Assembly (NCBI GenBank): GCA_030696845.1
Contig: JAUYRJ010000069.1
Location: 1 to 64,000, forward strand
Length of the DNA: 64,000 bases
Direction of reading: 5' to 3'
From: Polynucleobacter sp.
GTDB taxonomy: Bacteria; Pseudomonadota; Gammaproteobacteria; Burkholderiales; Burkholderiaceae
The translations under genes were made by a program, and so were the position numbers. Numbering within the stretch: the stretch's first letter is position 1; each line of letters begins with the position of its first letter. The notes beneath the pieces were generated by a model. The model made no database searches and was not told where the DNA came from. It saw only the letters and a list, made by a program, of their open reading frames with translations. Shown piece after piece: positions 1-64,000 of the stretch.

Positions 1-1
1 T

Positions 2-901
2 ACCCCCATTATTCCAAGGGATGAGCCAACCGTACTGGCCATTCTTGCCTACACTCTCTTTATTATCTTAGGCAGCTTTCGTTACATGACTTACATTGGC
101 TTTCGAATTACTTGGGTGGATGATTTAAATTCAAGTAAGAACGTATTAAATCAACCGCTTGTCAAAGCAATACAGGAGAAAAACCAGTTTTTGCAAGGCC
201 TAATTGCCTCAAACCGATTTATTGGAATTAGTGCGCTTGCCAGTTCTCTCGCCCATCAACTGAGTCAGCCCTTGACCACGATTGCGATCTTGGCTGAAAC
301 CGCTCGCAGGGATTTGCCTCCATCACCCCATAACGCTCAAACCTTAGCTTCATTAGATAAAATTAATACGCAATCCAATCAACTGTCAGGCTTAGTTCAA
401 AATTTGAGGCAGTTATTCAGGTCTAAGCCTGAAAAGCTCAAGTCGATCAATCTACAAAAGGTTTGCAATGAAGTTCTCGAAATCATCGAGCCGACCTTGC
501 AATCTAAGTTAATCACCCTCACCCAACATTATGAATTTAATCCCATTATTTTTGGTGACAGCGTTCAATTGCAACAAGTACTCATTAATCTCTTTAATAA
601 TGCGATTGAATCCATCGATGCTAGCAATCCAACCGTTCGCGAAATCGTCATAACAATTAAAGTCAATAGTGGATATGCAAGCCTCACGGTGAGCGACAGT
701 GGTGCGGGCATTGACCCAAATGCATTTTCATCTTTATTTGAACTCTATAAAACAAGCAAACCCGATGGAATTGGGGTCGGCCTTTGGTTGAGCAAAACAA
801 TTATGGAGCGGCAGAACGGCAAAATTAATGCATTCAATCATGCGCGTGGTGGCGCTTGTTTTGAGATTCAGATTCCGCTAAGCGAAACAGGAAGCACATA
901 A
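2..901 (+). CDS. Sensor histidine kinase, C-terminal part (5' end outside window)
   Basis: The frame is already open at base 2 and runs without a stop, so the gene begins before the window; the ATG at 86 is internal. The visible part starts with a membrane helix (bases about 29-80), then a HisKA dimerisation segment with the phospho-acceptor His in SLAHQLSQPLT (bases 254-256). The ATPase domain follows: N box with LFNNAIESI, G1 box DSGAGI and G2 box GIGVGLWLSK. It would autophosphorylate at the inner membrane and pass phosphate to the regulator encoded next. The stop and the regulator ATG are one base apart (TAAGATG), which implies translational coupling. The signal cannot be told because the sensor domain is missing. 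Confidence 0.93.
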   Translation, partial: TPIIPRDEPTVLAILAYTLFIILGSFRYMTYIGFRITWVDDLNSSKNVLNQPLVKAIQEKNQFLQGLIASNRFIGISALASSLAHQLSQPLTTIAILAETARRDLPPSPHNAQTLASLDKINTQSNQLSGLVQNLRQLFRSKPEKLKSINLQKVCNEVLEIIEPTLQSKLITLTQHYEFNPIIFGDSVQLQQVLINLFNNAIESIDASNPTVREIVITIKVNSGYASLTVSDSGAGIDPNAFSSLFELYKTSKPDGIGVGLWLSKTIMERQNGKINAFNHARGGACFEIQIPLSETGST

Positions 902-902
902 G

Positions 903-1547
903 ATGCGATCACGGGTCATACTGGTTGAAGACGATGCCGCCCTCAGAGAGAGCCTATCGAACTGGCTTGCAAGAGAGTACCTTGTTGTTTCATTTAACTC
1001 CGCCGAGGCATTTCTGCGGTCCTTAAATGACTATGGCTTTAAAGATGAAATCAAGACCTGTATTCTGCTGGATTTTCAAATGCCCGGCATGAACGGGGTC
1101 GAATTGCAAAACCGATTAAGGGAAATGCACATCGCCTATCCCATCATTTTCACCAGCGGCAATGCGCAGCAGGCGGACATTATTGACGCCTGGCGTGGTG
1201 GAGCGGTCGATTTCTTACTAAAGCCCTTTACAGGAGCCAAGGTGAGTGAAGTACTTCAGATCCTGTTTGAGAAGTCCAGCGCAATACCACTGGCCAACCT
1301 ATCGGCAAATAATCATGCGACATTGATGCCGATTAGCCAACGTGAAGCACAAGTCTTACTGCTTTTAGGTCAAGGATACCGACAGCATGAAATTGCCAAC
1401 ATGCTTAATGTCACCCTTCGCACAATTAAATGGCATCGAGCCAGTATTAAAAATAAGCTTGGTTTAAATACATTAGTCGAGATTGCAAGGTATTGCGATC
1501 AGCATCATTCGCTGATTAAAAAATTAGTAGACACTTCTTCTGTCTAA
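903..1547 (+). CDS. FixJ/TodT/StyR-type response regulator, LuxR-class HTH
   Basis: A 214-residue two-domain regulator. The N-terminal receiver has the acidic pair EDD at 9-11, phospho-acceptor Asp57 in LLDFQMPGMNG, a switch residue in FTSG and the conserved Lys in LLKPF. The C-terminal domain is a LuxR/NarL-type helix-turn-helix (SQREAQVLLLLGQGYRQHEI, then LNVTLRTIKWHR). Domain order and sequence style match FixJ, TodT and StyR, which activate sigma-70 promoters from palindromic sites. It is coupled to the kinase gene upstream. Inference: it may read the ATTAGCY/RGCTAAT palindromes found between 6.4 and 16.4 kb, whose arm and spacer geometry resembles the boxes bound by TodT and StyR. Confidence 0.93.
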   Translation: MRSRVILVEDDAALRESLSNWLAREYLVVSFNSAEAFLRSLNDYGFKDEIKTCILLDFQMPGMNGVELQNRLREMHIAYPIIFTSGNAQQADIIDAWRGGAVDFLLKPFTGAKVSEVLQILFEKSSAIPLANLSANNHATLMPISQREAQVLLLLGQGYRQHEIANMLNVTLRTIKWHRASIKNKLGLNTLVEIARYCDQHHSLIKKLVDTSSV

Positions 1548-1571
1548 TAAATCAAAGAACTAATCAATTTA

Positions 1572-2039
1572 TTAATGAAAGGCCTTATGTTTATCAAGGT
1601 GATTCATTAGCTGATGAGCCATTCCAATTGCGATAGCGGTAGCCCCAGCAAACGCGAATAAGCCGGAAAAGGCGATTAATGAAGGAATCAAGCGCCAACC
1701 AAACGGAAGATCTACTGTGAAATTACCCACGGAGGTAAAGAAGCTAAAGGTTAACAAGGTTGCCTTCTGCCAATCTACTACAACCTCAAATAAATTGAGT
1801 GCCACAACCCACACCGTGAGAGAAAAAGACATACCAACGACCAGCAACATAGTATATGCAGCGTATCGCATTACTTCAATGTGCCTGCCAAGGTAGCGCG
1901 ACTTTTGAAGGCGGTTTTGGTACAGCATCGCAATCGACGCAAAAACATAAACATTCAAAGTCATCGCGATAAACATGACACCGAGCCCAAAAAGCGACTC
2001 CCTTACCAATAACTCGGAACTAGCTAAAGCGACACTCAT
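1572..2039 (-). CDS. Small membrane protein resembling a two-helix ion channel
   Basis: About 155 residues with three or four hydrophobic helices. Near the C-terminus TFSFFTSVGNFTVDL followed by a last helix resembles the pore-loop and second helix of 2TM potassium-channel domains, but the TVGYGD filter is not conserved, so channel function is only a guess. I place the start at the ATG at 2039, with GGA six bases upstream. A longer form from a TTG at 2093 would overlap pqiC by 20 bases with poor ribosome-site spacing. It is the last gene of the minus-strand pqi operon, so it is probably co-expressed with that lipid-transport system. Confidence 0.75.
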   Translation of the reverse strand: MSVALASSELLVRESLFGLGVMFIAMTLNVYVFASIAMLYQNRLQKSRYLGRHIEVMRYAAYTMLLVVGMSFSLTVWVVALNLFEVVVDWQKATLLTFSFFTSVGNFTVDLPFGWRLIPSLIAFSGLFAFAGATAIAIGMAHQLMNHLDKHKAFH

Positions 2040-2073
2040 AACATTTCCAATCAAAGTATTAAAAAGGCAATCT

Positions 2074-2676
2074 CTATGGAATAGATCCAGCAATTTCCTT
2101 GCTTACTTTTGCAAAAGCGCGACTTTGAGCCGCAACAAGCGACTCGATTTGAGAATCCGTGACGGGCTCGCGTACCACAGAGCGGCCCATCATCAATTTT
2201 GGCTTACTCGCGCCCGTATTCATAAACCGTGGTTTAGAGGCCATTGCTGCGGGTCGTATGGTCCAGAGAACATCGACCAAGACACTATCGCCCAATTTGC
2301 TATCTATATTCTGCACATCGACCACTATCTGGTAATCATAATTAGACTGGGTACTTTGCGAAAAACTCCAGACATTCGAAGTGGCTAGATCACGCGCTAA
2401 ATTGGCTACGATTGCATTAGCAATATTCCCTTTGAGAGAGCCCGCCCATCGATGATATTCTTGCAATGCCACCTCATTGGCGCTAACTTGCACAACCAAT
2501 TGCGGTCGATCGATTAATTCAGGCAAACTTACCGGGCCAACCATAATGCGAGTTTTATTTGTATTTGACTCTGCAGGTATCGGCGGAGCGCTTAATGTGT
2601 AATACGTCGATTTAGGTGAACTACCGCAGCCAGAAACAAGAAGCCCAAGCAAGGCGATTGATAAGAACGATTTCAT
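2074..2676 (-). CDS. pqiC: PqiC-type ABC transport auxiliary lipoprotein
   Basis: A 200-residue protein with a lipoprotein signal peptide (lipobox LVSGC, Cys17), then a DUF330/PqiC-like domain (TYYTLSAPP, GPVSLPELIDRPQLV, YHRWAGSL). PqiC anchors the PqiB needle to the outer membrane in the Pqi intermembrane lipid-transport system. Its ATG overlaps the pqiB stop by one base (TAATG), so the two are translationally coupled. Length and gene order are typical of the family. Confidence 0.9.
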   Translation of the reverse strand: MKSFLSIALLGLLVSGCGSSPKSTYYTLSAPPIPAESNTNKTRIMVGPVSLPELIDRPQLVVQVSANEVALQEYHRWAGSLKGNIANAIVANLARDLATSNVWSFSQSTQSNYDYQIVVDVQNIDSKLGDSVLVDVLWTIRPAAMASKPRFMNTGASKPKLMMGRSVVREPVTDSQIESLVAAQSRAFAKVSKEIAGSIP

Positions 2677-4295
2677 TATTTCGATTCCCCTGTTGGTTTA
2701 CCAAACAGCACGGATTGAGGCTGTTGATCCAGCATATCGGTTAGTGTTTTGATTGATCCGGCTGCTTTACTGATTTCACGTAGCGAATCCCGTATATCGG
2801 TCTGCAATGCAGAATCATTCGCAGTCATTGCGCTTATATTTTTTAAAGTTTGGCTCAGCTCAGGGCCAATTTCTTTATCGATTTGCTTAACCAATCGATC
2901 GGTATTTTTAATTAAGCTCGCCAACGTTTGTTCAAAACTATCAAATTCACTTGGAACGGCTTGCATCACAAGTGGCGTTTTCGAAATATCAAATTGATAT
3001 TTAGGCGCATCGGGAAAGAAATCGATCCCAATATACTGTTGGCCCGTTAACAAACTGCCGTTGCGTAACTGGGCACGCAAGCCCTTGTCAATAAACTTTT
3101 TAATGCGCTGTAGTTGCTCCTTTCTATCTTTTGGAAACGGAACAATTTTGCCTGTTACCAGAGAACGTGCTTGAACCCGCTCTGGATAAATAAATAACTC
3201 TACAGGCTGCACAATTTCGTACGTCTTGGGGTCAATGGCCATACCAATACTGACCACTTCACCAATATTGACCCCACGAAACTCCACCGGAGCGCCGACT
3301 GACAATCCGCGTACCGATTGTTTAAAGTCAACGACATAGCGTTCAGCAACCGAATCGGGTTGCCGCATTGCCAATGTGCGCGTTTGGAAGAGTGGGAATA
3401 CGCTGTCCGCTTGCGCGCGATTATTGACTGAACTATCGCTATGCTTGGTGTTCCCATCTGTATTTGGAGCAAGATTCAATTTCACCAAGGAATCATGATT
3501 AGTTTGAGGCGTTTCGAATGCGATGCCACCCGCAATCACGGATACTAAGGATTCCGTTTGCAATTGAATGCCGGTTGCGCCAACCGTCAAATCGATACCG
3601 CTGGCATTCCAAAAACGCGTATTGGTAGTCACATACTGATCGTATGGCGCATGAATAAATACCCTCATTGAGATATCTTTGCCATTTTTATCCAGGTCAT
3701 ACGCTATGACCTCCCCCACGGTTAAGCGCCTAAAGAATACTTGAGTGCCGACATCGTGTGAACCCAGGGTGGGCGCTTTCAATATGAATTCACGCCCTGG
3801 AACTCCAGCAGTTAAGATAGGCGGGACTTCCAATGCAACAAATTGATCTTGCTTTACTGAAGATTCACCCAATTCAGCCGCAATAAAGGGTCCGCTCAAC
3901 AAAGTACTTAAGCCAGAAACCCCGCTACTGGTAATGCGCGGACGCACCACCCAAAACCGCGTGCCTTCTTTTGCGAAGTCAGTCGCGTCTTTTCCGAGCT
4001 GTACTGTTGCGATTACCTCCTGGTGATTCTCCGATAGGATGACCGTTTTAACGAGACCAATATTGACGCCTTTGTATTGGACTACTGTCTTACCAGCCTC
4101 TAGCCCATCACCCGATTTAAACGAGATACTAATGGTTGGCCCACGATCAACCACTGCTTTGTACGCTAAATTTAAACCCACCACTATCGCAATAATAGGG
4201 ATGATCCAAATCAGCTGCGGTGCCCAGCGTTTTTTTGACTTTGATACCACCGTAGGTAAATCAGAGAGTTCATTTGCTGGAGAAGGCTTAGGCAT
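2676..4295 (-). CDS. pqiB: PqiB-type MCE protein (three MCE domains)
   Basis: A 539-residue protein with one N-terminal membrane anchor (WIIPIIAIVVGLNLAYKA, about residues 29-46) followed by three MCE/MlaD repeats. Typical repeat openings are visible (FKSGDGLEAGKTVVQYKGV near the start, LSVGAPVEFRGVNIGEVVSI in the third), and a helical C-terminal segment follows. In E. coli PqiB forms a hexameric tube that spans the periplasm and moves lipid between membranes. It sits between the pqiA genes (adjacent stop and start at 4296/4295) and pqiC (one-base overlap), so the module is complete. Confidence 0.93.
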   Translation of the reverse strand: MPKPSPANELSDLPTVVSKSKKRWAPQLIWIIPIIAIVVGLNLAYKAVVDRGPTISISFKSGDGLEAGKTVVQYKGVNIGLVKTVILSENHQEVIATVQLGKDATDFAKEGTRFWVVRPRITSSGVSGLSTLLSGPFIAAELGESSVKQDQFVALEVPPILTAGVPGREFILKAPTLGSHDVGTQVFFRRLTVGEVIAYDLDKNGKDISMRVFIHAPYDQYVTTNTRFWNASGIDLTVGATGIQLQTESLVSVIAGGIAFETPQTNHDSLVKLNLAPNTDGNTKHSDSSVNNRAQADSVFPLFQTRTLAMRQPDSVAERYVVDFKQSVRGLSVGAPVEFRGVNIGEVVSIGMAIDPKTYEIVQPVELFIYPERVQARSLVTGKIVPFPKDRKEQLQRIKKFIDKGLRAQLRNGSLLTGQQYIGIDFFPDAPKYQFDISKTPLVMQAVPSEFDSFEQTLASLIKNTDRLVKQIDKEIGPELSQTLKNISAMTANDSALQTDIRDSLREISKAAGSIKTLTDMLDQQPQSVLFGKPTGESK

Positions 4296-4934
4296 TTAAT
4301 TCCTCATTTTTTCATTATTATTCGTTCGATCGGCGGCATCCCAAATTAGACGGGGATCAAAACTACGTGCAGCAAAAATAGTCAGAACTACTACTGTAGC
4401 GAATGCAATAGCGCCTAAGCCGGCGCGTATTGACATCATATTGCCAAACTGCACTAAGGCAGTTAGCATGGTTGCCACATAAACATCGATCATCGACCAG
4501 CGACCAATTGCCTCCACTATGCGATATAGCTTGGCACGGAAGCGCGGCTTCCATGTGGATCGACGCTGCACTGAAATCAGCAGGAAAGTAAGTGAAAACA
4601 ATTTTGCAAACGGAATCACAATACTGGCACAGAATAAAATCAGAGCCAGAACCTGAGAATTAGACGTCCATAAGAAAACAACCCCGCTAAAAATAGTATC
4701 GCGCTCCGTTCCAAATAAAGAGCCAGTCGCCATTACAGGCATTAAATTAGCAGGAATGATGAGTACATAAGCGGCTATGACTAAAGCCCACGTACGGTTG
4801 ATGCTATTTGACTTACGAAACTCCATTGAAGAGCCGCAGCGCATGCATTTCAAAGGGCCCTCTCTAGATGAGGCATGCTGAGCCAAACCGCAGGCTTCAC
4901 ACCCGATGATTTGCTGGGCAAGTCCGGTACTCAT
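4296..4934 (-). CDS. pqiA: PqiA-family membrane protein (second half-unit)
   Basis: A 212-residue protein with an N-terminal CxxC...CxxC zinc ribbon (CEACG, then CMRCG) followed by four hydrophobic helices with the PqiA-typical NLMPVM motif. It corresponds to one of the two repeats of the roughly 420-residue E. coli PqiA. The preceding gene encodes the other, so here PqiA is split into two proteins overlapping by an ATGA at 4931-4934. Expected role: inner-membrane partner of PqiB in lipid transport. Confidence 0.9.
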   Translation of the reverse strand: MSTGLAQQIIGCEACGLAQHASSREGPLKCMRCGSSMEFRKSNSINRTWALVIAAYVLIIPANLMPVMATGSLFGTERDTIFSGVVFLWTSNSQVLALILFCASIVIPFAKLFSLTFLLISVQRRSTWKPRFRAKLYRIVEAIGRWSMIDVYVATMLTALVQFGNMMSIRAGLGAIAFATVVVLTIFAARSFDPRLIWDAADRTNNNEKMRN

Positions 4935-5557
4935 GCAGCTACCTGAAGCGGTTTAATCATTTCTACCCGCCTCCAGAATTCATGGGGATCGTACCTGGCT
5001 GCGGCAGCCGTTACTGTGATCATTAACAGTGCAAATGCAATCAATCCAACATCCGGAGCGACTGACGCAAATGCATTTAATTTGGTTACCGTTACGAGTA
5101 AGCCCAACATAAAGACTTCAATCATGGCCCATGGTCTCACCAGATGCGATAACCTAAAGACCATCGCCATACCGTAGGGTAATTTACCGAAACTGAGCGG
5201 CAGTAATAAATAGATCAAGGATCCAATGAGTAAGGCGGGCATGATGAATGTCGTAGTAAATACTAATATCGCAATGCTAGGTATACCATCTCGAATTAAG
5301 CGATCGGCGGCGCCAATCAAGGTGGTTGAATTCGTTAGCCCATCCGAGCTAATGGTCACAATGGGAAAGCCATTGGCAATCAAAAAAAGGATGGCGGCGG
5401 TGATGGCAAATACTAAACTGTGCTCTAGACCTCGAGTTTCAAAGCGATATAAAACGGTGCCACAGCGACCACAAAGCGCCTTATCTCCGTCCTGTAGGTC
5501 GGATTCTTGCTGTATCAAGTCGCACTGATTACAGATGATAATGGGATTCATAAGCAC
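4931..5557 (-). CDS. pqiA: PqiA-family membrane protein (first half-unit)
   Basis: A 208-residue protein with an N-terminal zinc ribbon (CNQCD, CGRCG) and four hydrophobic helices including the family's NGFPIV turn. It is the first gene of the minus-strand pqi operon; the following half-unit overlaps it by four bases. The predicted ATG is preceded by a weak ribosome site, and the next Met is only two codons later. Role as for PqiA: inner-membrane component that feeds lipids to, or takes them from, PqiB. Confidence 0.9.
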   Translation of the reverse strand: MLMNPIIICNQCDLIQQESDLQDGDKALCGRCGTVLYRFETRGLEHSLVFAITAAILFLIANGFPIVTISSDGLTNSTTLIGAADRLIRDGIPSIAILVFTTTFIMPALLIGSLIYLLLPLSFGKLPYGMAMVFRLSHLVRPWAMIEVFMLGLLVTVTKLNAFASVAPDVGLIAFALLMITVTAAAARYDPHEFWRRVEMIKPLQVAA

Positions 5558-5605
5558 TGAAATTACGCGGCATGTTTATTTAAATAATCGCAATCGGTTT
5601 TAATC

Positions 5606-5621
5606 TACTATTTTTATAGTA
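5606..5621. promoter_or_regulatory. Inverted repeat upstream of the pqi operon
   Basis: TACTAT and ATAGTA form perfect 6-bp arms around a TTTT spacer, about 50 bases before the first pqiA start codon. It lies in an AT-rich promoter-like stretch and could be an operator, but there is one copy only and no known match. Confidence 0.25.
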
Positions 5622-5674
5622 CAACGGCTTGGTTAGTTTAACGGTAAGTTATTCTGCTTGGCATTACTAAAGTC

Positions 5675-5700
5675 AAAAGCCACCCGAAGGTGGCTTTTTT
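5675..5700. terminator. Rho-independent terminator, bidirectional
   Basis: Perfect 10-bp arms AAAAGCCACC and GGTGGCTTTT close a CGAA tetraloop, with T tracts on both strands. It lies just after the stop of the minus-strand gene at 5719-6168 and upstream of the pqi operon promoter. Confidence 0.85.
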
Positions 5701-5718
5701 ACACAAAAATATCGGCGA

Positions 5719-6168
5719 TCACTTGTCAAACTTCACTGTTACACCACTGGTGCTGAGATTTAACTGAAGGCCTTCAGAAGTGCTGGTCAAACGCATAATG
5801 ACCCCATTTTCGTTTTTCAAAATAGTGCCGCCCACTCCACCGCCCAAGGTAATGCTGCTCTCCAACTTCGTGAAGGTTCCTTGAAATTTAGCGAGTTCCT
5901 TCAGGTCATATACCTCGCCAACGGCGGATAATTTCGAGACACCCACGTTTGCACCCAAACTAATTCCGCTAATTTTAAAAGGGTGCTTCTTGCCTTCATA
6001 AGTCAGAACACCACCACCCGTGCTGCCACCAATAATGAGCGCAAATTGGGTTTCATTAATGCTAACTGTGCCCGATGGTTTTTTGGGGGGATCTGCTGCC
6101 AGCGCATTAAAACTGAGCATTGAAATTGGAAGCATCAAACCTAATACAACTTTTCTTAAATAAGACAT
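5719..6168 (-). CDS. Exported glycine-rich protein, possibly DUF1134/EipA-like
   Basis: A 149-residue protein with a clear Sec signal peptide (cleavage after NALA, about residue 24), giving a mature protein of about 125 residues. The mature part is beta-rich with glycine clusters (IIGGSTGGGVL, GISLGANVGVSK, LGGGVGGTI). The pattern, GVLTYEGKKHPFKISG in particular, reminds me of DUF1134/EipA envelope proteins, but I cannot confirm this by eye. A good AGGAGT ribosome site lies eight bases before the ATG. A terminator follows, so it is a single-gene unit. Confidence 0.8.
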   Translation of the reverse strand: MSYLRKVVLGLMLPISMLSFNALAADPPKKPSGTVSINETQFALIIGGSTGGGVLTYEGKKHPFKISGISLGANVGVSKLSAVGEVYDLKELAKFQGTFTKLESSITLGGGVGGTILKNENGVIMRLTSTSEGLQLNLSTSGVTVKFDK

Positions 6169-6620
6169 AAAAAAAACTCCTGAGTTTGGACTAAAGAGGC
6201 GAACTAGTCCGGTTATAAAAAACAGTTCAAAAATAGCTCTGTTGCATCGGTTCTGGCAAATAGATTACTGTCCTTGAAATAAACATACTTTATTTTTCAA
6301 TGGATGTGGCTTTACTTGCGTTATCCGGCAGACTGGCCGATGTATTGTTGACCTATCAAAATCATTCGTTACATGGGAAAGGGTACGGCACACGCACTGC
6401 AAAACCGAACCGATATTGGCGACCCTATTGCGGCACTTTCGCTGATAATGACCATTATTAATGATAACTAGTAATTACACCATTTATATTAGCTCTAAAG
6501 CTAATATCCATTAAAACGGGGTTTTTATACGAAATGAACCCACTTTACACATTGCCACTACTAGATAGTCTATTGGAAAATAGCCATTATTCTTAGTATT
6601 AACCCGCTCGAAAGAAAACC
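6169..6620. other. Intergenic region, 452 bases
   Basis: Divergent spacer between the exported-protein gene and the coiled-coil gene. It holds the palindrome at 6486-6507 and a 53-codon open frame at 6300-6461 (plus strand) without a ribosome site. I see no other gene. Confidence 0.6.
6486..6507. promoter_or_regulatory. Palindromic operator, site 1
   Basis: Arms ATATTAGCT and AGCTAATAT are a perfect 9-bp match around the spacer CTAA. A -10-like TATACG begins at 6526, 20 bases past the 7-bp core arm. The ATG of the gene at 6621 is 113 bases downstream. It is the longest and most symmetrical of five related sites. Confidence 0.7.
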
Positions 6621-7241
6621 ATGCTGACTGAAGAAAAAAAACAACTCATTGAGGCGGAAGAGCGCTATCGACACGAAATTTCATCCAAAATCAAAGAGGA
6701 TATTGGCGCCATTAAAGAAGAAGTAGAAAAAATAGAGCACAACATTTGGGCCAAGGTAAATGAGCTGCTGAACAGCAATGTGGGCATGTGGTTTTTATCG
6801 ACGGTTTTGGTTACTGGTGGTGCTGGCGCTTATCAAGCAACACAGCACCACTACGAGGTGAAATTACGAAACCATACGCAGGTGATTACCCACCAATTTG
6901 AAATTAGTAACCGCATTCAGAACATGAAGTATTTTTTGCGCAAAGCTACCACGTGCGGCGAAGCTGAGCTTGCATTAAAAAGTGTTTTCCAAAGCAAAAC
7001 GCCGGTCAGCCCAGATATTGAAAAATTGAGCCTGCTGGTTATCTACTTTAATTTTTATCAACTGACGGACCAACCCAAAAAAGAAACCTTAGAAATAGTA
7101 AGGCAGCTAGAAGATGAGGAATACCTGCTTCAACAAGAGAAGCCCAGCACCCCATTTCCTGAAGCGACTAGAACACGCTTGTTAAATTTATTAGATAAAC
7201 TAGAGCGCATTCAAGTAAGTGAGGCTAATCAGCACCGCTAG
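6621..7241 (+). CDS. Hypothetical membrane protein with N-terminal coiled coil
   Basis: A 206-residue protein of unknown family. The first 50 residues are charged and helical, likely coiled coil (EERYRHEISSKIKEDIGAIK). One membrane helix follows at about 55-73 (VGMWFLSTVLVTGGAGAY), then a helical soluble domain of about 130 residues with no motif I recognise. No strong ribosome site precedes the ATG. Promoter site 1 lies upstream. Its stop faces the stop of the next, minus-strand gene 16 bases away. Confidence 0.7.
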   Translation: MLTEEKKQLIEAEERYRHEISSKIKEDIGAIKEEVEKIEHNIWAKVNELLNSNVGMWFLSTVLVTGGAGAYQATQHHYEVKLRNHTQVITHQFEISNRIQNMKYFLRKATTCGEAELALKSVFQSKTPVSPDIEKLSLLVIYFNFYQLTDQPKKETLEIVRQLEDEEYLLQQEKPSTPFPEATRTRLLNLLDKLERIQVSEANQHR

Positions 7242-7257
7242 CACTGCGGCAAATCTA

Positions 7258-8058
7258 CTACTTTGGTAATGAAGCCGTAATACCGAGGTAACCACCAAAA
7301 CCTTTTGCGCTGGTTGGTGTTGTGGTGACCATGTAAGTGGGTCCCACTTGCAAAGACAATGCGTAACCAAATACATTAACTGTTTTTCCACCACTGAAGG
7401 TCAGTTGATTGGTAGCGCTTTGAGGCGAGTAGTTATACACAATTTGACTGGATAAATTAAATGTCCACGCATCATCCGTTGTGTAAGAGATAGTTGGCTG
7501 AACATTTAAGATATTGGCGGTTCCGCCCGAGGTATTGCTTCCTACCCCCCACGAATTAAACATTGCCCCACCAATAACCCAATTACCTGGCGTATAGAAC
7601 ACGCCCGCAGATACTCCCATACCCGTTTGTTTTGGGCCATTATTTATATTGGAAGCGGGAGTCTGTATATAAGGTCCGATTCCAGCATACCAATCACCCA
7701 CCAACACGGGAGCAAAAAATGTCGCCAATTGAAGGGGCTGCACTTGATTGGTTAACTGCGGATCGTTGGCATTGCGATTGTAGGTAAACATGGGGTTTAC
7801 TATGAGCTGCATGCTAGAAGTCAATTCAATCGGAATAATCGGTGCCACATAATATTCACCTTGCTGCACCGAATTATTGGCGCCCAAATTTTGGTTGTAG
7901 TTATACGTTATCGGCACCTGAATTTGAGGGTACAAGGGATTTTGCATATTCTTTGCCGCTTTTGCCGTCGAACTCATGGTGCTACCTTTTGATTGCGCAA
8001 AGGCAAACGAATGCAATCCGATGAGCATTAAGGCGAGGTATGTAAGGCGGGATGGCAT
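7258..8058 (-). CDS. Putative outer-membrane beta-barrel protein
   Basis: The frame opens at 8121, but a Sec signal peptide (SRLTYLALMLIGLHSFAFAQ) begins at the Met at 8058, which I take as the start (266 residues). The mature part alternates hydrophobic and polar residues in strands rich in Tyr, Asn and Gly (YYVAPIIPIELTSSMQLIVN, YAGIGPYIQTP, FGYALSLQVGPTYMV). This style is seen in uncharacterised 'neuromedin U'-like or transporter-like outer-membrane proteins. The last residues are SLPK, not the usual terminal aromatic. Function unknown. Confidence 0.72.
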   Translation of the reverse strand: MPSRLTYLALMLIGLHSFAFAQSKGSTMSSTAKAAKNMQNPLYPQIQVPITYNYNQNLGANNSVQQGEYYVAPIIPIELTSSMQLIVNPMFTYNRNANDPQLTNQVQPLQLATFFAPVLVGDWYAGIGPYIQTPASNINNGPKQTGMGVSAGVFYTPGNWVIGGAMFNSWGVGSNTSGGTANILNVQPTISYTTDDAWTFNLSSQIVYNYSPQSATNQLTFSGGKTVNVFGYALSLQVGPTYMVTTTPTSAKGFGGYLGITASLPK

Positions 8059-8261
8059 GTAATGGTTTAGGGGCAGATTCAATACAAAGGATTTCCGATC
8101 GGAATTGAATAATGCATACACTGCGCTAATCGTATTGGCATGCGCACAGCACAGTGTATACGATCTCGTGAGTAGATAAAACAGGGCTGTAGGGGTTGCT
8201 CAAGTGATGCGGGTACTCTGAATGCGGCTGTTTAAATTGAAGTATCCCTACACCAAAATAA

Positions 8262-8285
8262 ATAAGCCACCCGAGGGTGGCTTAT
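8262..8285. terminator. Hairpin terminator downstream of the small lipoprotein gene
   Basis: Perfect 10-bp arms ATAAGCCACC and GGTGGCTTAT flank a CGAG loop just past the minus-strand stop at 8307. A short T-rich tract follows on that strand. The stem core is nearly the same as the terminator at 5675-5700. Confidence 0.7.
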
Positions 8286-8306
8286 ATGAAATCCACTCAA
8301 TGCGCT

Positions 8307-8720
8307 TTATTTGCCAATCAAATCCAAGAACTGGACATGATCATTAATGTTGCTCACGAACGTAGTCGGATCGTATGCCATATTGCCTGTTTTAGTAAAC
8401 AAGAACATATAGGCTTTAACGCCCGTAAAATTGCCCGCATTATCTTTGGCGTTAACATCGCACACCACTAACCAACCAAAATTAGCGGGTTTATCCGTAT
8501 TCTGCCTTGCCCATGCCTTACGGGGAGGGGCGCATATTTTTTGCGCTTCATCGGGTTTATTGATGTTCGCTTTTAAGTACGCATTTACCTCTTTATCAAT
8601 CTCAGCTTGCTTGGGCTGAGGTGGAAATTGCGCCTGCTGAATCTCGAGCGGCGTAACGGGAACGGTACACGCCACCAATCCCAACATGGCGATAAGACTT
8701 AATAACTTCATTTTCATCAT
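8307..8720 (-). CDS. Small lipoprotein of unknown function
   Basis: A 137-residue protein with a lipoprotein signal (LGLVAC, Cys18). The mature part has two cysteines (IC and VC, likely a disulfide) and an alpha/beta pattern (FGWLVVCDVNAKDNAG, YMFLFTKTG). I do not recognise the family. It is transcribed alone, with a terminator hairpin behind it. A purine-rich GGGAAG precedes the ATG. Confidence 0.72.
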   Translation of the reverse strand: MMKMKLLSLIAMLGLVACTVPVTPLEIQQAQFPPQPKQAEIDKEVNAYLKANINKPDEAQKICAPPRKAWARQNTDKPANFGWLVVCDVNAKDNAGNFTGVKAYMFLFTKTGNMAYDPTTFVSNINDHVQFLDLIGK

Positions 8721-8830
8721 TTTCTTCCCTATTAAAAACGTTTTGACACCATCATGCGCATTGCATAACAGGAGTGCTGCCTACTACTGAAATGCCACAT
8801 TCACACTTCCACTAACCATGCATTACTACA

Positions 8831-9619
8831 TTAAAAATTAAAGGTCAGATTCAGTTGCGGCCCCTTGAGGTTTGCCTTCATCTCCGATCCTTCGCCCCGT
8901 AAATCAGCATATAGGGCACGGTAAACCAAGGAAACATCAAATGAGTTCGTAATAGCCTTACCCACTCCCAACATCGCCTGCCATGTCAAACTGGTAGTGC
9001 CGCCACCACCGCCCGCATCCGCATAGAAAGGGACATACCAAGTCGAGTCTGCCAAACGGTAGCGCCCTTTAAAGCCGGCAATCGGATCGATCGTATTAAA
9101 TGTGGTGCTGGCATTGACACTGGTCGCACGATCATTCAGGCTTAGGGAAGCTGTTGCAAAAGCGGCGCGCACACCCAGCAGAACATCCATATTCAGGTCC
9201 TTGGTATCCACTACCGTATACAAGGCAGAACCTGTGAGGACCGTGGCTTGCAAGGTGATCTTATCCGCAACCCTGGCGCTTCCCGTAGAGTCGGTTGCAT
9301 TAAATGAGCCCGTATTTTGCAGGGTCGCAAAGAACATATCGGTCATTACCCCCCATTTGCCTTTATGTATCTCCGAGGCACCCATCACTCCTGACTTAAG
9401 GTTGCTTAACACCTGACCCATGGAGAAATCCGCACTACTTACGGGCCCGTTATTGTTTTTTACCGTTGTCATGAGTCCAGGCCCCCATACATATGGAGTG
9501 ATGGATGAACGCCACTCATTGGTGACCTTTGGGATTGGACTTATTTCAGACTCAGCGCTCGCTGAACCCAGAAAAAAAACTAAAGCGGATGCAAATGCTA
9601 TTTTTTGAACTTTAAACAT
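8831..9619 (-). CDS. Putative outer-membrane barrel protein ending in Phe
   Basis: I place the start at the ATG at 9619, where the signal peptide begins (KVQKIAFASALVFFLGSASA); the longer frame from 9658 would begin with TTG. The mature protein of about 240 residues starts ITPYVWGPG and ends LNLTFNF, the terminal Phe typical of Omp85-assembled barrels. The 'TPYVWG...' opening is common in uncharacterised outer-membrane proteins of Proteobacteria. Operator site 2 lies 76 bases upstream of the ATG. Single-gene unit. Confidence 0.75.
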   Translation of the reverse strand: MFKVQKIAFASALVFFLGSASAESEISPIPKVTNEWRSSITPYVWGPGLMTTVKNNNGPVSSADFSMGQVLSNLKSGVMGASEIHKGKWGVMTDMFFATLQNTGSFNATDSTGSARVADKITLQATVLTGSALYTVVDTKDLNMDVLLGVRAAFATASLSLNDRATSVNASTTFNTIDPIAGFKGRYRLADSTWYVPFYADAGGGGGTTSLTWQAMLGVGKAITNSFDVSLVYRALYADLRGEGSEMKANLKGPQLNLTFNF

Positions 9620-9695
9620 GGTTTTGAACCTATAGAGTGAGGCCGACAGAAGGCCCAATTACCAGCTATTTCAATGCTTAATACATTCTTTGGCA

Positions 9696-9713
9696 ATTAG
9701 CCTAAAGGCTAAT
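9696..9713. promoter_or_regulatory. Palindromic operator, site 2
   Basis: Arms ATTAGCC and GGCTAAT form a perfect 7-bp match around TAAA. Compared with site 1, both arms changed together (T to C and A to G), so symmetry is conserved. A weak -10-like TGAAAT starts 22 bases past the arm, toward the barrel-protein gene. Confidence 0.68.
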
Positions 9714-9776
9714 GCATTCATGGTAAACCCTAGTTTTATTGGTGAATATGCACGGTTTCGTAGACACCTATACTCC

Positions 9777-10781
9777 TTAAGCCGATCCAAAAGCAAAGGG
9801 CTCTGCAGGCATGAACTGACTTGCAGCATTTCCTGCATAGTATTTACCTCCGGCAATCGCCAACTTCTTCACTGGCGCTCCTTTTGAAAAATCCATATCC
9901 TTTAATTCCACCCAAAACGTATTCGGTGTGGTGGCGGAATCAAAGTAATAGACCATATTCTGATGATCGGTGACCGTCCGCCAAATAGAAGATGAGATAT
10001 TGGGCTTATCCGGCGTAGTGATTCCCAGCGGAACACCAATACTTCTCATGACTCCCATAACGGATGCCACTGCCTGATATTGCAATTTCTGTTCTGGCAC
10101 GGCAGAAATGTAATTCTTATCAATGGATTTCGGAATGATGCCAATAAAATAAGAGGTTCTAATAAACCGATCGGCAGCGCTGATCGTGCCTGGTAAGAAA
10201 ACATTACCCCCAATGCTCTTCCAATATTCATTGATAGCCAACTGCTGATCAAAGATGGGTGAATTTGTCATCACTTGGTATTGCTTGCCATGATGAATGG
10301 TTAAATTTCCATCGACGTATTCAAAAATTGCCGAGTCGCCACTGGAATCAGAAAGCGATAAGTGCAAACTGGCTGCACGGCCATTAGGCAAAATAGGCGA
10401 TTTAATCCTAAAAGGCTCAGCTTGAAGGCTTGTTACCGCTTCCGCAACTGTTGCGTAGTTATCCAATGCATACTGCAACCACATGGTGATTGAAATGGGG
10501 GCCTTGCCATTTAGGCTGCCGTAATTCGATTCCGCTAAGTACAATAAATTTCCGCACAAACTCTTTTCATTGATTCCATCTGCTGAGCCAATGTTGTAGC
10601 CCGAGGTAACGACGCTTCCATATTTCGAAGTCCACTCCAAAGAGCCCGTACCGCATGACCCGTTACGAGCCATACCAGCCGGAAATACCCACAGATCACT
10701 ATGCATATCCTCGCCCCAGTCCATGGAGCGGCCAGTAAGCACTAAATTATTATCTCCAACATACAAAGCCCGTGTACACAT
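9777..10781 (-). CDS. Cytoplasmic choloylglycine-hydrolase-family Ntn hydrolase
   Basis: A 334-residue protein beginning MCTRALYVGDNN with a RSMDWGEDM motif, the hallmark of penicillin V acylase/bile salt hydrolase enzymes. After Met removal Cys2 is the N-terminal nucleophile; Arg and Asp of the RxxDW motif help bind substrate. Unlike its two relatives in this window it has no signal peptide, so it should act in the cytoplasm. Likely reaction: hydrolysis of a linear amide (penicillin V, N-acyl homoserine lactone or a conjugated acid); substrate unknown. It follows gloA and a marC remnant on the same strand. Confidence 0.88.
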   Translation of the reverse strand: MCTRALYVGDNNLVLTGRSMDWGEDMHSDLWVFPAGMARNGSCGTGSLEWTSKYGSVVTSGYNIGSADGINEKSLCGNLLYLAESNYGSLNGKAPISITMWLQYALDNYATVAEAVTSLQAEPFRIKSPILPNGRAASLHLSLSDSSGDSAIFEYVDGNLTIHHGKQYQVMTNSPIFDQQLAINEYWKSIGGNVFLPGTISAADRFIRTSYFIGIIPKSIDKNYISAVPEQKLQYQAVASVMGVMRSIGVPLGITTPDKPNISSSIWRTVTDHQNMVYYFDSATTPNTFWVELKDMDFSKGAPVKKLAIAGGKYYAGNAASQFMPAEPFAFGSA

Positions 10782-10847
10782 AAAAGTCTCCTATATCAGG
10801 TTGATGCTTTATAAAATTACAAATTAAATGAGCGGCACAGTTTGAAA

Positions 10848-11035
10848 TTACTTACCTAAAATCGCTTGATGCATTTGCAGCGCAAACCCTCTAAGTCACC
10901 TAAAAAAATTTGCGCACCGATAGTTAAGGGCTGAAAGAAAATAAGCGCATCAGCATCTAGTTGTATTTTTTCCGGATAAACGCTACGGACCTGAAGCTTT
11001 TCCATAACAAAATTAAAGAGGCTTAAATTATTCAT
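10848..11035 (-). pseudogene. Decayed C-terminal fragment of a second marC
   Basis: Read on the minus strand, IGAQIFLGDLEG matches the C-terminal IGVQIFLGGISG of the intact MarC encoded at 11545-12234. One missing T after GGTTT shifts the frame; correcting it restores GFAL, as in MarC. A second one-base loss upstream restores MRL. A 59-codon open frame (10856-11035) covers the remnant but has no family-like N-terminus. It sits just behind gloA, so gloA lies between an intact marC and a broken one. Confidence 0.6.
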
Positions 11036-11059
11036 ATCAAATCTTACTTTGATTATTAT

Positions 11060-11476
11060 TTATTGATCTTGCATTAATTCAATTTCATAGCCATCTGGAT
11101 CCCGCACAAAAGCTATTTTTCGATCTGCATAAGAAGGTGTAAATGGCCTTAGTACAACGGAAGCGCCACTATTAATCGCTCTATCAAACGCTTTAACAAC
11201 ATCATTGGTACCAATGCAAATATGCTTATAACCAACGCCCATATCAAGCGGTTTAGCATCCCAATTATAGGTAAGCTCCAGTGTCGTGGTAGTTTCGATA
11301 TCCCCATAACCGATGAATAGCAATGAGAGTCTCAAATCATCTGCATCAACACGCTCTAATAATCGCATCCCGAACGCATCACTATAAAATTTGACTGTCC
11401 GCTCGACATTCGTAATGATGTAATTAGTATGTTTAATCCTGAAATTCAACTCATTATTTTGGTTTGTATCTGGCAT
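11060..11476 (-). CDS. gloA: Glyoxalase I-like (lactoylglutathione lyase) protein
   Basis: A 138-residue VOC-fold protein. The four metal ligands of glyoxalase I are in place: His in IKHTNYI, Glu in TLELTYN, His in YKHICI and Glu in DGYEIELMQ. Expected reaction: isomerisation of the methylglyoxal-glutathione adduct to S-lactoylglutathione. The N-terminus has a few extra residues (PDTNQNNELN) compared with standard GloA. It is downstream of marC on the same strand with a 68-base gap, probably in one operon with the hydrolase gene above. Confidence 0.88.
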   Translation of the reverse strand: MPDTNQNNELNFRIKHTNYIITNVERTVKFYSDAFGMRLLERVDADDLRLSLLFIGYGDIETTTTLELTYNWDAKPLDMGVGYKHICIGTNDVVKAFDRAINSGASVVLRPFTPSYADRKIAFVRDPDGYEIELMQDQ

Positions 11477-11544
11477 TACTTCTTATTCCTTATTCAAGCG
11501 ATATGGAGCTTAAACAAATCTTTTTTTATGATTTGGAAAATTAC

Positions 11545-12234
11545 CTATTGATGGATAGGCATCAATTTATTCAAATCAAGCGCAAAACCACTAATACCAC
11601 CCAAGAAAATTTGCACTCCAATAGCCAGCAAGATAAATGCAAAAAGACGCATTAATACATTGGTTCCATTGACACCAAACAATCGCTGAATTCCAGATGA
11701 CTCACGATAAATAAAGTAAATAGAGAGCGACAGCGCAAAAAGCGCCAATAAAGTTCCTACTATTGCAGGCAAGTCATCGGCGAGGTTAAACCCTTTTTCG
11801 CTTTGATGCCCAGCCACTAAAGCTATTGCAGTAGCAATAGAACCAGGTCCAACCGTTAGCGGCATGGTTAGTGGGAAAAAGGCGCTACTTTCCGCTGTTT
11901 CATCCGTAATGCCTATCGATCCGCTAGCGCTCTTATCCGATCCGCTTTTCTGATTGAGAAGTTTCCAGCCCATCGCTATCACTACCGCTCCGCCAGCCAG
12001 CTTGAGTGCCGGCAGGGATATTCCAAAAAACAATAATAGTTGCGGGCCGATCAACATGGAGGCTAGCAGCATGAAAAAGCAATTAATACTTACACTTCTC
12101 GCTAATTTATTACGCACCTCCTCCGTGCATCCTTGAACCATATTCAGAAAGATGGGCCCGTCTCCCAATGGATTAATCACAGGAAACAGGGCCGCAAATA
12201 CGGCTATAAAACTAGCAAGGGTTATGGATAACAT
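11545..12234 (-). CDS. marC: MarC-family integral membrane protein
   Basis: A 229-residue protein with six predicted helices and the family signature FPVINPLGDGPIFL near the N-terminus. MarC/NAAT members were proposed as small-molecule transporters, but their role is unsettled. It starts 20 bases after the stop of the beta-lactamase-fold gene and is followed by gloA. A frameshifted copy of its C-terminus lies at 10848-11035. Confidence 0.9.
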   Translation of the reverse strand: MLSITLASFIAVFAALFPVINPLGDGPIFLNMVQGCTEEVRNKLARSVSINCFFMLLASMLIGPQLLLFFGISLPALKLAGGAVVIAMGWKLLNQKSGSDKSASGSIGITDETAESSAFFPLTMPLTVGPGSIATAIALVAGHQSEKGFNLADDLPAIVGTLLALFALSLSIYFIYRESSGIQRLFGVNGTNVLMRLFAFILLAIGVQIFLGGISGFALDLNKLMPIHQ

Positions 12235-12254
12235 GAGTTCCTCAAAAGCATCTT

Positions 12255-13562
12255 TTACTTATCAAATAATCCTGACTCCACAATCGGTCTCATATAGGCC
12301 TGATTCGGTCCTATGTCAGTATTGGTGCTGAAATAAGCAATGACCAAATCTTTACCTGGAGAAACGTAAAGGCCTTGGCTCATATAACCTAACTTCATCA
12401 TGTCACCATCAGGAAAAACAGCATCCCACTGACGATTATTACTGATGACGTAGTCACCCAAATTTGCCATAAAGCGCGGTCCGTCATATCCACTCATGAA
12501 GGCCTCGTGGCTTGGAAGCTCTTTTTGTATGCGATGAAGGGCCGCATCGGAAACAACTTGCTTATCAGAAATCTTTTTCCAGCTTGGCGTATAAAGCATG
12601 CCAAAGTGCATCAGATCACGCAGGCGGCTCGAAAGGAATCCATGACCAAGCTCTAGGGAGTCCGCGCATGAAAGATTGATCTGGATATCGTTTTCCAGTG
12701 ACATGTGCGAGAAAATCTGTTCATCTGCCACATCCGAAAACCGTTTGCCAGTCACTTCTTCAATAAGGATGACAAGCGACTGTGTAATCACTGAGCTGTA
12801 ATCAAACTGTGTACCGGGCTCGCATATTTTTGCCGCAGTCTTCATGATGGTACGTGTCGTCTCGACCTTGTTGGTGATCGGATCTGGAGAGCCGAACTCG
12901 GAGTGATAGAGGCGCGCCATGACGGAGTGAGGATCATGCCGTGTGACATCATTCTCGCCGACATTCAGGCCCGAAGCCATATTCATCAGATCAATAATTT
13001 TGATGTGCTCCCACGCTGTGCCGCAAAAATCTGGGACGTACTCACCGTAAGTCATGTTCTGATCAAGCTTTCCTGCATCGATCAGATGTTCGATCAGCAG
13101 GGCGGTAACGGGCTTTGCTGTTGACGCCCAGAGATGACTGTCCGTTGGCTTCATGCCGGGATAGCGCTCAAAAACAACTTTGCCTTTATGAGAAATAGCG
13201 ATAGCCTGAATGTAACTTTGTGGGTTTATGAGGTAATCATCTAGCGACAACTTTCCTAAAACGGTTTGCGCTTCGATCTCTCCAATCGCTGGAATGGGTT
13301 CGCTGGGTAGTGGAGCGTAGACCTTACTAGGTGACACGATCGCGGTATGCATCATCAAGGCCATACGCGTATTGGCAAACAATGCAAGGTCACCACCCGA
13401 TAACATCGTTTGGTAGTCGTAGTTGTCAAAAAATGCCTGATATTCCGCATTCGAATATCCGGCTAGTACTTTCGTTACGGGCTGACGACTAGCTGTAGCG
13501 TTCTGATCTATGGTGATAGCTCCCAAAAAATAATAATTTCTTGGAATAATGCCCCCATTCAT
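12255..13562 (-). CDS. Serine hydrolase, class C beta-lactamase fold
   Basis: A protein of up to 435 residues with the SxxK motif in LWASTAKPV and a Tyr motif (FDYSSV), as in the Beta-lactamase/EstB/6-aminohexanoate hydrolase family. No signal peptide is visible, which argues for an intracellular esterase or amidase rather than an antibiotic-resistance enzyme. The start is uncertain: the ATG at 13562 has no ribosome site and lies only 11 bases from operator site 3, probably ahead of the transcription start. A GGGAGC ribosome site lies seven bases before an ATA at 13511, giving a protein 17 residues shorter. First gene of a likely operon with marC and gloA. Confidence 0.82.
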   Translation of the reverse strand: MNGGIIPRNYYFLGAITIDQNATASRQPVTKVLAGYSNAEYQAFFDNYDYQTMLSGGDLALFANTRMALMMHTAIVSPSKVYAPLPSEPIPAIGEIEAQTVLGKLSLDDYLINPQSYIQAIAISHKGKVVFERYPGMKPTDSHLWASTAKPVTALLIEHLIDAGKLDQNMTYGEYVPDFCGTAWEHIKIIDLMNMASGLNVGENDVTRHDPHSVMARLYHSEFGSPDPITNKVETTRTIMKTAAKICEPGTQFDYSSVITQSLVILIEEVTGKRFSDVADEQIFSHMSLENDIQINLSCADSLELGHGFLSSRLRDLMHFGMLYTPSWKKISDKQVVSDAALHRIQKELPSHEAFMSGYDGPRFMANLGDYVISNNRQWDAVFPDGDMMKLGYMSQGLYVSPGKDLVIAYFSTNTDIGPNQAYMRPIVESGLFDK

Positions 13563-13572
13563 ACAATTAGTG

Positions 13573-13592
13573 TATTAGCTATAAAGCTAATA
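13573..13592. promoter_or_regulatory. Palindromic operator, site 3
   Basis: Arms TATTAGCT and AGCTAATA are a perfect 8-bp match around ATAA. On the minus strand a CATTAT hexamer follows 22 bases after the 7-bp core. It faces the beta-lactamase-fold/marC/gloA unit and is one of two sites in this 256-base divergent spacer. Confidence 0.7.
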
Positions 13593-13746
13593 ATAATTAC
13601 CCTAATATGCGGTCTATTCATTAAAAAACCGCTTTATTTTGTCTGAAAAAGAAGGATTTTTTCGGGGGCGGATTATTTTCCAGATTGATATGCCTATAAA
13701 AATTAGCATAATCCCCTCAAACTGGATTTAAATTCCGGCAATAGTT

Positions 13747-13764
13747 ATTAGCTATACAGCTAAT
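13747..13764. promoter_or_regulatory. Palindromic operator, site 4
   Basis: Arms ATTAGCT and AGCTAAT are a perfect 7-bp match around ATAC. TATTCT follows 22 bases later on the plus strand, and the ATG of the exported hydrolase at 13825 is 60 bases downstream. Confidence 0.7.
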
Positions 13765-13824
13765 GGTTATCGTTTTAACAGTTATTTATTCTATTTACAG
13801 TAATAACGATTAAAAAGGTTGATC

Positions 13825-14967
13825 ATGAAAACTAAAAAATTATTTAATGTAGTGGTTGCATCCTGCCTACTGGCCTATTCCATCGCAAATACATACGCAT
13901 GTACAGTACTAGCGATTACAGATAAAAACGGAAACGTTTATCAAGGTAGGGCAAACGAGTTTCCATACCAACAGCCTGATTCCTTGACCTACTGGCCAGC
14001 AGGCACCCGGATTGAGTCGGTTGCACCCGATAACAAGCAGGGTATGACTTTTAATACCAAGTATGGAATCCTCACCACCACCTTAAAAGGCATGACCCCG
14101 AATGCCAAGCAAGAGACAGTTCATGAGGGCGCCAATGACCAGGGTATGTCGATCACTGCTAATTTCTACACATTAAATTCTGAAACCACAATCACTGTGC
14201 CCGCTTCGCAAGCCCTGTCTGTGGTTGATTTTCCGACCTGGGCATTAGGAAACTTCCAAAATGTGGAGCAACTCAAGCGAGCATTACAGAATAAAGAGGC
14301 GGAAGTTTGGCTGCCCCGCATTGCAGCATACGGAAATATGATCACTCCAGTTCATTATGCGATTTATGACAAATCAGGCGGCTCCGTGGTTGTCGAGTGG
14401 AATGGTGGAAAAACCCAAATTTATGACAATAAGATAGGCGTAATGACAAATGAGCCTCCATTCCCATGGCATGTCGAGAATATGAATAACTTCGCATACC
14501 TGAGTAATGTCGACAAAAACACAGGTAAGTTCAATAAACTCAATGTAACCGCTTATGATTCTGGCGGCGCATTAGCCTCATTACCATCTACCAATACCTC
14601 GGTGGGACGGTTTGTTAAGGCCGCTTATTATGCAAACTTTGCGGAAAAGGCATCGACACCAGATCAAGCTCTATTTACCTTGAGTCATGTGATGAATAAC
14701 TTTGATAGACCCAAGGGCATTACAGTCGATAACCCCAATGCTGCTAATGCCGCTATGGGGGCTGCAGGAAGAACTTCAGAGTCAACCTACTTTACCGTGC
14801 TCAAAGATTTATCACGCAACTTATATTTAATGCGCACAATCAACGCGCTCAATTACACCCAATTTGACTTAAATAAGCTAAAAGAAGTGAAACAAACTAA
14901 GGTGGTGTCATTCAAGGATCTGAACGCGAATACCAGCCTCAATGGCGATCAGCTTTTCTTAAGATAA
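13825..14967 (+). CDS. Exported choloylglycine-hydrolase-family enzyme (penicillin V acylase-like)
   Basis: A 380-residue protein. I start at the ATG at 13825, six bases after AAAAAGG. The signal peptide ends at about NTYA, and the very next residue is Cys (CTVLAITDKNG). Signal cleavage would therefore itself expose the Ntn nucleophile, as in Gram-negative penicillin V acylases. Further motifs are QGRANEFPYQ and FDRPKGI. The substrate could be an acyl amide met in the periplasm, including N-acyl homoserine lactones; not decidable here. It diverges from the beta-lactamase-fold gene, and a strong terminator follows. It is a paralogue of the gene at 15087-16223. Confidence 0.9.
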   Translation: MKTKKLFNVVVASCLLAYSIANTYACTVLAITDKNGNVYQGRANEFPYQQPDSLTYWPAGTRIESVAPDNKQGMTFNTKYGILTTTLKGMTPNAKQETVHEGANDQGMSITANFYTLNSETTITVPASQALSVVDFPTWALGNFQNVEQLKRALQNKEAEVWLPRIAAYGNMITPVHYAIYDKSGGSVVVEWNGGKTQIYDNKIGVMTNEPPFPWHVENMNNFAYLSNVDKNTGKFNKLNVTAYDSGGALASLPSTNTSVGRFVKAAYYANFAEKASTPDQALFTLSHVMNNFDRPKGITVDNPNAANAAMGAAGRTSESTYFTVLKDLSRNLYLMRTINALNYTQFDLNKLKEVKQTKVVSFKDLNANTSLNGDQLFLR

Positions 14968-14990
14968 TGTAATTGATTCAATAGCAGTTC

Positions 14991-15018
14991 AAACGCCTCC
15001 AGATGGAGGCGTTTTTTT
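14991..15018 (+). terminator. Rho-independent terminator
   Basis: Perfect 10-bp arms AAACGCCTCC and GGAGGCGTTT around AGAT, followed by a T tract, 23 bases after the stop of the plus-strand hydrolase. Confidence 0.9.
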
Positions 15019-15044
15019 GGGCGCTTACAAGCGATAAACCCAAA

Positions 15045-15070
15045 TATAAGCCGCTATCAAGCGGCTTATA
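15045..15070. terminator. Hairpin terminator for the minus-strand hydrolase
   Basis: Perfect 10-bp arms TATAAGCCGC and GCGGCTTATA around TATCAA, 16 bases past the stop at 15087. A T-rich stretch follows on the minus strand. Confidence 0.75.
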
Positions 15071-15086
15071 GGATCACTGAATACGC

Positions 15087-16223
15087 TTACTTGTAGAACA
15101 GGTTAAATGCATCGGCGCCTGCTTTATCAACATCGTAGGTTGAGACCGATTTAATCTGTTTAACGCCCTTGAGCTTGTTCATATCGATCATGGACCAATT
15201 CAATGCATTAATGCTGCGGACGTAATACAGGTTACGAGAAAGATCGGCCATGACAGTCCACTCAGTCACTTCGCTTGATGTGCTCTTGCTACGCACACCA
15301 TCGCCAGTGCCGCCAGATCCATCCACTGTTAAATCATGAGGACGATCAAAGTTATTCATGAGATGCCCTAAAGTAATAATGGCCTCATCTGGTGTCTTGG
15401 CTTTGCGTACGTAGTTCACGAAAAAAGCTGCTTTAACAAAACGACCTTGCGATGTCTGAGCAGAAGGAAGCGCAGTCAATGCAATGCCTGCATCTTGAGT
15501 CGCTAATTTTAGTTTTCCGAGCTGACCAGTATTCTTATCCACGTTCGTGAAGGTGTAGTTACTTAAATTCTGAAGATGCCATGGAAACTCAGGTCCATTG
15601 GTCATCACACCCACTGGGTTGTCATACACATTCACTTTACCGTTCGTAAATTCAATCGCAATAGCGGCGCCTTTTTTGTCGTGAACGGCGTAGTGTTGCG
15701 GTAGCGGTGAATTTGGATCTAAGAACTTCGAAACAGGTACCCAAAATTCGGTATTACCACTCGCCATCGCCGCTTTCACCTCGGCTACAGTTTTAAAATT
15801 ACCCAGGATCCAAGCACCAAGATCATTGACTGCCAAAACCTTAGCATTGTCATTGCCTACTGTTGGCGAAGTGGTGCCATTAAGCCAGTTCATGGAAAAG
15901 CTCAGACCTTGATCATTGGCTCCTTCCGCAAAAGACACTTGCTTCGCGCCTGCAATAACTGCTGCACTCATACCCAATATCGCGAATTTGGTATCAAACG
16001 TTAAACCTTGCGCTCCACTTGGAGTGGCAGAGATTACTTTTGTTCCAGCAGGAAAATACGTTAGATTTGTGGGCACCCTGGCGCTGTATTCCATGGTGCG
16101 GCCATGGTATCCATTCCCATTTGCGTCCGTATAAACCAATGCCGTACAAGCAATGCTGTTACTTATTGAGGACGCGGCAAGGCAAGCAGCCAAAAATGCT
16201 TTAAATATATTTTTTGAACTCAA
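15087..16223 (-). CDS. Exported choloylglycine-hydrolase-family enzyme, second copy
   Basis: A 378-residue paralogue of the hydrolase at 13825-14967, convergent with it. The signal peptide ends SNSIA and the mature protein starts CTALVYTDANG, so cleavage exposes the nucleophilic Cys. HGRTMEYSARVP supplies the conserved Arg; Glu replaces the usual Asp-Trp, as in the other exported copy (NEF). The start is TTG at 16223 with AGGAG six bases upstream. Degenerate operator site 5 lies 64 bases before the start. Likely a periplasmic amide hydrolase of the penicillin V acylase group; substrate unknown. Confidence 0.9.
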   Translation of the reverse strand: MSSKNIFKAFLAACLAASSISNSIACTALVYTDANGNGYHGRTMEYSARVPTNLTYFPAGTKVISATPSGAQGLTFDTKFAILGMSAAVIAGAKQVSFAEGANDQGLSFSMNWLNGTTSPTVGNDNAKVLAVNDLGAWILGNFKTVAEVKAAMASGNTEFWVPVSKFLDPNSPLPQHYAVHDKKGAAIAIEFTNGKVNVYDNPVGVMTNGPEFPWHLQNLSNYTFTNVDKNTGQLGKLKLATQDAGIALTALPSAQTSQGRFVKAAFFVNYVRKAKTPDEAIITLGHLMNNFDRPHDLTVDGSGGTGDGVRSKSTSSEVTEWTVMADLSRNLYYVRSINALNWSMIDMNKLKGVKQIKSVSTYDVDKAGADAFNLFYK

Positions 16224-16675
16224 GATTCACTCCTATTTAGTTTTACGGCAAGATTTTTGATGGTAAAAAGAATTGCGCCTAATTTATATTCACTCTACAG
16301 CTAACATGGAAAACCCTAGATTATTTCCATTGACTGTGAATTGCCCTAGATATCTGAGGTTGTGGCCAAACGAGCTTGCTTGTGCAAACCATAAAATTTT
16401 TTGATAGTTACTTAGCGTTACAGCATCATTCTTAAGTGGCCCACCCCCTAAACTGGTGGGCATCAAAATAAATTCATGTTGTTTAGATCCAATTTGCTGA
16501 AGAGGCCGCCGAGTATGTCTGCCTAGCGTTGGGAGACGATTCATTACGATATGGCTAACTTTGATATGGAATCTTCTCGGGTGCAGGGCCTAGAAAATCC
16601 ATTTGGTTCCAAAAGATTAAGGGACGTGATTGATAAAGGTGTAAACCATGTGTCCGGTACGTATCTTGAGGTTGC
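16224..16675. other. Gene-free stretch with possible coding relics
   Basis: About 450 bases between the hydrolase promoter and the tRNA fragment. Two plus-strand frames read like protein and are probably one decayed gene broken by a frameshift: QFAEEAAEYVCLALGDD (stop near 16557), then SSRVQGLENPFGSKRL and GVNHVSGTYLEV (16551-16695), which runs into the tRNA fragment. I do not recognise the family. The minus-strand frames here have no family features. Confidence 0.35.
16288..16305. promoter_or_regulatory. Palindromic operator, site 5 (degenerate)
   Basis: The right arm AGCTAAC and spacer CTAC fit the other sites; the left arm ATTCACT matches ATTAGCT at five of seven positions. It lies 64 bases before the TTG start of the minus-strand hydrolase. 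TACCAT follows 22 bases after the arm on that strand, the same spacing as at sites 2-4. Confidence 0.5.
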
Positions 16676-16715
16676 TGGTGGACCCACCGGGACTTGAACC
16701 TGGGACCAAAGGAGT
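16676..16715 (-). pseudogene. Displaced 3' exon of tRNA-Ile2, probable attachment-site copy
   Basis: Forty bases match the 3' half of the intact tRNA at 19646-19722, from just after the anticodon to the encoded CCA, with three mismatches. One mismatch breaks a T-stem pair and another alters the acceptor strand, so it is not kept functional. The orientation is the same as the intact tRNA, as expected for the 3' end displaced when DNA enters a tRNA gene. The homology stops exactly at CCA on the outer side. Confidence 0.85.
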
Positions 16716-16808
16716 CCAGTTTGTGTAATTTTCATTACACCCTGGACTATGCCTTCACCATATGCTTACGCACTTAGGCGGGTGCCGTCTAATCTCTACA
16801 CCTTCAAC
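16716..16808 (-). ncRNA. 3' part of a group I intron (Azoarcus tRNA-Ile type), remnant
   Basis: Directly before the displaced exon the minus strand reads as the 3' third of a group I intron. Visible parts in order: GAAGGTGTAGAGATTAGACG (J6/7 and P7 5' strand, R-like), GGCACCCGCC (P3 3' strand and start of P8), GGTGAAGGCATAGTCCAGG (P8 end, P7 3' strand, S-like), a P9 hairpin GTGTAAT-GAAA-ATTACAC with a GNRA loop, and ACAAACTGG ending in the terminal G. From memory this closely follows the Azoarcus BH72 tRNA-Ile(CAU) intron. I cannot follow P1-P6 upstream of 16808, so the ribozyme is truncated and cannot self-splice. Confidence 0.82.
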
Positions 16809-16895
16809 AGCACACAAGACCTTTAGCAATATCACCGCCCTGCTGAGTGCTGTTTGTCGGTCCCACGCGAATTTCTGCGTTTTAAGCGTGGCTTG

Positions 16896-17612
16896 TTACA
16901 GCTGCGCCGTCGGCTTCAGGAAGAAATCAATTGCCAACGCAACCACTGGCGGCTCGATGTGGTGCGGGCCCCTGAATTCCAAGGAGGTTACGTCATAACC
17001 TGCTGCCTTCAGTTTGGCTACGTGAGGACGCGCACTAGTTTCAATTGGCAGCTGCTCGTCTTCTAAACCATGGGCGATGAAGATGCGGGGTGTGCCATTT
17101 TGCTGAAGGACTGACATAAAGCCTGCAGAAAAAGCGATCACGTGGCTAACGACGTCGCCATTGGTCACGCCTGCTGACAGCGCATAGCTGCCTCCGTCCG
17201 AAAACCCAGCAAATCCCAAGTGGGATGGATTGATAGAAAAACGTGACGCCACTTCGCGTAATGCTTTGTCCAGCCGCTCTAGGTCTGGGCCGTTACCACC
17301 CACGACCAAGTCCCAAGTCGGAAACTGAGACTGCGGCAGCAGAAGCAAAAAGCCATGCTGACACGCATGGTCGATCAAGAATGGCAGCACTTTGTCGGCG
17401 CTGCCACCGGCGCCATGAAACATCACGAGCAGAGCGACTGGAACTCCAGGCCGCAGACCGTCCGGCACGATCAATACAGCATCGCGTTCGCTAGCAATAC
17501 CCAGGTTGTGACGACCAGCAGGTAAGGCTTGCTTGTCGGGTACAGTTCCGGATCGAAAACTGAGGCGGCCCAACACCGAATCTCCCAGGATAGACGTGTC
17601 AAACGTTGCCAT
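16896..17612 (-). CDS. Alpha/beta hydrolase (phospholipase/carboxylesterase-like)
   Basis: A 238-residue hydrolase with oxyanion-side motif MFHGAGGSAD, nucleophile elbow GFSDGGS, Asp in HGLEDEQLP and His in GPHHIEPP: a complete Ser-Asp-His triad of the small carboxylesterase/PHB-depolymerase type. No signal peptide, so probably cytoplasmic. I start at the ATG at 17612, one base after the ATPase stop (TAAGATG), which implies coupled translation; the open frame extends to 17657. By eye it is richer in G+C than the genes before 16.3 kb. It lies inside the cassette bounded by tRNA-Ile2 and its displaced 3' exon. Substrate unknown. Confidence 0.85.
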   Translation of the reverse strand: MATFDTSILGDSVLGRLSFRSGTVPDKQALPAGRHNLGIASERDAVLIVPDGLRPGVPVALLVMFHGAGGSADKVLPFLIDHACQHGFLLLLPQSQFPTWDLVVGGNGPDLERLDKALREVASRFSINPSHLGFAGFSDGGSYALSAGVTNGDVVSHVIAFSAGFMSVLQQNGTPRIFIAHGLEDEQLPIETSARPHVAKLKAAGYDVTSLEFRGPHHIEPPVVALAIDFFLKPTAQL

Positions 17613-17613
17613 C

Positions 17614-19254
17614 TTAGACGGGCTTACCGATGCTGCGGAAAGCCGCGCACTGAGCAAAGGCTTCCTCGCTGAGCAATAAATTCCTACCCTTGCAAAACTT
17701 GAGCGTCAGCTTGAGTAACTCCTTGATATCGCGGCCGCTGGCAGCTGCGTAGGTTATTGTCAAGCGCTCAACTAGGTCATCGGGCAGTTCAGTGTTGAAC
17801 TGCTGCGCTAACGATTTCCACAGTTGTTTCGCTTGCACTTGTGTCGGTGTCTCGAACTGGATGATGGCGATGCAGCGCGACAAGACGGCGTCATCAATGT
17901 CGGCTACACGGTTGGTGGTCATGAACAGCAAGCCGTTGAAGTACTCGAGGGTACGCAGAAACTCAGCCACGATGGCGTTGTGCTGCAGATCGTTGTCGCG
18001 GCGGCGAATGTAGACGTCGGCCTCGTCGAGCAACAGCACCGAATCCCAACGCGCCGCGCGCCGCAGGATTTTCGAAAGATTGGCTTCCACTGAGCTTGCA
18101 GTCACGCCGAGTTGACCAGAATGTACGCGGTATAGTGGTTTCTCGACGACCTCGGCATAGACCTCTGCTGTCAGCGTCTTGCCTAGGCCAGGCTCGCCTT
18201 TGCACAGGATGGTTGTACCGCCCGACTTACCCTCGACAATGTCCTCCATTAGGAAGTTACGATCAGCGGTCAAGATATCAATCAGGTCGCGATGAGCATG
18301 CGGCAGAACCAGCTTGTCACGCAATTCTGGCTTGTAACGATACGCCTGAACATTTTGCACATGCGCCCATATGCTGCTGTGGTAATCCAGGTGAAATAGG
18401 TGTAGATAGCAATGCTGGGGAATCCGTTCAAAACCCTCGCTGATACCGCTTCCGCGCCAGAAGGTTGCATCGGCGGTGGTGTCAAAGTGGCGCTCCAGCA
18501 GCTCTTCGTCATTGACGCAGCGGGCCGTTGTGCCTGCCTGCAGCCGCATGCATTCGAGTTGAGGACGAGGCCCTTCGCTAGACATCCAGACAGCGCCAGA
18601 AACAGTAAACTGCGCACCAAACTTCGGCTGCATCTGCATGAAACGCTTTAAGTGTGTCTCGTATTCGTTTTTGAATTCCGCACATTCTTTGAAGTAACCA
18701 TAACCCGTCATCAATTCAGGAATCGTGCAATCCAGAATATCTTCGGCATAAAAGGTGATGCTGTAGGTCATGCCAGTACGCCTTAGCCTCGGATCGGTAA
18801 CCGGCCCCCGTTCTGCGGCCTGCAAGGTATTAGCCAGTAGACCGATGATGACGTAAGCTGCACTATCGACAGGCTGCACATAGCGCATGGAATGAACCAG
18901 CCAGGGCAGCAACACACCATCCTTGCCGAGCTTATAGAGCCAGCCATCGATCAGGTCACGCGACAACCAAGCGATCAGACCGGGGATCAGATGCTCCAAG
19001 CTGGGGATTTTTCGGGCAGCCGGTGCGGCGTGGATATTGTCCAGCGCCAACATTTGGAACATCAGCTCACGCTCATTGGCCGAACGGCACAGGCCGTAGA
19101 GTGTATTAAGTGAGGCGGCGTCGAAAAGGTGACTGGGCACCACACGTTTACCTCGGGAACGGCCGTACTCGCTCAGCCGCTTAGCAAGCAGTGAATCTTC
19201 ATTGACCGTTCCAAGTAGCGCATTGGCCAGGGTTTCTGGTATTTCGAATTCCAT
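17614..19254 (-). CDS. AAA+ ATPase with a large unknown N-terminal domain
   Basis: A 546-residue protein. The C-terminal third is an AAA+ module: Walker A GEPGLGKT (about 353-360), Walker B LLLDEAD (about 407-413), sensor 1 MTTN (about 445-448), an arginine finger in AVLSRC, and a sensor 2-like ASGRDIKELL. The first 330 residues match nothing I recognise and may hold the specificity or effector function. It is coupled to the downstream hydrolase gene. The higher G+C and the tRNA-flanked position point to horizontal transfer. A defence or stress role is possible for an ATPase-plus-effector pair, but nothing in the sequence proves it. Confidence 0.85.
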   Translation of the reverse strand: MEFEIPETLANALLGTVNEDSLLAKRLSEYGRSRGKRVVPSHLFDAASLNTLYGLCRSANERELMFQMLALDNIHAAPAARKIPSLEHLIPGLIAWLSRDLIDGWLYKLGKDGVLLPWLVHSMRYVQPVDSAAYVIIGLLANTLQAAERGPVTDPRLRRTGMTYSITFYAEDILDCTIPELMTGYGYFKECAEFKNEYETHLKRFMQMQPKFGAQFTVSGAVWMSSEGPRPQLECMRLQAGTTARCVNDEELLERHFDTTADATFWRGSGISEGFERIPQHCYLHLFHLDYHSSIWAHVQNVQAYRYKPELRDKLVLPHAHRDLIDILTADRNFLMEDIVEGKSGGTTILCKGEPGLGKTLTAEVYAEVVEKPLYRVHSGQLGVTASSVEANLSKILRRAARWDSVLLLDEADVYIRRRDNDLQHNAIVAEFLRTLEYFNGLLFMTTNRVADIDDAVLSRCIAIIQFETPTQVQAKQLWKSLAQQFNTELPDDLVERLTITYAAASGRDIKELLKLTLKFCKGRNLLLSEEAFAQCAAFRSIGKPV

Positions 19255-19645
19255 GTGTTCTTTTTACTCTTTTTAATAAATCATAGAAAGCTAGGTCTGA
19301 AACATACTTGACTGCAGTCAATGCGAGCCAAAATAGGGTCCATTTGGGGGTGGTGTTCGCCCGAACCGGCCAAATCAAGCAGTTGAAAGCGCGGAAATAC
19401 AAGGATGCCAATAGTAATATTACGCATAGGTTTAACACACTACACAGCAAGCTAATTAAGTGCCATGACTGGATTAAATGATGTCCACATATGAAAATAG
19501 TGTGCCTTATTTACATTCTAATATGACTTAAATTGTCTGAACAGTAAAAAAATAGACACAAATGGTTAGCTCATAAGACAACCGTTACTTAAATTAACGC
19601 TCAAAAGACAAAACCCCCACCATTGCTGATGAGGGTTTGCTTTTC
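19255..19645. other. Cassette end beside the tRNA, no confident gene
   Basis: A 391-base AT-rich stretch between the ATPase start and the tRNA 3' end. A plus-strand frame without a good start (about 19273-19473) reads GVVFARTGQIKQLKARKYKD and ends DWIK; it may be a relic. Near the tRNA, AAACCC and GGGTTT around 19612-19640 could form a weak terminator for the tRNA transcript. I see no integrase. Confidence 0.4.
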
Positions 19646-19722
19646 TGGTGGGCCCACCAGGACTTGAACCTGGGACCAAAGGATTATGAGTCCTCTGCTC
19701 TAACCAACTGAGCTATGGGCCC
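19646..19722 (-). tRNA. tRNA-Ile2 (CAT anticodon, lysidine type)
   Basis: A 77-base gene with perfect GGGCCCA/TGGGCCC acceptor stem, D loop AGTTGGTTAGA, anticodon loop CTCATAA, T arm CCAGG-TTCAAGT-CCTGG and encoded CCA. A CAT anticodon fits Met or Ile2. The C4-G69 and C5-G68 pairs are TilS determinants found in Ile2 and absent from E. coli elongator tRNA-Met, so I favour Ile2. It lies 13 bases after the rpoD stop on the same strand. It has no intron, unlike the displaced copy at 16676-16808. Confidence 0.95.
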
Positions 19723-19735
19723 GTTAGTCTTTATA

Positions 19736-22354
19736 TCAATCTTCCTCGAGGAAGGTTTTGAGTTTGTCGCTGCGGCTTGGATGGCGCATCTTCCTTAAGG
19801 CCTTGGCTTCAATTTGACGAATACGTTCACGCGTCACATCGAATTGCTTACCAACTTCCTCAAGAGTATGGTCTGTACTCATCTCCACGCCAAAACGCAT
19901 GCGCAACACTTTTGCTTCGCGTGGCGTTAGAGAATCCAGAACATCCTTCACTACATCGCGCATCGAATCGTGCAAGGCGGCTTCAGCTGGAGCTAAAGTA
20001 TTGCCATCTTCAATGAAATCACCCAAATGCGAGTCTTCATCATCACCAATTGGAGTCTCCATTGAAATTGGCTCTTTGGCGATTTTCATGATCTTGCGAA
20101 TCTTGTCCTCTGGTATCTCCATCTTCAGGGCAAGCGTCGCCGCATCTGGCTCGTGCCCGGTCTCTTGCAGGATCTGACGGCTGATGCGGTTCATCTTATT
20201 GATGGTCTCAATCATGTGCACCGGAATACGAATCGTGCGGGCTTGATCTGCGATCGAACGCGTAATCGCCTGACGAATCCACCACGTCGCATAAGTGGAG
20301 AACTTATAGCCACGACGGTATTCAAATTTATCCACCGCCTTCATGAGACCAATATTGCCCTCTTGAATCAGATCCAAGAATTGAAGGCCGCGATTAGTGT
20401 ACTTTTTAGCAATCGAGATAACCAAACGCAAGTTCGCTACAGTCATCTCACGCTTCGCTTCACGAGCGCGTTTCTCGCCCGCAATCATTTGCTTATTGAC
20501 TTCTTTTAGCTCAGGCAGCGGCAGAACAACGCGAGTCTGAATATCGATCAGTTTCTGTTGTAGCTCCTGAATAGCAGGGACATTCCGCTCCAGCAACGCG
20601 CTGTACGGCTTGTTTTCTTTCAGGAGATTTGCCGTCCACTTTAAGTTCATGGACATTTTGGGGAAATCCTTGAGGACTTCGCCGCGGGGCACGCCAACCT
20701 TATCCACTAATAAACTCACGATGCCACGCTCTAATTTCCACACTTGGTCTACTTGTGAGCGCATGGTGTCACACAACTTCTCAACGCTCTTCGCAGTTAA
20801 ACGGAAACCGAGCAACTCATTACGAATCGCCTCTTGCGCCTTGATGTAGGCAGGGCAGTTATACCCATCGCGATCATAGGCACGGCGCATTTTGTCAGCC
20901 TGAGCGCGGATGATGGCGAATTTCTCGAGCGAGATTTGCTTGAGTTCTTCGAGCTGCTTTGCGCTAGCGGTACTTGAACCACCGCCACCGCCGCCACTGT
21001 CTTCCTCGCCGGCATCCTCATCGCCTTCGCTCGCCTCTAAATCCTCTTCGGGCTCATCCGGACCCAGCTGAATGTCTTCGGCATTTGGGTCAACCAAACC
21101 ATCGACGAACTGATCAATCTCCATTTCGCCAGTAACGATTTTGTCAGCATTATCAATAATTTCGGCAATGGTCACTGGGCAGGCCGATAAAGCCATCACC
21201 ATATCTTTAAGGCCAGCCTCGATCTTTTTAGCAATAACGATCTCGCCTTCACGAGTCAGTAGATCGACAGTACCCATTTCGCGCATATACATCCGCACGG
21301 GGTCGGTTGTGCGGCCAAACTCCGAATCCACGGTGGAAAGAGCGGCTTCAGCCTCTTCCTCAGCCTCTTCTTCAGAAGTACCCGTAATGCCATTCTCATT
21401 CAAGAGGAGTGTTTCTGCGTCTGGTGCCTGTTCGTAAACGGTAATACCGATATCGTTGAGCAAACCAATTAAGGTCTCTAGCGCATCCGCATCCGATAAC
21501 TCATCGGACATCACATCATTCATTTCGCCGTGCGTTAAATAGCCTTTTGACTTACCCATTTTGATGAGGGTCTTCAGGCGTGCGCGACGTAACTCTTGCT
21601 GCTCTTCTGATCCGAGCTGCTGAGCGGCAAACTCTTTTAAGAGCGCCTTTTCTTTTGCCTTACGATCACGCGCTTTTTGACGGTCGGTGCGATTATCCTC
21701 GCCCGACTCGGCGGCTGCGGCGTCTGCTTTTACTTTGCGGCCCTTGCCTTTTTTGCCTTCGTCGGCATCACCCTCTAGATCAACTTCAGGCAACTCTTCT
21801 TCGGCGTTTGCTTCGACCTTTGTCTTGGCTTTTGCTTTCGCTTTTTCCTCTACCGGCGATTCAACTGACTTGCTTTTTTTGACCGGAAGCTCTTTTTCTG
21901 CCTTTGCTGGCTTCTGCGCTTTTACTGGCGCTTCTTTTTTGACTGGCTTTGCTGGCACTTTTGCTGCCGGTTTTACGAGTTTGCTTACTGGCTTTGCGGT
22001 TGCTTTCACAGGCTTAGTTGCTGCTTTGGTTGCCGGCTTTTTTGCTGCTGCCTTAGGGGCTGGTTTGGCTGTTTTGCTTACAGGCTTTGCTGCGGCCTTC
22101 GGGGCTGGCTTTTTGGCTGCAGCCTTTGCTGCTGGTTTGGCTGCTGCTTTAGCAGCTGTTTTAGCTTTGCTTGGCGCTGGTTTTTTAGCGACTGCTTTAC
22201 CCTTTGCGGTTGCAAGCGCTTTCTTCGGTGCGGATTTAGCGGCGGGCTTGGATTTTGCAGTCACAGCACCCTTTTTGGCTACAGGTTTGGCTTTTTTTGC
22301 TGCAGGTGTATTTTTCACGGGTTTGCTTGTCTTCTTGGTCTTGGTGCTTGGCAT
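19736..22354 (-). CDS. rpoD: RNA polymerase primary sigma factor, extended N-terminus
   Basis: An 872-residue sigma-70, against 613 in E. coli. The C-terminal part has all core regions: 1.2 ([16 protein letters not shown]), 2 ([36 protein letters not shown]), 3, and 4 with the -35-binding helix-turn-helix ([20 protein letters not shown]). Region 1.1 begins only around residue 255. Before it lie about 165 residues of Lys/Ala/Pro repeats ([14 protein letters not shown]-like), like a histone H1 tail, then an acidic stretch. It is downstream of dnaG after a 222-base gap. Confidence 0.98.
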
Positions 22355-22576
22355 ATGTTAGCGCTCACTTACATTATTGATTACAATATCAACGGATTCA
22401 GAACTTTGCCTAATCCTCCCGCCGGAAATAGCTCAAAACAATGGCGCAAGTGGCTGAATTAAATCAATTTTTTTCTCTGGAGAGAGGATTATAGTCGATT
22501 CAGTATTTTCTGACTTCAGAAAAGGAAAAAAACTAGCCCAAGAAAGCGATTGTTAGGCGGGCAAGGCAATTCATTT
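22355..22576. other. Spacer between dnaG and rpoD
   Basis: 222 bases without a gene. AT-rich runs just before rpoD may hold its own promoter, but I cannot pick a convincing -35/-10 pair. Confidence 0.4.
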
Positions 22577-24514
22577 CTAGGCAAATTTCAGGCGCTCGCC
22601 CAGCTCGCGATACCGCGCCCGGTCCGCATCAGTCGCAGTGCCACTTGAAATGCGCTCGGTAATCTCAGTCATTTCCGTCTTTAACTGGATTAGCTCGAGT
22701 TTTTTGAGTGCGCCCTCCAAGTCGGCTGCCGCGCCTGCTGCATCCAAATCGGAACTCATGACTCGCTTGCGCAAAATGTCATACATGGGAGCAAATTCAC
22801 TTCTCGAGAGCTGCTCCTGAAAGAGAGCAAACGATCCAGACCCAACCGTGGCCTCACTGTCACTAGGTGATGACTCCATCCGGTCGCATTCTTTTAATAA
22901 ATCGGCCATCAGCGCCAATGCATTGGCTGAACGCAACTCTGCCGCCTTTAGCGCGAGCGCGCGACGCTCTGCATTCAATTGCTTACCCAAGTGCGGAAAT
23001 TGAATCAAGACTCGCAACATCTGCTCGGCTAAATCCATTGGCGCATTGGGTGGTGGAATATAGGGTGCCGCGGTCTTTTTAGAATAGCCGCCCTTACCGG
23101 GCTGCCAGGCATTATTTTGAGTACGGGTAGTGGCATTGCCTTTTGATACCGCGCCCGCCTGGGGGAAGCTGCCTCTTGCGGGACCGAGTGCTACTGCGGG
23201 CGCAATAGATAAACCACAAAATGCCTCTAGCTCAGGGGCTGTGGATGCGGTCCGAATCGCAAGCTCACGCACCATCTGCGAACGCAGGGCAATCGGTGGC
23301 ATCGATAAAAATAAGGGTTTTGCGGCGTGGTGCGTTTGAGCGCGTCCCTCTGGCGTAGTGAGATCATGACCGTCACTGGCAATCTTAAAAAAGAAGCTGG
23401 AAATCGACATCGCTTCTTTAATCACTTTTTCAAACGCGGGCCCGCCATAGGTCCGCACATAACTATCCGGATCGTGTTCGGTCGGCAAAAATAAGAAACG
23501 GATTTCTTTATCGTCTGACATTAAGGGCAGGCAAGCCTCTAGGGCCCGTTGCGCAGCGCGCTGACCCGCGGCATCGCCATCAAATGAAAAGACAATCCGA
23601 TCCGTTTGGCGCAGCAATAGGCGGATGTGATTCGCAGTACAGGCGGTGCCTAAAGTGGCAACCGCATTGGGAAAACCCAGCTGCGCTAAGGCGACAACAT
23701 CCATATAGCCTTCACAAACCAAGACGTACTCTTGAGCGCGTATTGCCTGGCGTGCCTCAAACAAACCATAAAGCGTATTGCCCTTAGAAAATAAAGGGGT
23801 CTCCGGTGAGTTAAGGTACTTCGGCTCGCCTTGATCCAGTATGCGACCACCAAAGCCAATAACTTGACCTTTGTGGTTACGAATCGGAAACATAATCCGA
23901 TCTCGAAAGCGATCGTAACGCCGTGCGGTTTGGGTGGACTCGCTTGGCTCACTCTGAATTAACAGTCCCCCTTCGAGCAAGGGCTTTGCAGTCGCATCAT
24001 CCGTATAACTGCCAAACACCGCCTCTAAACCCTGCCAGCCATCCGGTGCGTATCCCAAAGAATAGCGTTTTGCGATTTCACCCGTGAGGCCGCGGTTTTT
24101 CAAGTACTCAATTGCGCGTGGCGCCCCTTTAAGCTGGGCTTTATACCAATCTGCCGCAAGCCCCATCACCTCACTCAAGGCCATAGCCTGCTGCTGCCGC
24201 GCGACATCCTGACTGGTGCGCTCTTCTCGCGGAACGCTTAGACCCGCAGAGCGAGCAAGCTCCTCAATGGTTTCAACATAGCCCAGCCCAGCATATTCCA
24301 TCAAAAAACCGATGGCCGAGCCATGCGCGCCACAGCCAAAGCAGTGATAAAACTGCTTAGTTGGCGAAACGGAAAATGAAGGGGATTTCTCTTGATGAAA
24401 TGGGCAGAGCCCTTGGTAATTTGCACCAGCCTTTTTTAATTTAACGTGCTGCCCAACCACATCAACGATGTCAACCCGATTGAGAAGATCGGCAATGAAG
24501 GATTGAGGGATCAT
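22577..24514 (-). CDS. dnaG: DNA primase
   Basis: About 645 residues from the family-typical start MIPQSFIADLLNRVDIV; the open frame extends a few codons further. The CHC2-type zinc finger (CPFHQEKSPS, YHCFGCGAHG) is followed by the TOPRIM catalytic core (VCEGYMDVVAL, SFDGDAAGQRAA) and a C-terminal helical DnaB-interaction region. It makes RNA primers at the replication fork. Part of the rpsU-yqeY-dnaG-rpoD block, 24 bases after yqeY. Confidence 0.98.
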   Translation of the reverse strand: MIPQSFIADLLNRVDIVDVVGQHVKLKKAGANYQGLCPFHQEKSPSFSVSPTKQFYHCFGCGAHGSAIGFLMEYAGLGYVETIEELARSAGLSVPREERTSQDVARQQQAMALSEVMGLAADWYKAQLKGAPRAIEYLKNRGLTGEIAKRYSLGYAPDGWQGLEAVFGSYTDDATAKPLLEGGLLIQSEPSESTQTARRYDRFRDRIMFPIRNHKGQVIGFGGRILDQGEPKYLNSPETPLFSKGNTLYGLFEARQAIRAQEYVLVCEGYMDVVALAQLGFPNAVATLGTACTANHIRLLLRQTDRIVFSFDGDAAGQRAAQRALEACLPLMSDDKEIRFLFLPTEHDPDSYVRTYGGPAFEKVIKEAMSISSFFFKIASDGHDLTTPEGRAQTHHAAKPLFLSMPPIALRSQMVRELAIRTASTAPELEAFCGLSIAPAVALGPARGSFPQAGAVSKGNATTRTQNNAWQPGKGGYSKKTAAPYIPPPNAPMDLAEQMLRVLIQFPHLGKQLNAERRALALKAAELRSANALALMADLLKECDRMESSPSDSEATVGSGSFALFQEQLSRSEFAPMYDILRKRVMSSDLDAAGAAADLEGALKKLELIQLKTEMTEITERISSGTATDADRARYRELGERLKFA

Positions 24515-24538
24515 GCCCATAGCACGCAAGTCAGCAGT

Positions 24539-24985
24539 TTATTGAGCGAGCGCGGCCTTGACCAAGCCCGACACTGCCGCCATGTCGGCCTTGCCAGCTA
24601 GCTTTGACTTCAAAGCGCCAATTACCTTACCCATATCTTGGGGGCCTGTTGCGCCCAGTTCGGCAATCGTACTAGCAACCGTTGCAGCTACCTCCGCCTC
24701 GGATAATTGAGCCGGTAGATACGCCTGCAAAATCGCCATCTCGGCCGCCTCGATCGCCACCAAATCCGCGCGGCCTGCCTTATCAAACTGACTAATGGAG
24801 TCCTTACGCTGCTTAATCAGCTTCTCCACAATCGCAATGATGCCGGCGTCATCAACCACCACCCGCTCATCCACTTCACGCTGCTTGATTGCTGCCAGCA
24901 AAAGGCGAATGGCGCCGAGGCGCTCGGCCTCTTTGGCACGCATGGCGTTTTTCATATCTTCGGTAATTTGGTCTTTGAGGCTCAT
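24539..24985 (-). CDS. GatB/YqeY domain protein
   Basis: A 148-residue protein of the YqeY family (SLKDQITEDMKNAMRAKE, LLLAAIKQREVDERV, YLPAQLSEAEV), related to the tRNA-binding tail domain of GatB. Its exact role is not established; linkage to rpsU and dnaG is common in Proteobacteria. It is separated from rpsU by the terminator at 25036-25064. Confidence 0.93.
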   Translation of the reverse strand: MSLKDQITEDMKNAMRAKEAERLGAIRLLLAAIKQREVDERVVVDDAGIIAIVEKLIKQRKDSISQFDKAGRADLVAIEAAEMAILQAYLPAQLSEAEVAATVASTIAELGATGPQDMGKVIGALKSKLAGKADMAAVSGLVKAALAQ

Positions 24986-25035
24986 CGTATTTCCTTGAAA
25001 TTTTTTTATATCAATTCAGGTCAATGCAAAAAACA

Positions 25036-25064
25036 AAAACCCGCTGCGCATTACCGTCAGCGGG
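25036..25064 (-). terminator. Terminator between rpsU and yqeY-dnaG
   Basis: Arms CCCGCTG and CAGCGGG with a T tract on the minus strand, 47 bases after the rpsU stop. An internal terminator here is classic for the rpsU-dnaG-rpoD block and would reduce primase expression relative to S21. Confidence 0.85.
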
Positions 25065-25110
25065 CTGAGTAGCGACTCGTTTAATGGAGCGCCTGTTTGG
25101 GGTTGCCCTT

Positions 25111-25323
25111 TTAGTACAGCTTCTTAGGCAACATTTGGCTACGAATGCGCTTGTAGTGGCGCTTGGCAGCAGCCGCTTTCTTGCGCTTACGCTCAGCCGT
25201 TGGCTTCTCATAGAACTCGCGGGCACGCAAGTCGGTCAGGAGGCCGTTTTTTTCAATGGTGCGCTTGAAACGGCGTAATGCCACTTCAAAAGGCTCGTTT
25301 TCGCGGAGGCGGACTGTAGTCAT
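25111..25323 (-). CDS. rpsU: 30S ribosomal protein S21
   Basis: A 70-residue basic protein with the S21 pattern ([38 protein letters not shown]). It sits in the small subunit near the anti-Shine-Dalgarno end of 16S rRNA. It diverges from tsaD with a 73-base shared promoter spacer, as in many Proteobacteria. Confidence 0.97.
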
Positions 25324-25396
25324 GCTGGTTTAACTCGTATATGCTCGAATGATCGAAATTAACTGAATCACGGATTCTAGCACGGCTAAACGAAAA

Positions 25397-26449
25397 ATGA
25401 TTGTTTTAGGTATAGAAACTTCTTGCGACGAGACTGGTATTGCGGTTTACGACACCACAGCCTGGGAAACGGGCAGGCCCGCCAGCGATGGCGTATTGGG
25501 GCAAGCCCTACACTCCCAGATCGCCATGCACCGCGATTACGGGGGCGTTGTGCCAGAACTGGCCTCTAGGGACCATATTCGGCGGGTTTTACCCCTGCTA
25601 GACGAGGCTTTGGCGCAGGCGAAGACCCCCCTCCAAGCGATCGATGCTGTTGCGTACACCCAAGGGCCGGGATTGGCTGGCGCGCTGCTGGTTGGAACCG
25701 CCTTTGGGCGATCCCTTGCCTTAGCCCTCAATAAACCCTCGATTGGGGTTCACCACCTTGAGGGACACCTCTTATCCCCTCTTTTGGGTGAATCTGCCCC
25801 CGAATTCCCCTTTATCGCTTTATTGGTTTCGGGCGGTCACACCCAATTAATGCAAGTCGAGGGGATTGGCAAATACCAGCTACTGGGCGAGACCGTAGAC
25901 GATGCCGCTGGCGAGGCTTTTGATAAAACAGCCAAGCTTCTGGGGTTGGACTACCCCGGCGGAGCAGCTGTTTCTCTGCTTGCGGAATCAGGGGCTCCCG
26001 GTCGCTTTGAGCTCCCAAAGCCGATGCTGCATTCGGGGGATTTGGATTTTTCTTTTTCAGGCCTCAAAACCGCCGTTCTGAACCAAGTCAACCGCTTTGC
26101 GCCCAAAGACTCCGCCGAAACAGGGCAGTTCCACGCCGATCTCGCAAGGGCGTTTGTTGACTCGCTGGTGACTGTGCTTGTTGAAAAATCGGCAAAAGCG
26201 ATTGCTCAGACCGGTAGCCGCCATTTGGTGTTAGCGGGCGGTGTTGGGGCAAACAAACAACTGCGGGCAGCACTCAATCAACGCGCCCAGATTGATGGAT
26301 TTACAGTGCATTACCCACCACTGCATTTGTGTACCGATAACGGGGTCATGATTGCCTTCGCAGGGGCGCTGCGTTTGTTAGCGGGTCATCGGGATGAGCC
26401 CACCCCTGCATTTGACGTTAAGCCCCGTTGGGACTTAACGGCTGCATAA
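25397..26449 (+). CDS. tsaD: tRNA N6-adenosine threonylcarbamoyltransferase
   Basis: A 350-residue Kae1/TsaD protein with metal ligands in HHLEGH (His120 and His124) and the ASKHA-type nucleotide site ([27 protein letters not shown]). It transfers the threonylcarbamoyl group to A37 of ANN-decoding tRNAs with TsaB and TsaE, which are not in this window. Divergent from rpsU; convergent with folE2, with five bases between the stops. Confidence 0.97.
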
Positions 26450-26454
26450 GCCAA

Positions 26455-27279
26455 TTAATCCAGGGTAATCCGAGCGTAGGCGCTGTGATTGTGGATTGAC
26501 TCGAAATTTTCCGCTTCCACAGTCAAGGCCAAAATGCGGGAGTCTTGCTTTAATCGGCCAGCAACATCACGCACTAGATCTTCGACAAACTTCGGATTGT
26601 CGTAAGCGCGTTCAGTTACCCACTTCTCATCCGGCCGTTTGAGTAAACCCCACAGCTCACTGGATGCCTCACTTTCAGCCGCAGAGACCAGCTCTTCGAC
26701 CGTCATGGTTGTGGCGGAATCCAGCTCAACCGACATCGTCACGTGCGAGCGTTGATTATGGGCGCCGTAATCGGAAATCTCTTTCGAGCATGGGCATAGA
26801 CTCATTACCGGAACTACGGCCTGGAGGGTCAAAGCAACATCAATTTGACCATCTTCATTTTGAATGGCAGTTGCCGACCATGTAACGTCGTAGTCCATCA
26901 AACTTTCAACCCCAGAAACCGGCGCGGCTTTTTTAACAAAGTGGGTGTAGGTGAACTCAATACACCCCTCTGTTGCTTCTAGCAAAGGCAACATCTTGCG
27001 CGACATCGATACCAAAAGAGCCCCGTCCATTTCAGCAGCTTGCTCTTGCAGAAGAGCAATAAAACGCGACATGTGCGTACCCTTAACATGCTCTGGCAAT
27101 GCCACATCCATAGCAAAGGTGCCCACCGTAGGAAAGGAACCCTGGCTAGTGCGAATGGTTAGCGGATGACGCAAACCCCGAATACCCACTTGCTCAATGG
27201 GCAAGGCGCGATCATCGCGCTTGGACTGCACATCGGGCATCGACTGGGGTTTTAAAAATGCGGTATTGATATCGTTCAT
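26455..27279 (-). CDS. folE2: GTP cyclohydrolase FolE2 (type IB)
   Basis: About 274 residues from [18 protein letters not shown]. Family marks are RFIALLQE, the [19 protein letters not shown] metal-binding region and a C-terminal tunnelling fold. It makes 7,8-dihydroneopterin triphosphate for folate or queuosine with Zn or Mn. Last gene of the xseB-ispA-dxs-folE2 row. Confidence 0.95.
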
Positions 27280-27322
27280 CTCCGTATTTTCAGGCAAAAC
27301 CAACTTATTTGCCTAATTTGGC

Positions 27323-29215
27323 TCAATTCTCCGGGTTGATTTCCGGAAAGCGCGTTGTAATGGCGGTTTTGATCCCTTCCGCGTCCAAACCGCATTTAGC
27401 CATCAAGAGACTATAGTCGCCGTGCTCAATAAATGCATCTGGCAGACCCAGCTGTAAAACAGGGGTATTTATCCCCAGTTGTGCAAGCGCCTCTAAGCAG
27501 GCGCTTCCGGCCCCACCTTGAATAGAGCCATCTTCCAAGGTAACAAAACAGTCGTGCGTTTGCGCAAGCGTTTTTAATAAATCGACATCCAAGGGTTTCA
27601 CAAAACGCATATTTACCACTGTTGCATTCAGCGCCTCGCCCACATCCAACGCGGGATACAACAAGGTGCCAAATGCCAATATGGCAAGGCGCCGGCCGGC
27701 CGGCGCGGTGGATTGGCGACGCACCTCCGCTTTCCCAAGCGGCAAGCTACGCAATTCCGGCGACGGCTTGGTTCCCACTCCCGAACCGCGTGGGTAGCGC
27801 ACAGCACTGGGATGCGGCTGACGGTAGGCTGTGGTTAATAAATCACGGCATTCGGATTCATCGGCAGGCGTCATGAGCAGCATATTCGGAATGCAGCGTA
27901 AAAATGGAATGTCATATGCGCCTGCATGCGTCGCCCCATCCGCGCCCACCAAGCCGGCACGATCCAGCGCAAAAACAACCGGTAAATCCTGAATCGCCAC
28001 ATCATGAATCAACTGGTCATACGCGCGCTGTAAGAATGTCGAATAAATTGCCACTACGGGTTTCATGCCTTCGCACGCCATACCCGCGGCAAAAGTAACT
28101 GCGTGTTGCTCAGCAATCCCCACGTCGTAATACCGATCCGGAAAACGCTTTTCAAACTCAACGAGGCCAGAACCCTCGCGCATTGCGGGCGTGATGCCAA
28201 TAAGTAAGGGATCGGCGTGCGCCATATCGCATAACCATTCACCAAATACCTGTGTAAAGGTTTGCTTTCCACTTGCGCTGGCTTTAATGCCTTCTTGTGG
28301 ATTGAATTTACCGGGTCCGTGATACAGCACCGGATCTTCTTCGGCCAGCATATAGCCCTGACCTTTGCGGGTCACCACATGCAAAAATTGGGGGCCGCCG
28401 CCCTCTATCGCCAAACGACGAACGTTTTGCAGCATCGGCAACAACGCATCGAGGTCATGTCCATCGATTGGGCCAAAATAATTAAAACCAAATTCTTGAA
28501 AAATAGTCGACGGAGAGACCATACCTTTCGCATGATCTTCTAAGCGCTTTGCAAACTCACGCAGGGGTGGTGCTATCGACAGCACGCTATCAATCCCCTT
28601 TTTTGTCGCAGAGTAGATATTGCCGCTCAGCAAACGCGCTAGGTAGCGATTGAGCGCCCCCACCGCTGGGGAAATCGACATATCGTTGTCATTCAAAATC
28701 ACGATTAAAGGCAAATCGTCATAAACACCGGCATTATTCATTGCTTCAAATGGCATGCCGGCACTCATTGCGCCATCCCCAATGATCGCAACCGCAACGC
28801 GTTGCTCACCCTTCGTTTGGGCAGCTCTAGCCATTCCCATAGCCGCTGAAATACTAGTAGATGAATGCCCCGTGCCGAAGGTGTCGTATTCACTTTCAGC
28901 GCGCCGCGGAAAACCAGACAGACCGTTAAATTGCCGTAATGTGCTCATACGCTCACGGCGACCGGTCAAAATTTTATGCGGGTAACTTTGATGGCCCACA
29001 TCCCAAACAATCCGATCGTGCGGCGTATCGAATACATAGTGCAGCGCAATCGATAATTCCACCGTACCCAAATTAGACGACAGGTGTCCGCCCGTCTTCG
29101 AAACCGAATCAATCACAAATTGACGCAACTCATCGGCGAGTGCCGGTAGCGCTTCTCGCTCAAGCTTGCGTAAATCAGCGGGATCGTTAATGGATTCGAG
29201 AGTCATGGTATTCAA
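27323..29215 (-). CDS. dxs: 1-deoxy-D-xylulose-5-phosphate synthase
   Basis: A 630-residue transketolase-like enzyme. The thiamine-diphosphate motif GDGAMSAG...NDNDMSISP, the pyrimidine-domain Glu in [13 protein letters not shown] and [10 protein letters not shown] are present. It makes DXP from pyruvate and glyceraldehyde 3-phosphate, the first step of the MEP pathway and a source for thiamine. It follows ispA with a 54-base gap; ispH of the same pathway lies at 55829. Confidence 0.97.
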
Positions 29216-29269
29216 TTGTGTTCAGCAAAGGGCAAATACAGCGGGGTTGTGTGCTCATCGCGGCGCTCG

Positions 29270-30154
29270 TTAATTCTTGCGCTCAACGACCAATTTTGCG
29301 AGGGCTCGCAGTGCATCAGCCTCAGGGCCAAAACACGCAAGACTCGCCAAGGCCTCTGCCTGCAATTCCTTTGCTTGTTTTTGGGCATAGTCTAAACCCA
29401 TCAAGGTAACGTAAGTGGGTTTGTCATCCGCAGCATCTTTGCCTGCGGTCTTGCCTAAGGTTTGGCTATCCGCGGTCGCATCCAGAACATCATCAACCAC
29501 CTGAAAGGCAAGGCCTAAGGCAGTGGAATACTGGGTTAAATGGGTCATCTTGGCGGAGTCTAGTTGCGCTGCAATGCCGCCAAGCCGAACAGCGCAGGTC
29601 AATAAAGCGCCGGTTTTCATGGCATGCATTTGCTTTAAGACGGTCAAATCCAATTTGCGGCCCACGCTTTCTAAATCGATTGCCTGACCGCCCGCCATGC
29701 CCCGTGAGCCCGAGGCACCTGCTAACTCGCCGATCATCTGCAGGCGCATCTCTGCCGGCCCTTGAGCTTCTGCCAAGACTGCAAACGCTTTGGTTTGCAA
29801 TGCGTCGCCCACCAAGAGCGCGGTTGCTTCATCAAAGGCCTTATGGACCGTTGGCCGTCCACGGCGCAAATCATCATCATCCATGCAGGGGAGATCGTCA
29901 TGAACCAGTGAGTAGGCGTGGATCATTTCAATTGCTGCGGCAGCCGCATTCAGCATTGCTGGATCGGAGTTGCCCAATTCACCTGCCGCGAACACCAATA
30001 ACGGACGAATGCGCTTCCCGCCGCCTTGTGCCGCATAGCGCATCGCCTCATGCAAGCGCTGAGGCACAACTTGCGCCGAATCCAGCGCGCCCTCCAAAGC
30101 GTTTTCGGCGCGCCCTGAGCCCTGTTGCAGCCATGATTCAAAATGAAAAGTCAT
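29270..30154 (-). CDS. ispA: Farnesyl diphosphate synthase
   Basis: A 294-residue polyprenyl synthase with the first Asp-rich motif DDLPCMDDDDLRRG and the second DDVLDATAD, plus GGKRIRP for diphosphate binding. It condenses IPP with DMAPP and GPP to C15. Five bases separate it from xseB, so the genes are cotranscribed. Confidence 0.95.
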   Translation of the reverse strand: MTFHFESWLQQGSGRAENALEGALDSAQVVPQRLHEAMRYAAQGGGKRIRPLLVFAAGELGNSDPAMLNAAAAAIEMIHAYSLVHDDLPCMDDDDLRRGRPTVHKAFDEATALLVGDALQTKAFAVLAEAQGPAEMRLQMIGELAGASGSRGMAGGQAIDLESVGRKLDLTVLKQMHAMKTGALLTCAVRLGGIAAQLDSAKMTHLTQYSTALGLAFQVVDDVLDATADSQTLGKTAGKDAADDKPTYVTLMGLDYAQKQAKELQAEALASLACFGPEADALRALAKLVVERKN

Positions 30155-30159
30155 CGTAT

Positions 30160-30393
30160 TTAAGCCTCAAAAACCCGTACCTGTTGCTCAACCTGAGCCA
30201 ATACCCCCTGGCAATGCTTCAGCAAGGCTGCGCCCCGTTGATACGCAAGCAAGGTCTCTTCCAGGGAAAACGTACCGGCTTCCATATCCAAAATGAGCTT
30301 TTCTAACTCCTTAACCGCATCCTCGTAGCGCAGGGCTGGGTCGACTTGCGCCCCTTCGCTGGCGGAGGCTTTTTCGGATTTTTTTGCTGGCAT
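30160..30393 (-). CDS. xseB: Exodeoxyribonuclease VII small subunit
   Basis: A 77-residue helical protein (RYEDAVKELEKLILDMEAG, SLEETLLAYQRGAALLKHC) matching XseB. It pairs with XseA to degrade single-stranded DNA. The xseB-ispA-dxs order is widespread. The N-terminus has a short Lys-rich extension. Confidence 0.95.
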   Translation of the reverse strand: MPAKKSEKASASEGAQVDPALRYEDAVKELEKLILDMEAGTFSLEETLLAYQRGAALLKHCQGVLAQVEQQVRVFEA

Positions 30394-30601
30394 GAAACGC
30401 GTTTCCCCATAAAAAGGCCATCACATTGAAGCCTACCGGGATAAATCATGCCTGATTTTCCACAAAGGCTGAGGCTACATATTAAAGCGAGATACGACAA
30501 TCGATGGGTATAATCCCTTCCTTCCTTTCCAATATCGATACTTCGATGGTTGGATTGGTTGTTCCGCTTAGCTTCGGCTGACGTTTTCGGGGGTGGGGAG
30601 A

Positions 30602-31699
30602 ATGACTAATCTGGCTACCGCGCAGCAGCTTGCGCCGTCCAATCTTCAGTTGCCGGTTTCGGCATACTTCGACGTTGACTTGTATCAACGCGAAATGGAA
30701 CTGCTTTTTAAGCAGGGGCCAGGCTATGTTGGTCATGAGCTCATGGTTCCCGAGCAAGGTTCTTATCGCACCCTGAGCGCGGAAAACGAAGGTCGCCTAT
30801 TGGTTCGCAATCAACATGGCATTGAACTCCTCTCCAACGTGTGCCGCCATCGTCAAGCGCTCATGCTCAATGGCTCTGGTCAGATTGACAACATCGTTTG
30901 CCCACTGCACCGCTGGACCTACGACCTGGAAGGTCAACTATTAGGCGCGCCGCATTTTGGTGATAAGCCTTGCCTTAACCTCGGTAAATCGCCCTTACAA
31001 AATTGGCAAGGATTACTATTTGAAGGTCCGCGCGATGTGCGCAAAGACCTCGGTAATCTCGGTGTCGCGAGCGATCTGGATTTCACGGGCTACCAATTGG
31101 ATCACGTCGAAGTACATGAGTGCAATTACAACTGGAAAACCTTTATCGAGGTTTACCTAGAGGACTACCATGTCGTGCCGTTTCATCCAGGCCTTGGCAA
31201 GTTCGTTTCTTGCGAAGATCTCCGCTGGGAATTCGGCGACTGGCATAGCGTGCAAACCGTAGGCATCCATAAAAACTTATCCTCTCCTGGCTCTCCGGTT
31301 TACCGCGACTGGCACGAGGCAGTGTTACGCCACCATGGCAACACCATGCCCCGCCATGGCGCAATCTGGCTGACGTACTACCCCAATGTCATGGTGGAAT
31401 GGTACCCAGGCGTTCTATGTATTTCCACGCTCCACCCTTTGGGACCTAACAAAACCCGCAACATTGTGGAATTTTATTACCCCGAAGAAATCGCCCTGTT
31501 TGAGCGCGAGTTTGTGGAGGCTGAGCGGGCTGCTTACATGGAAACCTGCATCGAGGATGATGAAATCGCCGAGCGCATGGATGCGGGTCGCGCCGCCTTA
31601 CTGGCACGTGGCGTTAATGAGGTTGGTCCATACCAAAGCCCCATGGAAGATGGCATGCAGCACTTTCATGAATGGTATCGACGCGTCATGCAGTTTTAA
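30602..31699 (+). CDS. Rieske ring-hydroxylating oxygenase, alpha subunit
   Basis: About 365 residues. I start at the ATG at 30602, preceded by G-rich sequence; a GTG at 30593 is also in frame. The Rieske cluster ligands are CRHR and CPLHRW (CxH...CxxH). The mononuclear iron site is EDYHVVPFHPGL with a later Asp. No beta subunit, ferredoxin or reductase adjoins it, so the electron donor is elsewhere; the 2Fe-2S flavin reductase at 53504 is one candidate. The substrate, an aromatic ring or a quaternary amine, cannot be read from the sequence. Confidence 0.9.
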   Translation: MTNLATAQQLAPSNLQLPVSAYFDVDLYQREMELLFKQGPGYVGHELMVPEQGSYRTLSAENEGRLLVRNQHGIELLSNVCRHRQALMLNGSGQIDNIVCPLHRWTYDLEGQLLGAPHFGDKPCLNLGKSPLQNWQGLLFEGPRDVRKDLGNLGVASDLDFTGYQLDHVEVHECNYNWKTFIEVYLEDYHVVPFHPGLGKFVSCEDLRWEFGDWHSVQTVGIHKNLSSPGSPVYRDWHEAVLRHHGNTMPRHGAIWLTYYPNVMVEWYPGVLCISTLHPLGPNKTRNIVEFYYPEEIALFEREFVEAERAAYMETCIEDDEIAERMDAGRAALLARGVNEVGPYQSPMEDGMQHFHEWYRRVMQF

Positions 31700-31793
31700 G
31701 CACGCATTCAGCAAGGATTTATTGGGTGTTTTTTTAAACCCATCGCTGTAGACTGAAGTTTTTCTTGTCCACTGCCCCACTGGAGCTTGCGCC

Positions 31794-32633
31794 ATGCATC
31801 CACTCATTACCCCGAATCAATTAGAAGAACTCATCAATACGGGTGCGGATATCTTGATCTGCGACTGCCGTTTTGATTTGGGCAACCCCCATGCTGGGCG
31901 CGATGCCTACAACACCGGCCATATTCCAGGCGCCATTTACGTCGATCTCGATCGCGATTTATCGGCTGAAAAAACCGGTCAAAATGGACGCCACCCCCTT
32001 CCAAGCCCGTCAGCATGGGCGCAAACAAAACAACGTCTTGGAATCGATTCCGGGGTGCATGTGATTGCATACGATGCGCATGGCTCGGTCTACGCCAGCC
32101 GCCTGTGGTGGATGCTCAAAGCCAGCGGCCACGACCAAGTGCAGGTGCTTGATGGTGGTCTAAACGCCTGGAATGGCTCTATTGGAACCGTGCCGCGAGA
32201 AGTGCTGCCCCTAAAAACAACCCCACCAGTACAGCCCTGGAGTGGCTTGGTCACAGTGGATGCCATCGAAGCCTGCGTAGCTGCTGGTCGGCAAGCAGCG
32301 CAATGCATCGTCGATGCGCGCGCCGAAGATCGCTATCGTGGTGAAAATGAAACTCTTGATCCAGTTGGTGGTCACATCCCAGGATCCCTTAATCGCTTCT
32401 TTAAATACAATCTGAGCTCAGGCCAATTTAAATCACCGGATGCCTTGCGCATAGAATTCATGGATTTGCTTGGTAATACCGCCGCATCAAATGTGATTCA
32501 CCAATGCGGATCCGGCGTTACCGCATGCCACAACCTATTGGCGATGGAAGTTGCCGGCTTGCCAGGCTCTTTGCTTTACGCGGGTAGCTGGAGCGAATGG
32601 TGCGCCGATCCGCGGCGTCCCATTGCTCAGTAA
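31794..32633 (+). CDS. sseA: Rhodanese/3-mercaptopyruvate sulfurtransferase
   Basis: A 279-residue protein with two rhodanese domains. The C-terminal one has the active loop CGSGVTA; the CGSGVT form is typical of mercaptopyruvate sulfurtransferases. DARAEDRYRGENE and GHIPGSLN are further markers. It transfers sulfane sulfur to thiols or cyanide. Confidence 0.93.
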   Translation: MHPLITPNQLEELINTGADILICDCRFDLGNPHAGRDAYNTGHIPGAIYVDLDRDLSAEKTGQNGRHPLPSPSAWAQTKQRLGIDSGVHVIAYDAHGSVYASRLWWMLKASGHDQVQVLDGGLNAWNGSIGTVPREVLPLKTTPPVQPWSGLVTVDAIEACVAAGRQAAQCIVDARAEDRYRGENETLDPVGGHIPGSLNRFFKYNLSSGQFKSPDALRIEFMDLLGNTAASNVIHQCGSGVTACHNLLAMEVAGLPGSLLYAGSWSEWCADPRRPIAQ

Positions 32634-32659
32634 GCGTTTACTACCCTGGGGCGACTCTT

Positions 32660-33433
32660 TTAATGCGCCTTCGATAGCAATACGATTAAACCAATGCCGC
32701 AGGCAATCAGCACAATCTGCCGCAAAGACTCGCGCCAGTGCGGTCTGCGGTGCATTTGTGGAATTAAATCGCTGACCGCGATGTAAATAAAACCGCTCGA
32801 TGCAATCACCAATAAATACGGCATGGCGGCATTGGCACTTTCTAAGAAAAAATACCCAAGCACACCGCCTAATACGGATAAAGCGCCGCTAATTAAGTTG
32901 TAGAGCAGCGCCCGAGCGCGCGTAAAGCCCGCGTTGAGTAACACAATAAAATCACCGATTTCTTGTGGAATCTCGTGGGCGACAATCGCAATCGCGGTAA
33001 ATACGCCCACCTCAAAATCCACCATAAAGGCGGCGGCAATCAAAATACCATCGACAAAATTATGCAGGCCATCGCCAATCAAAATCATCCAGCCACTTTG
33101 ACCTGCTTCTTCCGCATCATGCCCATGGTGATGATCATGCCCGTCGCCCTCGTGATGATGGCTATGGCGTAGTAATGCGATTTTTTCTAGGAAGAAAAAT
33201 CCCAAGAGACCCGCCAGTAGAACCCCAAATAGAACATGAGGCTCACTGCCAGTCATTTCAAAGGCTTCGGGCAATGAGTGAAGCAAAGCCGTAGCCAATA
33301 AAATACCTACCGAAATACTGACCATTCTGTCCACTAGCTTCGCCAAAATACTCAGCGATAAGCTGGCGGCAATCAGAACGCTAGATACCCCTGCGGTGAG
33401 CGTAACCAGAATGATCCACTGCAGAGTGGTCAT
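32660..33433 (-). CDS. ZIP-family divalent metal transporter
   Basis: A 257-residue protein with eight helices, a His-rich loop (about 18 residues of HHHEGDGHDHHH type) between helices 3 and 4, and the signatures DGLHNFVDGILI and HEIPQEIGDF in helices 4 and 5. It probably imports zinc or a similar metal. Its start overlaps the stop of the dienelactone hydrolase gene by four bases (ATGA), so they share an mRNA. Confidence 0.92.
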   Translation of the reverse strand: MTTLQWIILVTLTAGVSSVLIAASLSLSILAKLVDRMVSISVGILLATALLHSLPEAFEMTGSEPHVLFGVLLAGLLGFFFLEKIALLRHSHHHEGDGHDHHHGHDAEEAGQSGWMILIGDGLHNFVDGILIAAAFMVDFEVGVFTAIAIVAHEIPQEIGDFIVLLNAGFTRARALLYNLISGALSVLGGVLGYFFLESANAAMPYLLVIASSGFIYIAVSDLIPQMHRRPHWRESLRQIVLIACGIGLIVLLSKAH

Positions 33434-34290
33434 ACCACTCCATTCTGTTTAAACCAGGCAAGGCATTTTGCCCATCCATCGGCTGCAGGTCCGGCACGAT
33501 AGGTTTCACGATAGTCTGCATGGAAGGCGTGGGGCGCATCCGGATACACCTCAAATCGCGATGCTTTTGCAGCTGGGTTCGTGGCCGCTGCGGCCGCAAG
33601 GGCTTGTCGCATTTTCTCAACCGTCTCTAGTGAAATGCCCGTATCAGCAGCGCCGTACAAGCCCAGTACCGGGGCTTTAAGGTCTGCGGCAATATCCACT
33701 GGGTGCAACGGATTGCCAGGCGTTTTTTCTCCGACCAAGCGGCCATACCATGCAACACCAGCACGCACTTGCGGCATGGTGGCAGATAACCAAGTGATGC
33801 GGCCACCCCAACAAAAGCCGGTTACGCCAACCCGTTTCACATCACCACCGTTGGCACCTGCCCACGCAATTGCGGCGCGGACATCGCCCAACACTTGCGC
33901 ATCCGATGTTTTAGAAACGATATTGCTAAAAATCTCCGCAACCGTGCCATAGGTATTGGGGTCGCCAGCACGCGTAAAGAACTCGGGTGCAATAGCAAGA
34001 TAGCCCAACTTGGCAAAACGACGCGTCACGTCGGCGATGTACTCATGCACACCAAAGATTTCACTGGCCACAATCACGATGGGCAGCGGTCCCTTCGCCT
34101 TATCTGGGCGAGATACATAGGCAGGCATCTGAATATCGCCCGACGGAATCGAAATTTCGCCCGCTTTTAAGCCGGCAAAATCCGTTTTAATTGCCTGCGC
34201 CATCACGGGCTGCGATGCGGCCACAAAACCAACACCAAGACCTGTTGCAGTCGCTGCAGACGCCTTGATGAATTCCCTTCTATTTGTGCT
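33430..34290 (-). CDS. Dienelactone hydrolase family protein, Tat-exported
   Basis: About 286 residues from the ATG at 34290, which has AAGGAG seven bases upstream. The N-terminus is a twin-arginine signal (NRREFIKASAATATG ending VMAQA). The hydrolase fold carries the cysteine nucleophile of the family in GFCWGGR, with a later Asp (GAADTGI) and His (DAPHAFH). It would hydrolyse an ester or lactone in the periplasm. It lies 26 bases after polA. Confidence 0.92.
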   Translation of the reverse strand, partial: STNRREFIKASAATATGLGVGFVAASQPVMAQAIKTDFAGLKAGEISIPSGDIQMPAYVSRPDKAKGPLPIVIVASEIFGVHEYIADVTRRFAKLGYLAIAPEFFTRAGDPNTYGTVAEIFSNIVSKTSDAQVLGDVRAAIAWAGANGGDVKRVGVTGFCWGGRITWLSATMPQVRAGVAWYGRLVGEKTPGNPLHPVDIAADLKAPVLGLYGAADTGISLETVEKMRQALAAAAATNPAAKASRFEVYPDAPHAFHADYRETYRAGPAADGWAKCLAWFKQNGVV

Positions 34291-34316
34291 CATTGCAATC
34301 TCCTTTTTCAGTTTGA

Positions 34317-37151
34317 TTAATGCGCTTCTTCCCAATTATCACCGACACCGATGCTCACGACCAAAGGCACTTTCAGCGTGGCTACCGAACACATGAGGCC
34401 GGGCAAGGCTTTTTGAACGTATTCGAGCTCATCTTGCGGCACATCGAAGACCAATTCATCATGCACCTGCAGCAACATGCGCGTTTTGAGTTTTTCTGCC
34501 TCAAGCCAGTCTTGTACGGCCACCATCGCTAATTTAATCAAGTCGGCTGCAGTCCCCTGCATCGGGGCGTTAATCGCGGCGCGCTCAGCACCCTGCCGCC
34601 TAGGTCCGTTAACCCCCTTAATCTCAGGGAGCCAAAGACGCCTGCCAAAAACGGTTTCAACGTAACCCTGCTCTCGCGCCTTCAGCTTGGTTTCTTCCAT
34701 GTACTGCGCCACACTGGGATAACGCTCGAAATACGTCGCGATGTATTTTTGTGCCGCTGCACGTTCAATTCCTAAATTACCCGCTAGACCATAGGCGCTC
34801 ATACCGTAAATCAAACCAAAATTAATCACCTTGGCATAGCGACGCTGCTCTGAAGTCACCTGCTCAAGGGGTACGCCAAAAATCTCAGCCGCAGTCGCTT
34901 GATGAATATCTTTACCCGCCGCGAATGCGGTTAATAAATTTTCATCCTCGGCAATGTGCGCCATGATGCGCAGCTCGATCTGTGAATAGTCGGCCGAAAG
35001 TAATTTACAACCCTCGGCAGGAACGAAGGCTTCCCGAATACGCCGCCCCTCTTCGGTTCGGACGGGAATGTTTTGGATATTGGGCTCGCTTGAAGCCAAG
35101 CGCCCAGTCACCGCAACCGCTTGTGAAAAATTAGTATGCACTCGGCCAGTTTTGGGATTGACCATTCGCGGTAATTTTTCAATATAGGTTGACATGAGTT
35201 TAGCCAAGCCTCGGTAATCCAAAATCTTCGCTGGCAAAGGAAAATCTTCGGCCAATTTTTGCAACACCTCTTCATCGGTCGATGGCGCGCCCGATGGCGT
35301 CTTTTTAATTACCGGCAATTGCAATTGACCAAATAAGATCTCGGCGATTTGTTTGGGGGACTGAATATTGAATGGCTGCCCGGCAAGCGCATGAATTTCA
35401 CCCTCTAAAGCCAAGAGCCTTTTGCCCACCTCTTGTCCTTGCGCCGTCAATCGCGCGGAATCAATTCGAATACCATTACGCTCCATAACTCCGAGCACCC
35501 GCATTGCCGGCATTTCAATTTTTTCGTAGACATACCGCAAGCCCGAACTGCTTTCAATTTGCGGCCATAAGAAATGATGTAAACGCAAGGTAATGTCCGC
35601 GTCTTCCGCTGCATAATGGCAGGCGGTTTTCAGGTCAACCTGATCAAAGCCAATTTGATGCACCCCTTTGCCACAGACCTCTTCATAACGAATTGTCTTT
35701 ACGCCCAAGTGGCGCTCGGCAAGGCTATCCATATTGTGGGCAAGGTGCGACTCGAGTACATACGATTCCAATAAAGTATCGTGCTCTACTCCGCTCAGGG
35801 TGATGCCGTAATTGGCGAAAATATGGCTGTCGTACTTTAGGTTTTGACCTACTTTATGACGCTTAGGATCCTCTAGCCAAGGGCGCAATTGCTCCAAAAC
35901 CCAAGCGCGATCCAGTTGTGTCTCACCTGTACGATGGGCTACCGGGATGTAGCATGCCTCCCCTTCCGCCACACTCAATGAAATACCAACCAGTTCCGCC
36001 ACCAACGCATCCAGGCCAGTTGTCTCGGTATCAATACAGACCAATTCAGCGGTGGCGATTTTAGATTGCCATTTTTTGAATTCAGATTCATCCACCACGC
36101 AGGCATAGCGACGTTCAATGGCATTTTGCTCGGCAGCATCTTTAGCGGGGGAAGTGGGCGCCAGAGCAATAGGGGATGTTGGTTTGGCTGTTTGCGGCGC
36201 CACGACCTCGCTTTGATTCCCCACCAAGTCAAATGCAGGCGCCTGACTTAGTGTGGATTCGGATTCTGGGGTCGCACTCCCTTCACTCAGGCGCTTTTCA
36301 ACATCACGTAACCAAGTCTTGAAGGCGAAGCGTTCAAAGAACTCTCTGAGCAGAACTAAGTTTTCCGGTTTGGCATGCAAATCGTCTAAACCCGGAATGT
36401 GACCATTAAGATCACAATCCAGCTTTACCGTAAGCAGTTCACGAGCACGCAACAACCACGGCAGGCTAGCGCGTAGGTTATCGCCCACCACGCCTTTAAT
36501 CTCATCGGCATGTGCCATCACTGAATCCAGATCACCGTATTCGGCAAGCCATTTATTGGCGGTCTTCGGACCCGCCTTGGGTACGCCAGGAACGTTATCC
36601 ACGGTATCCCCAATAATCGTAAGGTAATCCACGATGCGCTCGGGTGGTACGCCAAATTTGGCAATAACCCCGTCAATATCCAAGCGCTCATCGGTCATTG
36701 TATTAATGAGGGTGACCGATGGGTTCACTAACTGAGCCAGGTCTTTGTCGCCGGTCGAGATAATGGTTTCCCAGCCAGCCTCAGTTGCCTGCTTGGCTAG
36801 AGTACCGATAACATCGTCCGCCTCTACCCCCGGCACAACCAATACTGGCCAGCCCAAAGCCTTTACCAGCTCATGAATCGGCTCGATTTGGGCAACCAAG
36901 TCCTCCGGCATCGAGCTGCGATTTGCCTTGTATTCGGGGTACATTTCATCCCGAAAGGTCTTGCCCTTGGCATCAAACACACAGGCCAAATGATCGGCTT
37001 GGATCTCGGACCGCGCCCGCCGCATCATATTGACCATGCCATAAACCGCCCCTGTGGGCTCCCCAGCGGCATTTCGGAGGTCTGGCATGCCATGAAAGGC
37101 CCGATATAGGTAGCTGGAACCGTCTACTAACAAGAGTCTATGTTTCGTCAT
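34317..37151 (-). CDS. polA: DNA polymerase I
   Basis: About 944 residues from MTKHRLLLVDGSSYLYRAFH. Domains in order: 5' nuclease (GVEADDVIGTLA, STGDKDLAQLV), 3'-5' exonuclease with an intact first acidic motif (IDTETTGLD), and polymerase with motif A (SADYSQIELRIMAH), motif B (RRYAKVINFGLIYG) and motif C (QVHDELVFD). It removes primers and fills repair gaps. First gene of a minus-strand unit with the hydrolase and the transporter. Confidence 0.98.
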   Translation of the reverse strand: MTKHRLLLVDGSSYLYRAFHGMPDLRNAAGEPTGAVYGMVNMMRRARSEIQADHLACVFDAKGKTFRDEMYPEYKANRSSMPEDLVAQIEPIHELVKALGWPVLVVPGVEADDVIGTLAKQATEAGWETIISTGDKDLAQLVNPSVTLINTMTDERLDIDGVIAKFGVPPERIVDYLTIIGDTVDNVPGVPKAGPKTANKWLAEYGDLDSVMAHADEIKGVVGDNLRASLPWLLRARELLTVKLDCDLNGHIPGLDDLHAKPENLVLLREFFERFAFKTWLRDVEKRLSEGSATPESESTLSQAPAFDLVGNQSEVVAPQTAKPTSPIALAPTSPAKDAAEQNAIERRYACVVDESEFKKWQSKIATAELVCIDTETTGLDALVAELVGISLSVAEGEACYIPVAHRTGETQLDRAWVLEQLRPWLEDPKRHKVGQNLKYDSHIFANYGITLSGVEHDTLLESYVLESHLAHNMDSLAERHLGVKTIRYEEVCGKGVHQIGFDQVDLKTACHYAAEDADITLRLHHFLWPQIESSSGLRYVYEKIEMPAMRVLGVMERNGIRIDSARLTAQGQEVGKRLLALEGEIHALAGQPFNIQSPKQIAEILFGQLQLPVIKKTPSGAPSTDEEVLQKLAEDFPLPAKILDYRGLAKLMSTYIEKLPRMVNPKTGRVHTNFSQAVAVTGRLASSEPNIQNIPVRTEEGRRIREAFVPAEGCKLLSADYSQIELRIMAHIAEDENLLTAFAAGKDIHQATAAEIFGVPLEQVTSEQRRYAKVINFGLIYGMSAYGLAGNLGIERAAAQKYIATYFERYPSVAQYMEETKLKAREQGYVETVFGRRLWLPEIKGVNGPRRQGAERAAINAPMQGTAADLIKLAMVAVQDWLEAEKLKTRMLLQVHDELVFDVPQDELEYVQKALPGLMCSVATLKVPLVVSIGVGDNWEEAH

Positions 37152-37245
37152 ACCGCAATCGTACAATCTAGTTACCTACTTGTTGCTTTTTCCCGGTGCC
37201 CAAGCCCGAGAAGGATGCTGAGTTAACCTAAAACCAAGATCTCAT

Positions 37246-37629
37246 ATGCGCCAAACCCTGTTCCTTTTAAGCCCCTTACTCGTTTCCAGCCTCTTGACGG
37301 CAATCAGCCCTGCCATGGCGCAAAGCGGAAACTCCCAAGCCCTGAGCGCAGAAGAATTAAAGCGCATCAATAATCAGCCGATTGCCGCGCCGGTTGGCAA
37401 TCCCGGCAACTTGGGTACATCCGATAGTCGCAAGCCCACCTTTGAGTACACCGACCCTAGCGGTACCCAGGTTCGCGAATACCGCGATGCTAATGCGCCC
37501 ACCGAAGTGCAAGTAAAGGGCCCTCTCGGTACCTATGAAATGGCGCCGCCCACTTCGGTTATGCCTGGACCGACCAATAAGCCCGATGAGAACCTGATTA
37601 GCGTACCCAGCATTAGCATTCCGTTTTAA
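37246..37629 (+). CDS. DUF2782-family exported protein
   Basis: A 127-residue protein with a signal peptide (ending SPAMAQ) and the family's central strand pattern TFEYTDPSGTQVREYRD, followed by VQVKGPLGTYEM. Function unknown. It is coupled to thrB 12 bases downstream, as in other Betaproteobacteria, and diverges from polA. Confidence 0.88.
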   Translation: MRQTLFLLSPLLVSSLLTAISPAMAQSGNSQALSAEELKRINNQPIAAPVGNPGNLGTSDSRKPTFEYTDPSGTQVREYRDANAPTEVQVKGPLGTYEMAPPTSVMPGPTNKPDENLISVPSISIPF

Positions 37630-37641
37630 GGACAACCCAGT

Positions 37642-38637
37642 ATGGCGGTATTCACACCCATTGAGCTGAGCGATATCGCCCATTGGATTTCCACGGATTT
37701 TGCGATCGGAAAAGCAAAAGCCATTCGCGGCATTCAGGGGGGCATTGAAAACTCCAATTTTTTTCTGGATACCGAGATGGGGGGCTCCCCCCAAGAATAT
37801 GTTCTCACCATTTTTGAGCGCTTGAGCGCCGCCCAATTGCCTTACTACCTCGAGTTGATGCGCCACTTAGCCAATCAAGGCATTCCCGTTCCTAAGCCGA
37901 TTGCAAATCATGCGGGAACGATTTTGTTTGATCTCAAATCAAAGCCTGCTGCCATCGTCAGCAAATTGCCTGGCGTATCGCGCATGGAGCCCAATTCACA
38001 GCAATGCGCTATGGTCGGCAGCATGCTCGCCAAAATGCATTTGGCAGGGTCTAGCTTTGCTGGAGACCAGCCCAATTTGCGAAGCTTACCGTGGTGGCGC
38101 GAGACCGCCCCCAAGATCTTGCCGCACTTATCGGCTGAGCAAAGTGCGCTCTTAAACGATGAGTTGCATTTCCAAGAGGTCTTTTTTGCCTCCACGCAAT
38201 ACCAAAACCTCCCAGCAGGCGCAAGCCATTGCGATCTGTTCCGCGATAACGTCCTGTTTGAAGGAGAGGGTTCGCAAGAGCGGCTTGGCGGTTTCTTTGA
38301 TTTCTATTTTGCCGGCACCGATAAGTGGCTGTTTGATCTTGCTGTGACCATCAATGATTGGTGCTTGGCCAAAGACGGTGGGCTTGATGCCGATCGAACG
38401 CAAGCGCTTGTTACGGCATATCAATCTGTTAGACCATTAACCGCCGATGAGCTCCAAGGGGGTTCGGCCATGCTGCGCGCCGCGGCTCTGCGATTTTGGA
38501 TCTCCCGCTTATGGGACTTTTATCTACCCCGCGATGCGCAAATGCTAACACCCCACGATCCCAAGCACTTTGAGCGCATCCTGCTCCATCGGCGCAAGCC
38601 CGCGACCACTTCCGTATTTTTTGGATCACATCCATAA
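37642..38637 (+). CDS. thrB: Homoserine kinase, ThrB type II (APH fold)
   Basis: A 331-residue protein of the aminoglycoside-phosphotransferase fold. The catalytic loop [11 protein letters not shown] and metal-binding [11 protein letters not shown] identify the Pseudomonas-type ThrB. It phosphorylates homoserine for threonine synthesis. Ten or so bases separate it from each neighbour, so it sits in a three-gene operon. Confidence 0.93.
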
Positions 38638-38646
38638 AGAATTCCT

Positions 38647-39432
38647 ATGAAACTCAATCTCGTTAGTCACCGCGATGCAATCAAGTGGATACGCCAAGGA
38701 TTTTGGCTGTTTAAGCAAAACCCATTGGGGTTTTTGATGTTGGTCTTCATGTATGTGTTCTTTGCGCAGCTAGCGATCCTCATTCCAGTGATTGGTGTGT
38801 TCATCGTGCTTCTCATTACACCAGCGCTATCCATTGGCTTTATGACCGCCTGCAGACAAGCGATTCAAAAAGAGCGCATCCTACCAACCGTCTACTTGGC
38901 GGCATTTAAACTGCCCTCCACTATGGCGCGTAAGCGGGTTTTGCAATTGGGATTGATATATACCGCGTGCATTTTGATGTTGAGTTTCTTGGCGAGCCTC
39001 ATGGTGGATTTTGAAGCGCTCCTTCCTCTTGTAACCAGCGACCAACCCCCAAGCGCGGAAGCCATGCAGCAGCTATACAAGATGATCTTTGTTGGTGGGG
39101 CGCTATATATTCCGGTAGCCATGCTGATGTGGTTTTCACCACTCTTGGTGGCATGGGCCGATATGCCTCTAATGCAGGCGATTTTTTCCAGCTGGATGGC
39201 CTGCTGGTCAAACCGCGCAGCCTTTGCGTATTACATCTTTATTTGGAGTACGGCTCTGGTTGCGTTGCCGATGCTCATTGGATCAGGCCTTGATGCGGTC
39301 GGTCTTGGCAGCATCGCATCGTATGTTGTGGCACCGCTCTCGATGGCTGGGCTGACGGTGATGCACTGCTCTTTCTTTGCTACCTGGAAAGGCTGCTTTA
39401 CCGATAACAATATTGAGCAGCTCCCGAGCTAA
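38647..39432 (+). CDS. BPSS1780-family membrane protein
   Basis: A 261-residue protein with five to six hydrophobic helices and the family's N-terminal WIRQGFWLFKQNP and C-terminal FFATWKGCF. Function unknown; the family is characteristic of Burkholderiales. It follows thrB by nine bases and converges on uvrD. Confidence 0.88.
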   Translation: MKLNLVSHRDAIKWIRQGFWLFKQNPLGFLMLVFMYVFFAQLAILIPVIGVFIVLLITPALSIGFMTACRQAIQKERILPTVYLAAFKLPSTMARKRVLQLGLIYTACILMLSFLASLMVDFEALLPLVTSDQPPSAEAMQQLYKMIFVGGALYIPVAMLMWFSPLLVAWADMPLMQAIFSSWMACWSNRAAFAYYIFIWSTALVALPMLIGSGLDAVGLGSIASYVVAPLSMAGLTVMHCSFFATWKGCFTDNNIEQLPS

Positions 39433-39444
39433 ACGCCGGATCCC

Positions 39445-41796
39445 TTAAGCATCAATTGCAGTTAACTTCGCAATACTGAGTTGCAACCATTTCACGCCGT
39501 GGCGCTTGAAATTGACTTGAGCGCGCGCCTCAGCATCTAGCCCCTCTAAGCCCACCACTCGCCCTTCGCCGAACTTAGTGTGAAATACCTGCTGACCAAT
39601 CGTGAATGGATAGCCTGAACGCGGGGGCGCAGCCATACGCTTGACCGTTTCAGTCGCTTTATTGCGACTACCAAGGCGTGGCGCTTGCGCATCAAAAAAA
39701 TCGTTTGTCTCGCTATCGCGCTGTCGGGTATAGCCGCCACTTTGCCAGCTCGATCCAGAATTGCGAGTACCGCCCCAGCGCGCATCTTTTGCTTTGGGGG
39801 TTAACCACTTCAAGGAGTCCGCAGGCAGCTCTTCCAAAAAGCGAGAAGGCATGTTGTAACGGACCTGCCCATGCAACATGCGCGATTGGGTGTGCGACAG
39901 ATACAAACGCTCTTTTGCGCGGGTAATCGCGACATACATTAAGCGGCGCTCTTCCTCAAGACCATTCGGTTCATTCACGCTGTTCTCGTGCGGGAACAAA
40001 CCTTCCTCAAGACCCGTAATGAATACCGCAGTGAACTCCAGCCCCTTAGCGGAGTGAACCGTCATCAGCTGAATCGCATCTTGCCCAGCTTGCGCTTGAT
40101 TGTCGCCCGCCTCGAGTGAAGCATGGGATAAAAACCCTGCCAAGGGAGAGATCTCCACAGTGCCCGGGTCATTTTCGCCAGGAAGTAAGGCAGCCTCGGC
40201 ATTTTGCCCGTACCCTTCTTCCGCGATAAACGCGGTCGCGGCATTGACTAATTCTTGTAAGTTTTCGACGCGGTCTTGACCCTCGCGCTCGGTCAAATAA
40301 TGCTGAATCAAGCCACTGTTCTGAATCACAAACTCCACGGTTTCCGGCAAGGTATTGTGGCGAGTGGCTTCGCGCATGTGGTCAACCAAGCGGACAAACC
40401 CGCCTAGGGCGGCGCCTGCCTTTCCCTCAAGACTGGATGCGGCCAAATAGAGCGAGCATTGCTGCTGGCGTGCGGCATCTTGCAATGCCTCGATGGAACG
40501 CGCGCCAATTCCTCGGGTCGGAAAATTAACAACGCGTGAGAAGGAAGTGTCGTCATTGGGATTTTCCAACAAACGCAGGTAGGCTAGTGCATGCTTAATT
40601 TCAGCACGCTCAAAAAAGCGCAAGCCCCCATAAACGCGATACGGCATGCCTGCAGAAAATAATCCATGCTCAATGATGCGGGATTGGGCATTACTTCGAT
40701 AAAGCAATGCAATATCGCTGCGGCGTAAACCGCCATTCACGAGCGCCTTGATTTCATCGATCAACCAAGCGGCTTCCATGCCATCACTAGCAGCCTCATA
40801 TATTCGAACTGGCTCACCATGGCCTGCATCGGTACGTAGATTTTTACCAAGGCGTCCGGTGTTATTCGCGATTAAGTGATTCGCGGTATCCAGAATATGG
40901 CCATGCGAGCGGTAGTTTTGCTCCAGCTTCACCATAATCGGGTGAAATTGATTTTCATACAGGCGCATATTGGCAACATCCGCGCCGCGGAAGGCGTAAA
41001 TGCTTTGATCGTCATCGCCCACCGCAAAAACTGCGCTAGCGGATTCCTTCGAACGCCCCCCATCATGACCGGACAATAGTTTGAGCCATGCATACTGCAA
41101 GGCGTTCGTATCCTGAAACTCATCGATCAAAATATGCCGAAAGCGCTCTTGATAATGCGTGCGAATCGCCTCGTTGTGCTTCAATAACTCGTAGCTGCGC
41201 AAGAGTAGTTCGGCAAAATCCACAACGCCCTCGCGCTGGCATTGCTGATCATAGGCCTCGTATAACTGCGCCATGCGCGCCTGGAAATCATCGCCCGTTT
41301 CCAAATCCCGAGCGCGCATACCGCGCTCCTTCGCATGCGCAATGAAATACTGCAGTTGCTTTGGTGGGTATTTCTCATCATCCACCTTTAGGCCTTTTAA
41401 CAGTCGCTTAATGGCGGATAGCTGATCTTGGGTATCCAAAATTTGAAAGGTGGAAGGCAGTCCTGCATCGCGGTGGTGCGCGCGTAATAAGCGATTACAA
41501 AGACCATGGAAAGTGCCAATCCACATGCCCCGGGTATTAATGGGCAACATGGCGCCAAGGCGCATCAACATCTCTTTTGCCGCTTTATTGGTAAACGTCA
41601 CCGCCAGCACGCCAATCGGCGAAACCTGACCTGTCTGAATAAGCCAAGCGATTCGGGTGGTCAAAACACGGGTTTTACCGCTTCCAGCACCCGCTAGGAT
41701 CAATGCAGACTGGGCATGCCCATTTTGCGCAACAGGCAACAGCGTCACTGCCTCGCGCTGTTCGGGGTTTAGGTTCGCGAGTAGGTCTGAATACAT
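39445..41796 (-). CDS. uvrD: ATP-dependent DNA helicase UvrD
   Basis: A 783-residue superfamily I helicase: Walker [11 protein letters not shown], motif [13 protein letters not shown], motif [16 protein letters not shown], motif [10 protein letters not shown], motifs V and VI ([22 protein letters not shown]). The C-terminal Tudor-like segment ([16 protein letters not shown]) marks UvrD/PcrA rather than Rep. It acts in mismatch and excision repair with 3'-5' polarity. Confidence 0.96.
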
Positions 41797-41820
41797 TACG
41801 CCAATTATAATTTGTCTCTT

Positions 41821-44745
41821 ATGTCAATCACCCCAAATCCCTCTGAATCGCATCCAGCCCAGCCCAAGGAAGATTCTTCTTCCGTGTCCGAGCTAGCCAA
41901 ATCCTATGAACCCGCCCCAATTGAAGCGTTTTGGGGTCCGGAATGGGAGCGTCGCGGCATCGCCAGCGCAACACTCGATGACGATAAGGGCGACTTTAGT
42001 ATTCAGTTGCCGCCGCCGAATGTCACCGGTACGCTCCACATGGGGCACGCATTTAACCAAACCATCATGGATGGGCTTGTGCGTCACGCACGCATGTCGG
42101 GAAAAAATACCCTATGGGTTCCCGGAACCGATCATGCCGGCATTGCCACCCAAATTGTTGTTGAACGTCAACTCGATGCTCAAAAGGTATCGCGTCATGA
42201 CTTGGGGCGGGATGCTTTTTTAGACAAGGTGTGGGAATGGAAGGAAAGTTCTGGCTCCACCATTACCCGGCAAATCCGCCGCTTAGGCGCCTCGATTGAT
42301 TGGAGTCGCGAGTATTTCACGATGGATGACAAAATGTCAGCCTCTGTGGTGGAAGTCTTTGTGCGATTGCATGAACAAGGCCTCATCTACCGCGGCAAAC
42401 GCCTCGTGAACTGGGATCCGCAACTGGGTACCGCGGTTTCGGATCTAGAGGTGGTGAGTGAAGAAGAGGATGGCAGCTTGTGGCATATCCGCTACCCCTT
42501 AAGCGATGGCTCTGGCTCCTTGGTGGTGGCAACGACCAGACCCGAAACCCTGCTGGGTGACGTTGCCGTGATGGTCAACCCCAATGATGAGCGCTATCGC
42601 CACCTCATTGGTAAATCCGTCAATTTGCCGCTATGCAATCGTACCTTACCCATCATCGCCGATGATTACGTTGATTTGGAATTTGGAACGGGTGTCGTAA
42701 AAGTAACGCCAGCGCATGACTTTAATGATTACGCCGTTGGTCAACGCCATCAATTGCCCCTGATTAATATTCTGACGCTCGATGCCAAGATCAATGAGAA
42801 TGCGCCCAGCGCTTACCAAGGTCTTGATCGGTTTGAGGCACGCAAGCGCGTGATTGCAGACTTAGAGTCTGGCGGCTTTTTAGAAAAAGTGCAGCCTCAC
42901 AAATTAATGGTCCCACGGGGCGATCGCACGCAAGTCATTATTGAACCCATGCTGACCGACCAATGGTTTGTGGCGGTATCCAAACCCAGCCCAGATAATG
43001 CGTACAAGCCAGGCTCATCCATTGCCGGCGCAGCCCTCGAAGCGGTTACCAGTGGCGACATTAAGTTGGTTCCAGAGAACTGGTTAAGCACCTACAGCCA
43101 ATGGCTAGAAAATATTCAAGACTGGTGCATCTCGCGCCAGCTCTGGTGGGGTCATCAAATTCCCGCATGGTATGGCGATGATGGGCAAATTTTCGTAGCG
43201 CGATCCGAAGCCGATGCCAAAGCAAAGGCACTCGCTGCGGGATACACCGGCCCACTCACGCGCGACCAAGACGTACTCGACACTTGGTTTAGCTCTGCCC
43301 TGGTTCCCTTTAGTTCCTTAGGCTGGCCAAACCAAACCCCAGAGCTCAAACACTTCCTACCCTCCTCTGTTCTAGTTACTGGCTTTGACATTATCTTTTT
43401 CTGGGTAGCGCGCATGGTGATGATGACCTGCCATTTCACGGGTAAGGTGCCCTTTCATACTGTGTACGTTCACGGCCTCGTGCGTGATGCCGAAGGTCAA
43501 AAGATGAGTAAGTCCAAAGGTAATACCTTGGACCCCATCGACCTCATTGACGGCATCACCCTGGATGCCTTGCTCAGTAAACGCACCATCGGCCTCATGA
43601 ATCCCAAACAGGCCGAAAGCATCACCAAAAAAACCCGTAAAGAGTTCCCCGAAGGCATACCCGCATTTGGTACGGATGCCTTGCGTTTTACGTTTGCATC
43701 GCTCGCCTCCCTCGGGCGCAATATTAACTTTGATCAAAAGCGCTGCGAAGGCTATCGCAACTTTTGCAATAAGTTGTGGAATGCAACGCGTTTTGTACTG
43801 ATGAACTGCCCGGGATCGGACGAAGATAACGGCTTTACTCCGTGTAACGAGCAGTGCGGTCCAGAGGGCCATCTCGAGTTCTCGGCCGCCGATCGCTGGA
43901 TTGTGTCTGCCCTGCAGCGCACCGAGCTGGAGGTTGAGAAAGGCTTTGCACAATACCGCTTTGACAATATTGCCAACGCCATTTATCAATTTACTTGGGA
44001 TGAGTACTGCGACTGGTATTTGGAGCTCGCTAAAGTACAACTGCAAACCGGCACTCCCGCACAGCAGCGCGCAACCCGCCGCACATTGCTGCGCGTACTT
44101 GAAACGATTTTGCGATTGGCACACCCATTAATTCCATTTATCACAGAAACCCTTTGGCAAACCGTAGGTCCCAAGAGCGGCAAAGTATTAGCCGATCAGC
44201 CCAGTCAATCGATTGCATTGCAACCCTACCCGGTGGCCCAACCAACCAAGCTCGATGAGCAAAGCGAAGCTTGGGTCAGCCAGGTGAAAGCGATTGTGGA
44301 TGCGTGCCGTAATTTGCGCGGTGAGATGCAGATCTCTCCGGCTCAAAAAGTCCCGCTGTGGATTTATGGTCCGGAAGCATTTTTAGTCAAAGCCAGCCCT
44401 TATTTGCAAGCTCTGGCTAAGCTCGCTGAAGTCAAAATCTATTCCGATGAAGCCAGCTTAGAGCGGGATGCACCCGGGGCGCCGATGGCTCTAGTTGGCG
44501 AACTCAAGCTCCTGCTGAAAATCGAGGTAGACCTTGGTGCGGAAAAGATTCGTCTGAGCAAAGAAATTGATCGCCTTGCCAATGAAATCAATAAAGCCCG
44601 TAGCAAGCTGGATAACGAGAGCTTTGTAGCAAGAGCTCCCGCAGAGGTGGTTGCGCAAGAAAAATTGCGGCTATCTGGATTTGAGCAAAACCATGAAAAA
44701 CTGCTGGCGCAACTGGATCGCCTTGGTAAAAACGAGCCTGCTTGA
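41821..44745 (+). CDS. valS: Valyl-tRNA synthetase
   Basis: About 974 residues from the ATG at 41821; a TTG at 41812 is also in frame and neither has a strong ribosome site. HIGH motif in [14 protein letters not shown] in [11 protein letters not shown], an editing domain ([22 protein letters not shown]), an anticodon-binding domain and the ValRS C-terminal coiled coil. Divergent from uvrD with a short spacer. Confidence 0.97.
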
Positions 44746-44794
44746 TATAGGCGCACTAGAATCTCCCTACTCTACTGTTTAATTGGATTTACTG

Positions 44795-45682
44795 ATGACC
44801 TCAAGCTCTATCAAACCCGTTACTAAGGCAGTCTTTCCGGTTGCTGGTCTCGGTACGCGATTTTTGCCCGCAACGAAAGCCAGCCCCAAGGAAATGCTGA
44901 ACGTGGTGGATAAACCACTCATTCAATATGCAGTGGAAGAGGCGATTGCAGCCGGTATTACTGAAATGATTTTTGTCACGGGTCGCAGCAAACGCGCCAT
45001 TGAAGATCACTTTGATAAAGCGTATGAGCTGGAAGCTGAACTAGAGGCCAAAAATAAGCAAGCCCTCCTCGAGATTGTTCGCAGCATTAAACCCAGTCAT
45101 GTCGATTGCGTATACGTCAGACAACCCGAAGCCCTTGGTTTGGGTCATGCCGTACTGTGCGCTGAAAAATTGGTGCGCGATGAGCCGTTTGCGATTATTT
45201 TGGCGGACGACTTACTTGACGGCCAGCCCCCCGTGCTAGAGCAAATGCTTCAGGTGCACAAAGCGCAACTCGGCTCGGTCATTGCCGTTGAAAAAATTGA
45301 TCCCGCTAAAAGCAGTTCCTATGGCATTGTGGCTGGATCCGAAGTCGCCGATGGCATTTATCGACTGGCAAACATTGTCGAAAAGCCCCAACCCAAAGAT
45401 GCGCCATCGAACCTTGCCGTAGTAGGGCGCTATGTTTTGTCCTCATCTATTTTTAGCCATATTCGTAATATTAAGCCTGGAGCGGGCGGGGAGATTCAAT
45501 TAACCGATGCCATCGCTTCTTTACTTAAAGAAGAGCCGGTTTTTGCGTATGAATACGCGGGTGTACGCTATGACTGCGGCAGCAAACTGGGCTACATGAA
45601 GGCCTCCATCGAGTTTGCATTGCGCCACCCTGAAGTAGGCCCCGAGTTTACGGCCTACTTAAAAAGCCGGTCACTCGATTAA
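44795..45682 (+). CDS. galU: UTP-glucose-1-phosphate uridylyltransferase
   Basis: About 295 residues from the ATG at 44795; an in-frame TTG lies four codons earlier. The nucleotidyl-transferase signature is [17 protein letters not shown], with LADDLLDG for metal binding and [11 protein letters not shown]. It makes UDP-glucose for envelope sugars. Same strand as valS, 49 bases after it. Confidence 0.96.
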
Positions 45683-45687
45683 ACCGT

Positions 45688-45933
45688 TTATCTGCGCTTG
45701 AGATAAAAAATAAAGGTGTCGCCCTCGTTGGCGGTGGCAATCAACTCATTTCCAGTTTGTTTTGCAAACACAGGAAAGTCATGAACAGCGCCCGAGTCGG
45801 TGGCCTTCACCATCAAAATCTGTCCAGACTCCATCTCGGCTAACGCCTTCTTGGTGCGCAGAATCGGCAATGGGCAGTTCATGCCAATCGCATCGACCTC
45901 GCGATTGACTTCCGGAATGATGACTTCACTCAT
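45688..45933 (-). CDS. TusA-family sulfur carrier
   Basis: An 81-residue protein with the SirA/TusA CPxP signature (NCPLPILRTKKAL), the Cys being the sulfur acceptor. It might serve tRNA thiolation or general sulfur trafficking. It lies 19 bases downstream of alaS on the same strand. Confidence 0.93.
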   Translation of the reverse strand: MSEVIIPEVNREVDAIGMNCPLPILRTKKALAEMESGQILMVKATDSGAVHDFPVFAKQTGNELIATANEGDTFIFYLKRR

Positions 45934-45952
45934 GGCTTACTCCCTCGTTCGT

Positions 45953-48586
45953 CTAGTGTTTGATTGCCTGGACAACCCAGTCTTTCACTCCTGCTAAAGC
46001 GCTTGAGAGCGCTGCCGGATTGGTGCCGCCAGCCATGGCCATTTCAGGCTTGCCGCCGCCCTTGCCGCCCACCTGCTGCGCAACGAAGTTGACCAAATCA
46101 CCCGCCTTTACTTGATTAGTGGCATCCGCTGTCACACCAGCGATTAGGCTCACTTTTTCACCTTGCACCGAAGCCAGCACAATCGCGGCTGTTTTGAGCT
46201 TCCCTTTGAGGGCATCCATGGTCTCGCGCAGGATCTGCGCATCCGCACCATCCATCCGAGCGGCAAGTACCTTAAGGCCGCCAATATCAATCGCCTGCGC
46301 TGCCAACTCATCCCCCTGATTTGCAGCCAGCTTCGAGTTCACTTTTTCCAGTTCACGCTCGGCTTGCCGCAAACTGTCTTGCAATTGCGCAACGCGCTGG
46401 GCAAGTTCATTCGGGTGTGTTTTGAGCACGGCTGCAGCGGCATTTAACCGATCTTCCAGTCCTTGCAAGAAATGCAAGGCGTGGCGACCTGTAACAGCCT
46501 CGACCCTGCGAATGCCCGCAGCAACACCGCTTTCAGAAACGATTTTGAGGGAGCCAATATCGCCTGTGCGATTAACGTGCGTTCCTCCGCACAATTCTTT
46601 TGAGCTGCCAATTTCCAGCACCCGTACTTCATCACCGTATTTCTCACCAAAAAGCATCATGGCACCGGTTTTTTGTGCGTCCTCTAAAGACATGACGTTT
46701 GCTGATGTGGCCTGATTATTTAAAATTTCGGTATTGACAATGCTCTCGATTTGCCGGATCTGCGCCTGCGTTACTGGTGCGTTATGGGTAAAGTCAAAGC
46801 GGGTTTTAGTTGCATCGACTAGCGAGCCCTTTTGTTGTACGTGATCACCCAGTACTTCGCGCAAGGCTTTGTGCAGAATGTGCGTAGCGCTGTGATTGCG
46901 CATCGTGTCATGGCGTTGCTGCGCATCGACCATGGCATTGAGGCTATCGCCCACACTCAGTTGACCCTCGAGCAATTCGCCTTGATGACCAAAAACATCC
47001 GCCTGAATTTTGAAGGTATCGGCTACCTCAAAGCGAGCCGCCTCGTTACGCAACTCACCCTGATCACCCACTTGACCGCCCGACTCGGCGTAAAACGGCG
47101 TGTTGTCTAAAACGACCACTGCGGCATCACCCGCCTTAATTGATTGCACTGGCGAGCCATCCACATACAAGGCAAGAACAGTGGCATTTTCATGACGCAA
47201 AGTCTCATAACCATGAAATTGCGTTGGCTTGCCAGCGTACTCGAGGCCTTGTGCCACCTTAAATTTACCCGCCGCCCGCGCTTGATCGCGCTGCTGCTGC
47301 ATCGCCGCTTCAAAGCCATCCGCATCCACCATCACACCCCGCTCACGGCAAACGTCTGCAGTTAAGTCGAGTGGGAACCCAAAGGTATCGTGTAAGCGGA
47401 AGGCGGTTTCACCATTTAGGGTTTTTGAACCGCCTGCCAGCGCACCCTCCAGTATTTCCATGCCATTAGCAATCGTTTGGAAAAAACGCTCTTCCTCCTG
47501 CTTTAATACTTCAGCGACTTTACTTTGCGCTTGGCGTAGCTCGGGATAGGCATCGCCCATTTCCGCAACGAGTGCCGGTACTAATTGATAGAAAAAGGGT
47601 TTGCGCGCCCCCAGCTTATAACCATGACGAATCGCTCTGCGCGCAATGCGACGCAACACGTAACCACGCCCTGCATTTCCTGGAATAACGCCATCCACAA
47701 TTACAAAACTGCAGGCGCGAATGTGATCGGCAATCACTTTGAGTGAAGGGCTTGTCGCATCGCACTCCACGCCGCCCGCACCGTCAACCGCTGCTTTCGC
47801 GGCGGCGAGTAGATTAACAAACAAGTCGATTTCATAATTGGAATGCACGTGCTGCAGTACTGCCGCAATCCGCTCCAAACCCATACCCGTATCAACACTG
47901 GGCTTGGGCAAGGGATGCATCACACCCGCCTCGTCACGGTTGTATTGCATAAATACGTTATTCCAAATTTCAATAAAGCGATCACCATCCTCATCTGGGC
48001 TGCCGGGCGGGCCGCCGGGAATATCCGCGCCGTGGTCATAAAAGATTTCTGTGCAAGGGCCGCATGGACCGGTATCGCCCATCATCCAAAAGTTATCGGA
48101 TGCGTAACGTGCGCCCTTGTTGTCGCCAATGCGAATGATGCGATCCGCTGGCACACCAATAACCGTATTCCAAATACCATAGGCCTCATCATCTTCCGCA
48201 TAGACGGTGACGAGTAGCCTCTCTTTTGGTAATTTGAATACTTCCGTTAACAATCCCCACGCAAAGCGAATGGCATCTTCCTTAAAGTAATCCCCAAAGG
48301 AAAAGTTGCCAAGCATTTCAAAAAAGGTGTGGTGGCGGGCCGTGTAACCGACATTGTCTAAATCGTTGTGCTTTCCACCGGCTCGAATGCATTTTTGCGC
48401 AGACGTGGCACGCGTATAAGGGCGCTTATCAAATCCCAAAAAAACATCTTTAAATTGGTTCATGCCCGCGTTCGTAAATAGCAGCGTAGGATCATCCCCG
48501 GGAACCACAGGACTGGAAGGGGCGATTTGATGGCCTTTTGCGGCAAAATAATCGAGGTAGGCTTGGCGGATTTCAGTAACTTTCAT
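45953..48586 (-). CDS. alaS: Alanyl-tRNA synthetase
   Basis: An 877-residue enzyme with a class II core ([32 protein letters not shown]), an editing domain with zinc ligands [11 protein letters not shown] and CGGTH, and a C-terminal oligomerisation/C-Ala domain ending with the Gly-rich [15 protein letters not shown]. Length is normal. Confidence 0.98.
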
Positions 48587-48711
48587 GCCCTCAATTATGG
48601 CATTGACACAATACTAGGGTAAACCCTTTACTCCACTCCCTTTCTCTGCCTTACAATCGCACAACATTAAAAAATTACATAGGCTATTGAATAGCTAAAA
48701 GGAGCATAGTT

Positions 48712-49170
48712 TTGAAGATTCGCAACCAAAGAGACTTTGGTGCCGGCATCATGTTTATTGTGATCGGCATCTTTTTCGCAGCCATCGCAACTCAATACCG
48801 TATGGGCACCGCCGCCAAGATGGGACCAGGTTACTTTCCGTTCTGGTTAGGGGTTTTGATGGCCGTGATTGGCGTAATTGTTTTGTTGGGCTCCATGTCC
48901 AAAAAAACACCAGAAGAAAAAATGCCTAAGTGGGACTTTAAAATCGTTCTGTGGATTACTGGATCCGTTGCCCTCTATGGCTTACTATTGCCGACTATGG
49001 GTTTCGTTGTCGCCGTTTTGGCCCTGGTCTTTGTATCTGCCAGCGCTAGTCATGAATATGGCTGGAAAGGTACTGCGGCCAATGCGCTGTTTTTAGTGGT
49101 CTTCACTTATTTGGCTTTCGTACAAGGGTTAGGTCTTTCCTTCCCCCTGCTACCAGCATTTCTGAATTAA
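48712..49170 (+). CDS. tctB: TctB-family small subunit, tripartite tricarboxylate transporter
   Basis: A 152-residue protein with four helices (DFGAGIMFIVIGIFFAAIA, MGPGYFPFWLGVLMAVIG). The start is TTG at 48712, supported by AAAAGGAG seven bases upstream. It pairs with TctA in secondary uptake of carboxylates. No TctC-type binding protein adjoins, so the substrate-binding partner must be encoded elsewhere. Confidence 0.92.
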   Translation: MKIRNQRDFGAGIMFIVIGIFFAAIATQYRMGTAAKMGPGYFPFWLGVLMAVIGVIVLLGSMSKKTPEEKMPKWDFKIVLWITGSVALYGLLLPTMGFVVAVLALVFVSASASHEYGWKGTAANALFLVVFTYLAFVQGLGLSFPLLPAFLN

Positions 49171-49189
49171 GCGACGGGGAAAAAGAAAA

Positions 49190-50692
49190 ATGGAATTATT
49201 AGCTAACCTGTCACTTGGTTTTGACACTGCATTTACCCTGCAGAATTTAATGTATTGCTTTATCGGCTGTGTTCTGGGCACTTTAATTGGCGTGCTCCCT
49301 GGTCTTGGACCGGTTGCCACCATCGCCATGTTGCTGCCAGCAACCTACGCCCTGCCGCCGATCGCCGCTCTGATTATGTTGGCCGGTATTTATTACGGCT
49401 CTCAATACGGCGGCTCTACTACCGCGATTTTGCTCAATATTCCTGGCGAAACGGCGTCAGTCGTTACTGCCATTGATGGCTACCAAATGGCGCGTCGTGG
49501 TCGTGGTGGTGTGGCACTCTTTACCGCCGGCATGGGGTCTTTCTTTGCGGGCTGCGTAGCAACACTGATTTTGGCTGGCTTTGCGGCTCCGCTCGCTGAA
49601 GTGGCGTTTAAGTTTGGTCCTGCTGAGTATTTTTCGCTGATGGTTTTAGGCCTCATTGGCGCAGTTGTGTTGGCTTCGGGATCCCTCACTAAAGCAATCG
49701 GCATGATTATTTTGGGTCTCTTAATGGGTCTGATCGGCACCGACGTGAACTCTGGTGTGGCGCGCTACTCGTTTGAAATCCCCCAGTTAAGCGATGGTAT
49801 TGGCTTTGTATCGGTTGCCATGGGCGTATTCGGCTTTGCTGAAATCATGACTAACCTAGAGAAGAAGGGAACCGGCGAATCTTTTTTAAATAAAGTGACC
49901 TCCCTTATTCCGTCATGGGCCGATGTGAAGCGCATGACTCCGTCGATTTTGCGCGGCACCACTATTGGTTCCATCCTCGGCATCTTGCCAGGCGGGGGCG
50001 CAGCGCTTGCTGCCTTTGGCGCCTACTCGGTTGAGAAAAAATCATCGAAATACAGCGAGGAATTTGGTAAGGGCGCCATTGAAGGCGTGGCCGGGCCAGA
50101 AGCAGCAAATAATGCTGCCGCTCAAACCTCCTTCATTCCTTTGCTTACTTTGGGTATTCCACCTAATGCTGTGATGGCCTTGATGGTAGGCGCGATGACC
50201 ATTCACAATATTCAGCCAGGTCCACAGGTCATGACCAGCAACCCTGCATTATTCTGGGGACTCATTGCATCGATGTGGATTGGTAACGTGATGCTCATTT
50301 TGCTGAACTTGCCGCTGATCGGCATTTGGGTGAAATTGCTCCAGATTCCATATCGCTATCTGTACCCAGCGATTTTGGTGTTCTGCTGCATCGGTGTTTA
50401 CACCGTCAACAACTCCATCTTTGATGTCTACGTGACCGCGGGCTTTGGCATTATTGGTTATCTATTCCACAAACTGGGTTGCGAACCTGCTCCGCTACTC
50501 TTGGGCTTCGTGCTTGGGCCCATGATGGAAGAAAACTTCCGCCGCGCCTTACTGCTCTCTCGCGGCGACTTCACCACCTTTGTTACGCGCCCACTCTCAC
50601 TGGGGCTGCTAATCGCCGCCGCATTGTTGGTCGTGATTGTGGCTCTGCCTGCTGTAAAGAAGAGTCGCGAAGAGGTTTTCGTAGAAGAATAA
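49190..50692 (+). CDS. tctA: TctA-family large subunit, tripartite tricarboxylate transporter
   Basis: A 500-residue membrane protein with about 12 helices and the conserved [37 protein letters not shown] and [20 protein letters not shown] motifs. It is the permease of a TTT system, starts 19 bases after tctB and is followed by a terminator. Confidence 0.95.
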
Positions 50693-50717
50693 GTACTACC
50701 GTTTCTCAAATAGACCA

Positions 50718-50747
50718 AGACCCGCACTCACCCTGCGGGTTTTGTCT
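50718..50747 (+). terminator. Rho-independent terminator after tctA
   Basis: Arms ACCCGCA and TGCGGGT around CTCACCC, then a T-rich tract, 26 bases past the tctA stop and before glnS. Confidence 0.85.
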
Positions 50748-50784
50748 TTCTAGGGGTATACCTTTTCTTCTCTACAATACCCCT

Positions 50785-52566
50785 ATGGCCACTGATAGCA
50801 AAAATCCAAAATCTGCCGCTCCAATTGCGGAGCCTTCTAATTTTTTACGCCAGATCATTGATCATGACCTAGCTAGCGGCCAATATCAGGGCAGAACCAA
50901 TCGTGCCGGTCAGCCTATACCAGCGATCATTACCCGCTTTCCGCCTGAGCCCAATGGCTACCTTCATATTGGTCATGCCAAAAGTATTTGCCTTAACTTC
51001 GGCTTAGCTGCGGATTACAACCAACTTCCGGGTGGCGCTCGGTGCAATATGCGACTTGATGACACCAATCCTGCCAAAGAAGATGTGGAGTATGCGGACA
51101 GCATTCTGGATGCGGTGCGGTGGCTTGGTTTTGATTGGGTCAGCAAAGGGCAGGCGCACCTGTATCACGCTAGCGATTATTTTGAAGACCTCTACGCATT
51201 TGCCGAGCGTCTGATAGAGGCTGGCAAGGCCTATGTGGATAGCCAGAGCGCAGAGGACATTCATGCGAATCGAGGCAACTTTAATCAAGCCGGCAAAGAG
51301 AGCCCATTTCGCAATCGCAGCCCTGCGGAAAACTTACAGCTGTTTCGCGATATGCGCGCCGGCCAATTTGCCGACGGCAGTCATGTGTTGCGCCTCAAAA
51401 TCGACATGGCGCATCCCAATATCGTCATGCGCGATCCGGTCATTTACCGCATTCGCCATGTTGACCATCACCGTACCGGTAATACGTGGTGTATTTATCC
51501 TCTATATGATTTCACGCACTGCATCTCGGATGCCATTGAAAATGTATCGCACTCGATCTGCACGCTCGAGTTTGAAAACAATCGCCCGCTATACGATTGG
51601 ATTCTGAACTCCCTAAAGGAGCTCGGGGTCTTTGCGGATCCATTACCGCATCAGCATGAGTTTGCGCGCCTGAATCTAACGCATACCATCACCAGCAAAC
51701 GCAAACTGTTGCAACTGGTCGAAGAAAAGCGGGTGGATGGCTGGGATGATCCCCGTATGCCAACCATTGTTGGCATACGCCGTCGCGGCTACACCCCTGA
51801 AAGCATTCGTTTATTTTGCGAGCGCATTGGTGTTGCCAAAGCCGATAGCTGGATTGATATGAGCACCCTCGAAGGGGCGCTCCGGGACGATCTTGATGCA
51901 AAGGCGCCCCGCGCAGTCGCAGTCTTAAAACCGTTGAAATTGGTGATCGAAAATATGGATCCGGATGCGGTTGAAATGTGTTCGGCGCCACGCCACCCCC
52001 ATCACCCTGATTGGGGTCGCCGTGAATTTCCGTTTACCCGCGAGCTTTGGATTGAGGCGGACGACTTTATGGTCGAGCCAATAAAAGGCTTCTTTCGCCT
52101 TTACCCACCCATTGGGGATCAAGCCGGAAGTCGGGTTCGCTTGCGTTATGGTTTTGTGATTGAATGTACCGGATTTGAGTTGGATGCAGCTGGTGAAGTT
52201 AAGCAAGTGAATGCGCGCTATTTTGCGGATAGCAAAAGCGGTACGCCCGGCTCCGATCTATACAAAGTTAAAGGAAATATTCACTGGGTCAGCGCAAAAC
52301 ACGCGCTTGCTGCCGAGGTGCGCCTATATGACCATTTATTCACTGACCCCCATCCCGATAGCGGCGATAAGAACTTCTTGGATTACATTAATCCCGCATC
52401 CAAAAATGTCATTACAGCTTATGTAGAACCCACACTCGCTGACGTAGCAGCCGAAGACCGTTTTCAGTTTGAACGCCATGGGTATTTTGTCGCAGATGCG
52501 ATTGACTCGAAACCGGGCAAGCTCATATTTAATCGCGCGGTTGGTCTCAAAGACTCTTGGAAGTAA
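50785..52566 (+). CDS. glnS: Glutaminyl-tRNA synthetase
   Basis: I start at the ATG at 50785 (593 residues); the open frame runs back into tctA, but the family-typical N-terminus (SNFLRQIIDHDLASGQ) follows this ATG. HIGH motif in PEPNGYLHIGHAKSI and the KMSKS equivalent TSKRK, with the Gln-specific beta-barrel C-terminal domains. Its 3' end overlaps the convergent epimerase-like gene by 20 bases. Confidence 0.96.
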   Translation: MATDSKNPKSAAPIAEPSNFLRQIIDHDLASGQYQGRTNRAGQPIPAIITRFPPEPNGYLHIGHAKSICLNFGLAADYNQLPGGARCNMRLDDTNPAKEDVEYADSILDAVRWLGFDWVSKGQAHLYHASDYFEDLYAFAERLIEAGKAYVDSQSAEDIHANRGNFNQAGKESPFRNRSPAENLQLFRDMRAGQFADGSHVLRLKIDMAHPNIVMRDPVIYRIRHVDHHRTGNTWCIYPLYDFTHCISDAIENVSHSICTLEFENNRPLYDWILNSLKELGVFADPLPHQHEFARLNLTHTITSKRKLLQLVEEKRVDGWDDPRMPTIVGIRRRGYTPESIRLFCERIGVAKADSWIDMSTLEGALRDDLDAKAPRAVAVLKPLKLVIENMDPDAVEMCSAPRHPHHPDWGRREFPFTRELWIEADDFMVEPIKGFFRLYPPIGDQAGSRVRLRYGFVIECTGFELDAAGEVKQVNARYFADSKSGTPGSDLYKVKGNIHWVSAKHALAAEVRLYDHLFTDPHPDSGDKNFLDYINPASKNVITAYVEPTLADVAAEDRFQFERHGYFVADAIDSKPGKLIFNRAVGLKDSWK

Positions 52567-53473
52567 GTTCCTTCAAAAATGCTTCCGTAGTGGGGTAGCG
52601 CAAGCGCACTCTTAATTCTTTAAGGCGGTCATTGCGCACGTGACGCGACTCGCGCATGAATGACCACAGCATGGGGCTCACTAGGCTTTGCACCTGATCC
52701 GCTGGCAAGCGGGGCGGCCGATCAAAGCCAAATGCATCCGCCACCTGATCGAAGTAATCCCCCATTTTAGTTTGCACCCCATCGCACGCATTAAATACGC
52801 GCTGTGGTTTACCGTAATACATTGCAGCGCAAACGATACGCGCTAAGTCGTCTGCGTGAATGTGATTCGAATAAGCATCATCTGCTGGCAATAGTGCGGG
52901 CGTTCCCGCCTTTAATCGATCAATGGGCAATCGATTCGCATCATAGATGCCCGGAACACGCAAAATGCTCAGTTTGACCCGATGCAGGAGTGCCCAGTTC
53001 CGCAGTTGCCATTCCGCATCCACACGCCGCTTGGCACGCTCGCTCTGGGGATTTACGGCTCTGGTTTCAACGGCATCGCCACCGCCGCAGTCGCCATAAA
53101 CACCGGTGGTGCTGACATAGATTAAGCGCCTGACGCCTGGCGATCCTTGGGCTAAAATTCGAAGGAGGTTACGGGTTCGCAGGTCGGAAGACCCCGTATT
53201 TTGTGGTGGCGCTAAATGGATCACCGTACTGGCCAATCCCTTCAAGCGCCATAAGCTGTCGGCTTGATCGAGGTTCCCCAAAATCGGTATGCCACCTAAG
53301 GCTTTGATTTCAGGAAAACGCGCCTGCTGAGAGGTTAATGCGAACACGCGGTATGCCGAGAAGCGGGTTAACCGCTTCACTATCCGTGTGCCGATATCGC
53401 CGCACCCCACAATGAGAATGCGTGGGCGCTGAAATGGGCTTACTGGAATGTGATGCAATGGCGGCATAAGCAC
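52547..53473 (-). CDS. NAD(P)-dependent epimerase/SDR-like protein
   Basis: A protein of up to 308 residues with the Rossmann motif ILIVGCGDIGTRI and SDR-type YVSTTGVYGD; the catalytic Lys of the YxxxK motif is not obvious, so it belongs to the atypical YeeZ-like group. Substrate unknown. The real start may be the Met two codons in. It converges on glnS with a 20-base overlap and diverges from the reductase. Confidence 0.85.
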   Translation of the reverse strand: MLMPPLHHIPVSPFQRPRILIVGCGDIGTRIVKRLTRFSAYRVFALTSQQARFPEIKALGGIPILGNLDQADSLWRLKGLASTVIHLAPPQNTGSSDLRTRNLLRILAQGSPGVRRLIYVSTTGVYGDCGGGDAVETRAVNPQSERAKRRVDAEWQLRNWALLHRVKLSILRVPGIYDANRLPIDRLKAGTPALLPADDAYSNHIHADDLARIVCAAMYYGKPQRVFNACDGVQTKMGDYFDQVADAFGFDRPPRLPADQVQSLVSPMLWSFMRESRHVRNDRLKELRVRLRYPTTEAFLKELTSKSL

Positions 53474-53503
53474 TATCGTAACGATTTATTTTAAGGATTG
53501 AGA

Positions 53504-54553
53504 TTGTCATACCAAGTAACCCTAAAATCGAGCGGCAAGCACTTTGAGGCTAATCCCGAAGAAACCATTTTGGAGGCAGCTCTACGCCAAGGCATAACCC
53601 TGCCCTACGGCTGCAAAAACGGTGCCTGCGGATCCTGCAAAGGCCAGCTTGTCAGCGGCACTGTAAAGCACGGCAGCCATAACGAAACCGCCCTCACTCC
53701 TGCTGAAAAGACCGCTGGCAGCGCACTCTTTTGCTGCGCGCATGCGCAAAGCGACCTACTCATCAATGTACGTGAAATCCAAGGGGCTAGCGATATATCG
53801 ATTCGAAAAGTGCCATGCCGGGTAAATGAAATACACCGTCCCAGCGATGATGTGGCCATCCTAAAACTGCAATTACCTGCTGCTGAGCGCTTTCAGTTCT
53901 TGGCAGGCCAATACATTGAGTTTTTACTGAAAGACGGGCAACGCCGCGCCTATTCGATAGCATCAGCCCCAGAGGCAGAAGGCCCGCTAGAGCTGCACAT
54001 TCGCCACTTGCCTGGCGGACTATTTACGGATTTTGTATTCGGTGCAAATGCGAATTCCGCACTAAAAGTCAAAGATATTTTACGTTTCGAGGGTCCGATG
54101 GGCAGCTTCTTCTTGCGCGAAGACTCTAAAAAGCCGATTATTTTTGTTGCCGCGGGCACCGGTCTTGCTCCCATTAAGTCCATTATTGAATACATGCAGG
54201 TTAAAAAAATTCAGCGGCCCATCACCCTCTATTGGGGCGGTCGGCGCCCGAGCGACTTATACCTAGACAGCCTTTGCCGCACATGGGAACAGGATATTCC
54301 CGACTTTCGCTATGTTCCCGTTGTCTCTGATGCCTTGCCGGAAGATCGGTGGGCTGGACGCGATGGCTTCGTGCACCGCGCTGCGATGAATGACTTTACC
54401 GATATGAGCGCTTATCAGGTTTATGCCTGCGGAGCACCAGTGGTGGTCAACGCTGCACGCTCCGATTTTGTAAGGCGGTGTCATTTACCGAGCGAGGAGT
54501 TCTTTGCCGACTCTTTTACCAGTGCAGCTGATTTAGCCCCTGTGGGCGCCTAA
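53504..54553 (+). CDS. 2Fe-2S ferredoxin/flavin reductase (AscD-like)
   Basis: About 349 residues. The TTG at 53504 fits AAGGA six bases upstream; another TTG two codons earlier abuts it. The N-terminal plant-type ferredoxin domain has CKNGACGSCKG and FCCAHA for the 2Fe-2S cluster. The FAD domain has RAYSIAS, and the NAD domain FVAAGTGLAPIKS. Usually annotated CDP-6-deoxy-3,4-glucoseen reductase, but in this lineage more likely a general electron-transfer reductase for an oxygenase. Confidence 0.9.
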   Translation: MSYQVTLKSSGKHFEANPEETILEAALRQGITLPYGCKNGACGSCKGQLVSGTVKHGSHNETALTPAEKTAGSALFCCAHAQSDLLINVREIQGASDISIRKVPCRVNEIHRPSDDVAILKLQLPAAERFQFLAGQYIEFLLKDGQRRAYSIASAPEAEGPLELHIRHLPGGLFTDFVFGANANSALKVKDILRFEGPMGSFFLREDSKKPIIFVAAGTGLAPIKSIIEYMQVKKIQRPITLYWGGRRPSDLYLDSLCRTWEQDIPDFRYVPVVSDALPEDRWAGRDGFVHRAAMNDFTDMSAYQVYACGAPVVVNAARSDFVRRCHLPSEEFFADSFTSAADLAPVGA

Positions 54554-54599
54554 TCCAAAAACCCCTGCAGCCATTCCCTCCTTTTTGTATGATTGAGCC

Positions 54600-55823
54600 A
54601 TGAATAAGCCGCACGACATCCCTTCGCCCTCCGCCAATAACGCCGCTGCCGTCGACAATCACGCGGTCATGTTCATTACGCAACGTCCTGAGCTCGTCAT
54701 GACCGAAGGTCATGGTTCGTGGTTAATCGATCACAATGGCAAGCGCTATTTGGATTTCTTACAAGGCTGGGCTGTCAATTGCTTAGGGCATAGCAATCCC
54801 GGCATGATTTCGGCACTCCATGCACAAGCCCGCAAACTGATTAATCCCAGCCCCGCTTTTTACAATGAACCGATGATTCGTTTATCGAATCTGCTAACGG
54901 AACACAGCTGCTTTGATCGGGTCTTTTTTGCGAACAGCGGCGCTGAAGCGAATGAGGGCGCCATTAAATTAGCGCGCAAGTGGGGTCAGCTTCACAAGGC
55001 TGGCGCTTATGAAATCATTACCTTCGACCATTCTTTCCATGGTCGAACCTTAGCCACCATGAGCGCCTCAGGCAAACCCGGCTGGGACACCATGTTTGCA
55101 CCACAAGTGTCAGGGTTTCCGAAGGCGGAACTCAACGACCTCGATTCCGTTAAACAATTAATCACCGATAAAACCGTTGCCGTCATGGTCGAACCCGTAC
55201 AAGGGGAAGGCGGTGTTATCCCAACCACCTCAGCATTCATGGAAGGTTTGCGCGCCCTCACACGAGAGCATGGTGTATTACTCATCGTAGACGAAGTTCA
55301 GGCAGGTTGCGGACGTACTGGCAAATTATTTGCCTATCAGCACTACAACATCAAACCCGACATCATGACCCTCGGTAAAGGCATTGGCGGTGGCGTGCCG
55401 CTGGCGGCATTAATGGCGACCGAAGACACTGCTTGCTTTGTGCCTGGCGATCAAGGCGGCACCTACAATGGCAATCCGCTCATGACGGCAGTGGGCATTA
55501 GCGTCATCGAGCAACTGCTGGCACCGGGATTTTTAGATGACGTGCTGCGCAAAGGCGAATTATTGAGCGCGGAACTCCTGAAGTTGGCTACGGAATTTAA
55601 GCTAGAGGGTGAGCGTGGCAAAGGCTTGCTCCGCGCTTTAATGCTGGGCAGTGATATTGGTCCCAAGCTGGTTGAACTTGCCCGCGATCACGGCCCTGAG
55701 GGTCTGTTGATTAATTCCCCAAGACCGAACCTGCTGCGCTTTATGCCCTCGCTTGCCGTGACTGACGAGGAAATCCACCTCATGTGCCAAATACTGCGCA
55801 AACTACTACAACAGGTTAAGTAA
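54600..55823 (+). CDS. argD: Acetylornithine-type aminotransferase
   Basis: A 407-residue class III PLP aminotransferase. The PLP Lys is in [10 protein letters not shown], the cofactor Asp in [13 protein letters not shown], and the phosphate region in [17 protein letters not shown]. The closest role is acetylornithine transaminase of arginine synthesis; a related 4-aminobutyrate or succinylornithine activity cannot be ruled out. The stop lies six bases from the convergent ispH. Confidence 0.85.
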
Positions 55824-55828
55824 GAGCC

Positions 55829-56770
55829 TTAGTTTGTGAGGTTTTTGGGTAGCGAGAAGGTGACATCCTCGACAACGCCAGGCAAAGATCGAATTTGCCT
55901 TGGTCCAAACTCCTGAATGCGAGCCACAATCGATTGCGCCAAGCTCTCGGGAGCAGATGCCCCCGCTGTTAAGCCAATCCGTTTTTTTCCTTCAAACCAG
56001 CTTGCTTCAAGTTGCTCTGGCGCATCCACCATGTAAGAAGGTACGCCCAACTTTTCAGAAAGCTCCCGCAAGCGATTGGAGTTCGAGCTCGCCTTGCTAC
56101 CCACCACAATTACAAGATCAACCTGTGGCGCCATGAACTTCACAGCGTCTTGGCGGTTTTGTGTGGCGTAACAAATATCTTGCTTACGCGGCTTGATGAT
56201 ATTGGGGAATTTCTTGGTTAAAGCATCGACAATTTCTTTGGTTTCATCTACCGATAAGGTGGTTTGGGTCACAAAGGCCATTTTCTCGGTTTCCGGAAAA
56301 TGCAACTTGGCTACATCCTCTAGATTCTCAATCAAGAAAATACCTTCGCCAACCTGCCCCATGGTTCCCTCTACCTCGGGATGGCCGGCATGACCAATCA
56401 TCAGAACAGTAAACCCGTCCTTGCACATCTTTACCACTTCCAAATGCACTTTGGTTACGAGTGGGCATGTGGCATCGTAGACCTGCAGGCCACGGGCTTC
56501 TGCGTCCCGCCTAACTTCTTGTGAAACGCCATGGGCACTAAAAACCACAATACCGCCACGCGGCACTTCGTCCAACTCTTCGACGAAGATCGCGCCCTTA
56601 GTGCGCAGCTCATCCACGACGTATTTGTTATGAACAATTTCGTGGCGCACATAAATGGGTTTGCCAAATCGCGCCAGCGCTTCGTTGACGATATTGATCG
56701 CGCGATCAACGCCTGCGCAAAACCCTCTTGGCTGCGCCAGCAAAATTTCAGGGGGGTCAATGTGGCTCAT
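55829..56770 (-). CDS. ispH: 4-hydroxy-3-methylbut-2-enyl diphosphate reductase
   Basis: A 313-residue enzyme with the three Fe-S cysteines in [21 protein letters not shown] and [10 protein letters not shown]. Last step of the MEP pathway, giving IPP and DMAPP. It lies six bases after fkpB, the usual partner. Confidence 0.97.
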
Positions 56771-56776
56771 GTTGTC

Positions 56777-57220
56777 CTAAAGAATCGCTACGATTTCTGC
56801 CTCAAAGGTGATGGATTTTCCAGCCAAGGGGTGGTTGAAATCAAACCAGGCGCCTTCTTCGTTAATCGACTGCAACACGCCAGCGTATTGCGCACCACTG
56901 GGCGCATTGAATTCAATCATATCGCCCGGCGCGAAATTGGGAACCTCGTCGGTATTTTCCTTAAGGGTCTCCATCGTGACCCATTGCACTAATTCTTTTT
57001 TATGTAGTCCAAAGCCCTCTTCAGGAGGAATAACCACCACTCTGCGCTCGCCGGTCACCATACCCAGAAGCGCTTTTTCAAAACAGGGGGCAAATTGACC
57101 AGTACCAAACATCACCGTCGCCGGACTATCCTCAAAGGTGTTGATGTAATCCTCCCCGTTCGGCAAAACCAAGCGGTAGTTGAGGGTCAAATAAGAGTCG
57201 GGCTGAACAGTAGTCGTCAT
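56777..57220 (-). CDS. fkpB: FKBP-type peptidyl-prolyl isomerase, SlpA/FkpB-like
   Basis: About 147 residues from the ATG at 57220, which gives the SlpA-like N-terminus SYLTLNYRLVLPNGEDY; the frame opens 12 codons earlier. FKBP core (ATVMFGTGQFAPCFEKALLG) with the IF-domain insert typical of SlpA. Cytoplasmic, two-domain chaperone type. It is upstream of ispH on the same strand and divergent from radC. Confidence 0.93.
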   Translation of the reverse strand: MTTTVQPDSYLTLNYRLVLPNGEDYINTFEDSPATVMFGTGQFAPCFEKALLGMVTGERRVVVIPPEEGFGLHKKELVQWVTMETLKENTDEVPNFAPGDMIEFNAPSGAQYAGVLQSINEEGAWFDFNHPLAGKSITFEAEIVAIL

Positions 57221-57250
57221 CGGAATATTGTAGCTAGACCCGGGGGCGCT

Positions 57251-57940
57251 GTGCACTCCCCGATTTCTGAATGGCCAAAAGCGCAGCAGCCCCGTGAAAA
57301 ATTACGCTCCAGCGGGGCTGAGACGCTCTCAGACGCTGAGCTGCTTGCAATCTTCCTGCGGGTCGGAGTCAAGGGAAAAACGGCTGTAACGCTCGCTCAG
57401 GATCTTCTAGGTACATTCGGTAGCCTACCCAGGCTGTTGAACTCCACCGCTGAAGAAATTACCCGTTGTCATGGCATGGGATTGTCGAAATGGGCTCAAA
57501 TTCAGGCGGCCTATGAGCTTGTCAAACGCAGTCTGGAACAAGAGTTGACGCATGACTCTGTATTTGGTTCTCCTGTGCAAATGCGCGAACTGATTCAGGC
57601 TCGGATCGGGCACCTTCCACATGAGGTCTTTCTCTGCCTTCACCTGGACGGCAACAATCGCCTTATCGAGTGCCAAGAGCTATTCAGGGGGTCTATTGCC
57701 CAAACGGCGATTTACCCAAGAGAGATCCTAAAAGAAGCGCTTTCACGTAATGCTAGCGCCCTGGTTGTTGCCCACAATCACCCTAGCGGCAACCCCACAC
57801 CCAGCAACAAAGATATTTTGCTAACGCGAGATCTGCAAGAAGCCGTTCAGTGGGTTGATATTTGCCTACTGGATCACTGCATTGTGAGCCAGAGCAAATT
57901 TTTCTCTTTTGCTGAGGCTGGCTATATGAATAAAAGTTAA
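57251..57940 (+). CDS. radC: RadC-family JAB-domain protein
   Basis: About 229 residues starting at the GTG at 57251 (SPISEWPKAQQPREKL follows), preceded by a run of G; the frame extends upstream but without family similarity. N-terminal helix-hairpin-helix-like region (ITRCHGMGLSKWAQIQ) and C-terminal JAMM metal site HNHPSGNPTPSNKD. Once thought a repair protein; true role uncertain. Confidence 0.93.
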   Translation: MHSPISEWPKAQQPREKLRSSGAETLSDAELLAIFLRVGVKGKTAVTLAQDLLGTFGSLPRLLNSTAEEITRCHGMGLSKWAQIQAAYELVKRSLEQELTHDSVFGSPVQMRELIQARIGHLPHEVFLCLHLDGNNRLIECQELFRGSIAQTAIYPREILKEALSRNASALVVAHNHPSGNPTPSNKDILLTRDLQEAVQWVDICLLDHCIVSQSKFFSFAEAGYMNKS

Positions 57941-58077
57941 AAATAAGAGTAAATACTAACTTACTGAAAAAATAGGGCTGTCTTTTAGGTGTTTATTTCC
58001 GAATAACAAAAAGAGGCTAGATCATTTTGCTGTTCGCCTGCTACAATCTTCTTTTTTCGCAATTAAGGAGTCGTGTC

Positions 58078-58311
58078 ATGGCAAAAGTTTGCCAAGTCAC
58101 TGGGAAAAAGCCGATGGTTGGCAATAATGTTTCCCATGCAAACAATAAAACGAAGCGTCGCTTTTTGCCTAATCTGCAAAATCGTCGGTTCTGGGTTGAA
58201 TCAGAAAATCGCTGGATCAGCCTGCGCTTAACCAACGCTGGATTGCGTGTGATTGATAAGAATGGCATTGATGCCGTGCTCGTTGATCTTCGTGCTCGCG
58301 GCCAAATCTAA
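58078..58311 (+). CDS. rpmB: 50S ribosomal protein L28
   Basis: A 77-residue basic protein ([20 protein letters not shown]) typical of L28. AAGGAG precedes the ATG by nine bases. First gene of rpmB-rpmG. Confidence 0.98.
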
Positions 58312-58323
58312 AGGAATATCGAA

Positions 58324-58491
58324 ATGGCTAAAGGCGGCAGAGAGAAGATTAAGTTGGAGTCATCCGCTGGTACGGGTCACTTCTACACCACGACTAAAAA
58401 TAAGCGTACCAAGCCTGAGAAATTAGAGATCATGAAGTTCGATCCTACCGTTCGCAAGCACGTTGCATACAAAGAAACCAAGCTGAAGTAA
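58324..58491 (+). CDS. rpmG: 50S ribosomal protein L33
   Basis: A 55-residue protein ([19 protein letters not shown], ending YKETKLK) matching L33. It lacks the zinc-binding CxxC pairs, so it is the zinc-independent type. Twelve bases after rpmB; a terminator follows. Confidence 0.98.
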
Positions 58492-58511
58492 TTTCACTTC
58501 CTTGATTCAAT

Positions 58512-58538
58512 AAAAAACCCGCTCTTAGCGGGTTTTTT
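58512..58538 (+). terminator. Rho-independent terminator after rpmG
   Basis: Arms AACCCGCT and AGCGGGTT around CTT, extended by A and T runs on either side, 20 bases after the rpmG stop. It may also serve the convergent desaturase gene. Confidence 0.92.
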
Positions 58539-58570
58539 ATTACCTAAGGAATCGTTAAGTCAGTAGAGCA

Positions 58571-59776
58571 CTACGCATAACGCCGTAAGCGAATCGAGAA
58601 GTCACGCAAATTCGATACGCCACTGTCTTCGGCGCGCTGACACCATGTCCGCAGCTGGCTTAACAACTGTTCTCCAGTGGCGTTAGAGCGACTCCAAAGG
58701 GCTTGTAGATCGCGTCGCATCTCAATCATTTTGCGTAGCTGCGCATTTTGCCCCATTAGCTCATCTAACTTTTGCAACTCTTCTGCGCTCATCTGCGCCT
58801 CATCCTTGCATAACCAACTCCGCGCATCATTTAAATGCGCGGCCAGCTCCTGCATATGCTGCACTTCACTAGTGAAGAATTTCTTTAAAGTGGCGCTGTA
58901 GCGCGCCATCACTTCATAACGGTTAGCAATAATAGCTTCTAAGGTGTCATGGTCGGCAGGACGCACTTCAGCCAGTATTGGCTTTGGCGGAACTTTTTTT
59001 ACCTTCGCTAAACCTACTGCACTCATCATCTGAATGTATAGCCAGCCGATATCGAATTCATACCATTTGTTGGATAACTTCGCGCTGGTGGCATAGGTAT
59101 GGTGATTGTTATGCAACTCCTCACCGCCAATTAAGATGCCCCAAGGAAAAATATTCCTAGAGGCGTCTTCGCAGTTGTAATTACGGTAACCCCAAAAGTG
59201 ACCAATCCCATTAATGACGCCCGCTGCCGTAATGGGTATCCACAGCATTTGCACTGCCCAAACGGTTGCGCCAATAGCGCCAAATAAGAACAAATCAATG
59301 ATCATCATGATCGCTACGCCCTGCCACGAGAACTTGGAATAAACGTTGCGCTCAACCCAATCGTCGGGCGTGCCATGACCAAACTTTTGCAAGGTCTCTG
59401 GATTGCCTGCTTCCATCTTGTAAAGTTCAGCGCCACGGGAGAGCACCGTATTAATACCCAGCACTTGTGGGCTATGGGGATCATCAACCGTCTCGCATTT
59501 GGCATGGTGTTTACGATGAACGGCAGCCCATTCTTTGGTGACCATACCGGTGGTTAACCACAGCCATAAACGGAAAAAATGGGATGCGATGGGGTGCAGG
59601 TCCAAAGCGCGATGCGCTTGGCAACGGTGTAAAAAAATGGTGACGCCTGCAATGGTAATGTGCGTGACCGCTAAGGTAAAAAGCACAATTTGCCACCACG
59701 ACCAATTCAGGTAGCCATTGGCCAACCAATGAATCAAGCCATCATGCAATGCGGTTAAGTCATAACTGGAGTTCAA
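58571..59776 (-). CDS. Acyl desaturase (DesA/stearoyl-CoA type)
   Basis: A 401-residue membrane di-iron desaturase with three His boxes: HRCQAHRAL, HRKHH and HNNHH. About four helices lie in the first 260 residues; a helical, charged C-terminal extension of about 120 residues follows. The start is a TTG at 59776 with GGGGAAG four bases upstream. It introduces a double bond in fatty acids. Confidence 0.93.
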   Translation of the reverse strand: MNSSYDLTALHDGLIHWLANGYLNWSWWQIVLFTLAVTHITIAGVTIFLHRCQAHRALDLHPIASHFFRLWLWLTTGMVTKEWAAVHRKHHAKCETVDDPHSPQVLGINTVLSRGAELYKMEAGNPETLQKFGHGTPDDWVERNVYSKFSWQGVAIMMIIDLFLFGAIGATVWAVQMLWIPITAAGVINGIGHFWGYRNYNCEDASRNIFPWGILIGGEELHNNHHTYATSAKLSNKWYEFDIGWLYIQMMSAVGLAKVKKVPPKPILAEVRPADHDTLEAIIANRYEVMARYSATLKKFFTSEVQHMQELAAHLNDARSWLCKDEAQMSAEELQKLDELMGQNAQLRKMIEMRRDLQALWSRSNATGEQLLSQLRTWCQRAEDSGVSNLRDFSIRLRRYA

Positions 59777-59811
59777 ACGCTTCCCCTTCAGGAATAGGTA
59801 ATACCCCTATT

Positions 59812-61287
59812 TTAAGCCTTTCGCCTGAAAATTGCCCCGAAGAAACCATCTGTTCCATGCAGGTGTGGCCATAACTGCCACCATGGATTGTCTAGGCTAG
59901 TGCCGATCGGCTGAGCCCCATCCAAGAAATGGCCTTTAAGGGCCTCGGCAGCCGGAATTAACTCGAACTCGGGGTGCTTTTCCAGAAATTGAGTCGCAAT
60001 ATCCTGATTTTCTTGGGGCAATAAGCTGCATGTGGCATAGACCAGGCGGCCGCCTGGCTTGAGCAGGCGACTGGCTGAAGCCAAAATGCTTGCTTGCTTT
60101 ACGTTGAGCTCCGCTACTGCCGCTGGCGTTTGTCGCCACTTGAGGTCGGGATTGCGACGCAAAGTACCAATGCCGCTGCAGGGGGCATCAACCAAGACGC
60201 GATCAATTTTGCCCGCCAAACGCTTCACCTTAGAATCGTTCTCACTATCAATCCAAACCGGATGGACATTAGAGAGGCCACTGCGTGCTTGACGGGGCTT
60301 GAGGTTGGCTAACCTGCGCTCCGAGGTATCAAAGGCGTATAGGCGCCCTGTGGATCGCATCAAAGCGCCCAGCGCCAAGGTCTTGCCACCAGCCCCGGCA
60401 CAAAAGTCGACCACCATCTCACCACGTTTTGGACCCAAGAGATGGCACAGCAACTGACTGCCTTCATCTTGCACCTCAAACAAGCCTTCTTTAAACCAGC
60501 TTGAGTTCTGCAGCGCAGGCTTGCCCATGATCCGAATACCGTCCGGAGAAAAAGGCGTTGGTACCGCTTGGTAGCGACCACCCAAAGCATTCATTTCTTC
60601 AAGCAGAGTGTCGCGATTGGCTTTGATTGTATTCACGCGCAGATCCAGCAATGCAGGGCGCATCAAGGCGATCGCTAACTCTTGCCGCTGATCCTCTCCT
60701 GGAAAGGTGCCAAAGGCATTCCAGAGCCACTCTGGCAAGTTATTGCGCACCATCGGCGCCAAGGTATTGCGATCGAGCTCGGAGTAGCGTTTAAGCCAGT
60801 CGTATTCCGATGGCTGAATGACGTGCGCCAAATCGGCCAGCGCGCTCTCAGGGCGGTTAGCAGAGCCCAGACCCCCTTCGGATAAAGCCGACATCATGCC
60901 CAGCAAGGCAAGGCGCCTAGCTTGGGTTCCGGTACCACTAGCGGCAAATTGCGACATCTCATTTTTGCGGCGCAAGATGGCAAAGGCGCTCTCCGCAATT
61001 AATGCGCGATCGCGATTACCGAGCTGAGGCTCGGCCCGAAAATACCGGCTCACCACCCGATCGGACGGCTGATCAAAGCTCAATAGCTCCGGAAGCAAGC
61101 GCTCCAAATGGGCAGCATGTTGCGGCAAGGCTTTAGCATGGGAGAAATTCTTTTGACCGCTTACCGGGGCAATCTCCGGCCCCCGTCGCTGGGGACGACT
61201 TTGCGTCCGTGCGCCAGAGGATGGGGAGCGATCGGAGGCTCGGCTACGGGTCGGCTTTGCGCCGCGCTCGGGTCTGGCCTTACTCAT
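59812..61287 (-). CDS. 16S rRNA m5C methyltransferase, RsmB-like
   Basis: A 491-residue NOL1/NOP2/Sun-family enzyme: SAM motif VDFCAGAGGKTLAL, catalytic Cys regions DAPCSGIGTLRRNPDLKW and ATCSLLPQEN. The N-terminal RNA-binding part is preceded by a basic, Arg/Ser-rich tail of about 45 residues. Likely target C967 of 16S rRNA. Its start overlaps the purN stop by eight bases. Confidence 0.88.
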   Translation of the reverse strand: MSKARPERGAKPTRSRASDRSPSSGARTQSRPQRRGPEIAPVSGQKNFSHAKALPQHAAHLERLLPELLSFDQPSDRVVSRYFRAEPQLGNRDRALIAESAFAILRRKNEMSQFAASGTGTQARRLALLGMMSALSEGGLGSANRPESALADLAHVIQPSEYDWLKRYSELDRNTLAPMVRNNLPEWLWNAFGTFPGEDQRQELAIALMRPALLDLRVNTIKANRDTLLEEMNALGGRYQAVPTPFSPDGIRIMGKPALQNSSWFKEGLFEVQDEGSQLLCHLLGPKRGEMVVDFCAGAGGKTLALGALMRSTGRLYAFDTSERRLANLKPRQARSGLSNVHPVWIDSENDSKVKRLAGKIDRVLVDAPCSGIGTLRRNPDLKWRQTPAAVAELNVKQASILASASRLLKPGGRLVYATCSLLPQENQDIATQFLEKHPEFELIPAAEALKGHFLDGAQPIGTSLDNPWWQLWPHLHGTDGFFGAIFRRKA

Positions 61288-61912
61288 GGATAAACAACTG
61301 CGACTCTGGGGGCTGCACCTTCACTTGATTTCCTTCTACTCGCAATCGACCGTCAAGAAAGCATTTTACGGCCCACGGATACATTTGATGCTCCATTTGC
61401 AAAACCCGCGCTGCTAATCGCTCTGCGGAGTCGTCTGGAAGCACGGGCACTATGGCCTGGCAGATAATCGGCCCCTCGTCCACACCCTCGCTAACAAAGT
61501 GCACCGTAGCGCCATGCGCCTTCACGCCAGCCGCTAAAGCACGCTCATGGGTATGTAATCCCGGAAAGCTGGGCAGGAGCGAGGGGTGTATGTTGATTAG
61601 CCTTCCAGCGTAGTGCCGAATAAATTCAGGGGTCAAAATGCGCATAAAGCCCGCTAAAACTACTAAATCCGGCTTTAGGGCGTCGATTTGCTGCATCAGG
61701 GCTTGATCAAAGGCTAGGCGATCCGAATAGGCTTTGTGATCGAGGGCAAGGGCATGAATGCCTTCTGAACGAGCAAAGTCAAGGCCCTTAGCCTCTGGGC
61801 GATTGGCGATGACCCCACTAAAGTGAACCGACCACTGCTCTTTTTGGGCTGTTTTGACGATGGCTTCAAAGTTTGATCCACGCCCCGAGATTAAGGTAAC
61901 GATTGAGTGCAT
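61280..61912 (-). CDS. purN: Phosphoribosylglycinamide formyltransferase
   Basis: About 210 residues from MHSIVTLISGRGSNFEAI at 61912; the frame opens further upstream. Formyl-folate site with NIHPSLLPSFPG (catalytic Asn and His) and DEGPII (catalytic Asp). Third step of purine synthesis. Divergent from ribF with a 38-base gap. Confidence 0.96.
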   Translation of the reverse strand: MHSIVTLISGRGSNFEAIVKTAQKEQWSVHFSGVIANRPEAKGLDFARSEGIHALALDHKAYSDRLAFDQALMQQIDALKPDLVVLAGFMRILTPEFIRHYAGRLINIHPSLLPSFPGLHTHERALAAGVKAHGATVHFVSEGVDEGPIICQAIVPVLPDDSAERLAARVLQMEHQMYPWAVKCFLDGRLRVEGNQVKVQPPESQLFIHE

Positions 61913-61950
61913 GCCCACAATATAATTCAAGGCTACCCTGAAAGCGACTA

Positions 61951-62901
61951 GTGAACGTATTCCGAGGCTCCGCCCAACTTCGCGCTGCACCCCCTTGTGC
62001 CCTCACCATCGGTAATTTTGATGGCGTGCACCGGGGTCATCGCGCCCTGCTGGAGGCCTTGACCGCTGGAGCGCAAGCAAGGGGACTCGCATCCTGCGTG
62101 ATGACCTTTGAGCCGCATCCGAAAGAATTCTTTACACCTACCTTAGCGCCACCACGCATTTTGAACTTGCGCGATAAATTAGCCGCCTTTGCCGAGATTG
62201 GTATCAATCAGGTAGTGATCGAACGCTTTAATACAGCCTATGCGCAACTGACTCCGGAGCAGTTTGTTGCCGAAGTATTGATCAAGCGCCTCCATACCAA
62301 ATGGATTTTGATTGGCGATGACTTTTGCTATGGCGCCAAGCGCGCAGGCAACTTTGCCAGCCTCAAACGTGCCGGCGAAGAGTTTGGCTTTGAGGTGTCC
62401 AACATTAATACCGTATTGGAAAACCAAGAGCGCATCTCCAGCTCGGCACTACGAAACGCTTTAGCGCAAGGCGATATGGTTAAAGCTGAATTACTCCTAG
62501 GTCGTCCTTACGCGATTTCTGGTCATGTCATTTACGGCCGCCAACTCGGTAGAACGCTCGGCTTTCCAACCCTCAACATTGCCGTCGCGAACCACCTGCA
62601 GGAGCGCAAGCCTGCTATGACCGGCATCTTTACCGTCTTGGTTCATGGCCTTGGCGACAAGCCATTACCCGGCGTTGCGAGCCTAGGTGTGCGGCCCACA
62701 GTAGAAGATGCGGGTCGCGTTCTACTCGAAGTCCATGTGTTTGATTTCAACGCCCAAGTGTATGGCCGCATTATTCGCGTTGAACTCTTAGAAAAAATTC
62801 GTGACGAGGCGAAATACCCTGATCTCGATACCTTGCAGTCCGCTATTCAACACGATGCCCAATATGCTCGTGATTATTTCCAGAAAAAAGTCCATGTCTG
62901 A
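61951..62901 (+). CDS. ribF: Riboflavin kinase/FMN adenylyltransferase
   Basis: A 316-residue bifunctional enzyme, GTG start. N-terminal adenylyltransferase [10 protein letters not shown] and [11 protein letters not shown]-terminal kinase [12 protein letters not shown]. It makes FMN and FAD. The stop overlaps ileS by eight bases. Confidence 0.96.
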
Positions 62902-64000
62902 TAAACCCAACTCTTATCCCGTCAATCTATTAGAGACCGCCTTTCCGATGCGCGGCGATTTACCCAAACGCGAGCCGCAATGGGTGGCGCAGTGGCAAAA
63001 AAATAAAGTCTACGAAGCGATTCGGGCAGCCCATGCTGGACAGCCCAAGTTCATCTTGCACGATGGCCCCCCTTATGCAAACGGCGACATTCACATTGGA
63101 CACGCGGTTAATAAAATCCTAAAGGATATGATTGTCAAATCGCGCTGGCTCATGGGCTTTGATGCCGCCTATGTTCCCGGTTGGGATTGCCATGGTATGC
63201 CGATCGAAATCCAAATCGAAAAGGAGTTTGGCAAAAACCTGCCAACCGCCGAAGTGCAAGCAAAAGCGCGCGCTTATGCCAAGGTGCAGGTCGATAAGCA
63301 AAAGAAAGACTTCGAGCGCTTAGGCGTGTTGGGTGATTGGAACAATCCTTACCTCACCATGAACTTCCGCAATGAAGCGGATGAGATTCGTGCGCTTGGC
63401 GCGATTTGGGAAAAGGGCTATGTGTTTCGTGGTCTCAAACCCGTTAACTGGTGTTTCGATTGCGGCTCCGCTCTTGCTGAAGCCGAAGTCGAGTACCAAG
63501 ATAAGACTGACCCCGCAGTCGATGTGGGATTTCCGTTTGACGATGCCCAGCGCGCCAATCTAGCTAAGGCATTTGGTGTTGCCACCTTGCCCAGTAAAAA
63601 AGGCATGGTCGTGATCTGGACCACTACTCCTTGGACGCTACCCGCCAATCAGGCGCTCAATGTCCACCCCGAGCTCGAATACGCTCTGGTTGAAACCGAC
63701 GAAACCTTACTTATTTTGGCTAAAGATCGCGTTGAAACCTGCTTAGAAGAGTATGGCCTCGAAGGCAAGGTGATCGCCACCTGCACCGGACAGCAATTGG
63801 CCGGGACCTCCTTTTGGCATCCGCTGGCTTCGCTGGATGAGGGTTACCGTCGTTTATCACCCATCTATCCTGCCGAGTACGTCACCCTAGACACCGGTAC
63901 AGGACTCGTTCACTGCTCACCAGCCTATGGTGAGGAGGACTTTAAGTCGTGTAAAGCCAATGGCTTAGTCGATAAAGATATTCTGAACCCAGTAATGGGT
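62894..64000 (+). CDS. ileS: Isoleucyl-tRNA synthetase, N-terminal part (cut by window end)
   Basis: 369 codons from the ATG at 62894, still open at the last base. HIGH motif in [15 protein letters not shown], then the editing-domain opening [14 protein letters not shown] and [13 protein letters not shown]. The KMSKS and anticodon domains lie outside the window. The ribF-ileS order is conserved in Proteobacteria. Confidence 0.98.

Follow-up and report, generated by a model that had tools for sequence, protein, structure and literature searches.

The question raised by this locus of Polynucleobacter, a genus that is abundant in fresh water and whose genomes are small, is whether a palindrome that recurs ahead of its genes is an operator and, if so, which protein would bind there. 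In the window (the whole stretch of 64,000 nucleotides that was analysed), the first-pass annotation had described five copies of an operator defining a local regulon. We have found the exact palindrome ATTAGCYNNNNRGCTAAT at four of these sites (Table 1); two of the annotated coordinates were off by one or two bases. The fifth copy is degenerate, with three mismatches and one arm intact, and as palindromes with up to three mismatches occur seven times in the window against 3.04 expected, this copy taken alone is at chance level; it was retained as a putative operator because a TACCAT hexamer lies exactly 22 bp downstream. As had been proposed, all five sites are intergenic and upstream of genes, and the window holds no further full copy, the next best being a two-mismatch match inside a gene at 1606.

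Table 1. Putative operator copies, -10-like hexamers and genes discussed in this work (window positions, except for the last row).
Feature	Position	Strand	Remarks
Operator copy 1	6488..6505	.	ATTAGCTCTAAAGCTAAT, exact
Operator copy 2	9696..9713	-	ATTAGCCTAAAGGCTAAT, exact; precedes the outer-membrane barrel-like gene
Operator copy 3	13574..13591	-	ATTAGCTATAAAGCTAAT, exact; precedes the beta-lactamase-fold hydrolase gene
Operator copy 4	13747..13764	+	ATTAGCTATACAGCTAAT, exact; precedes an exported choloylglycine-hydrolase-family gene
Operator copy 5	16288..16305	-	ATTCACTCTACAGCTAAC, degenerate; precedes the second exported choloylglycine-hydrolase-family gene
-10 candidate TGAAAT	9668-9673	-	Weak; operator copy 2
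-10 candidate CATTAT	13546-13551	-	Operator copy 3
-10-like hexamer TATTCT	13787..13792	+	Exactly 22 bp past operator copy 4
-10-like hexamer TACCAT	16260..16265	-	22 bp from operator copy 5
EipA-like gene	5719-6168	-	Pfam EipA
Protein with predicted coiled-coil-like N-terminus	6621..7241	+	Possible target; no Pfam match
Outer-membrane barrel-like exported protein	8831..9658	-	Predicted target; no family match
Third PF02275 hydrolase of the island	9777..10781	-	Lacks its own operator at the usual position
Serine beta-lactamase-fold hydrolase	12255..13562	-	Predicted target; PF00144; start codon uncertain
Exported linear amide C-N hydrolase, choloylglycine hydrolase family	13825..14967	+	Predicted target; PF02275
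Exported linear amide C-N hydrolase	15087..16223	-	Predicted target; PF02275
FixJ-like response regulator, candidate regulator	C35:48395-49024		Beside ilvD, other contig of the same genome

The palindrome was searched as ATTAGCY-N4-RGCTAAT with the reversed pattern as a control, and mismatch scans were run in the genome that contains the window; the N4 centre was adopted because a narrower pattern with a central TA missed many copies in response regulator promoters. That genome contains seven exact copies against ~0.04 expected in 2 Mb, and none of the reversed control, which excludes chance. The two-mismatch scan returned 33 matches for the motif and 28 for the control, and such matches were not counted as sites because the control is nearly as frequent. 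Across Polynucleobacter we found 271 exact copies in 129 of 186 genomes (~8 expected from base composition in 380 Mb; reversed control, 0), and 109 of the 119 distinct sites are outside ORFs, so the element is far above chance frequency and located outside genes. It is also conserved upstream of orthologues: Polynucleobacter sp. 31A-FELB has a syntenic island (L112) that also encodes a homologue of the 6621-7241 product, and there an exact palindrome lies 127 bp ahead of the start of the barrel orthologue, with TATTCT at the 22-bp gap, and another 65 bp ahead of that of the 13825-14967 hydrolase; a barrel homologue carrying the operator is found in L118 as well. The idea of a regulon is thus upheld, but not that of a local one, as further copies of the operator lie outside the window, in this genome and in most genomes of the genus. 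Nor did the changes in both arms of the second site prove to be compensating evidence of selected symmetry: positions 7 and 12 vary independently (complementary in 66 of 119 sites against 64.4 in shuffles), and positions 8 and 11 show no covariation in the expected direction.

The palindrome is usually found 27-75 bp upstream of the start codon, and 69 of the 109 intergenic sites have a -10-like hexamer at a gap of exactly 22 bp (background mean 6.3), a spacing that recurs across unrelated promoters. Taking the -10 element as -12 to -7, this places the palindrome centre near -43, close to the -41.5 around which class II activator sites are centred. The palindrome therefore appears to occupy the class II activator position of a sigma-70 promoter, from which dependence on an activator is predicted. 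At divergent promoters, the 22-bp rule also tells the true target from the gene next to it, indicating for example the MscS-like and HTH_25 genes and not those on the opposite side. In the window, copy 1 could serve either of two genes: the coiled-coil gene, for which TACGAA (6528-6533) is a weak -10 candidate, or the EipA-like gene, which has TATCAT at 6461-6466 and a 21-bp gap. The -10 candidates of copies 1 and 2 are weak at the expected position, which counts against reading these copies as activator-bound operators. In the beta-lactamase-fold gene, the longest ORF begins only 12 bp past copy 3 and contains the predicted transcription start, so the true start codon is probably further in than annotated. 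The three choloylglycine hydrolases of the window score 126.6, 145.5 and 165.3 bits, over the PF02275 gathering score of 20.4, and none reaches the 350-bit cut-off of the bile-salt-hydrolase equivalog. Of the other genes named in the first-pass annotation, marC and gloA are only same-strand downstream neighbours.

Throughout the genus the palindrome recurs ahead of genes for an alkyl sulfatase (PF14863/PF14864), choloylglycine hydrolases, the outer-membrane barrel, adhesins, an HTH_25 protein and one FixJ-like response regulator (RR), the alkyl sulfatase and the RR being the commonest positions; in many species a ShlB-type transporter, DUF3302 and MBL proteins are added; the predicted targets are mostly exported enzymes and surface proteins. 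In many species an orphan kinase is encoded immediately ahead of the alkyl sulfatase gene. The RR encoded beside ilvD on contig C35 has a receiver domain (PF00072, 4.1e-26) in which the aspartate of the LLDMQMP motif is present, and a C-terminal GerE helix-turn-helix (PF00196, 1.8e-16) whose recognition helix, TDATIKVHKARVMEKM, is near-constant among orthologues down to ~57% identity. In 29 of the 30 RR loci examined a palindrome (two mismatches or fewer) lies outside the RR gene, ~57-60 bp before the ATG, as fits its promoter, and most loci have a second one at the RR 3' end, ahead of the HTH_25 gene. We infer that this RR is autoregulated, and consider it very likely from these sequence patterns that the palindrome is the operator of this one FixJ/StyR-type RR, which would activate a scattered regulon. 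The likely regulator gene is on a different contig from the window. It counts against this assignment that FixJ-like paralogues in some species (L161 and L169) are also preceded by a copy and could share the operator site.

The distribution of motif and RR agrees with this assignment, as of the 135 genomes that have the RR 117 contain the motif, against 12 of the 48 that lack it (Fisher p = 7e-15, although the genomes are related and neither counts nor test are independent). The 12 genomes that retain a copy without a close RR orthologue count against it; however, one of them (G146) has an RR-type promoter, so there the RR gene may simply be damaged or have escaped detection. In several species the RR gene has degenerated along with those of the orphan kinase and the alkyl sulfatase: an in-frame stop interrupts the RR in G086 and G089, where the other two genes are fragments, and in G085 the RR is absent and both others are broken. 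Outside the genus, no full copy was found near RR relatives or near hydrolase homologues of Zwartia, Pusillimonas and others. A single one-mismatch match in a Vreelandella locus (L211) is distant from the gene.

Several other readings were weighed against the RR. The palindrome could be bound by a TetR-, MarR- or GntR-type repressor or by the HTH_25 protein, with the FixJ-like RR being merely a target, and in fact repressors often bind symmetric 18-bp palindromes and HTH_25 genes adjoin copies in L017, L088 and the RR loci. We regard this as improbable, since the fixed class II spacing suits an activator and not a repressor over the core promoter, motif presence tracks the RR across the genus, the HTH_25 genes carry operators themselves, and the listed clusters show no TetR or MarR gene recurrently next to the copies, the sole exception being a small winged-helix-like protein (c13) that is itself a target. 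Spread by copying, as a mobile or structural repeat (MITE-like, or a terminator hairpin), would explain a perfect inverted repeat in several copies, but it is hardly credible when the flanks differ beyond 1-4 bases, the N4 centre varies freely, the copies precede start codons with a fixed spacing to a -10 hexamer, and diverged species, in which the spacer letters have changed, retain them in the same promoters.

Another candidate was the kinase/FixJ-like pair encoded in the window itself (2-901 and 903-1547), whose RR scores 106.6 bits to the FixJ model and whose kinase resembles the orphan kinases (cluster c1). That this pair regulates the local cluster is very improbable, and we rejected it: the recognition helix of its RR is TLRTIKWHRASIKNKL and not the TDATIKVHKARVMEKM of the autoregulated RR, no palindrome is nearby, and the regulator query did not match it at E 1e-30, so the conserved orthologue is another protein.

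Among known systems, StyR controls styrene catabolism with a soluble PAS kinase as its partner and recognizes an ATAAACC/GGTTTAT-like site, unlike the ATTAGC/GCTAAT found here; the candidate kinases of the present system are multi-TM and encoded apart, and its targets differ. StyR (Pseudomonas fluorescens StyS/StyR; PDB 1yio) is the nearest solved relative of the C35 RR (143 bits), with which it shares a FixJ-type receiver and a LuxR/GerE domain. When phosphorylated it binds as a dimer to inverted repeats, its main activating site, STY2, being at about -40 (PMC2442086). Rhizobial FixJ (FixL/FixJ) has the same domain order, but the C35 RR scores 159.5 bits against an NCBIfam cut-off of 255 and is therefore not FixJ itself, and no nitrogen-fixation genes were seen among the targets; it is also below the cut-offs of the TtrR (tetrathionate response regulator; 144.5 against 290 bits) and ErdR (52.8 against 390 bits) models. 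CrbR/ErdR, a LuxR-family RR of the acetate regulon in Pseudomonas and Vibrio, has an imperfect inverted repeat (the ACTU motif) conserved before its targets (PMC5715377). This motif, e.g. TACTACCATCGTCGAAT, differs from our palindrome, as do the kinase type (an SLC5 fusion) and the targets. In the SdsB/SdsA system of Pseudomonas the gene under control encodes an alkyl sulfatase related to our most frequent target, and SdsB is a LysR-type regulator whereas our candidate is a two-component RR.

Returning to the C35-type RR, a membrane histidine kinase would phosphorylate it, and the phosphorylated protein would bind as a dimer, as the palindrome distribution suggests, at ATTAGCY-N4-RGCTAAT centred near -43. 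It would probably activate rather than repress its targets, from sigma-70 promoters that have a -10 element but the RR in place of the -35 (class II), and the hydrolase/barrel island of the window would be one of several target clusters. Our favourite for the partner is the multi-TM orphan kinase whose gene immediately precedes that of the alkyl sulfatase, and the signal is possibly sulfated or amide-linked amphiphiles, as the target enzymes, the sole basis for this suggestion, would indicate.

Finally, our literature search found no description of a two-component regulon in Polynucleobacter. A tentative and rather doubtful extension is that several orphan multi-TM kinases of one family converge on a single orphan autoregulated FixJ-like RR, specific to Polynucleobacter, as a hub that would coordinate exported amphiphile hydrolases (for alkyl sulfates and acyl amides), adhesins and a mechanosensitive channel, and that streamlined species would have lost as a whole. 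Operator, -10 spacing, regulator gene and target list are together now specific enough for an experimental test.

The window, which is C85:1-64000 of a 1.95-Mb genome assembled in 86 contigs, carries four exact copies of the palindrome ATTAGCY-N4-RGCTAAT, and across all contigs we have found 7, when only ~0.04 would be expected by chance in 2 Mb and the reversed-pattern search returned none. The first-pass annotation had counted five copies in the window and no additional full one, and our scan agreed on the latter point; the four exact copies are far above chance, while the degenerate one, taken singly, is not beyond it because 7 matches with up to three mismatches were present in the window against a mean of 3.0 in shuffled sequences. 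The regulon had also been described as local, which does not hold: near-exact copies lie upstream of an alkyl sulfatase gene on contig C27 and of a FixJ-like response regulator gene on contig C35 of the same genome, and 271 exact copies are spread over 129 of 186 Polynucleobacter genomes (reversed control 0 in all). The stricter NTAN form gave 0 copies in 24 sampled genomes from other genera of the order.

Copies of the palindrome in the window
Copy	Form	Position	Source
1	exact	6488	pattern scan of window
2	exact	9696	pattern scan of window
3	exact	13574	pattern scan of window
4	exact	13747	pattern scan of window
5	degenerate	16288	pattern scan of window

The loci fetched around ~100 copies collapsed to 119 distinct sites, 109 of them outside ORFs of at least 80 codons. 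Some of the ten remaining sites stem from over-long ORF calls and others, such as that in the dnaN-like locus L172, look like chance occurrences. The genes recurring behind the copies across species are those for an alkyl sulfatase (PF14863/PF14864, encoded directly 3' of an orphan histidine kinase), the response regulator, choloylglycine hydrolases, a barrel protein, a ShlB-type transporter, a passenger-repeat protein, a SoxH-like metallo-hydrolase and a DUF3302 protein. One exact copy (L018:9738; G000:C27:29737) is flanked by a bactofilin-like gene and an integrase, with no -10 hexamer at a 22-bp gap. Separately, a DnaB-like helicase ORF (L016:5977-8001; G000:C10) appears to carry an intein-like insertion that separates two helicase blocks.

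Footprinting in a relative also favoured the operator. The syntenic, rearranged island of strain 31A-FELB (L112; G147:C4, NZ_JACVOO010000013.1), which also encodes the coiled-coil protein and marC, has exact copies 65 bp upstream of the orthologue of the 13825 hydrolase and 127 bp upstream of that of the barrel gene, with -10-like hexamers at the 22-bp gap (TAGGAT and TATTCT, respectively). In the window, 9777-16223 forms one island with marC and three choloylglycine-hydrolase-family genes, whose Zwartia relatives (58-60% identical) are without the operator.

This spacing recurs at many copies. A -10-like hexamer lies exactly 22 bp from the palindrome end, in either direction, in 69 of 109 intergenic copies (background mean 6.3), and in 58% of 96 copies oriented to the nearest gene it started 31 bases from the centre, whereas most other offsets outside the palindrome itself gave 0-5%. 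The palindrome followed by 22 bases and TANNNT is present in 106 genomes of the genus (control none). Copies at orthologous promoters are not independent, but the spacing is kept in unrelated promoters (response regulator, alkyl sulfatase, ShlB-type, HTH_25, MscS-like, choloylglycine hydrolase and barrel). In the window copies 4, 5 and 3 (CATTAT) fit, and copies 1 and 2 fit weakly. Counting the hexamer as -12 to -7 puts the palindrome's centre near -43, where class II activators sit; the activating site STY2 of StyR is at about -40 (PMC2442086). On the promoter-distal side, copies 2 (9714-9735) and 5 (16306-16320) share CATGG(T/A)AAACCCTAG at different spacings, and CCCTAG, resembling a half operator, might be a second half-site.

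The proposed binder is the C35 regulator (receiver PF00072 plus GerE PF00196), whose gene adjoins ilvD and is found at E < ~1e-56 in most Polynucleobacter genomes. Setting aside 3 intermediate genomes, the motif occurs in 117 of 135 with a clear orthologue and in 12 of 48 with none (odds ratio 19.5, p = 7e-15, uncorrected for relatedness). A palindrome lies ~57-60 bp upstream of the regulator start, and at the regulator's end most loci carry another, as a rule imperfect, ahead of the HTH_25 (RodZ-like) gene that comes after the regulator in loci L125-L154; some of these copies (e.g., in L127-L129) contain 1-3 mismatches. Its recognition helix hardly varies (TDATIKVHK[AS]RVM[ED]KM); the best relatives beyond the genus are at most 46% identical, and no full palindrome was found at their loci. 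A second FixJ-like regulator at window 2-1547, next to a kinase truncated where the contig begins, has a recognition helix unlike that of the C35 regulator and no palindrome nearby.

In the kinase encoded 5' of the alkyl sulfatase, HisKA and HATPase_c are preceded by about seven hydrophobic segments. In genomes G089 and G086 the regulator has one in-frame stop and both kinase and sulfatase are fragmentary, and in G085 the regulator is absent and both are broken; this joint decay ties the three together, although the cases are few and G088 keeps an intact regulator beside a fragmentary kinase and sulfatase. C20 encodes another member of the kinase family, divergently from an HTH_25 gene; the 22-bp rule assigns the operator copy lying between the two to the HTH_25 gene. 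Our guess is that one regulator is fed by several kinases.

Among solved structures StyR is the nearest to the regulator, and among named families FixJ, but its scores do not reach the curated FixJ and TtrR cut-offs. The CrbR motif differs from the palindrome. The literature searched, most subscription journals not being covered, contained no description of any two-component regulon in Polynucleobacter. Our verdict is that the palindrome is real and strongly conserved, and that it is very probably the operator of an activator regulon of the FixJ/StyR type, a new instance of an ordinary kind that is now defined closely enough to be tested.
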